A stretch of 33,419 bases of DNA from Sulfuricaulis sp. (GCA_024654125.1 JANLIC010000160.1:1-33419), one strand, 5' to 3'; shown: positions 1 to 33,419, counted from the stretch's first letter. Translations and numbers: made by a program. Notes: generated by a model not told the origin, from the letters alone.

Positions 1-154
1 CATGGTGGATGAACGTCTCTCAACGCTGGCCGCTCGGGATATCCTGAACGAAGCCGGCGTTCCCATGAGGCGTCACAAGTCCCGGCTCGATAAAGTGGCC
101 GCCCAGACCATCCTGCAGGCCTTCCTGAATGAACTCCCTGGAGAAACCCCGTGA
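1..154 (+). CDS. ruvX: RuvX/YqgF Holliday junction resolvase-like protein, C-terminal part
   Basis: Only the last ~50 codons are in the window; the gene begins upstream. The visible part contains the family's DERLST motif followed by an alanine-rich helix, then the conserved tail with IDK-like '[15 protein letters not shown]', which is typical of the YqgF/RuvX RNase-H-fold family. These proteins act in 16S pre-rRNA 5'-end processing and were proposed as Holliday junction resolvases. The stop codon overlaps the GTG start of pyrR by 4 bases (GTGA), so the two are probably co-translated. A ruvX-pyrR-pyrB order is common in Pseudomonas-like gammaproteobacteria, which supports the call. Confidence 0.9.
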
Positions 155-648
155 CGGCGGCGATCGACGTTGAAGCGGCGCTGGCGCGCATGGTCGAACA
201 ACTGCGGCCAGCGCTCAAAAGCAAACCGCTCATGATCGGTATCCACACCGGCGGAGCCTGGGTGGCCGAACAATTGCGCCGGCAACTCGGTCTTCAGGAA
301 CCGCTCGGCACGCTCGACATCTCCTTCTACCGCGATGACTTCACGCGCGTCGGCATGAATCCGCAGGTCCGTACCTCGCATTTGCCAGTCAACGTGGAAG
401 ATCGCCACTTGATTCTCGTGGATGACGTGCTGCACACCGGACGCACCATTCGCGCCGCGCTCAATGAAATTTTCGATTACGGCCGCCCGGCCTCGGTGAT
501 GCTCGCCTGCCTGGTCGAGCGCGGCGGGCGCGAATTACCCATCGAGCCGCAGGTCGTGGGCGAGCGCGTCAAGCTCGGCAAAGACCAGCACGTGAAATTG
601 CTCGGTCCGGAAAAACTTGAGCTGCGCATCCAGGAGGCCAACGGGTGA
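151..648 (+). CDS. pyrR: PyrR, bifunctional pyr operon regulator / uracil phosphoribosyltransferase
   Basis: A 165-residue type I phosphoribosyltransferase. The PRPP-binding signature [10 protein letters not shown] lies at residues 90-99 and the family motif 'DISFYRDDF' at about 56-64; both are typical of PyrR. In Bacillus PyrR binds pyr mRNA and attenuates transcription. In proteobacteria its regulatory role is less certain and it may mainly salvage uracil. The GTG start overlaps the ruvX stop, and the stop overlaps the GTG start of pyrB (GTGA, 645-648), so ruvX-pyrR-pyrB-pyrC' forms one tightly coupled transcript. I see no obvious PyrR attenuator between the genes because there is no spacer. 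Confidence 0.95.
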
Positions 649-1673
649 ATCAGGGTCTTCAGTTCGATGACACCGGCCGGTTGCGCCATTTGCTCACCAT
701 TGAAGGTCTTTCCCGTCAAACCATTTTAGAAATTCTGGACACCGCCGAGTCGTTCATCTCGGTGGGCGAGCGCGAGATCAAGAAAATTCCGCTGCTGCGC
801 GGCAAGACCGTCGTCAACCTGTTCTTCGAATCCAGCACCCGCACCCGCACCACGTTTGAAATCGCCGCCAAGCGCCTGTCGGCGGACGTGATCAACCTGA
901 ACGTCGGCGCTTCCAGTGCCAGCAAGGGCGAGACCCTGCTCGACACCATCCGCAATCTGGAGGCCATGCACACCGATCTGTTCGTGGTGCGCCACGCCGA
1001 ATCCGGCGCCGCGCACTTGATCGCGCGCCACGTGCCCGCGCACGTGCGCATCATCAACGCCGGCGACGGCCGGCACGCGCACCCCACACAGGGCCTGTTG
1101 GACATGTTTACCATCCGTCGCCACAAGGGTGCGTTTGAAAAACTCAAAATCGCCATCGTCGGGGATATCATGCATTCGCGCGTGGCGCGCTCGCAGATTC
1201 ATGCGCTCAAGACGCTGGGTGTGTCGGAGCTGCGGGTGGTGGCGCCCAAGACCCTGCTGCCGACAGCCGTTGAGAAACTCGGCGTGCGTTCCTGCACGCG
1301 CATGGAAGATGGCCTCGACGGCGTGGACGTGGTCATGATGCTGCGGCTGCAACGCGAGCGCATGCAGGGCGCGCATATCCCGAGCGAACACGAATATTTC
1401 AATCTGTACGGGCTCACCCCCGCGAAGCTGGCGCTGGCGGCGAAAGACGCCATCGTCATGCACCCGGGGCCCATGAACCGCGGCCTTGAAATCGATTCCG
1501 CCGTGGCCGACGGCCCGCAATCCGTCATCCTGCCACAGGTGACTTACGGCATTGCCGTGCGCATGGCAGTGATGGCGCTGATCATGGGCGGAACACCCGC
1601 GAGCCAAGATACTGGGACGCGCGACTCAGCAAGTAACACGCGCGCACCGGCCGGGAGGAAAAAACGCAAATGA
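645..1673 (+). CDS. pyrB: Aspartate carbamoyltransferase catalytic subunit
   Basis: This 342-residue enzyme condenses carbamoyl phosphate with aspartate, the committed step of pyrimidine synthesis. The carbamoyl-phosphate loop STRTRT is at residues 64-69, HPTQ at 146-149, and the late 'HPGPMNRG' motif is present. It is longer than the ~310-residue E. coli chain. About 25 C-terminal residues are low-complexity and end in a basic RKKRK tail. No pyrI regulatory gene is adjacent; instead the next gene is an inactive dihydroorotase homologue, which matches the dodecameric class A ATCases of Pseudomonas. The GTG start overlaps pyrR, and the TGA stop overlaps the ATG of the next gene (ATGA). Confidence 0.96.
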
Positions 1674-2947
1674 GTCTCGTCATCCAAGGTGGTCGCCTGA
1701 TCGATCCAGCCAATCACGTGGATGGGAAAAAAGATCTTTTTATCGATGACAACGGCTTTGTCATCGGCGTGGGAAAATCCCCACCGGGTTTCAAGGCCAG
1801 AAAAACCATCGAGGCGCACGGCAAGATTATCTGCCCCGGCCTCGTCGATCTGCGCGCGCGTTTGCGCGAACCGGGGCTGGAATACAAGGCCACGATCGAA
1901 TCCGAGGTACACGCCGCGGTCGCCGCCGGCATCACCACGCTGTGTTGCCCGCCCGACACGCTGCCCGTCATCGACACCCCGGCCATGGCCCAGATGCTGC
2001 AATCGCGCGCCTGGCGCTTCGGGCTGGCCTTCATCCATCCGCTGGGGGCGCTGACCCAGCGACTTGAAGGCAAGTTGCTGGCCGACATGGAAGCGCTCGA
2101 CGAGGCCGGCTGCGTGGGTTTCACCAACGCGTTGTCACCGGTCACCGACACGCTGGTGATGCGCCGCGCCCTCGAATACGCCGCCACCCTCGACCTCACC
2201 GTGTTCCTGCATTCCGAAGATCCTTGGCTGCGCAACGGTGGCTGCGTGCACGAAGGCGAGGTCGGCACGCGTCTCGGGCTTGCCGGCATACCGGAAGCTG
2301 CCGAGACCGTCGGCGTCGCGCGCGATCTCGCGCTGATCGAACAGACCGGTTGCCGCGCGCATTTTTGCGGACTGTCCAGCGCACGCGCCGCGGTCATGGT
2401 GGCCCAGGCACAGAAAAAGGGCCTGCCTGTCAGCGCCGATACCACGGCGCATCATTTGCACCTGACCGAACACGATATTGGCGATTTCAATACTCAGTGC
2501 CATGTGCGCCCACCGCTGCGTGGCAAACACGACCGCGAAGGATTACGCAAGGCACTCAGTAACGGAACCATCGGCGCCATCTGCTCGGATCATCAGCCAC
2601 ACGAACCGGATGCCAAGCTGGCGCCCTTCGCCCGCTCCGAGCCCGGCATCTCAGCACTTGAAACTTTACTGCCGCTGACGCTCAGGCTGGTGGACGAAAA
2701 ACTGCTCACGCTGCCGGAGGCCATTGCCCTTCTCACTCACAAACCCGCCGAGATCATCGGGGTGGAAACCGGTCATCTCGGCGTCGGCGCCACCGCCGAT
2801 GTCTGTATCTTCGACCCTGAAACACGCTGGACGCTGGCTGAAGACAAGCTCGTTTCGCGTGGCCATAACACGCCGTTTCTGGGGCAGACGTTCCGTGGGA
2901 AAGTTACTCAAACCCTGGTGGGCGGGAAGCTGGTGTACGAGCGTTGA
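1670..2947 (+). CDS. pyrC': PyrC', inactive dihydroorotase-like partner of ATCase
   Basis: This 425-residue amidohydrolase-fold protein is of class I dihydroorotase length. The canonical metal motif DxHxHLREPG reads [10 protein letters not shown] at residues 60-69, so the two metal-ligand histidines are arginines (R62, R64). Later family positions are kept: a His in FLHSED, a His in HFCGLSS and the Asp-His in CSDHQPH. In Pseudomonas a pyrC' gene fused in operon with pyrB encodes just such a non-catalytic homologue, needed for assembly of the ATCase dodecamer. By analogy this is a structural subunit rather than an enzyme. A functional pyrC is expected elsewhere in the genome. The ATG overlaps the pyrB stop by 4 bases. 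Confidence 0.92.
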
Positions 2948-3059
2948 TAGCCCCGTGGGGGGCCAGCTTGCGACCTGACCCCGGGCGTACTAGGTTTATA
3001 GCTGCAACATCGAGTGCGCCATTCCCGTACTTTTTATCCGTCATCACCTGGGGTGAACA

Positions 3060-3179
3060 ATGAAATTAAAGCTGACTGACAAACGCCGATTCAACTACGT
3101 TGTATTGGTGCTGTTAGGCGTAATTATTCTTATCGGCGCCATGCATCTCTTGATCGATTTTCAGATTCTACCCGTCTAG
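3060..3179 (+). CDS. Small single-pass membrane peptide, 39 residues, unrecognised
   Basis: The short frame starts at ATG 3060 behind a GGGGTGA-like ribosome site at about 3049-3055. It encodes a basic N-terminus (MKLKLTDKRR) followed by one strongly hydrophobic helix at about residues 13-32 and a short tail. This follows the positive-inside rule for a single-pass inner-membrane peptide. It ends only 20 bases before a strong terminator, so a transcript that ends right after it is plausible. The base composition is more AT-rich than the flanking genes. I do not recognise a family. The call rests on the ribosome site, membrane topology and terminator placement. Confidence 0.5.
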   Translation: MKLKLTDKRRFNYVVLVLLGVIILIGAMHLLIDFQILPV

Positions 3180-3198
3180 ACGCGGATTAACAGGAAAC

Positions 3199-3222
3199 AA
3201 AAAGCCCCGCGAGGGGCTTTTT
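3199..3222. terminator. Rho-independent terminator, usable from both strands
   Basis: A perfect inverted repeat AAAAAGCCCC-GCGA-GGGGCTTTTT forms a GC stem ending in a T run on either strand. It closes the pyr/small-peptide transcript from the left and pilU from the right (pilU ends at 3272), so it separates two convergent units. Confidence 0.9.
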
Positions 3223-3271
3223 GCCTGGTGTACCCGTCCTCAAACCCGCGGTACGACCGATGACCGACTGA

Positions 3272-4387
3272 TTATTTGACGGTCACGTTGCGCATGGACT
3301 CACCCAGCTCGCGGCTCTTCGAGTCTTTGCCCTCGAGCTTGATGCGCAGGCGCACGTCGTTGACCGAGTCGGCATTGCGCAGGGCATCGTCGTAGGAAAT
3401 GAGATCGGCCTCGTACAGATTAAACAGCGACTGGTCGAAGGTCTGCATGCCGGCCTCGGTCGATTTGGACATGAGGTCTTTGATCTCCGGTACTTTGCCT
3501 CCCATGATGAGGTCGGCGATCAGCGGCGAGTTGATCATCACCTCGACCGCGGGCACGCGCCCTTTGCCGCTTTTCATGGGAATCAGACGCTGCGAAATAA
3601 TGCCTTTCAGGTTAAGGCCCAGATCCATCAGCAGCTGGTTGCGCTTGTCCTCGGGGAAGAAGTTGATAATGCGATCGAGCGCCTGGTTGGCGTTGTTGGC
3701 GTGTAGCGTCGACAGACACAGGTGGCCGGTTTCGGAGAACTGGATGGCGAGATCCATGGTCTCACGCGCGCGCACCTCGCCGATCAAGATCACGTCCGGC
3801 GCCTGGCGCATGGCGTTTTTCAACGCCACTTCGTAAGAGCTGGTATCCACACCAACCTCGCGTTGATTCACGATGCAATTCTTGTGGTCGTGAACGAATT
3901 CCACCGGGTCTTCAATGGTCAGGATGTGGCCATAGCTGTACTCGTTGCGATAGCCGATCATGGCCGCGAGCGAAGTGGATTTGCCCGAACCGGTGCCGCC
4001 GACGAACAGGATCAGACCCCGTTTGGTCAGCGCCAGGTCGGCCAGCACCTTGGGCAGATGCAGATCATCGAAACGCGGAATGTCGGTGTTGATGGTGCGC
4101 AACACCATGCCCACACGCTGCTGCTGCATGAAGACATTCACGCGGAAACGGCCGATCTCCTGCGGGGCGATGGCGAAGTTGCATTCGTTATTCGCTTCGA
4201 ACTGCCGACGCTGGTCCTCGTTCATGATGCCATAAGCGAATGCACGCGATTGCTCCGGAGTCAAAGCCTGTTTCGTGACTGGCATGAGCTTGCCGTCCAC
4301 TTTGATGGAGGGCGGCACCCCGGCGGTAACGAACAGGTCCGAGGCCTTCTTGTGCTTCATGAGCTTAAGGAGGTCGATAAAGTTCAT
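3272..4387 (-). CDS. pilU: PilU, type IV pilus retraction ATPase (PilT paralogue)
   Basis: This 371-residue secretion/pilus ATPase is an accessory retraction motor that works with PilT at the inner-membrane base of type IV pili. The Walker A motif GGTGSGKST is at about residues 130-138. The Asp box 'LTIEDPVEF' and the Walker B region 'VILIGEVRARETM' follow. The N-terminal PAS-like part and the long C-terminal tail after the ATPase core distinguish PilU from PilT. The start overlaps the pilT stop by 4 bases, so the pair is translationally coupled in the order pilT-pilU, as in Pseudomonas. Confidence 0.95.
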   Translation of the reverse strand: MNFIDLLKLMKHKKASDLFVTAGVPPSIKVDGKLMPVTKQALTPEQSRAFAYGIMNEDQRRQFEANNECNFAIAPQEIGRFRVNVFMQQQRVGMVLRTINTDIPRFDDLHLPKVLADLALTKRGLILFVGGTGSGKSTSLAAMIGYRNEYSYGHILTIEDPVEFVHDHKNCIVNQREVGVDTSSYEVALKNAMRQAPDVILIGEVRARETMDLAIQFSETGHLCLSTLHANNANQALDRIINFFPEDKRNQLLMDLGLNLKGIISQRLIPMKSGKGRVPAVEVMINSPLIADLIMGGKVPEIKDLMSKSTEAGMQTFDQSLFNLYEADLISYDDALRNADSVNDVRLRIKLEGKDSKSRELGESMRNVTVK

Positions 4388-5460
4388 TTCTTGCTTGCTG
4401 TCGCCGCGGCCATCGCCGCTGAGGCCGTAAACTGATCCTTGTTGGCCGCCACCGTGCGCGCATCGTCCACGTGCACTTGGCGCGTGCGCACCAGATCCTG
4501 AAGGTTCTGGTCGAGCGTGGACATGCCCACGTTCTGGCCGGTCTGGATCGCCGAGTACATCTGCGCGATCTTGTTCTCGCGTATCAGGTTGCGGATCGCC
4601 GGCGTGCCGATCATGATCTCGTGCGCCGCGATGCGCCCGCCGCCGATTTTCTTCAGCAGCGTCTGCGCGATGACCGCCCGCAGGGACTCGGAGAGCATGG
4701 CACGCACCATGTCCTTCTCCGCCGCCGGGAATACGTCGATGATGCGGTCGATGGTCTTGGCGGCGGAACTGGTGTGCAAGGTTCCGAACACCAAGTGTCC
4801 GGTCTCGGCGCCGGTCAGCGCCAGGCGGATGGTTTCCAGGTCGCGCATTTCGCCCACCAGAATCACGTCCGGGTCCTCGCGCAGGGCCGAGCGCAGGGCA
4901 TTGTTGAATCCGAGACTGTCCTTGCCGATTTCGCGCTGATTGATGAGACAGTTCTTGCTGGTATGCACGAATTCGATCGGGTCCTCGATCGTGAGGATGT
5001 GGCCATGCTCGATTTCATTGATGTGATTGACCATGGCCGCCAAAGTCGTGGACTTTCCGGAACCGGTGGGGCCAGTGACGAGCACGATCCCGCGCGGTTG
5101 ATCGGAAATCTGTTTAAACACCGGCGGGCAGTTGAGCTGCTCGAGCGTCAGCACCTTCGAGGGAATGGTCCGGAACACCGCGGCCGGACCGCGATTCTGG
5201 TTAAAGGCATTGACACGAAAGCGCGCGATGTTGGGCAGCTCAAACGAGAAATCGGTCTCGAGAAATTCCTCGAAATCCTTCTGTTGCTTGTCCGACATGA
5301 TGTCGTAGATCATGTTGTGGACGGTGCGGTCGTCCAGGGGATCCACGTTGATGCGCTTGATGTCGCCGTCCACGCGTATCAACGGTGGCAGGCCGGCCGA
5401 CAAATGCAGGTCCGAGGCGTTCTGTTTGAAGGCAAACGCCAGCAGCTCGGCGATATCCAT
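4384..5460 (-). CDS. pilT: PilT, type IV pilus retraction ATPase
   Basis: This 358-residue hexameric ATPase drives pilus depolymerisation and twitching motility. Walker A GPTGSGKST is at 130-138, the Asp box 'LTIEDPIEF' at about 156-164, the Walker B 'DVILVGEMRD' at about 198-207, and the PilT-type 'AIRNLIRENK' motif lies further on. The last ~14 residues form an Ala/Thr-rich extension ending in KK, with no known role. A GGAGA ribosome site (complement of 5467-5471) precedes the ATG. The gene is divergent from proC; the yggS gene that often lies between pilT and proC in gammaproteobacteria is absent. Confidence 0.96.
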   Translation of the reverse strand: MDIAELLAFAFKQNASDLHLSAGLPPLIRVDGDIKRINVDPLDDRTVHNMIYDIMSDKQQKDFEEFLETDFSFELPNIARFRVNAFNQNRGPAAVFRTIPSKVLTLEQLNCPPVFKQISDQPRGIVLVTGPTGSGKSTTLAAMVNHINEIEHGHILTIEDPIEFVHTSKNCLINQREIGKDSLGFNNALRSALREDPDVILVGEMRDLETIRLALTGAETGHLVFGTLHTSSAAKTIDRIIDVFPAAEKDMVRAMLSESLRAVIAQTLLKKIGGGRIAAHEIMIGTPAIRNLIRENKIAQMYSAIQTGQNVGMSTLDQNLQDLVRTRQVHVDDARTVAANKDQFTASAAMAAATASKK

Positions 5461-5660
5461 CAGTTTCTCCGTGGGCCGTGGATGGTTAAGGCGTTATAAA
5501 TTCGGCCCCTGCCATAATTTCTAGTCCATTCCGGGCCGCGCCGCAATGGAGTCCGGTCCCCCCCGGTCGGTGAAATCGGCCGAAATCAGCGGCTTTCGGC
5601 GGGCCTTGGCGCGGTTTTTCGCTTCCGTTCCCGCCATGGGCGTTTTAAACTTTGGCAGTC

Positions 5661-6512
5661 ATGGTTCCCCCCTCCACGCACGGCGCACCTCCCCTGATCG
5701 GATTCATCGGCGCCGGCAATATGGCGCGCAGCCTAGTCTCGGGCCTGCTGAAAAACGGTTGGGGCAACAACCAGATCGTCCTCTCCGATCCCGATCCGTC
5801 ACAGCGGCAATCGATCGAATCTGTGCTCCGCGTCAAAACCTTTGCCGATAACCCGGCTGTGGTCACGCACGCCGAAATTTTGGTACTGGCGGTCAAGCCG
5901 CAAGTGCTGGCCGAAGTGGCCATGGCGTTGGCCCCGGCGGCACAGAAGAAAAAACCCCTGGTTATTTCCATCGCTGCGGGGGTGCGCCTCGCGGATCTTG
6001 ACCGCTGGCTCGGAGGGGGGCTCCCCCTCGTGCGCGCGATGCCCAACACCGCGGCATTGATCGGGAGCGGTGCCTCGGGATTGTACGCGAATGCGCGCGT
6101 GAACGAAGCCATGCGCAATCAAGCGGAGTCCATCCTGCGCGCCGTGGGCGTTACTGTCTGGCTCGGGGACGAATCCCTGATGGACGTGGTTACCGCGCTG
6201 TCGGGCAGCGGACCGGCCTACTTCTTTCTCATCATGGAAGCACTCGAACAGGCGTCGATCGAATCCGGGCTGGATCCGAAACAGGCGCGCCTGCTCACGC
6301 TGGAGACGGCTTATGGCGCGGCCAAGATGGCCCTCGAAGGTCATGAAGAGCCATCGCAACTGCGTCAGCGCGTGACCTCCCCCGGTGGCACCACAGAACA
6401 AGCTGTGAAGGTACTCGAAAACGGTGATATCCGTCGCCTGTTCAGCAATGCCATAAAGGCGGCGGTCAATCGTTCGCGGGAAATCTCCGACTTGTTCGGG
6501 AAGAAGGCATGA
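5661..6512 (+). CDS. proC: Pyrroline-5-carboxylate reductase
   Basis: This enzyme catalyses the last step of proline synthesis, the NAD(P)H-dependent reduction of P5C. The Rossmann motif GFIGAGNMA opens the protein. It is followed by 'VSIAAGV', the 'RAMPNTAALIG' segment and the ProC signature region 'LSGSGPAYFFLIMEAL' and 'SPGGTTEQAV'. I chose ATG 5661 (283 residues) because it places the Rossmann motif close to the N-terminus as in the family; an in-frame TTG at 5652 would add three residues. The TGA overlaps the ATG of yggT (ATGA), so the two are co-translated. Confidence 0.95.
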   Translation: MVPPSTHGAPPLIGFIGAGNMARSLVSGLLKNGWGNNQIVLSDPDPSQRQSIESVLRVKTFADNPAVVTHAEILVLAVKPQVLAEVAMALAPAAQKKKPLVISIAAGVRLADLDRWLGGGLPLVRAMPNTAALIGSGASGLYANARVNEAMRNQAESILRAVGVTVWLGDESLMDVVTALSGSGPAYFFLIMEALEQASIESGLDPKQARLLTLETAYGAAKMALEGHEEPSQLRQRVTSPGGTTEQAVKVLENGDIRRLFSNAIKAAVNRSREISDLFGKKA

Positions 6513-7066
6513 GCTCGTTTTTCACGGAAGCAAGCGTCCTCATTGTCGAAGTCGTCTTCGGGCTGTATATCCTGGCGGTGTTGCTGCGCTTTCTGTTCCA
6601 GCTCTCCCGTGCCGATTTCTATAATCCCATCTCCCAGTTCCTGGTGGCGCTTACCAACCCGTTGCTCGCGCCGTTGCGGCGCGTCATACCGGGGTCCTTT
6701 GGCATCGACATCTCCTCGCTGGTTCTGCTGCTCGCCCTCAAGTGTCTGGAGTTATTCATCCTCTCCTGGCTTATCGGCCGGGCGCCCGATCTTGTGCCGC
6801 TTTTACTGGCGGCCGTGGTCAGCCTGGTGCGACTAGCGATCAATGTCTATTTCTACGCCATCCTGCTGCGCGTGATCCTCAGCTGGTTCATGCCCTATGG
6901 CATGCGACAGAACCCGGCGGGGGATCTGCTGGTCAGTCTCACCGAACCGCTGATGCGCCCGGCGCGTCGGCTAATCCCGTCGGTCGGGGGTCTCGATCTC
7001 TCTCCGATCGTCGTGCTGGTCGGGCTGCAGCTGTTGCAGCTTGCCCTCGCCCACCTGCTGCGTTAA
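6509..7066 (+). CDS. yggT: YggT family integral membrane protein (two YggT domains)
   Basis: The 185-residue hydrophobic protein contains two copies of the YggT repeat. Each has a 'LRFLFQLSRADFYNPISQF' or 'LRVILSWFMP' type segment followed by a 'T(N/E)PLL/MxPxRRxIPS' motif and another membrane helix. E. coli YggT has this same duplicated architecture. The molecular function is not established; links to osmotic or ion homeostasis have been proposed. It overlaps proC by 4 bases, matching the conserved proC-yggT order. A hairpin directly follows the stop. Confidence 0.93.
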   Translation: MSSFFTEASVLIVEVVFGLYILAVLLRFLFQLSRADFYNPISQFLVALTNPLLAPLRRVIPGSFGIDISSLVLLLALKCLELFILSWLIGRAPDLVPLLLAAVVSLVRLAINVYFYAILLRVILSWFMPYGMRQNPAGDLLVSLTEPLMRPARRLIPSVGGLDLSPIVVLVGLQLLQLALAHLLR

Positions 7067-7068
7067 AC

Positions 7069-7092
7069 GTCACCGCCGGGGTAAGCGGTGAC
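7069..7092. terminator. Perfect hairpin just after yggT, possible weak terminator
   Basis: GTCACCGC and GCGGTGAC form an 8-bp perfect stem around an 8-base loop, starting 3 bases after the yggT stop. No T run follows, so an intrinsic terminator role is uncertain; it may instead protect the mRNA end. Confidence 0.4.
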
Positions 7093-7113
7093 TGTCTGAC
7101 AATTTCGCCGAGA

Positions 7114-7142
7114 GTAAGATTCTGTCGGGAACAGAATTTTAC
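7114..7142. repeat. 12-bp inverted repeat with 5-base loop
   Basis: GTAAGATTCTGT (7114-7125) pairs with ACAGAATTTTAC (7131-7142) over 12 positions with one G-U pair, around the loop CGGGA. It is preceded by CTGTCTGACAATTT. The pattern resembles ends of insertion elements or a REP-like unit, but no transposase gene is nearby. Confidence 0.6.
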
Positions 7143-7553
7143 TAACGCCAGCTTGCCCCAAGGCGTGAACCACAGGAATGTGGCGAATCTAAATTGGACC
7201 CCCGCCCGGCACCCCAAGGGGGAAACACAGGATTGTTCTTTCAATATCTGCCATACCGCCCCACCGGTGCGGTGGGCAACCCCATGAACGGCTCGTGGCC
7301 GGTCTCACCGGACTGTTTGGCGTTCTGCGGGACCAGGTCGCTGGAACGCGGCAATACCGCGAATCGCTAGCCAGTACGCCTCCGCTCTCCCCGAAAATTC
7401 TCGGAAAATCTCGCCTGGGACCAGCGCAAATCCCCTTAGCGAAGATGCCCGGCCCTCTTGTGCCGGTGGGGTCATCTCCCCGGGTGGGGACTAGATATAG
7501 TTTTTATTTAAGTTTATATTCTAACCGCCTGTATTAAAGGGGGATTCAACATA

Positions 7554-9527
7554 ATGATAAACGCGCAACAGCTGAATGACCGGCCCCGGCTCGGGGTCAA
7601 TGAATTCAGCCGGCGACTTGGAGATTACAAGCGCTGGCGCGATGAATTAATCGAAATTATCTATGAATACCAGACCTGGGTCGAAAGCCACGGCCTCGCC
7701 AGCGGCGAGGAAGATCTACAGCTTTACGAACTCATCGATTCGCTGCGCTCCGACAAGCTCACCATCGCACTCGTCGCGGAATTCTCTCGGGGCAAAACCG
7801 AACTGATCAACGCCATTTTCTTCGCCGATTATCGGCAACGCCTCCTGCCGTCGGAGGCCGGACGCACCACCATGTGCCCCACGGAACTGCGCTTCGACGA
7901 AAACGAATCACCCTGCCTGAAACTGCTCCCGATTGAAACGCGCCAGACGGCCACCAGCATCTCCGAGTACAAGCATTCTTCCTCCGCGTGGACGGTGCTG
8001 CCGCTGGATCTGGATTCGCCCAAGAAAATGGCGGAGACATTCCTGCAAACCGTCAAGACCAAACCGGTGAGACGGCAACTGGCGGAAGCGCTCGGTCTCT
8101 ACCATCCCGATATCGAAGCCACAACGCACATGCGCAACAGCGATGGCAGCGTCGAGATTCCCGTCTGGCGACACGCGATCATCAATTTTCCACACCCCCT
8201 GTTGAAACAGGGACTGGTGGTGCTCGACACGCCGGGACTCAACTCACTCGGTACCGAACCGGAATTGACTTTGAGCATGTTGCCGAACGCACAGGCGGTG
8301 TTGTTCGTGCTGGCCGCCGACACCGGCGTCACCCAAACCGACCTCGAGATCTGGAGTCATCACGTCTGCCCTAACCGCGGAAGTCGGGGGGAAGGCCGCT
8401 TGGTGGCGCTGAACAAGATCGATTATTTGTGGGACGAGATGAGCAACGAGACCACCTTCACCGCCGCGATCGCCCGCCAGACGCAGGAAACAGCACGCAC
8501 ACTCGGCATCAGCGAGAGCCAAGTGCTCGCGGTTTCCGCGCGCAAGGGATTGCTTGGCAAAATCAAGACAGATCATGCCCTGATTGAGCGCAGCGGACTG
8601 CCAGCGCTGGAAGCCAAATTGTCGGACGAAATCATCCCGGCGAGACGGGAACTGCTGCGCGAGCGTGTGATTCACGATATCGGCTCGATGGTCGAAACCA
8701 CCAGCGCCATGATCGCGGCCAGGCTATCGGCCGTTGCCGGCCAGATTGAAGAACTCCAGGCACTGGGAGGAGAGAACCGTGACGCCATCCAGGATTTGGT
8801 AACGCGTCTGCGCGATGAGAAACAGGCCTATGACCAAACGCTCACCAGTTTCCAGAACACCCGCGCCGTGCTTTCCGATCAAATCAAACTGCTGCAGGAT
8901 TACCTAGGCATCGAGGCGTTTGACGATTTAGCCAATACCAAGCGACGCGGCATGTCTGAATCCTGGACCACGACGGGATTGCGCGATGCCATGAAGTCAT
9001 TGTTCGATGGCGCGCTCGATGCCATGGAAAGGGCCAACAAACAGAGCCAGCAGGTGCGCAGCCTGGTCCAAGCGATTTACGGAAAATTCCACAGCGAGCA
9101 TGGACTTGCCAAAATCAAGCCGGTCAATTTTTCCCTGCTACCCTTTCGGAGCCAGTTACAAAAACTGTACGAAGAGGCTGAGGCCTTTCGCAACAGTCCG
9201 ATGATGCTTATCACGGAACAGCACTTCGTGGTGCAGAAGTTCTTTGTCACGCTGGTGGCACGCGCACGCGACATTTTCAGAGAAGGCGGCGCGGCGGCCC
9301 GCACCTGGAGCAAGGCCATCATGGCACCTATCCTATCCCAGGTGCGCGAGCACAAGCTGCTCATGGAACAACGCCTCGAGAACCTGAAAAAAGTCCAGGA
9401 AAACTCCGCTAGTCTGAATGACCGCATTGCCGAATTGGAATCCAGCCGCCAGAACCTTGAAAATCAGCAACTCGTCATCCGCAACATGCTGCGCAAGATC
9501 AACCAGCCGTTGCCAGTGGATTCTTGA
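7554..9527 (+). CDS. Dynamin-like GTPase
   Basis: A 657-residue bacterial dynamin-family protein. The G1 loop reads AEFSRGKTE at residues 75-83, with Ala in place of the usual first Gly. The G2 threonine region 'GRTTMCPTEL' is at about 103-112, G3 DTPG at 225-228 and G4 NKID at 287-290. 'SARKGLLGK' is a plausible G5. The C-terminal half is helical, with coiled-coil segments near 370-430 and the last ~60 residues, as expected of the stalk of dynamin-like proteins. These GTPases usually act on membranes through self-assembly. The strong AAAGGGGGA ribosome site 9 bases upstream supports ATG 7554. It appears to be a single-gene unit with its own terminator, and its cellular role is unknown. Confidence 0.88.
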   Translation: MINAQQLNDRPRLGVNEFSRRLGDYKRWRDELIEIIYEYQTWVESHGLASGEEDLQLYELIDSLRSDKLTIALVAEFSRGKTELINAIFFADYRQRLLPSEAGRTTMCPTELRFDENESPCLKLLPIETRQTATSISEYKHSSSAWTVLPLDLDSPKKMAETFLQTVKTKPVRRQLAEALGLYHPDIEATTHMRNSDGSVEIPVWRHAIINFPHPLLKQGLVVLDTPGLNSLGTEPELTLSMLPNAQAVLFVLAADTGVTQTDLEIWSHHVCPNRGSRGEGRLVALNKIDYLWDEMSNETTFTAAIARQTQETARTLGISESQVLAVSARKGLLGKIKTDHALIERSGLPALEAKLSDEIIPARRELLRERVIHDIGSMVETTSAMIAARLSAVAGQIEELQALGGENRDAIQDLVTRLRDEKQAYDQTLTSFQNTRAVLSDQIKLLQDYLGIEAFDDLANTKRRGMSESWTTTGLRDAMKSLFDGALDAMERANKQSQQVRSLVQAIYGKFHSEHGLAKIKPVNFSLLPFRSQLQKLYEEAEAFRNSPMMLITEQHFVVQKFFVTLVARARDIFREGGAAARTWSKAIMAPILSQVREHKLLMEQRLENLKKVQENSASLNDRIAELESSRQNLENQQLVIRNMLRKINQPLPVDS

Positions 9528-9556
9528 ATCGGCGCGGGGTTTACGAGTGAATAAAA

Positions 9557-9595
9557 AAGGATGGAAGGGGCGCCCCTTCCATCCTTGGTTTTTCC
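9557..9595. terminator. Bidirectional rho-independent terminator
   Basis: A perfect 14-bp stem AAGGATGGAAGGGG / CCCCTTCCATCCTT with a CG centre spans 9557-9586. It has GGTTTTT on its right and AAAAAA on its left, so it gives T runs on both strands. It sits between the convergent dynamin-like gene and the minus-strand gene ending at 9606. Confidence 0.93.
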
Positions 9596-9605
9596 ACCGA
9601 TGATA

Positions 9606-10670
9606 CTACTGTGTGGCGCCGGGGGGCGGCGCCACGGAGGCGGTGGCTGACAACGTCTGATCGATCGACGAGAAGATAATGCCCGGGATCAGGGTGTTCT
9701 TGGCGAACGCCCTATAACCGGAATCCCAGAAGTACAGCTGCATGCGCCACATCTCACCGTACTGCACCACCCGGGTCTGTTTACCGTCATTGATCACTAG
9801 CACTTCCAGTGGGATCGCCGGGGAATGGTCCACGCCCGGATACGGAGCATCCTTGGTTTTACCTTCGCTGCGGAATTCGGAGTTGATGCGGATGCACTTG
9901 TTCTCCGTATAATCGTTGGTGATTCCGAAGTAGACCGCGTTGGTCCCCACCGGAATCTTGCTGATGAGACGCCAGCCAGAGGAATCCTCGACGCCCTTGT
10001 CCTGGCTCGCACGAAGCGCGTTTTCCACTCGCGCCACGGTGTCGGCGAAATTCTTCGGTTTTCCCTGTAAGACCATATTCTGGCTTTCCTTCCAATTACG
10101 GAACTTAGCCATCAGCTTGGCCAGCCCGTCACCGTTAAACTTGTTCAGCGACATTTCGGTGCGAACCGGTTCCAGCTGCACGGCTACCTGGTTGCCCGGC
10201 ACCTTGGCCGCAATGTCCCTGATTTCCTGTCCAGCCGTTTTAGCGGCCGCCAGCAACTTGGCGTAGTTTTTGGAACCCGTATAGAAAACCATCGCGTGCG
10301 CGGTCGGATTGCCCATGTTGATATGGACCTTCTTGCCCTCGCCGTATTCGTACACACCTATGCGCAGGATCTGCGCCGAGATGGTATCGGGAGACTCACC
10401 CTGAGCGGCTTCCATGTAGGCGGGGGAAGTGACCACATAAACGCGAGCCTGCTGCACCTTGTCGGTATAGGTCAGATCGCGCTTGGCATGCAACGTCAGT
10501 TTGGATTCGGCCAAGGCCTTCTCCAGCGCTGCCGTGGTTTCCTCGAACGACCCTGATGCTTCCAGGATGCGTTCAAAAATACCGTACTTCTCCGCCGCCA
10601 TCGCATTACTGAGTCCCAACACAAACGTCAACGCCAAAGAGATAAGCGCCCTATGCATTTTCAATTTCAT
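9606..10670 (-). CDS. Exported protein of unknown function, 354 residues
   Basis: The N-terminus has a classical signal peptide: a basic start, a hydrophobic stretch (residues ~8-22) and an AMA-A cleavage site near residue 26, so the mature protein is probably periplasmic. Residues ~38-150 ('FEETTAALEKALAES...' to 'MGNPTAHAMVFY') faintly resemble a DUF302-type alpha/beta domain, but I cannot confirm this. A strong AGGAGGAG ribosome site lies just upstream of the ATG (complement of ~10677-10684). The C-terminal tail is Ala/Pro-rich. The gene is preceded by an AT-rich promoter region with a paired motif and shares the downstream terminator with the dynamin-like gene. No function can be assigned. 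Confidence 0.85.
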   Translation of the reverse strand: MKLKMHRALISLALTFVLGLSNAMAAEKYGIFERILEASGSFEETTAALEKALAESKLTLHAKRDLTYTDKVQQARVYVVTSPAYMEAAQGESPDTISAQILRIGVYEYGEGKKVHINMGNPTAHAMVFYTGSKNYAKLLAAAKTAGQEIRDIAAKVPGNQVAVQLEPVRTEMSLNKFNGDGLAKLMAKFRNWKESQNMVLQGKPKNFADTVARVENALRASQDKGVEDSSGWRLISKIPVGTNAVYFGITNDYTENKCIRINSEFRSEGKTKDAPYPGVDHSPAIPLEVLVINDGKQTRVVQYGEMWRMQLYFWDSGYRAFAKNTLIPGIIFSSIDQTLSATASVAPPPGATQ

Positions 10671-10971
10671 CGGAAATCTCCTCCTGAAAGCCTCTAGTAA
10701 AAAATTATTAAAGTTTCTTAACCGATAATAGGATTAAAATCCCTGTGGAGCATTGTGCTGAACCTCATGCTCATCTGCAACTGATAGCCGAAATATATAT
10801 TTATCCTATTAGTTTTATTGGTTATGAATCCCTATTGTAATTGATGAAAAACCGTACAAGATGACTGAAACCTTGCACGTTCTTCTCACCGGCAAGTGCC
10901 GCGAGGAGTTTGCATTCAACGGGAAATTTTCTGATAGGCATTTCGGATAAGCGAAACGCGGTGTCGACCCA
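10671..10971. promoter_or_regulatory. AT-rich intergenic region with a pair of inverted 12-base motifs
   Basis: This 301-base spacer lies between two minus-strand genes and should hold the promoter of the exported protein. TAATAGGATTAA (10726-10737) recurs in inverted form as TTTATCCTATTA (10800-10811), matching at 11 of 12 positions and separated by 62 bases. Such pairs can be operators, but no regulator is identifiable. No coding frame is convincing. Confidence 0.35.
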
Positions 10972-11700
10972 CTACGGGTCCAGATGCAGCACCTTGAGAA
11001 CGGTGATGGCTTGGGTGAAACCCTGGTTGGCCGACAGGCGCCACAGCCTAATTGCCTCATCCGGATTTTCGTCGATACCTTCGCCCTTCATATACATAAG
11101 CCCCAGGTTGAACTGGGCCGCCGCCAGTCCCTGTTCCGCCGCCAGGCCCCACCATTTCACGGCTTCGACCGGGTCGAGCGACACGCCGGTGCCTTCGGAA
11201 TAAAAAAGGCCCAGATTAAATTGCGCCTCGACATGCCCCTGGACGGCCGCCATACGCCACCATTGAATGGCGACCGCCGGGTCAAGCACCAGGCCGTTGC
11301 CCGTGGCGTAAAGGATTCCCAGGTTGTATTGAGCATTCATGTGCCCCTGCTCCGCCGCCTTGCGATACCAGTAGACAGACTCAATCATGTCCTTGCCCAA
11401 CCCGGCGTTACCGCGGTAGTACAGGACACCGAGGATAAACTGGGCTTCGGGATTGCCTTCTTCAGCATGGCTTTCCCACAGGCGCAAGGCTTGTGAACGT
11501 TGTCCGGAGTTGTAATGGGCAAGCGCCACCTGATTGGAGTTGACCCCCTTGTCCTTGGGGCGGACATTCTGGCGCAATTCAATGGTCGGGAAAGGCGACG
11601 CGGAAAGATTGGCTTGTGCGGGTGTCCCCATAAAGAGGGCCCACCCACTGAATCCACCGACAGCGGTAACGTAAACGAAACGGGCGAATCTATTCATCAT
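10972..11700 (-). CDS. Exported Sel1-like (TPR-type) repeat protein
   Basis: This 242-residue protein starts with a membrane or signal segment (~residues 8-31, ending in PAQA). It is followed by about four consecutive Sel1-like repeats of 36 residues. Each carries the pattern 'AQ(F/Y)(N/I)LG(x)(L/F)Y...G...D...A(V/I)xWW/WYRxAA(E/V)QG'. Such alpha-solenoids bind other proteins, often in the periplasm or cell envelope. A GAGCGGGG-type ribosome site precedes the double ATG; translation could begin at either the first or second Met. No operon partner is evident, since the spacers on both sides are long. Confidence 0.88.
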   Translation of the reverse strand: MMNRFARFVYVTAVGGFSGWALFMGTPAQANLSASPFPTIELRQNVRPKDKGVNSNQVALAHYNSGQRSQALRLWESHAEEGNPEAQFILGVLYYRGNAGLGKDMIESVYWYRKAAEQGHMNAQYNLGILYATGNGLVLDPAVAIQWWRMAAVQGHVEAQFNLGLFYSEGTGVSLDPVEAVKWWGLAAEQGLAAAQFNLGLMYMKGEGIDENPDEAIRLWRLSANQGFTQAITVLKVLHLDP

Positions 11701-12151
11701 TGAGCCCCGCTCCTCGAACGCAAAAAGAGGGTTGTCCTGGGGAAAGGCTGCAAAAGCGATGCCACCCGTTTTAAATATTTTTAATCAATAAGTTATCTGA
11801 AATGCCAAACGGTGTTCCTGCCAGTTCCTTGCCCCGACAGGACACTTAAGGACGATGGGGGCGCGAGTCCGCCGCGGCTGGATATCCCGCAGAAATCAGG
11901 ATCGCTCACAGAGAAGCGGTTGAGATCACATCATCCTGGCGCCTGACGGGTAATAGCGAAGACGGGATGACGGGGGGACAACTTCGACGGAACAAGATCC
12001 GAACAAAGCGGTGTAAGATGAGCGTCGCTCGCTATGGATGGAATAAATAAATTCAGGAACAGCCAGCTCACTCATCCTCAATCGGCCGCGGTTCCCTCCG
12101 TTCCCTGCCTAAACTTCAGATGTCCGAGACCACCCAACGAGGGCATATAGA
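11701..12151. other. Gene-free 451-base divergent spacer
   Basis: This region separates the minus-strand Sel1 gene from the plus-strand AmpG-like gene and should contain both promoters. An AT-rich patch at 11767-11800 (TTTTAAATATTTTTAATCAATAAGTTAT) is the likeliest promoter area for the Sel1 gene. No RNA gene, convincing small frame or repeat is apparent. Confidence 0.5.
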
Positions 12152-13702
12152 GTGAACAGCCGTGGATCTTCATGGCACGCCGTGTGGCTGGCGCTGGGCA
12201 GTCCGCGCACGGCCGCGGTGAGCCTGCTCTCCTTTTCATCGGGTTTTCCTTTGGGGCTGGTGTGGATCGCGATTCCGACCTGGCTGGCGCGCGAAGGCGT
12301 GGACATTCGCATCATCGGCCTGTTCACACTCGCCCAGGCGCCGTGGAGCTTCAAGTTCCTGTGGTCACCGCTGATGGATCGTTATGCCCTGCCGCTCCCG
12401 CGACTCGGGCGCAAGCTCGGCTGGACGCTGCTGTGGCAGATCGCTTTGCTCATCGGGACTCTGTTGATGGGCGGGGCGGCTCTGCGGCCGGAAACGCTCT
12501 GGATAATCGGAAGTCTTACGCTCGCCATCGCTTTCGCCTCGGCCAGCCAGGACATTGCCATCGACGCCTACGCGGTGGAGGTCCTGGAACCGGACGAACA
12601 GGGTGTGGCCGTGGGCGCGCGCATTGCCATATACCGCGCGGCCATGTTCGTGGCCGGCGGGCTTACCATCACGCTGGCCGGGCTGTGGTCGTGGCCGGCC
12701 ATGTTCACGATTCTCGCCCTGCTCTATCTGCCGATGATGGTGGTCACGCTGCTGGCGCCCAAATCCGCCGCCGACCGCTTGCAGACCCCGCTGTCGCTGC
12801 GCCAGGCGGTATGGGAGCCATTCGTGGGATTTCTTGCCAAGCGCCGCGCGCTCGAGTTGTTGGCGTTCGTCGTGCTTTACAAGCTCGCCGACAACCTTGG
12901 CGGGGCGCTGGTACGGCCGTTCCTGGTGCAGACCGGCTTCAACGATTTCGACGTTGGCATCGCCACGGCGACAATCGGTTTGATCGCCACGCTGGTGGGC
13001 ACTTTCCTTGGCGGCATGCTGACCACCGCCATGGGCCTCGGTCACGCGCTGTGGGTATTCGGCGGATTACAAATTGCATCCAATTTCGGCTACGTGCTCA
13101 TCGCCGAGATCGGCGTCAATCGGCCGTTGATGTACGCGGCCATGGGTTTCGAGAGCCTCACCACCGGCATGGGCACCGGCGCCTTCAGCGTGCTGCTGCT
13201 GCGCATGACCATGAAACAGTTTTCCGCCACGCAGTATGCGCTGTTCTCGAGCCTGTTCGCGCTGCCGCGCATCCTCGCGGGACCCGTGACCGGCGTCATG
13301 GTGGATGCCATCGGCTGGCGTGAATTCTTTTTGTTCACGATTGCCATTGGTATCCCCGGCATGCTGATGCTGCAGCGGTTCTCGCCGCTGGGACGGCGTG
13401 AACCGGAAATTCAGCAACTGGCCGAGATCGAACCGCGGGTCATCACCCGGACGGAATTGACACGACGGGCCGTTGCCGGCGGCCTTGTCGGCTTCGCCAT
13501 CGCCGCGGTGTCGGTGGCGCTGCTCGATGCATTCAAACACCAGAATGTAACAGCGACCTTCGATGTACTTACCCCGCTGACAACACTGTTTACGCCAGCG
13601 GATATTTCAGATTGGGTCAGCTTGTTCGGCGCCACCTTGTTCAGTATCGTCATCGCGCTCGCCACGGCGGCCACGGCCGCGGCGCGTTCGCAGAAATCCT
13701 GA
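12152..13702 (+). CDS. ampG: AmpG-like major facilitator permease
   Basis: A 516-residue, very hydrophobic transporter with about 12-14 predicted helices. The N-terminus 'SFSSGFPLGLVWIAIPTWL' with 'GVDIRIIGLFTLAQAPWSFKFLWSPLMDRY' closely follows the AmpG signature. AmpG imports anhydromuropeptides released by peptidoglycan turnover into the cytoplasm for recycling. The start is GTG 12152, chosen because it precedes the first conserved region by the usual ~25 residues; an ACGAGGG sequence about 9 bases upstream could serve as ribosome site. The glutaredoxin gene follows 17 bases later and may be co-transcribed. An AmpG paralogue with another substrate cannot be excluded. Confidence 0.85.
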   Translation: MNSRGSSWHAVWLALGSPRTAAVSLLSFSSGFPLGLVWIAIPTWLAREGVDIRIIGLFTLAQAPWSFKFLWSPLMDRYALPLPRLGRKLGWTLLWQIALLIGTLLMGGAALRPETLWIIGSLTLAIAFASASQDIAIDAYAVEVLEPDEQGVAVGARIAIYRAAMFVAGGLTITLAGLWSWPAMFTILALLYLPMMVVTLLAPKSAADRLQTPLSLRQAVWEPFVGFLAKRRALELLAFVVLYKLADNLGGALVRPFLVQTGFNDFDVGIATATIGLIATLVGTFLGGMLTTAMGLGHALWVFGGLQIASNFGYVLIAEIGVNRPLMYAAMGFESLTTGMGTGAFSVLLLRMTMKQFSATQYALFSSLFALPRILAGPVTGVMVDAIGWREFFLFTIAIGIPGMLMLQRFSPLGRREPEIQQLAEIEPRVITRTELTRRAVAGGLVGFAIAAVSVALLDAFKHQNVTATFDVLTPLTTLFTPADISDWVSLFGATLFSIVIALATAATAAARSQKS

Positions 13703-13719
13703 AACCATCAACGGATAAA

Positions 13720-13986
13720 ATGTCCCGAGTCAAAATCTACAGCACCGGCACTTGTCCCTTGTGCAATAAAGCCAAGGCGTTGCTGAGCAAATGGAAAGTC
13801 CCGTACGAGGAGATCCGTATCGATACCGACCGTGCGGCGCTCTCCGAATTCGCGCGCGTGACAAACGGAGCGCGCACGGTTCCCCAGATCCTGGTCGATG
13901 ACAAGTGCATCGGCGGATTCACCGAGCTGACCGAACTGCATATGGAAGGCGGGCTCGATGAGCTCGTGGAAGCATCCGGCACCTAA
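13720..13986 (+). CDS. grxC: Glutaredoxin (Grx3-like)
   Basis: The 88-residue thioredoxin-fold protein has a dithiol active site CPLC at residues 12-15 (the usual motif is CPYC). It also has the glutathione-binding features 'RTVPQILVDD' with cis-proline and the downstream 'CIGGFTELTEL'. It reduces disulfides and mixed disulfides with glutathione as electron donor in the cytosol. ATG 13720 gives the normal family length; longer in-frame extensions run back into the AmpG gene and are not credible. It probably depends on the ampG transcript. Confidence 0.93.
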   Translation: MSRVKIYSTGTCPLCNKAKALLSKWKVPYEEIRIDTDRAALSEFARVTNGARTVPQILVDDKCIGGFTELTELHMEGGLDELVEASGT

Positions 13987-14017
13987 CCGCTCCATCGACC
14001 CTGGGCAGGTACAACGG

Positions 14018-14347
14018 TCAGCGCATGATCGCGGCAAAGTAGGGCCACCACCAAAGCATCAGCAACAGCGCCATCCCGAGGCTCACGCCAATCACGGTGC
14101 GGTAACGTTGCCGCTGACCGGGATGACTCGCCAGTTGCACCGCGCCCATGATGGCATCCAGCAGCAGCACCATGAAAAAAAGCGGGACGAGCGCCGGGAA
14201 CACCAGCGTCGGCAACATTTCCCAGCCGGCATAAACCGGCGGGGCGCCCGGTGCCGGTCGCAAGACCACCAGCGTCAGCGAACCGGATACCAGCATCAGT
14301 CGCAGCGGTCCCATCCATGTCAGCAGTTGTCGCATTCGGAACGTCAT
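14018..14347 (-). CDS. Small integral membrane protein of unknown function
   Basis: The 109-residue protein has three hydrophobic helices at about residues 14-29, 44-68 and 84-105, with an Arg/Gln loop ('HPGQRQRYR') between the last two. It overlaps the upstream exonuclease gene by 4 bases (ATGA), so it is translationally coupled to xthA. That coupling, plus the coherent membrane topology, supports a real gene. Similar short membrane proteins occur beside exonuclease III genes in related gammaproteobacteria, but the function is unknown. Confidence 0.75.
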   Translation of the reverse strand: MTFRMRQLLTWMGPLRLMLVSGSLTLVVLRPAPGAPPVYAGWEMLPTLVFPALVPLFFMVLLLDAIMGAVQLASHPGQRQRYRTVIGVSLGMALLLMLWWWPYFAAIMR

Positions 14348-15126
14348 GGGAATTTAAGCTGATGATCGTAATCCAGAATCAACGGCGCATGATCGGAGAA
14401 TTTTTTCTCCTTATATATGCTCTCCTTCATCGCCCGGTGCGCGATGCCCGGCGTGGCGATCTGGAAATCAATCCGCCACCCCACGTTCTTGGCATAGGCC
14501 TGACCACGATTCGACCACCAGGTATATTGATCGGGCTTGTCGTTGAGCGTGCGGAACACATCAACCCAGCCGAGTTCGTCGAACACCTGCGTGAGCCAGG
14601 CGCGCTCCTCGGGCAAGAAGCCGGAATTTTTTTGGTTTGATTTCCAATTTTTAAGATCGATCTCCTTGTGCGCGATGTTCCAATCGCCGCAAAGAATATA
14701 TTCGCGCCCGTCCTGGCGGAGCTTTTGGAGCGCCGGAAAAAAATAATCCATAAACCGGTACTTCGATTCCTGCCGGTGCGGGCCGGCGGAACCGGAAGGG
14801 AGATAGACCGAAACGATGCTAAGCTGACCGAAATCGGCCTGCAGATACCGGCCCTCGTCGTCGTGCTCTTTCGAGCCGAACCCGACATGCACTCGCTCCG
14901 GCGCATGGCGGCTGTAGAGCGCTACCCCGGCATAGCCCTTCTTTTCGGCGCAACTGAAAAACCCGTGAAACCCCTTGGGGGCGCGCATCGCCTGAGTGAT
15001 ATCGGTTTCCTGCACCCTGACCTCTTGCAGGCACACGACGTCCGCGTTCTGGCGCGGCAACCACTCGAACAGCCCCTTTTTGGCGGCGGAACGGATGCCG
15101 TTGACGTTGAGGGTGACGACGCGCAT
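14344..15126 (-). CDS. xthA: Exodeoxyribonuclease III (catalytically intact Crc relative)
   Basis: A 260-residue endonuclease/exonuclease/phosphatase-fold enzyme that cleaves abasic sites and digests 3' ends in base excision repair. All catalytic positions are visible: Glu35 in LQEV, Asp148 and Asn150 in GDWN, Asp220 in WRID and the SDH motif at 244-246. The gene lies head to head with pyrE, the same position held by crc in Pseudomonas. Segments such as 'KNW...GFLPEERAWL' and 'NVGWRID' resemble Crc as I recall it. Crc has lost the catalytic residues, whereas this protein keeps them, so a nuclease is the better call. Confidence 0.93.
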   Translation of the reverse strand: MRVVTLNVNGIRSAAKKGLFEWLPRQNADVVCLQEVRVQETDITQAMRAPKGFHGFFSCAEKKGYAGVALYSRHAPERVHVGFGSKEHDDEGRYLQADFGQLSIVSVYLPSGSAGPHRQESKYRFMDYFFPALQKLRQDGREYILCGDWNIAHKEIDLKNWKSNQKNSGFLPEERAWLTQVFDELGWVDVFRTLNDKPDQYTWWSNRGQAYAKNVGWRIDFQIATPGIAHRAMKESIYKEKKFSDHAPLILDYDHQLKFP

Positions 15127-15182
15127 GGCGCCGGATGATACCCGACTTTCCTGCGCCGGAGGCGGCGATTACAATCGGCGCC

Positions 15183-15815
15183 ATGAAGGACTACCAGCGC
15201 GAGTTCCTGGACTTCGCCATCGAGTGCCAGGCGTTGCGCTTCGGGGAATTCACGCTGAAATCGGGGCGCCTCAGTCCCTATTTTTTCAACAGCGGCCTGT
15301 TCAACTCCGGCCACAAGCTGGCGCGCCTGGGACGCTTCTACGCGCAGGCCATCGCTGACAGCGGCATTGCCTTCGACATGCTTTACGGTCCGGCTTACAA
15401 AGGCGTGCAGCTCGCCTGCGCCACGGCCATGGCGATCACGGATCGCGACATTCCATACGCCTTCAATCGCAAGGAAGTGAAAAAATACGGCGAGGGCGGC
15501 AATATCATCGGCCACCCGCTGCAGGGAAAGATCGTCATCGTGGATGATGTGATCTCGGCCGGCACCTCGGTCCGGGAATCGGTGCAGATCATCAAAACCG
15601 CAGGTGCCGCGCCGGTCGGCGTGGCGATTGCGTTGGACCGCCAGGAACGTGGCGAAGGGTCAATGTCCGCGGCACAGGAAGTGGAGAACACGCTCGGACT
15701 GCACGTGATCAGCATCGTCACGCTGGAAACGCTGCTGAATTACCTGGAGTCCAAAGACAACGCGCGGCGTTATCTAGACGCCATTACCACCTACCGCCGC
15801 GCCTACGGCACCTGA
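15183..15815 (+). CDS. pyrE: Orotate phosphoribosyltransferase
   Basis: A 210-residue enzyme that joins orotate to PRPP to make orotidine 5'-phosphate. ATG 15183 gives the family N-terminus 'MKDYQREFLDFAIECQAL', as in E. coli. An earlier in-frame ATG at 15135 would add 16 residues not found in the family. The 'GEFTLKSGRLSPYFFNSG' segment, the catalytic-loop Lys/His region ('RKEVKKYGEGGNIIG') and the PRPP motif VIVDDVISAGTS are all present. It is the third pyrimidine locus gene in the window, 12 kb from pyrRBC'. The divergent xthA start is only 56 bases away, so the promoters overlap. Confidence 0.96.
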   Translation: MKDYQREFLDFAIECQALRFGEFTLKSGRLSPYFFNSGLFNSGHKLARLGRFYAQAIADSGIAFDMLYGPAYKGVQLACATAMAITDRDIPYAFNRKEVKKYGEGGNIIGHPLQGKIVIVDDVISAGTSVRESVQIIKTAGAAPVGVAIALDRQERGEGSMSAAQEVENTLGLHVISIVTLETLLNYLESKDNARRYLDAITTYRRAYGT

Positions 15816-15843
15816 ACTCCCCGGGTACCACCATCGTGCAGAG

Positions 15844-16293
15844 CTAGTCCCTTTCCCGGTTTTTCTCATCTACCGCTTCGCGACGGTCGACAAAGCGGGT
15901 AATCTGTGTTTGCTTGGCCATGCGGATACTGCCCTCGTGTACCGCCCCGCGGGCGATGGCCACCACCGGGCTTGTGATTTTGCCGCGCACGTGGGCGGTG
16001 CGGGCGAGTTCCAGTTTGGTGACGGCCTGGATGTCGCCGTCAACGCGCCCGGCGATGACAATGCTGCCGGCACGGATGTTGCCCTTCCAACGGCTGCCTT
16101 CTCCCAGGACGAGGATGCCTTCGATGTCGCACTCACCCTGCACCTGGCCGTAGATAATGTGGTTGTCCTTTCCCTGGAATACGCCGGTGTACACCGATTC
16201 CGGCCCGAGCATGCTCGTGAAATCCTCAATATGATCGAGGGTGCGACGGCGTTGCTTGCGGCCAATAGCCTTCAGTATTTCTTCGATTTTCAA
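15844..16293 (-). CDS. Bactofilin (polymer-forming cytoskeletal protein)
   Basis: The 149-residue protein has the bactofilin beta-helix core at about residues 38-125. Short repeating strands are visible in 'VYTGVFQGKDNHIIYGQVQGECDIEG', 'RWKGNIRAGSIVIAGRVDGDI' and 'RTAHVRGKITSPVVAIARGAV'. Bactofilins self-assemble into filaments that scaffold cell-shape, stalk or motility functions. The terminal tails are short and charged, as usual. Translation appears to start at TTG 16293; no ATG lies upstream in frame and the next Met (residue 28) would cut into the fold. It follows the TSUP gene on the same strand with an 80-base spacer. Confidence 0.88.
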   Translation of the reverse strand: MKIEEILKAIGRKQRRRTLDHIEDFTSMLGPESVYTGVFQGKDNHIIYGQVQGECDIEGILVLGEGSRWKGNIRAGSIVIAGRVDGDIQAVTKLELARTAHVRGKITSPVVAIARGAVHEGSIRMAKQTQITRFVDRREAVDEKNRERD

Positions 16294-16373
16294 GGCGGCG
16301 TTCCGGTGTGCTGTTGGGTTGCCCGAATCCGGGACCTCTCAAAATACTAGCAGGGCTCAACCGGCTTGCGAGG

Positions 16374-17126
16374 TCAGAAAATGAGCTTGAGACCCACCAG
16401 CAGGGTAATGATCTGGAACACCCGCTTGATCCAGAGATTACCTTTAATAATGGACCAGTGGGCGCCGAGGTAGCCGCCCAGGAGCGAGCCGAGCAACAGA
16501 GCCGGCAGCCACGACCACTTGATATCCCCCAGAAGGCCCAAGGTCACGGCGCCGGTGCCGTTCCAGAACAATCCCACCAGCACCAGGGTGTAGGCCACCG
16601 CGCGCCGGTAGTCGAGCCCGAACCAGCGCACCAGCCACATCGTGCAGAAGAGCCCCGTACCTGAGGTGAGCGAACCGTTGAGCACGCCGACGACGAACAA
16701 CCCGAGACCACCCAGGACATAACCATGCCGCGTGCGGTGGATGGGCGCATGCACCATTCCCAGCTGCCGGTTGAAGTACGAGTAGAGACTGAGACCAATG
16801 GTCAGAACGCCCAGCGCGACGCGGGCGAACCGGTCCGGCACATCGAGGATGAAGGCAGCGCCGAGGATCACGCCGGGCAGTCCGGCGGCGAGAATGAACA
16901 GAGAGAATTTCCATTCGAGTGAATCTTCGCGCAAGTGCCGCAGCGTCGCACCCACGCCCAGCGCCACGCTCGCGACCTTGTGGGTGGCGAGTGCCACACC
17001 GAACGGCAGCCCCAGGAAAATCAACGCGGGGAATTGCAGCAGTCCGGCCCCGCCACCGGCGAACGCCGAGAACACATTCGCCACCAGCGACACCAGCAAC
17101 AGAATCAGCTGCTCGATCCCGTTCAC
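16374..17126 (-). CDS. TSUP family transporter (TauE/SafE-like)
   Basis: The 250-residue protein has about eight membrane helices arranged in two halves. The N-terminal 'FSAFAGGGAGLLQFPALIFLGLP' and the second-half 'GVLNGSLTSGTGLF' are the glycine-rich signatures of the TSUP (sulfite exporter TauE/SafE) family. Members move sulfite, sulfoacetate or other organic anions across the inner membrane. The substrate cannot be read from sequence; a sulfur compound is a reasonable guess given sat nearby. A second TSUP gene in this window (23885-24597) is broken. Confidence 0.87.
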   Translation of the reverse strand: MNGIEQLILLLVSLVANVFSAFAGGGAGLLQFPALIFLGLPFGVALATHKVASVALGVGATLRHLREDSLEWKFSLFILAAGLPGVILGAAFILDVPDRFARVALGVLTIGLSLYSYFNRQLGMVHAPIHRTRHGYVLGGLGLFVVGVLNGSLTSGTGLFCTMWLVRWFGLDYRRAVAYTLVLVGLFWNGTGAVTLGLLGDIKWSWLPALLLGSLLGGYLGAHWSIIKGNLWIKRVFQIITLLVGLKLIF

Positions 17127-17252
17127 CGGAACACCAGTCGATGGAGTTTCACTGGGGACATGGCCGCGGATTATGGCACGGATGACCGGTTAACCGCGGA
17201 TCCGACACCCGGCGGCGTCCTTCGGGGACAGCCTGCCGTGCGGCGAACCTGG

Positions 17253-17282
17253 TTGACACACTCGTGAAACAACACCTATCTT
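17253..17282 (+). promoter_or_regulatory. Predicted sigma-70 promoter for the DUF4124 gene
   Basis: A consensus -35 box TTGACA (17253-17258) is followed after 18 bases by TATCTT (17277-17282). The start codon of the next gene is at 17314 behind an AAGGAG site (17298-17303), so the implied 5' leader is only about 25 bases. Confidence 0.5.
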
Positions 17283-17313
17283 GAAGAGGAGATAGTTAAG
17301 GAGTCACCCATCC

Positions 17314-17973
17314 ATGCTGCTGCAAAAACTCACCCCCCTGCTCCTCCTCGGCGCGCTGCTAACCGGCATGGCGGCTCAAGCGGCCGAATCCCCGACCATC
17401 AAGAAATGCAAGGACGCGACCGGCCGATGGCATTACGGCGATAGCGCTGCCGTGGAATGCGCCAAATCCAAGGTAACGGTCTTATCCGAGGAGGGCACAA
17501 CCAAGAAGGTGATCGCGGCACCACCGACCGAACAGGAACTGAAGGAACACGAAGCACAACAGGATGGCATCGCGGCGGAGCGCGCGCGCGCCGAGGAACA
17601 GGCGCGCAAGGATGCCTTGTTGCTGGCCACCTATGGTGTCGAAGACGATATTCTCTATATCCGCGACCGCAAAATCGCGCAAATCGAATCCCAGATCAAG
17701 GCCAGCGAGGAAACACTAAAGTCGCTGCGCGGCGCGATGGCACGCATGGAAGCGCAAGTCAAGGATGAAGGCATGGATGTCAAGACAGCGGAAACCACCG
17801 TGAAGAACATTGATCTGACCAAGAACCAGATCGCGCGACATGAAGGAGCAATCGCCTCAAAGCGTCAGGAGCAGCAAGCGATGCGCGAGCAATACGCTGC
17901 GGAACTGGCGCGTTACCGTGAGCTGAAGAAAAAAGCGCCCGTAAAAAACCCTTCCACTGCGGCCAAAAATTGA
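17314..17973 (+). CDS. Exported DUF4124-domain coiled-coil protein
   Basis: The 219-residue protein has a signal peptide (residues ~1-24, cleavage near AQA-AE). A DUF4124-type segment follows at about 29-60, with 'KKCKDATGRWHYGD' and a second cysteine ('AVECAKSK'). From ~75 onward it is a long charged coiled coil with Lys/Glu/Ala heptads, ending in a basic tail. It is probably a periplasmic protein of structural or envelope role; DUF4124 proteins are common in gammaproteobacteria and largely uncharacterised. It converges with moaE, whose stop is 18 bases beyond its end. Confidence 0.85.
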   Translation: MLLQKLTPLLLLGALLTGMAAQAAESPTIKKCKDATGRWHYGDSAAVECAKSKVTVLSEEGTTKKVIAAPPTEQELKEHEAQQDGIAAERARAEEQARKDALLLATYGVEDDILYIRDRKIAQIESQIKASEETLKSLRGAMARMEAQVKDEGMDVKTAETTVKNIDLTKNQIARHEGAIASKRQEQQAMREQYAAELARYRELKKKAPVKNPSTAAKN

Positions 17974-17991
17974 TCTCGGGCGCCGCGCGCC

Positions 17992-18429
17992 TCACCCGGT
18001 TTTTTCCGGCACCACCCAGCGCCGTCCCTGCGCTGTCAATTCCTGTTTCCAGAAAGGTGCGCGCGTTTTCAACTCATCGATGATGTAGCGGCAAGCCATA
18101 AACGTGGCATCCCGGTGTGCCGCCCACACCGCCACGCAAACTATCGGGTCGTTCGGGCACAGCTCTCCGTATCGGTGAATCACCAGCACGTCTGCGATCG
18201 GCCAGCGGGCTGACGCCTCTTCCGCCACACGCTCCAGATGTTTCTGCGTCATGGGCGCGTAATGTTCGAGCGTCATCTTCCGGACTTCGTTTCCCTGATT
18301 GAAATCCCGCAGTGTGCCGACGAATACGGCAGTCGCGCCGAATTTCCCTGCCAGCGCGGGCTGTTCTGATTGATGGAGAGAGATCTCCTGCCACGGGTCG
18401 AAGGCCTGCTCCATAAGCCGTATTTTCAC
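17992..18429 (-). CDS. moaE: Molybdopterin synthase catalytic subunit
   Basis: The 145-residue MoaE transfers sulfur from MoaD thiocarboxylate to precursor Z, forming molybdopterin. Family features are 'GATAVFVGTLRDFN', 'LEHYAPM', the 'HRYGELCPND' segment and the C-terminal lysine-containing 'DELKTRAPFWKQE'. The predicted start is GTG 18429, overlapping the moaD stop by 4 bases (GTGA), so MoaD and MoaE are made together in the usual order. An in-frame ATG five codons later is an alternative start. Confidence 0.95.
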   Translation of the reverse strand: MKIRLMEQAFDPWQEISLHQSEQPALAGKFGATAVFVGTLRDFNQGNEVRKMTLEHYAPMTQKHLERVAEEASARWPIADVLVIHRYGELCPNDPIVCVAVWAAHRDATFMACRYIIDELKTRAPFWKQELTAQGRRWVVPEKTG

Positions 18430-18662
18430 TGCGCCCCTCCCGTCACCGATGGGAAAAACGCCACCTCATCCCCGTCGCGCACCGGCTGGTCGGGGCGCGC
18501 ATACTCCATGTTTACCGCCACCAGCGCATTGCCAGGCAGGGGAATCTGCGCCACGCGGTTCCAGACATCGGCGGCGCTGCGAATGCCTTCGCTATCGATG
18601 ATGTCCTGGTCCCTTCCCAAGCGCTCACGGAGGCTGGCAAAGAACCTGACTGTAATGCTCAT
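18426..18662 (-). CDS. moaD: Molybdopterin synthase sulfur carrier subunit, with two residues after GG
   Basis: The 78-residue ubiquitin-fold sulfur carrier MoaD shows 'VRFFASLRERLG' at the N-terminus and the C-terminal 'VRDGDEVAFFPSVTGG' region. In nearly all MoaD proteins the chain stops at the Gly-Gly that is adenylated and thiocarboxylated. Here Gly75-Gly76 is followed by Ala-Gln and then TGA. The overlap with moaE places that stop firmly. Either the tail is trimmed, the carrier tolerates it, or the base call is wrong. A TGGGGGTTT sequence ~6 bases upstream of the ATG is a weak ribosome site. Confidence 0.9.
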   Translation of the reverse strand: MSITVRFFASLRERLGRDQDIIDSEGIRSAADVWNRVAQIPLPGNALVAVNMEYARPDQPVRDGDEVAFFPSVTGGAQ

Positions 18663-18851
18663 GATTAAACCCCCAAGTATTCCAGGGTGAACCCCTGGGT
18701 AAGCTACGATAGAATATCAGGATCTCCTTAAAAGGGGCCGTTGTGGTCCTGCTCGCAGGCGTGTCAATTTTCATCGAACGCCCTAGTTTCCCGGGAATTG
18801 AAGCACCCACCGAAAATAAGTGAAACTTATGAGCGGTGCCAGTAAATCTTA

Positions 18852-18879
18852 TTTGGTTTGCGCACTCCGACACTATAGA
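18852..18879 (+). promoter_or_regulatory. Possible sat promoter
   Basis: TTTGGT (18852-18857) and TATAGA (18874-18879) are spaced by 16 bases and would give a ~65-base leader before sat. The remaining moaD-sat spacer (18663-18950) shows only a small hairpin (CCAGGG / CCCTGG near 18684-18700) close to the moaD start. Confidence 0.3.
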
Positions 18880-18950
18880 GTCTCGCGGCTAAGTCGTCAG
18901 AACACCTGAATTTCACACGACTTCGACAGGTACAGGAGAAGCGGGTCTCA

Positions 18951-20162
18951 ATGTCAAAATTGGTCAATCCACATGGCGGCGGAGAGCTGAAACCCCTCTT
19001 GCTCCAAGGCGCCGCGCTCACCGAAGAAAAGCAGCGCGCACAATCCCTGCCAAAAGTAAAAATCACTTCGCGCGAGACCGGCGATGTCATCATGATGGGT
19101 ATCGGCGGCTTCACTCCGCTGACCGGCTTCATGACCAAGGCCGACTGGCAGGGCGTTTGCGATGGCATGAAAATGGCCAATGGCCTGTTCTGGCCGATCC
19201 CGATCACCCTCTCCACCGACAAGGCCACGGCCGACGGCATCAAGACCGGCGCCGACGTGGCGCTGGTGGATAGCGAGTCCGGCGAGATCCTGGCCACGAT
19301 GAAGGTTTCCGAGAAATACACCATCGACAAGGCCCACGAGTGCATGACGGTGTACAAGACGACTGACCTGGAACACCCCGGCGTCAAGATGGTGATGGAA
19401 CAGGGCGACGTCAATCTCGCCGGCACGGTGAAAGTGCTCTCCACCGGCACGTTCAAGCAGGAATACGGCAACCAGTTCCTGACCCCGGCCGAAACCCGCG
19501 AGATGTTCAAGAAAAATGGCTGGTCCACCGTCGCCGCGTTCCAGACCCGCAACCCGATGCACCGCTCCCACGAATACCTCGCCAAAGTCGCCATCGAAAC
19601 CTGCGACGGCGTGCTGATTCACTCCCTACTCGGCAAGCTCAAGCCCGGCGACATCCCGGCCAGCGTGCGCTCCAGGGCCATCGGCGTCCTGATCGAAAAA
19701 TACTTCGCGAAGAACACCGTAATCCAGGCCGGCTACCCGCTGGACATGCGTTACGCCGGTCCGCGCGAGGCGCTGTTGCATGCGCTGTTCCGCCAGAATT
19801 ATGGCTGCTCGCACCTTATCGTCGGCCGTGACCATGCCGGCGTAGGCGACTACTACGGTCCGTTCGATGCGCATCACATTTTCGACGAGATCCCGAAAAA
19901 CGCGCTCGAGACCAAGCCCCTCAAGATCGACTGGACCTTCTGGTGCAACAAGTGTGATGGCATGGCTTCCATGCGTACCTGCCCGCACGAGGCCGGCGAC
20001 CGCATCCTGCTGTCCGGCACCAAGCTGCGCAAGGCGCTGTCGGAAGGCGAAGAAGTCTCCAGCAAGTTCTCGCGTCCCGAGGTGCTGGAAATCCTGCGCA
20101 CCTACTACGGCAGCCTGACCGAGAAGGTCGAGGTCAAGCTCTCCGGGCATTCAGGCCGATAG
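18951..20162 (+). CDS. sat: ATP sulfurylase, homo-oligomeric type
   Basis: The 403-residue enzyme interconverts ATP + sulfate and APS + pyrophosphate. The nucleotide motif [10 protein letters not shown] is at residues 198-207 and GRDHAG at 292-297. A CxxC...C-x-H cluster (C332, C335, C344, H346) resembles the zinc site of bacterial Sat proteins. This family is unrelated to the assimilatory CysDN pair. In sulfur oxidisers it runs in reverse, making ATP from APS; in other bacteria it can be assimilatory. No aprAB or qmo genes are adjacent, so the direction is not fixed by context. An AGGAG site (18934-18938) precedes ATG 18951. Confidence 0.95.
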
Positions 20163-20322
20163 ATTTCAGAACGCGAAGAATTCGTTAACTGTTTTTAATT
20201 TATTGATTACAACCTTAGATAGATGGAGTGCCGATACCAACATTCGTACGTACCGACAAATGCGATGGCTGCAAGGGTCAGGACAAGACCGCACGCAGGA
20301 ATAATCTCCTTTCCGTATAGTC

Positions 20323-20352
20323 AAAAAAAAGACCCCGCCTCTCGGCGGGGTC
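20323..20352 (-). terminator. Rho-independent terminator of the cold-shock gene
   Basis: Read on the minus strand, GACCCCGCC-GAGA-GGCGGGGTC forms a 9-bp GC stem followed by eight T. It lies 35 bases past the stop of the cold-shock gene. On the plus strand no T run follows, so it is not an obvious terminator for sat. Confidence 0.93.
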
Positions 20353-20386
20353 CTCGATTCAAAGCCTGCTTCCGCAGTACTTGGCG

Positions 20387-20590
20387 TTAGGCCGGCTGAA
20401 CGTTCGCTGCCGACGGACCTTTCGGGCCATCTTGCAGCTCATATTTCACCTGCTGACCTTCGGTCAGGCTCTTGAAGCCCGAACCTTGGACGGCGGAGTG
20501 ATGCACGAAGACATCCTTGCTGCCATCGGACGGGGTAATGAAACCGAAGCCCTTGGCGTCGTTGAACCACTTTACTGTTCCTGTATTCAC
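20387..20590 (-). CDS. Cold-shock domain protein (CspA family)
   Basis: The 67-residue single-domain OB-fold protein binds single-stranded RNA or DNA. It has '[15 protein letters not shown]' containing RNP1 and 'DVFVHHSAV' containing RNP2. It is an RNA chaperone of the CspA/CspD group; which paralogue it is cannot be told. The start appears to be GTG 20590, preceded by AAAGAGGT about 5-6 bases away. No in-frame ATG exists nearby. The gap up to msrA leaves room for the long structured leader typical of cold-shock mRNAs. Confidence 0.94.
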
Positions 20591-20900
20591 AAAAATACCT
20601 CTTTAATAGTTGAATTGCGATATTTTGCAGATCATTCCTGAAAGCGTTTGCGGGAGTAGCTGCCGAAGAAACTGGGAGGAACTACCGAACTGTCTGCAAG
20701 AACTGTACTGCAAGTCCGGAACTATACAGAAGTGGAGATGAATAGCTACTTATTCTTTAGGCCGGGGGACCGGGTGGCTGGCTGCTTTAACTCTATCTGA
20801 AGCATACATGCCTTATCCTTAAGGCATATCAGTTCCCGCAACCAATAAGCCAAAGCCCAGTCATATAACTAACGCATTGATCATTCGAAAGAGGCAGAAG
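20591..20900. promoter_or_regulatory. Divergent spacer between cold-shock gene and msrA, with an inverted repeat
   Basis: The 310 bases hold no credible gene. ATGCCTTA-TCCT-TAAGGCAT (20808-20827) is an 8-bp perfect inverted repeat 73 bases before the msrA ATG, and may be an operator or leader hairpin. The left part is presumably the long leader and promoter of the cold-shock gene. Confidence 0.4.
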
Positions 20901-21524
20901 ATGCACAGAAATCTATCCAAATTCATGTCGCTGCTGGTCGGACTGATTTTAGGTGCGGCACTGGTCGCCACCGCGGCGGAGCCGACGGCGAAGGCCAAAA
21001 GAGAGACGGCGACGGCTGTTTTTGCCGGCGGCTGCTTCTGGTGCATGGAGCCGCCGTACGACAAACTGCCGGGGGTGGTGGCGACCATCTCAGGCTACAG
21101 TGGCGGACAATTGTCGAATCCGACTTACGAGCAGGTTTCGGCGGGTAGCACCGGGCATATAGAGGTAATTCAGGTCACCTATGACCCGAAACGGGTCAGT
21201 TATGAAAAGCTGCTAGAAGTGTTCTGGCGTAACGTCGATCCGCTCGACCCGGGTGGGCAGTTCTGCGACCGCGGCAGCACTTACTCCACGGCAATCTTCT
21301 ATCAAAACGAAGAGCAGAAGAAACTCGCAGAACAGTCGAAGGCCAAGATTGAGAAGAAGCTTGGAAAATCAGTCGTCACCGCGACCCGCCCGGCCGCGAC
21401 CTTCTATGCGGCCGAGGATTACCACCAGGATTACTACAAAAAAAATCCCTTACGATATAAATATTATCGTTATTCCTGTGGGCGCGACCATCGCCTTGAG
21501 GAGTTGTGGGGGAGAAACAGTTGA
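20901..21524 (+). CDS. msrA: Peptide-methionine (S)-S-oxide reductase, exported
   Basis: MsrA reduces the S form of methionine sulfoxide in proteins. The active-site motif GGCFWCME has its catalytic cysteine at residue 45. 'GYSGG', 'GHIEVIQVTYDP' and 'DPGGQFCDRGSTYSTAIFY' are family hallmarks, and the C-terminal 'CGRDHR' offers a recycling cysteine. Residues ~1-26 form a signal peptide (hydrophobic run ending in ATA-A), so the enzyme probably works in the periplasm. ATG 20901 is preferred because AAAGAGG (20888-20894) lies 6 bases upstream; a TTG at 20877 would only lengthen the basic leader. Confidence 0.94.
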   Translation: MHRNLSKFMSLLVGLILGAALVATAAEPTAKAKRETATAVFAGGCFWCMEPPYDKLPGVVATISGYSGGQLSNPTYEQVSAGSTGHIEVIQVTYDPKRVSYEKLLEVFWRNVDPLDPGGQFCDRGSTYSTAIFYQNEEQKKLAEQSKAKIEKKLGKSVVTATRPAATFYAAEDYHQDYYKKNPLRYKYYRYSCGRDHRLEELWGRNS

Positions 21525-21980
21525 CCGCCGCGCTGCACTAAAAAACTAGCGACAGTGCCCGGAGCGTAATTTCCTTCGGCGGCGTCGGCCAAGCGACACA
21601 AGGCACATTGTTGCATGTGGCGGCCCGGCACACCCCCTTCGAAAAAGCTTGGCCGCGGAAAAGGGTCGCCCGGCTCCACGTAACCCGGCGGATATACGTT
21701 ACTTCTGCCGGCGTGGTCTCAGTCATGTCCACTTTTGGTGCAAAAAATAGATAAAGTCTAAATTGTATTGCGATAGCGCCATTCTTCAACAGAATCTGCT
21801 GCGTGCGCCCTGACATTCCCCATTGCGGGTTATATTTTTTTCCAATACGAGAGTAATCTGTCCGCCTTGAAAAACAAGGAGGCTCCCTCGCTCAACAAGA
21901 CGGTTCAGTCGCCCAGCCTCCCGACGGCAAGCAAGCACCCGACCCCAACAATCAACAAACCAGTTGCACTGGAGAAATGA
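21525..21980. other. Gene-free 456-base spacer
   Basis: No frame here on either strand looks like a real protein. The AT-rich stretch 21730-21770 may contain a promoter. An imperfect hairpin CCGCCTTG-AAAAA-CAAGGAGG occurs at 21862-21882, about 100 bases before the first PilZ gene. No terminator is evident for msrA. Confidence 0.5.
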
Positions 21981-22259
21981 TTGCAAGAAAAACGCCGATA
22001 CGAGCGACGCCCCGAAACATTGCGGATGTCCGTCAAGCCGGTTGTCGGTCAGACCAAAACCTATACCACGCTTGATATCAGCCATGGCGGCATGTTTCTG
22101 ATGTCCCAGATCAGCGAGCAGGTACCGGTTGGCACCGTGGTCGTCATCTCGCCGGCCCGCCATTTGCCCGGGATTACCCCGCCGGCGATCAAGGCGCGCG
22201 TGGTGCGATCCAACGCCGAGGGGATGGGGATTGAATTTATCAATGAGAGCGCGAGCTAG
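21981..22259 (+). CDS. Single-domain PilZ protein (first of three)
   Basis: The 92-residue protein is a bare PilZ domain. The c-di-GMP-binding arginine motif RxxxR is present at residues 5-9 (or 6-10, in KRRYERR), and the second motif reads DISHGG at 32-37 (consensus D/NxSxxG). The end 'RVVRSNAEGMGIEFI' is a typical final strand. The likely start is TTG 21981, behind GGAGAA at 21971-21976; the ATG at 21977 is in another frame. PilZ domains bind c-di-GMP and alter partner proteins in motility, pilus or exopolysaccharide control. The next PilZ gene is clearly its paralogue. Confidence 0.85.
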   Translation: MQEKRRYERRPETLRMSVKPVVGQTKTYTTLDISHGGMFLMSQISEQVPVGTVVVISPARHLPGITPPAIKARVVRSNAEGMGIEFINESAS

Positions 22260-22414
22260 TTGTGGATTTTCACAAATCGGCAGATACGCCACCTTCAGGA
22301 ATCAAAACCACTCACCGCGAAACAGTCTGGATTCGATCCCGTTATCATGCCGAGGTACTGCTGTGAAAGACAACAATAACTGAATAACAACCCTGTCAGT
22401 TTGCCGAGGAAAAA

Positions 22415-22696
22415 ATGAAAGATAAACGCATACATGAAAGAAATCCCAAATCGTTGCAAATGACAGTCAAGTTGCCCCAGGGCGATGCCCGAACCCTGGC
22501 CACGGGCAATGTTGGGGACGGCGGCATCTTCCTCCTGGCTGCACGGGGCGAATGCCTCCCTGTCGGCACCGATATCGTCATTACGCCGTTACAGACGATC
22601 GGCGGGACATCGCCTCCCCCGTCCATCAAAGGACGGGTCGTCCACGTGACCGACGAAGGGATGGGGATCGCGTTTCTCGAAACCAACTTTACCTAG
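22415..22696 (+). CDS. Single-domain PilZ protein (second of three)
   Basis: The 93-residue PilZ domain has RIHER at residues 5-9 and NVGDGG at 32-37. The serine of the usual D/NxSxxG motif is glycine here, which might weaken c-di-GMP binding. It aligns along its whole length with the protein encoded at 21981, sharing 'ER(x)P(x)(x)L(x)M(x)VK' and 'EGMGI(x)F', so a local duplication is likely. ATG 22415 is preceded by a GAGGAAAAAA ribosome site. Confidence 0.85.
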   Translation: MKDKRIHERNPKSLQMTVKLPQGDARTLATGNVGDGGIFLLAARGECLPVGTDIVITPLQTIGGTSPPPSIKGRVVHVTDEGMGIAFLETNFT

Positions 22697-22796
22697 CGAC
22701 CCCGGGGTCAAGCCGCAACACCAAGCCGGTCTGTGCGATCGCGCGGTTCACGTGAACCACACCACTGTTGAGGTCGCCGATCGCGCTAACCCGCGA

Positions 22797-23072
22797 TTAC
22801 ATGAAATCATAATCGAGAAACAACACCCCCATGCCTTGATCGGTCACGCGCCCCACCCGGGCCGAAACGGTGGAGGTCTCATCGCGCCCTATGGGCAGGC
22901 ACTTGTCCCGGTCTAACAGGATATACGCCCCCTTCTTGCTGAGGTCACGGGTATGCGGCCTGACCTTGCCGAGACGCGGTGGATCGATTATTTCAAGGGA
23001 AAGTGACACTTCCTGACGTTCTTCATCGCGCCTTTCCAAGAAAGCCCCCCTTCTTAGTATTGCAATATCCAT
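22797..23072 (-). CDS. Single-domain PilZ protein (third of three, opposite strand)
   Basis: The 91-residue protein carries the PilZ signatures ERRDEERQE (RxxxR at 15-19) and RDLSKKGAY (DxSxxG at 43-48). Its C-terminal 'GRVTDQGMGVLFLDYDF' matches the final strand of the two neighbours. It is more divergent than they are and faces them, with a 100-base spacer. No strong ribosome site precedes ATG 23072, so the exact start is less certain. It is a likely c-di-GMP receptor, with unknown target. Confidence 0.8.
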   Translation of the reverse strand: MDIAILRRGAFLERRDEERQEVSLSLEIIDPPRLGKVRPHTRDLSKKGAYILLDRDKCLPIGRDETSTVSARVGRVTDQGMGVLFLDYDFM

Positions 23073-23136
23073 TAAACTTAACAGACTGTGGGGATCTTTC
23101 TGGGGTTAACCGTTTTCAAGAAAAGTAGCAAACGTC

Positions 23137-23874
23137 ATGTCTCCTGATCGTCGCAGCTTCATTCTCGTGATGTTGGTGATTACGGCGCTGCTGGCCGTTC
23201 TCATGCTGCCGTCGATGGCGCAAGACCCCGCTTATCACATTTTCGCCGACCGCCGCGGCCTATTGGGCATTCCGAACTTCCTGAACATCACCACCAACCT
23301 CGCGTTTCTGGCCGCGGGCATCGCGGGGATCCTGTTTTGTACTTCGCCCCAGAAAGTGCTTGGCGCTCGACAGGCGTGGCTGGCGTGCTTCGCCGGCGTG
23401 GCGCTGGTGAGTGTCGGGTCCGCTTACTATCACCTGGCACCTGACAACAACACGCTGGTGTGGGACCGTCTGCCGATGAGCATCGGGTTTATGGCGCTGT
23501 CGGTGGCGGTGCTGACCGAATACGTCAACCCGCGCCTGGAGAAATTCCTGCTCGCCCCCGCCATCGTCCTCGGGATTGCCAGCGTAATTACCTGGCACTA
23601 CACCGACGATCTGCGCCTGTACGTGCTGGTGCAGTTCCTCCCTCTCCTTGTGATTCCGGCAATTCTGCTCCTGTACCACCGCCCCGGAAAAAACCACGTA
23701 TTCCTGCTCACGGCGCTCGTGCTCTACATGGTCTCGAAACTGACCGAGCACTATGACCATGCCGTTTTCAGTCTGACAAGCGAAATTATCAGCGGCCATT
23801 CGCTCAAACACCTGCTCGCCGCGACGGCGCTGTTCGTCGTTGCTTTGATGCTCCGGAAACGCTCGATTCAGTAG
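23137..23874 (+). CDS. Ceramidase-like (CREST superfamily) membrane protein
   Basis: The 245-residue protein has about seven hydrophobic helices. The hallmark polar positions of the alkaline ceramidase/CREST hydrolases are visible: S95-x3-H99 in GSAYYH, D110 in WDRLP, and H221-x3-H225 in GHSLKH. These coordinate a catalytic zinc within the membrane in characterised members. An amide hydrolase acting on a lipid is the natural inference, but bacterial substrates are unknown and classical ceramides are rare in this group. The start is ATG 23137. The next gene, a broken transporter, begins 10 bases after the stop. Confidence 0.8.
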   Translation: MSPDRRSFILVMLVITALLAVLMLPSMAQDPAYHIFADRRGLLGIPNFLNITTNLAFLAAGIAGILFCTSPQKVLGARQAWLACFAGVALVSVGSAYYHLAPDNNTLVWDRLPMSIGFMALSVAVLTEYVNPRLEKFLLAPAIVLGIASVITWHYTDDLRLYVLVQFLPLLVIPAILLLYHRPGKNHVFLLTALVLYMVSKLTEHYDHAVFSLTSEIISGHSLKHLLAATALFVVALMLRKRSIQ

Positions 23875-23884
23875 AATTTAACGC

Positions 23885-24597
23885 ATGCCGTTCGATCTCT
23901 CTGCTATTGCCGTTCCGCTGTGGTTACCCGTGGCATGGGGTCTGCTGGTGGGCCTGGTGTTTTCGCTGGTGGGTGCGGCCGGGGGCATCCTCGCCTCGTT
24001 CGGCCTGATATCGGTGATCGGCCTCACCGATCCCAACATGGTGAAACCCATGGCGCAGGCGCTGACGCTGGCGGCACCGCTGGTGGCGGTGCCGGCGTAT
24101 TACCGGCAGTGCCGGCTGGTAGCGCCGCCTTCGAGGGACTGATCGCCACCGGTGGCGAGCCCTGTATGTTCGGCGTGCGCAGCCGCTGCTGGTCGCCGCT
24201 CACCGCGGAATTCGAATTCGGCGAGGAACATTTCCGTTACCGCCCATGGGTGGCGTTCACCATGGGCATGGGGATCGCCATTCTGTCCTCGGCGCTGGGC
24301 GTGGGCGGCGGCTTCCTGCTGGTGCCGTTCATGGCGCTGATGTTGCATCTGCCGATGTTCGTCATCGCCGGTACCGCAGCGCTCGCCATTTTCGTGAGCT
24401 CGGCCACGTCGATCGCCAATTACGTCGCGCTTGGAGTGCGCCTCGACCTGCCGTTGCTTATCTTGCTGCTCGCCGGTACTTTCCTTGGTGCCTGGCTTGG
24501 CCCACGGCTGTCGCGCGTCCTGCGCGAGCGCTGGTTGAAAATTCTGCTGACGCTGGTGCTGTCGGGGATTGCGTTGCAATATTTTGGGGTGCTCTAG
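23885..24597 (+). pseudogene. TSUP (TauE/SafE-like) transporter gene broken by frameshift and internal deletion
   Basis: The first 79 codons, from ATG 23885, encode a normal TSUP N-terminus with 'FSLVGAAGGILASFGLISV' and 'KPMAQALTLAAPLVAVPAYYRQCRLV'. After base 24121 this frame runs into a stop at 24140-24142. From about 24121 the frame beginning AGC-GCC-GCC carries the second half: a soluble linker ('AAFEGLIATGGEPC'), then 'ALGVGGGFLLVPF' and four or so helices to the stop at 24597. The joined length is ~237 residues, and the helices expected between the two parts are missing. So this is a deletion plus a shift, not merely a single-base error. It is probably non-functional. Confidence 0.8.
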
Positions 24598-24681
24598 CGA
24601 TGGTCAAGTGGTGACGCATTTCGTAGCTGACGGAACAGCAATTTCATCTCCTCTGGCAGATCGCGCATACAACTAATCCCA
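24598..24681. other. Non-coding start of the AT-richer accessory block
   Basis: Base composition shifts here from the GC-rich TSUP gene to lower-GC sequence that continues through ~28630. Nothing recognisable is present in these bases. Confidence 0.3.
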
Positions 24682-24861
24682 ATGTTGGCATTGTGGACTG
24701 GCATAGGGCTTGGGCAGCTCGCTGCCAAGCCTAAAACACGCCGTTTTGCAAACAAAAAATATCATGAAAGGAATTGCTATGCTTATCGTAAGGGGAAACC
24801 ACCATTAGAAATAAAGGCTATTGCCATTGAAGATTTGATGGTTTGGCACTTCATGAATTGA
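24682..24861 (+). CDS. Short 59-residue open frame, unrecognised, possibly a gene remnant
   Basis: ATG 24682 opens a frame that ends 13 bases before the next gene. The second half is protein-like in composition ('YHERNCYAYRKGKPPLEIKA', then a Trp/His/Phe-containing end) and rich in Lys and Arg. No ribosome site is evident, and the frame is open for another 17 codons upstream, so it may be the tail of a decayed larger gene. A bulged hairpin (GGCTTGG-g-CAGC / GCTGCCAAGCC, 24707-24731) lies inside it. No family recognised. Confidence 0.3.
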   Translation: MLALWTGIGLGQLAAKPKTRRFANKKYHERNCYAYRKGKPPLEIKAIAIEDLMVWHFMN

Positions 24862-24874
24862 TTCAAGTACAACC

Positions 24875-25840
24875 ATGAAATTCAAAAAAATTGTGATGCT
24901 CAGCTACGTTCAGAGCAATTTCAGCGAGCAGGCAGGACAACGCTTGGCGCGTCTGGGTGAAGAAATCAGAGCGCTGCCAGAAGATAGCACCGAAATCGCT
25001 CACCATATCGCCGACGCCGATTGTCTAGTGGTCGAAACCGGCATTTACGTCGATCAGACCATCATCAACGCCGCTCCGCGCTTGAAATACATAGGCGTGT
25101 TCGGGTCGGGATACGGCCGGGTGGACGTTCAATATGCCGCCAGCCGGGGTATCACGGTATGCAACACCCCCGGTTACAGCACGGAGGGTGTGGCCGAGTT
25201 TGTATTCGGGGTGATTCTGGAACACATCAGAGAAATTGAACGAGCCAAATCCCGGGCGCGCGACGGTCATTACTCAGGATTTGGCTATCGTGGCAAAGAA
25301 CTAAAAGACAAGAAATTCGGAATCATAGGTTTGGGGCGGATCGGTGGAAGAATTGCCGAGATTGCCAGCAAAGGATTTGGCGCCGACGTTTCCTACTGGT
25401 CGAGGAACCGAAAACCGGACACCGAAAAAACTGGCGTTCGTTTCGCGGAAATCAGCGAGGTACTGAGCAGCAGCGACATCCTCTCGATCAATCTTCCCCA
25501 TGTTCCGGCAACGGAGAAATTCATCAATACCGATCGGATAGCTTTAATCAAACCGGGCGCCGTCATCGTGCACCTGGCGCCGGTCGAGGTGATCGACCTC
25601 GATGGGCTGGAAACTAGACTGAAACGCGCTGACGTGACATTTATTCTGGACCATTCAGATGAACTGTCGCCGGATCAGGCCAATCGACTGGCACGACACC
25701 GCCATTGTGTCATGTATCCGGCAATCGCATGCATCACCCAAGAAGCCAAGCAAGCGAAGTTAGCGATGTTTTTTGAAAATATTGAAAACTATCTCGATGG
25801 AAACCCCCCAAGTATGCAATTCAACCTGGCGGTGAAATAG
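24875..25840 (+). CDS. D-2-hydroxyacid dehydrogenase-like protein lacking catalytic Arg and His
   Basis: The 321-residue protein has the two-domain NAD-dependent D-isomer dehydrogenase architecture. A substrate-domain 'NTPGYSTEGVAEF' is near 97-109, and the Rossmann motif GLGRIGGRIA is at 152-161. The motif that carries the catalytic arginine (INxxRGxxVD) reads VHLAPVEVID, with proline at 236. The motif with the active-site histidine (PHxA) reads PAIA at 282-285. NAD binding is likely retained but classical hydride transfer on 2-keto acids is doubtful. It may be a pseudoenzyme or use different chemistry. The next gene follows on the same strand. Confidence 0.85.
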   Translation: MKFKKIVMLSYVQSNFSEQAGQRLARLGEEIRALPEDSTEIAHHIADADCLVVETGIYVDQTIINAAPRLKYIGVFGSGYGRVDVQYAASRGITVCNTPGYSTEGVAEFVFGVILEHIREIERAKSRARDGHYSGFGYRGKELKDKKFGIIGLGRIGGRIAEIASKGFGADVSYWSRNRKPDTEKTGVRFAEISEVLSSSDILSINLPHVPATEKFINTDRIALIKPGAVIVHLAPVEVIDLDGLETRLKRADVTFILDHSDELSPDQANRLARHRHCVMYPAIACITQEAKQAKLAMFFENIENYLDGNPPSMQFNLAVK

Positions 25841-25842
25841 TG

Positions 25843-25926
25843 ATGGCAACGCTGAATAATTCAATTGTCCACTCCCATTTCCCGGAGATTGCCTCAAGCA
25901 CGACAACACAAAGCAACGATTGCTAG
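25843..25926 (+). CDS. Tiny 27-residue open frame between two accessory genes
   Basis: ATG 25843 begins 3 bases after the dehydrogenase stop, with GGCGGTGAA as a possible ribosome site ~6 bases upstream. It encodes a Ser/Thr/Asn-rich peptide ending in Asp-Cys and stops at 25926. Close coupling to the preceding gene is the only support; it could equally be chance. Confidence 0.2.
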   Translation: MATLNNSIVHSHFPEIASSTTTQSNDC

Positions 25927-25943
25927 TACTGACACAATCTTCA

Positions 25944-27506
25944 ATGCAAAAGAATTTTTTCAATACTGACAAGTCGCGTGCGACACGATATCACGTGAGC
26001 GGAAAACACCTGGAGTCGCTTTTATATCGTGGACAATTCATTCTTGGGCCGGTGTTCGCCGATAACCTGGATGGATGGCAAAAGTTATCAATCGGGACTG
26101 CGCTCAAGATCACCGCCCATCCTGAGTTATCTCTGTGCCAGCGATTCGACGGGAGCCGCTCGCTCACATTGATTGGCTACCTCCTCGACCCTGAACATCC
26201 CCTTGCTAAAGACTCGGACATCCTGGATGAGCTGCTGGGAAGGTATTCCTCGATTCAGGCACTCGTGGACGCAACCTTTCGCCTGGGAGGACGGTGGCTG
26301 CTGATCGCACAGCAAGGCAACCACGGCTTTCTATTCAACGATCCGATGGGCCTGCGGCAGGCGTTTTATACCGATAAGGAATGCACCGACGGCAACCTAT
26401 GGGTAATGTCGCAAGCGGGAATGGTGGCGGAGCGGCTGGGGCTGACGATGGACCCATTGGCCCGCGACTACGTCAAACGGCGATTATCCAAAGGCCATAC
26501 GGAATATATGTGGCCGGGCTCGTCGAGCCCGTTCCGCGAGATTCGGCATTTACTGCCCAATCATTATTTGGACCTCGGCACCGGCCGGTGCCATCGGTTC
26601 TGGCCGAACGAGCCGCTCGTCCCGATCACGTTCGACGAGGCGGTGGAACGCCTGACCAAACGCTTGCCACAACTCGTCGAGGCAGCGGCGAATCGTTTTG
26701 AACTCGTTCTGGGAATTACCGCGGGCATCGATAGCCGTCTGGTCTTGGCCGCATCGAAGTCTATGCACCAGCAGTTATCGTTCGTCTCTGTCAGACAGGT
26801 CAGAATGCAAGCCGATCACGCCGACCTGATGATTCCGGCGAATTTGTTGCGCAAGCTGGAACTGCCTCATGAGGTGATTCATGTCCAAACGCGAATGAGC
26901 GATGCCTTTCGGGAGGTGTACGATAAAAGCGTTTTCCTGGCGCACGCCCATTACGGACCCGATGCCGAAGCGCTACTGGGACATTTCGGCCGCACCAAGG
27001 TGGCGGTAACGGGTAGCGGATCCGAGATTTGCCGTGCCGACATGCGGCTGGGGATACCCTTTCTTGAGAATAAACCCAGTCCCGAGTTCCTGGCGATGGT
27101 AGATATAGGAGGGCTGCATCCCTTTACGATACAGAACGTGCAAGCGTGGTGCGCTGCCGCGCCCCATGGCGGCGGCATCGAATTTCTCGATTTGTATGAA
27201 TGGGAACAAGGCAGCGGCAACTGGCTGGCCATGACACAACTCGAATTTAGCATCGCCTGGCGTGATATCTTTACCCCGTTTAACTGCCGCGATGTGCTGA
27301 TTTCCCTGTTAGCGGTGCCGAAACCGTATCGTGCGTCTCCTGACTGCAGGATTTATCACGAATTAATCAGCCGCCTGTGGCCGGAAGTCATGTATGAGCC
27401 GATTAATCCGCACAAGAATCAAACTCGGGGAAAGAGACATTTTCAATCAATAAAATTCCTGGCCAGATATGGTCTCGCCCGCGCCTTGTATTGGGGTCGT
27501 CACTGA
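25944..27506 (+). CDS. Asparagine-synthase-like PP-loop protein
   Basis: The ~520-residue protein resembles asparagine-synthase-type proteins. The N-terminal ~200 residues look like a degenerate class II amidotransferase fold ('LTLIGYLLDPEHP', 'RWLLIAQQGNHGFLFNDPMGLRQAFY'), but there is no N-terminal catalytic cysteine. A PP-loop follows at about 259-265 (TAGIDSR, compare SGGxDS), in the ATP-pyrophosphatase domain. Such proteins activate a carboxylate by adenylation and often serve secondary metabolism or surface polysaccharide pathways. The start is uncertain: ATG 25944 is given, while TTG 25920 would add eight residues, and neither has a clear ribosome site. Ammonia from glutamine is unlikely, so another amine donor or none is implied. 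Confidence 0.75.
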   Translation: MQKNFFNTDKSRATRYHVSGKHLESLLYRGQFILGPVFADNLDGWQKLSIGTALKITAHPELSLCQRFDGSRSLTLIGYLLDPEHPLAKDSDILDELLGRYSSIQALVDATFRLGGRWLLIAQQGNHGFLFNDPMGLRQAFYTDKECTDGNLWVMSQAGMVAERLGLTMDPLARDYVKRRLSKGHTEYMWPGSSSPFREIRHLLPNHYLDLGTGRCHRFWPNEPLVPITFDEAVERLTKRLPQLVEAAANRFELVLGITAGIDSRLVLAASKSMHQQLSFVSVRQVRMQADHADLMIPANLLRKLELPHEVIHVQTRMSDAFREVYDKSVFLAHAHYGPDAEALLGHFGRTKVAVTGSGSEICRADMRLGIPFLENKPSPEFLAMVDIGGLHPFTIQNVQAWCAAAPHGGGIEFLDLYEWEQGSGNWLAMTQLEFSIAWRDIFTPFNCRDVLISLLAVPKPYRASPDCRIYHELISRLWPEVMYEPINPHKNQTRGKRHFQSIKFLARYGLARALYWGRH

Positions 27507-27640
27507 CATAAAAAGGGTTATTCGAGAGCTGATGTTGATCCGGCTGCGATCGGGCTACCCCTATTTCGGGTTTTGAGAAATTAATTCTCTGATGTATATG
27601 TTGGCAAGCAGTTGGCGGCTAGATCATCGGAATCATAATC

Positions 27641-28627
27641 GTGACGGATAATACGCAGGAAACAACCTCGCACGCCTCACAGCACCCCGGGTGGACCCCC
27701 CATTTGGGCCGGGCACGCTGGCACCGCGCGGATTTTTTCCTGCTGGCTTACATTCCGGCCATCACATTGATCGCCTGGTGCTTGCCGGAGCGTTTGTGGG
27801 GCGGCGTATGTAACGCTTTGGCACGTTTTGTAATGGCGCTACGCCGTTCGCGTACTCGCGGGTATTACCGGAGATTCAACGAGATTCTCGGAGGGCATCG
27901 TACCGCGCTCGATGTCAAAGAAATTCTTGCCTGTTATTTGGCGAAGAACCACCTTGGGCGTGTGCAGTGCATGCAATGCTATGCGCCGGGAGGGTGGTCT
28001 CCGCCGATCCGTCTTGAAGGACAAGAACACATCGAGCGTGCGCTGGCCGCGGGCAAGGGCGCTATTCTCTGGATCGCGCCCATGGCGTCCAGAGACCTGA
28101 TAACCAAGATGGCGCTTCATCAAGCGGGGTACCGTGTTTCTCACCTCAGCCGCTTTGATCATGGCTACTCGATCAGCCGCTGGGGTGCTCGATTGTTCAA
28201 CCCGCTCTGGACGCGGATTGAGGAGCGCTATCTCGCAGAGCGCCTAGTGATGTCGCTCACGGTGCAAGTGACCCCGTTGCGGTTGTTAATCAAGCGATTG
28301 CGAGAAAATCGGGTGGTCTCTTTGACGGCGAATCATGAAGGCGTGAAGTACCCTCATCCACTGCCTTTTCTGCAGGGCACCATCCAGCTGGCCGAGGGGG
28401 CACCGTCGCTGTCCGTGGCGACAGGCGCGGCGCTATTGCCTGTTTTTACCGTGCGCGAGCCGGACGGAACGTTCGTCACGAAAATAGAATCTGCCCTGGT
28501 CTCAGCCACGGGGGGCAGCCCAGCACAGGAAATCGATTCGCTGATCACGCTATTTGTTAAGCTGCTCGAATCCTATACATTGCAGTTCCCGTGTGACTAC
28601 CAAGGTTGGGGATTGAGTGGTGTGTGA
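27641..28627 (+). CDS. LpxL/HtrB-like acyltransferase-fold protein lacking the catalytic histidine
   Basis: The 328-residue protein matches the lysophospholipid/lipid A acyltransferase family. There is one N-terminal membrane helix (~residues 32-50), 'GKGAILWIAP' before the active site, and 'LTANHEGVKYPHPLPFLQG' in place of the family's D..G....PFFG segment. Aligned with E. coli LpxL without gaps, the HX4E motif becomes P147-MASR-D152, so the catalytic His is proline. It may be inactive, or a binding or assembly protein. The start is GTG 27641. It follows the asparagine-synthase-like gene by 134 bases on the same strand. Confidence 0.75.
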   Translation: MTDNTQETTSHASQHPGWTPHLGRARWHRADFFLLAYIPAITLIAWCLPERLWGGVCNALARFVMALRRSRTRGYYRRFNEILGGHRTALDVKEILACYLAKNHLGRVQCMQCYAPGGWSPPIRLEGQEHIERALAAGKGAILWIAPMASRDLITKMALHQAGYRVSHLSRFDHGYSISRWGARLFNPLWTRIEERYLAERLVMSLTVQVTPLRLLIKRLRENRVVSLTANHEGVKYPHPLPFLQGTIQLAEGAPSLSVATGAALLPVFTVREPDGTFVTKIESALVSATGGSPAQEIDSLITLFVKLLESYTLQFPCDYQGWGLSGV

Positions 28628-28890
28628 CGGCGGATTCAGAGATCAATCCCCGCGCCACCAGTCGAATATAGCTTGATGTAATCCGACTGACCCATCCCCT
28701 ACAGTACTGGTAGTTTTGTTGTGTTCATTGTTCAGACAAGCTCTGAAAAGCTGCTGCACTGGTGGGAACGGCGCGTGGCGCGGTCGCCGCCCGAGAGGAA
28801 AAGAAATTGGTCATCAATAACCGGATGCGAAGCCGTGGTTACAAGGTTCGCAACTGACTTTGAAAATCTAAGGCACCTCTGGCCGAGTGG

Positions 28891-29490
28891 ATGGAAAGCG
28901 CTGATTCCATATGGCACTACTGGTTCGGTCCCGACGCGGCCGATGCCGCAATCATCCGCGAAAAATCAGCGCTGTGGTGGAAGAAGAACCCGAAAGTTGA
29001 TGAAGAAATCCGGTGGCGCTTCGAGCCGACACTGGCGGAGGAAATGCGCGGCGTGCTGGAATCCTGGAGCACAAACCCGCGCGGACATTTGGCCCGGATA
29101 CTCCTTTGCGACCAGTTCCCACGAAACATATATCGCGGAGAACCCGAGTCTTTCATGTATGACGCACGGGCAAGGCAACTGGCACGCGAGGCACTCGACC
29201 GTGGCTTGGACAGGCCGTTGCATCCTGTGGAACGGGTATTTGTTTACCTTCCCTTCGAGCACTCCGAATCCCGTCAGGATCAGGAGTTCAGTGAGCAATT
29301 GTTCACGTCGCTGCTCGGGGAAGTCACACCGGCCCTGAAGCCGCCGTTTCAGAATTTCCTGGATTTCGCCCATAAACACAAGGAAATTATCGACCGCTTC
29401 GGACGCTTCCCGCACCGCAACGCCATTCTCGGGCGCGCTTCCACTCCCGGGGAGATCGAATTTCTGCAACAACCGGACTCATCGTTCTGA
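28891..29490 (+). CDS. DUF924 family protein
   Basis: The 199-residue protein is a typical DUF924 member: 'SIWHYWFGPDAADAAIIREKSALWW' at the start, 'ILLCDQFPRNIYRG' in the middle, 'ERVFVYLPFEHSES' and a final 'RFGRFPHRNAILGRASTPGEIEFL'. The family is all-helical and TPR-like, cytoplasmic and widely conserved, but of unknown function. ATG 28891 gives the normal family N-terminus; GAGTGG directly upstream is a poor ribosome site. The upstream spacer (28628-28890) holds no recognisable gene. Confidence 0.9.
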   Translation: MESADSIWHYWFGPDAADAAIIREKSALWWKKNPKVDEEIRWRFEPTLAEEMRGVLESWSTNPRGHLARILLCDQFPRNIYRGEPESFMYDARARQLAREALDRGLDRPLHPVERVFVYLPFEHSESRQDQEFSEQLFTSLLGEVTPALKPPFQNFLDFAHKHKEIIDRFGRFPHRNAILGRASTPGEIEFLQQPDSSF

Positions 29491-29705
29491 CATGAGAATC
29501 GACGGGCTGTTCAGCGACGCCGATTACGGGTACGCGGCGTTTTTCGATTCCATCGATACGGTGGTCATGAGGCGCAAGACCTGAGAAATGGCGCTGTCTT
29601 TCAAACCACCGTACGGATACCGGGGCGAGGCCAGTTAGCTGTTGTCGCGCCGCCAGGCAGGATCGGGGGCAAGAGTGTTCTGACCGTCGACCAAGCTCGC
29701 GGCTG

Positions 29706-31994
29706 TCAGGCCGGTGCACTGGCGTGTGCCAGCAAGCGGTCGAACTCCTGTATCGGCACCGGCTTGCTGAAGAAATCGCCCTGGTATTCGTTACAGCCCT
29801 GCTCGCGCAACAGGTCGAGCTGCTTGCGGGTTTCCACGCCTTCGGCGATGACCTTGAGCTTCAGGCTCTGTCCGAGCGCGATCACCGCGCGGGTGATGGC
29901 GGCATCGTTTTCGTCGGCCGGCAATCCGCGCACAAACGATTGGTCGATCTTGAGCTTGTCGAGCGGAAAACGCTTGAGATAGCTCAACGATGAAAACCCG
30001 GTACCGAAATCGTCCACCGCAAACTTCACGCCGAACTTCTTCAGCTCCGTGAGTACCCCAATGGTGCGCACGATATCCTGCATCGCCACGCCTTCGGTAA
30101 TTTCAAGCTCAAGCCGCGTCGGCGACAAGCCGGTATCTTGCAGGACCGCGGCCACGCGTTTCGCCAGGTCCGGCAGGGCGAACTGGCGCGCCGAGATATT
30201 GACCGACACGCTGAGCCCCCGCGTCTCGGGCGTGTCCGCGGCGGCGGCTTGTGCACAGGCCGTGTACAACGCCCACTCGCCGAGCGAGACCACGAGTCCG
30301 GATTCCTCGGACAAGGCCAGAAACTGCGAAGGCACGAGCAGGCCGAGCTTCGGATGCTCCCAGCGCAGCAGCGCCTCCGCGCCGATGACCCGGCCACTGG
30401 CGATGTCGACCTGCGGCTGGTAATACAACCGCAGCTCGCCGTGTTCCTCGGCATGACGCAGCTCGTTCTCGAGCGCCAGCCACTCCGCGGCGCGCTCGTT
30501 CATGTCGCGGGTATAGCATTCGAGACCGGCGCCGCCCTGGCGCTTGGCACGCTGCATCGCGGCTTCGGCGTTGCGTAGCAGCGTCGCCGCCTCCTGGCCA
30601 TCCAGTGGATACACGCTGATACCGATGCTGAGGCTCAGGTGATACTCGCGGCCGAGGGCATGGAACGGCTGTTGCATTTCCTCGAGGATCTGCTCGGCCA
30701 GCCACACCGGATTCTGGCTGGTGGCGAAGCCCGGCACCAGAATCGCAAAGCGGTCGCCTTCCATGCGGTACAGCGTCGATTCACGCACCTGTCCGCGCAC
30801 CTCCCCGAGCAAATGCTTGAGACGCGCCACCACCGCCTGCAGCAACAAATCACCAATGTCATGACCCATGCTTTCGATCACCACCCGAAACCGGTCAACG
30901 CCCATCAGCAATAGCGCGGCACGCATGCCGGCGCGGTCGTTGGCGTATACGCGACGCTCAAATTCCTCCTCGAACATCAGCCGGTTGGGAAGCTTGGTCA
31001 GCGCGTCGTGATAAGCCTGATGAATCAGTCCCTCCTGTGCGCGCTTGCGCTCGGTTACGTCGGTCACGTAGACGTGGAAGATTTCCAGGTCGGGGAGCCA
31101 GTGGATACCGCATTCGAGCGTGCGCCCGCCCTCGACCGTGTATTCCCACAGTTCATGAGACGCGGGTTTCGCGCGTAAGGAGGTTAATCGCTTTTCAAGG
31201 TCCAGCGGCAACAGGGCGCGCACGTCGTTGGAGACCGCGCCGATCTTTTTCAACAACTCCGCGGTGCCCGGATTGGCATACAACACGGCACCCGCGGGCG
31301 ACAACTGCAACACCGGGTTCGGATTGCGTTCCGGGAACATGGCGAGTCGCCGACGCTCGGTCTGCTCGTTGATGTAGACATTGATGTAGTAGCCGACAAA
31401 CAAAGAAATCAGGAAAATCGCACCGGCGAAAAGAATGACGCGGCGCTGCATGGTTTCCACCGTCGAGCTGGCGCGCGCGCCGCTTTGCTGGACGCGTGAA
31501 CTGATGTCCCCCGCCAGAACATCGAGTTCGCGGTGTATCCGGCCCACAACCTCCCCCGCCTCGGACAGCAGCTTGGCGGCACGCTTCGTATTGCGCGGTT
31601 TATTCTTCAGCGCCGCATCGAGGTTGCGGCCGATCTGTCCGAGCCGGTTGTAATCACCCTGCACCGACTGGAGCAAAAGGCGCTGGTCCAGCGCCTCGGC
31701 GAGATTGACGAAACCCGAGACGCACGCATTGTCTATCCGCTCATAGTCGGCGAGGAAGCGCTCGTGATCGAGATTAATGTAGTAGCGATAAAGCACCGAC
31801 TCCTGCATCAGCAGGTCGAGCTTAAGCGCGTTAATGGCGTTCAACTGCGGAACGACATTTCCAGTTAACTGGCGGGAGGTATCCGCGACATGCTTGCTGT
31901 CGGTGTAGACCAGGAACGCGAGCACCGCCCCGAGCGCCAACACCAGAAGATAGGCGCCAAAGATTCGGCTTTTGATCCCCAGCCTAAGATCCAT
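29706..31994 (-). CDS. Membrane GGDEF-EAL protein, probable c-di-GMP phosphodiesterase
   Basis: The 762-residue protein has a membrane helix at ~11-30, a periplasmic helical sensor at ~31-183, a second helix at ~186-207, a PAS domain at ~225-315, a GGDEF domain at ~325-490 and an EAL domain at ~505-760. The GGDEF signature is degenerate (EGDRF at 412-416), and the metal-binding DxD region reads GVD, so the cyclase is probably inactive. The EAL side is intact: EALLRW at 540, 'EITEG', 'DDFGTG', 'IDQSF' and 'AEGVET' all occur. Degradation of c-di-GMP in response to a periplasmic signal is the likely job. The neighbouring PilZ proteins could be its readout. Confidence 0.93.
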   Translation of the reverse strand: MDLRLGIKSRIFGAYLLVLALGAVLAFLVYTDSKHVADTSRQLTGNVVPQLNAINALKLDLLMQESVLYRYYINLDHERFLADYERIDNACVSGFVNLAEALDQRLLLQSVQGDYNRLGQIGRNLDAALKNKPRNTKRAAKLLSEAGEVVGRIHRELDVLAGDISSRVQQSGARASSTVETMQRRVILFAGAIFLISLFVGYYINVYINEQTERRRLAMFPERNPNPVLQLSPAGAVLYANPGTAELLKKIGAVSNDVRALLPLDLEKRLTSLRAKPASHELWEYTVEGGRTLECGIHWLPDLEIFHVYVTDVTERKRAQEGLIHQAYHDALTKLPNRLMFEEEFERRVYANDRAGMRAALLLMGVDRFRVVIESMGHDIGDLLLQAVVARLKHLLGEVRGQVRESTLYRMEGDRFAILVPGFATSQNPVWLAEQILEEMQQPFHALGREYHLSLSIGISVYPLDGQEAATLLRNAEAAMQRAKRQGGAGLECYTRDMNERAAEWLALENELRHAEEHGELRLYYQPQVDIASGRVIGAEALLRWEHPKLGLLVPSQFLALSEESGLVVSLGEWALYTACAQAAAADTPETRGLSVSVNISARQFALPDLAKRVAAVLQDTGLSPTRLELEITEGVAMQDIVRTIGVLTELKKFGVKFAVDDFGTGFSSLSYLKRFPLDKLKIDQSFVRGLPADENDAAITRAVIALGQSLKLKVIAEGVETRKQLDLLREQGCNEYQGDFFSKPVPIQEFDRLLAHASAPA

Positions 31995-32001
31995 TCAGGG
32001 G

Positions 32002-33090
32002 TTACTGTAACTCAAGCGGGGCCGGCCGCGTGGGCAGGAAGGACTTTAGTTTTTCGCGCGCGGAACGCAACAGTTTTTCCGTGGTGTCCCAGCCGATGCA
32101 GGAATCGGTCACGGACACGCCGTACTGAAGCTGTGAAAGATCGGACGGAATCGGCTGACGGCCGGGATGCAAGTTACTTTCCAGCATCAAGGCAACAATC
32201 GAGCGGTTGCCCTCCCGGATCTGGTTGACACAGTTCTCCACGACCCGCGGCTGGAGTTCGGGGTCCTTGTTGGAATTGCCGTGGGAGCAGTCCACGGCGA
32301 TGTTGCCGGGAAGCTTGGCCCGGGCCAGTTCCTTCTCCGCCATGGCGATGGAAACCGGGTCGTAGTTCGGGTGCCCGTTGCCGCCGCGCAGCACGATATG
32401 GCCGTAGCGGTTGCCGCGGGTGCGAAACACCGCGCACTGGCCCTCCTGGTTGATGCCGAGAAAATGATGCCCGAGCGCCGCCGAGTGCAGCGCGTTGATG
32501 GCGACCGTGAGGCTGCCGTCGGTGCCATTCTTGAAGCCGAGCGGTGTAGACAACCCGCTCGCCATTTCGCGATGCGTTTGCGATTCGGTGGTGCGTGCAC
32601 CGATGGCGGTCCAGGTGATCAGGTCGGAAAGATATTGCGGCGTGATCGGGTCGAGCGCCTCGGTCGCCGTCGGCAGGCCCATCTCAGCCAGGTGCAGCAA
32701 CAGCTCGCGCGCCAGGTGCAGCCCCTTCTCGATGTGGAAGGAATCGTCCATGAACGGGTCGTTGATCAGGCCCTTCCAGCCGACGGTGGTGCGCGGTTTC
32801 TCGAAATACACGCGCATGATGAGATAGAGAGAGTCATTCACTTCTTCCGCCAGGCGCTTGAGGCGCGCGGCGTATTCATGGGCCGCCTTGATGTCGTGGA
32901 TCGAGCACGGCCCGATGACCACGAACAGGCGCGGGTCCTCGCGATCGAGGATGCGCCGCACCGTCTCGCGCCCCTGTAACACCGTCGCCTGCGCCTTGTC
33001 CGTCAGCGGCAGCGCACTCTTGACCTGCTGCGGCGTCGGCAGCAGGTCCTGCGAGAGGACGTTGAGATTGTTAACCGGGTCTTTGGACAT
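32002..33090 (-). CDS. aroG: 3-deoxy-7-phosphoheptulonate (DAHP) synthase, class I
   Basis: The 362-residue enzyme condenses phosphoenolpyruvate and erythrose 4-phosphate, the first step of the shikimate pathway. Family segments include 'FVVIGPCSIHD', 'MRVYFEKPRTTVGWKGLINDP', 'GARTTESQTHRE', 'GFKNGTDG', 'ILRGG', 'DCSHGNSNK' and 'SVTDSCIGW'. ATG 33090 gives the normal N-terminus. An in-frame ATG at 33156 would add 22 residues and overlap the next gene's stop (ATGA), so that longer form is possible. Which feedback-controlled isoenzyme this is (Phe, Tyr or Trp) cannot be told. It ends just before the GGDEF-EAL start, on the same strand. Confidence 0.95.
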   Translation of the reverse strand: MSKDPVNNLNVLSQDLLPTPQQVKSALPLTDKAQATVLQGRETVRRILDREDPRLFVVIGPCSIHDIKAAHEYAARLKRLAEEVNDSLYLIMRVYFEKPRTTVGWKGLINDPFMDDSFHIEKGLHLARELLLHLAEMGLPTATEALDPITPQYLSDLITWTAIGARTTESQTHREMASGLSTPLGFKNGTDGSLTVAINALHSAALGHHFLGINQEGQCAVFRTRGNRYGHIVLRGGNGHPNYDPVSIAMAEKELARAKLPGNIAVDCSHGNSNKDPELQPRVVENCVNQIREGNRSIVALMLESNLHPGRQPIPSDLSQLQYGVSVTDSCIGWDTTEKLLRSAREKLKSFLPTRPAPLELQ

Positions 33091-33155
33091 AAGGTAGTGA
33101 TGACGGAACCAGGCGGAAGTGTAGCGCGCCCGATCCCGAAACTGGAATCCTGCCA

Positions 33156-33419
33156 TCAGCCCGCTTTTTCGACTTTGATCGCAGCACCCGATTTGACGAT
33201 CTTGAGCTGCTTCACGTCGCCCCGGGCCTTGCCCCAGATATTGGTTTTGGCGGCGAGACGGATCTCATTGCCCTGCGACACCGGCGTGCGGCCGAAGCCG
33301 ATGGCGATGGAGTCGCCCTCGATCCAGAAGGCGAGCTCGCCGGGTTGCACGACATCGCGGGCGTCGGCCTCGCGCTTCACGTGCACCGGCGTCGAGAAAT
33401 AAACCTCCTCGCCCCAGGT
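33156..33419 (-). CDS. Cyclophilin-like fold protein, N-terminus missing
   Basis: The last 87 codons are present; the gene continues beyond the window end. The sequence '[19 protein letters not shown]', '[24 protein letters not shown]' and '[16 protein letters not shown]' is typical of the small bacterial cyclophilin-like family (COG2164). These proteins share the prolyl isomerase fold but lack its active site, and their function is unknown. Its stop overlaps the upstream-most in-frame ATG of the DAHP synthase gene, so the two are probably co-transcribed. Confidence 0.8.

Follow-up and report, generated by a model that had tools for sequence, protein, structure and literature searches.

A conserved block of divergent dehydrogenase-, asparagine-synthase- and acyltransferase-like genes in Sulfuricaulis, possibly an amide-forming modification module

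When three neighbouring genes encode proteins with recognisable folds but without the residues on which catalysis in those folds depends, are they the remains of a dying operon, chance neighbours at one site or partners in one pathway? This question is raised by a locus of Sulfuricaulis sp., which an initial annotation had described as three same-strand genes in succession, the first and third for degenerate enzymes, that might build or attach an acyl or amide modification. The window analysed here is one whole contig of 33,419 bases in a 2.4 Mb draft genome. Within it, the block consists of three consecutive genes on the + strand, encoding a D-2-hydroxyacid-dehydrogenase-like, an asparagine-synthase-like (AsnS-like) and an LpxL/PatA-like protein (Table 1). 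The coordinates bear out the reported succession, including a gap of exactly 134 bases ahead of the third gene (27507–27640); the gap between the first two genes is 103 bases. The assigned folds also stood, through Pfam for the first and third proteins and through family-profile alignment to canonical asparagine synthases for the second. The start that had been placed at 24682 did not: the 59-aa frame there is not kept in the congener G001, so it is probably, judging from this comparison, leader DNA of the block and not a gene. Sequences resembling promoters or terminators turned up in the region no more often than chance allows, and PADLOC, which reports anti-phage defence systems, gave no match for the three block proteins or the flanking DUF924 protein.

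Table 1 Features of the block and the sequence ahead of it, in window coordinates
Feature	Position	Strand	Length	Basis or remark
Split TauE/SafE-like frame, frameshifted pseudogene	23885-24597	+		Two partial frames; Pfam TauE on second half
Short open frame	24682-24861	+	59 aa	No family match; indels in congener
D-2-hydroxyacid-dehydrogenase-like gene	24875-25840	+	321 aa	Pfam/NCBIfam, alignment to solved structures
AsnS-like gene	25944-27506	+	520 aa from ATG 25944	Profile comparison, family alignments
LpxL/PatA-like acyltransferase-fold gene	27641-28627	+	328 aa	Pfam PF03279, PatA profile match, alignments

The dehydrogenase-like protein matches both domains of its family (Pfam 2-Hacid_dh_C, 1.2e-34; 2-Hacid_dh, 5.8e-25). 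Aligned residue by residue with solved glyoxylate reductases and phosphoglycerate dehydrogenase (PGDH), it has an intact GxGxxG nucleotide-binding site (GLGRIG). The catalytic Arg of the ARG motif is replaced by Pro (LAPVE versus IARGK) and the catalytic His of the PHI motif by Ala (YPAIA versus TPHIG), and the position of the catalytic Glu is ambiguous in the alignment. Both substitutions are common to all three genomes that carry the three genes, namely the window's own, that of the congener G001 and that of a member of another genus in the same family, G012.

The AsnS-like protein of the window matches no Pfam family, including Asn_synthase, and none of the NCBIfam lasso-cyclase models, and has a weak NCBIfam match to one PP-loop model (NAD synthase, 0.0028). 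The relation to canonical asparagine synthases emerges from profile comparison: against those of neighbouring loci, the family profile aligns with a probability of 97.6% (E 3.4e-12), and the aligned stretch takes in part of the N-terminal domain, the PP-loop and the motif that follows it. The protein comprises a partial Ntn-type N-terminal domain lacking the Cys, a PP-loop (TAGIDSR) and a TGSGSE motif, after which the C-terminal half is not alignable to the canonical enzymes. The N-terminal Cys is absent from this protein and from every homologue aligned, and each of these homologues keeps the PP-loop, (T/S)(A/S/G)GxD(S/T)R. A profile match to a viral protein in the PDB (0.0024) extends over only 55 residues and was judged to be chance. 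The frame is open from a TTG at 25920, but comparison with the protein of the congener favours a start close to ATG 25944, which appears the more likely of the two.

The third protein scores above the gathering cut-off of Lip_A_acyltrans (PF03279, 2.1e-8; 34.1 bits versus 22.3), and its family profile matches PatA structures at 2e-9. The His of the HX4D motif is Pro147, with Asp152 kept (P147-X4-D152). At the His position, Ser or Pro stands in two more distant relatives, which keep the Asp, and Pro or Gln in others from different parts of the phylum; two other LpxL-like proteins of the loci examined have the His. The nearer members of the subfamily share an HLxRxxHG motif. Targeted paper searches on HX4D motifs found nothing. 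Structure predictions from two-sequence alignments gave unusable models for both the AsnS-like and the acyltransferase-like protein (pLDDT 29 and 32, respectively).

The alignments thus confirm what had been reported of the residues: the first and third proteins lack canonical catalytic residues and the second lacks the N-terminal Cys. Together with the frameshifted TauE-like gene that adjoins the block, these losses speak for a decaying operon made of dead genes, but several lines of evidence contradict this reading and make it highly improbable. First, the block is under purifying selection and is not decaying. Between the window and the congener, dN/dS (NG86) is 0.174 for the dehydrogenase-like, 0.177 for the AsnS-like and 0.154 for the acyltransferase-like gene, equal to the flanking genes measured in the same way (ceramidase-like, 0.206; DUF924, 0.190), and the frames are full-length in both congeners. 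Second, the same substitutions stand in genomes that are 52–84% identical, and the His of the acyltransferase is lost in other families and another class as well. Because the same losses recur across homologues, they are features of subfamilies and not signs of decay. The term 'degenerate' in the initial annotation was therefore misleading and is, on these alignments, better read as 'divergent subfamily'.

Does the block itself recur? The initial annotation had taken a gene order kept from genome to genome, with the residue losses recurring, as the mark of a system. The congener carries the whole block in the same order (83, 79 and 77% identity), with the same substitutions. In G012, all three genes are present (identities of 57, 58 and 68% in the parts that the assembly contains), again with the same substitutions, and on one 1.3 kb contig the dehydrogenase-like gene ends next to where the AsnS-like gene begins. 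The acyltransferase-like gene of G012 lies at a broken contig end, the contig beginning inside the gene. This assembly consists of short contigs with runs of 100 Ns between them, and the adjacency that it shows is that of the first two genes. The apparently unlinked position of the acyltransferase was traced to contigs strung together in this way, spaced as if sorted by length.

Among about 60 relatives searched, the dehydrogenase-like and acyltransferase-like genes occur at high similarity in these three genomes only, and are present only where this clade of the AsnS-like protein occurs. In about 370 genomes sampled evenly across the class, the dehydrogenase-like gene had no close relative outside its own genome, and the AsnS-like and acyltransferase-like families were rare; a search of genome contigs for related loci returned the congener alone. 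The block of the window genome and that of G001 go back to a common ancestor, so independent evidence of coupling comes essentially from one further genus. A conserved accessory three-gene block is nonetheless well supported, and because its genes travel together and stay under selection, they probably form a small unstudied pathway.

The site of the block, between the ceramidase-like and DUF924 genes, varies in content among four congeners (window 23874–28891 versus L024, L061 and L062). G006 and G005 have the ceramidase-like gene beside the DUF924 gene but lack the block; the site holds a reverse-strand frame resembling the CBS-domain gene of G001 in the former and a MoaB-like frame (named by eye) in the latter. 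G001 itself has the block, a TauE/SafE-like remnant and the CBS-domain gene. The split TauE/SafE-like frame of the window falls inside the variable site and outside the functional block; an intact TauE gene is present elsewhere in the window (16374–17126). Such variation in CBS gene, MoaB-like gene and TauE remnant would suit three genes that are inherited together at one accessory site without a common pathway, as would the width of both intergenic gaps, the full gene order being seen in two congeners only and the occurrence elsewhere of AsnS-like paralogues without the other two genes. We nevertheless consider such mere cohabitation rather unlikely, because the second genus has all three genes, with the dehydrogenase-like and AsnS-like genes again adjacent, and because of the restriction of the dehydrogenase-like and acyltransferase-like genes to relatives with this AsnS-like clade.

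Composition by itself is no sign that the block was imported recently. The lower GC reported for the region holds in that GC3 is 0.59–0.65 in the block versus mostly 0.67–0.83 in other genes, but the difference is mild and the downstream DUF924 gene is about as low (0.66). As the DUF924 gene is native and occupies the same site in congeners that lack the block, GC does not show the block to be foreign, and we rejected it as proof of such an origin. A tRNA-borne insertion was also rejected, since neither the window nor the corresponding site of the congeners contains a tRNA. Elsewhere in the window are an Rfam match to the cspA thermoregulator RNA (20325–20719, − strand; 95.8 bits versus a gathering score of 78) and an ATP-sulfurylase gene (18951–20162), which suggests sulfur metabolism in the organism.

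The neighbourhoods of more distant relatives give a mixed picture: those of the AsnS-like and acyltransferase-like proteins are frequently, though not invariably, found in surface-glycan loci. Other genomes of the family have up to three AsnS-like paralogues each, 43–47% identical. The paralogue in locus L026 lies between canonical AsnS genes, together with glycosyltransferases, a polysaccharide deacetylase and a hexapeptide transferase, and those in L030 and L032 lie in loci related to this glycan locus. In both L030 and L032, the AsnS-like gene is directly followed by a gene of a common family that has no Pfam match and appears GNAT/FemAB-like by eye. At least half of the paralogues in the family are outside glycan loci, several of them isolated, with efflux, redoxin, transaldolase or aldolase genes as neighbours. 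Further afield, one AsnS-like relative adjoins an O-antigen ligase with a flippase nearby, others are near genes that read by eye as sulfotransferase-, flippase- and glycosyltransferase-like, and relatives on plasmids lie in annotated glycan clusters (rhamnose/flippase, capsule), one of them with wecB/wecC; one plasmid relative has no glycan neighbour. The acyltransferase subfamily adjoins Acetyltransf_6/FemAB-type (FemAB/GNAT-type transferase) genes in three separate genomes; in some more distant members of the phylum it does not, and some relatives in other classes have no glycan neighbours.

What might the three proteins do together? β-Lactam synthetase and the lasso cyclases have the AsnS fold and form amides without glutamine hydrolysis. 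We tentatively propose that the block is an accessory module whose proteins modify a surface glycan, lipid or lipid-linked sugar by forming an amide, and what follows on reaction, substrate and division of labour among the three proteins is what we infer under this proposal. The cassette would comprise the partners of one modification pathway. The AsnS-like protein would use ATP and its PP-loop to activate a carboxylate, to which it would then couple an amine; as it lacks the Cys that frees ammonia from glutamine, it would be expected to use free ammonia or an amine-bearing substrate, like β-lactam synthetase and the lasso cyclases. The dehydrogenase-like and LpxL-like proteins may have taken on changed roles in the same pathway, whether in binding, in regulation or in a transfer reaction of altered chemistry.

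The target would most likely be a surface glycan or a sugar linked to a lipid. There is precedent in WbpS, an AsnB-like amidotransferase that converts a uronic acid to a uronamide, and in the FemAB-like VimA, which attaches an amino acid to that sugar (PMC7468200), and enzymes of the AsnS family catalyse lactam, amide and nitrile formation (PMC13060819). It is this precedent, the lactam and amide chemistry of the family and the absent glutaminase Cys that lead us to favour an amide-forming glycan or lipid modification. Here the suggestion of the initial annotation is upheld in part: many distant relatives occur in glycan loci, but within the window the block has no glycan gene next to it and several AsnS-like paralogues stand alone. 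We count against the glycan model this lack of glycan context around the block, the AsnS-like paralogues outside glycan loci, the acyltransferase relatives without glycan neighbours, the separate contig of the acyltransferase-like gene in G012 and the unalignable C-terminal half of the AsnS-like protein. Targeted literature searches for AsnS-like proteins with uronic-acid amides in capsules found nothing. The fuller claim is that three re-purposed enzymes (a glutaminase-free AsnS-like ligase, a nucleotide-binding dehydrogenase-like partner and a His-less LpxL-fold transferase) form a compact pathway to an amide-linked surface glycan or lipid decoration of a kind not described before; this we hold to be distinctly unlikely.

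The product could instead be a small molecule or modified peptide, made by β-lactam-synthetase-like, lasso-cyclase-like or peptide-amidating chemistry. AsnS-family proteins without the glutaminase Cys do make such products in known pathways. The lactam, amide and nitrile formation described above suits this alternative, as do the position of the block away from glycan genes and its sporadic distribution, of the kind seen in specialised metabolism. A pathway of this kind would nevertheless have to do without a conserved precursor-peptide gene, the 59-aa frame not being kept in the congener, and without a carrier protein, NRPS/PKS or lasso B protein, none of which was found near the block; the many distant relatives in glycan loci also argue against it. 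We regard this alternative as rather unlikely.

Whichever reading holds, the block draws together an AsnS-like family without a Pfam match here and a His-less LpxL-like subfamily, both conserved though they lack textbook catalytic residues. If both families are active, a name assigned from the fold alone is wrong for them, and the block offers a three-gene unit in which both can be tested.

Finally, we compare the block with the systems that it most resembles. The first protein shares fold and GxGxxG site with D-2-hydroxyacid dehydrogenases such as glyoxylate reductase and PGDH, and differs from them in having Pro and Ala at the catalytic Arg and His. With glutamine-hydrolysing asparagine synthases and WbpS-type amidotransferases (TIGR01536, TIGR03108; PF00733 plus GATase_7), the second protein aligns in the partial Ntn-type domain, the PP-loop and TG(S/D)G..E, and relatives of both occur in glycan loci. 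Unlike these enzymes, it has neither Cys2 nor the RGPD motif, matches no Pfam family, carries TAGIDSR in place of SGGxDS and has a C-terminal part that does not align. The β-lactam synthetase and lasso-peptide cyclases differ in their setting, since the block has no lasso or lactam pathway genes nearby. The third protein, by contrast to the LpxL/PatA lipid acyltransferases to which its family score and the PatA structures tie it, belongs to a subfamily in which the catalytic HX4D His is replaced and a new HLxRxxHG motif is present.
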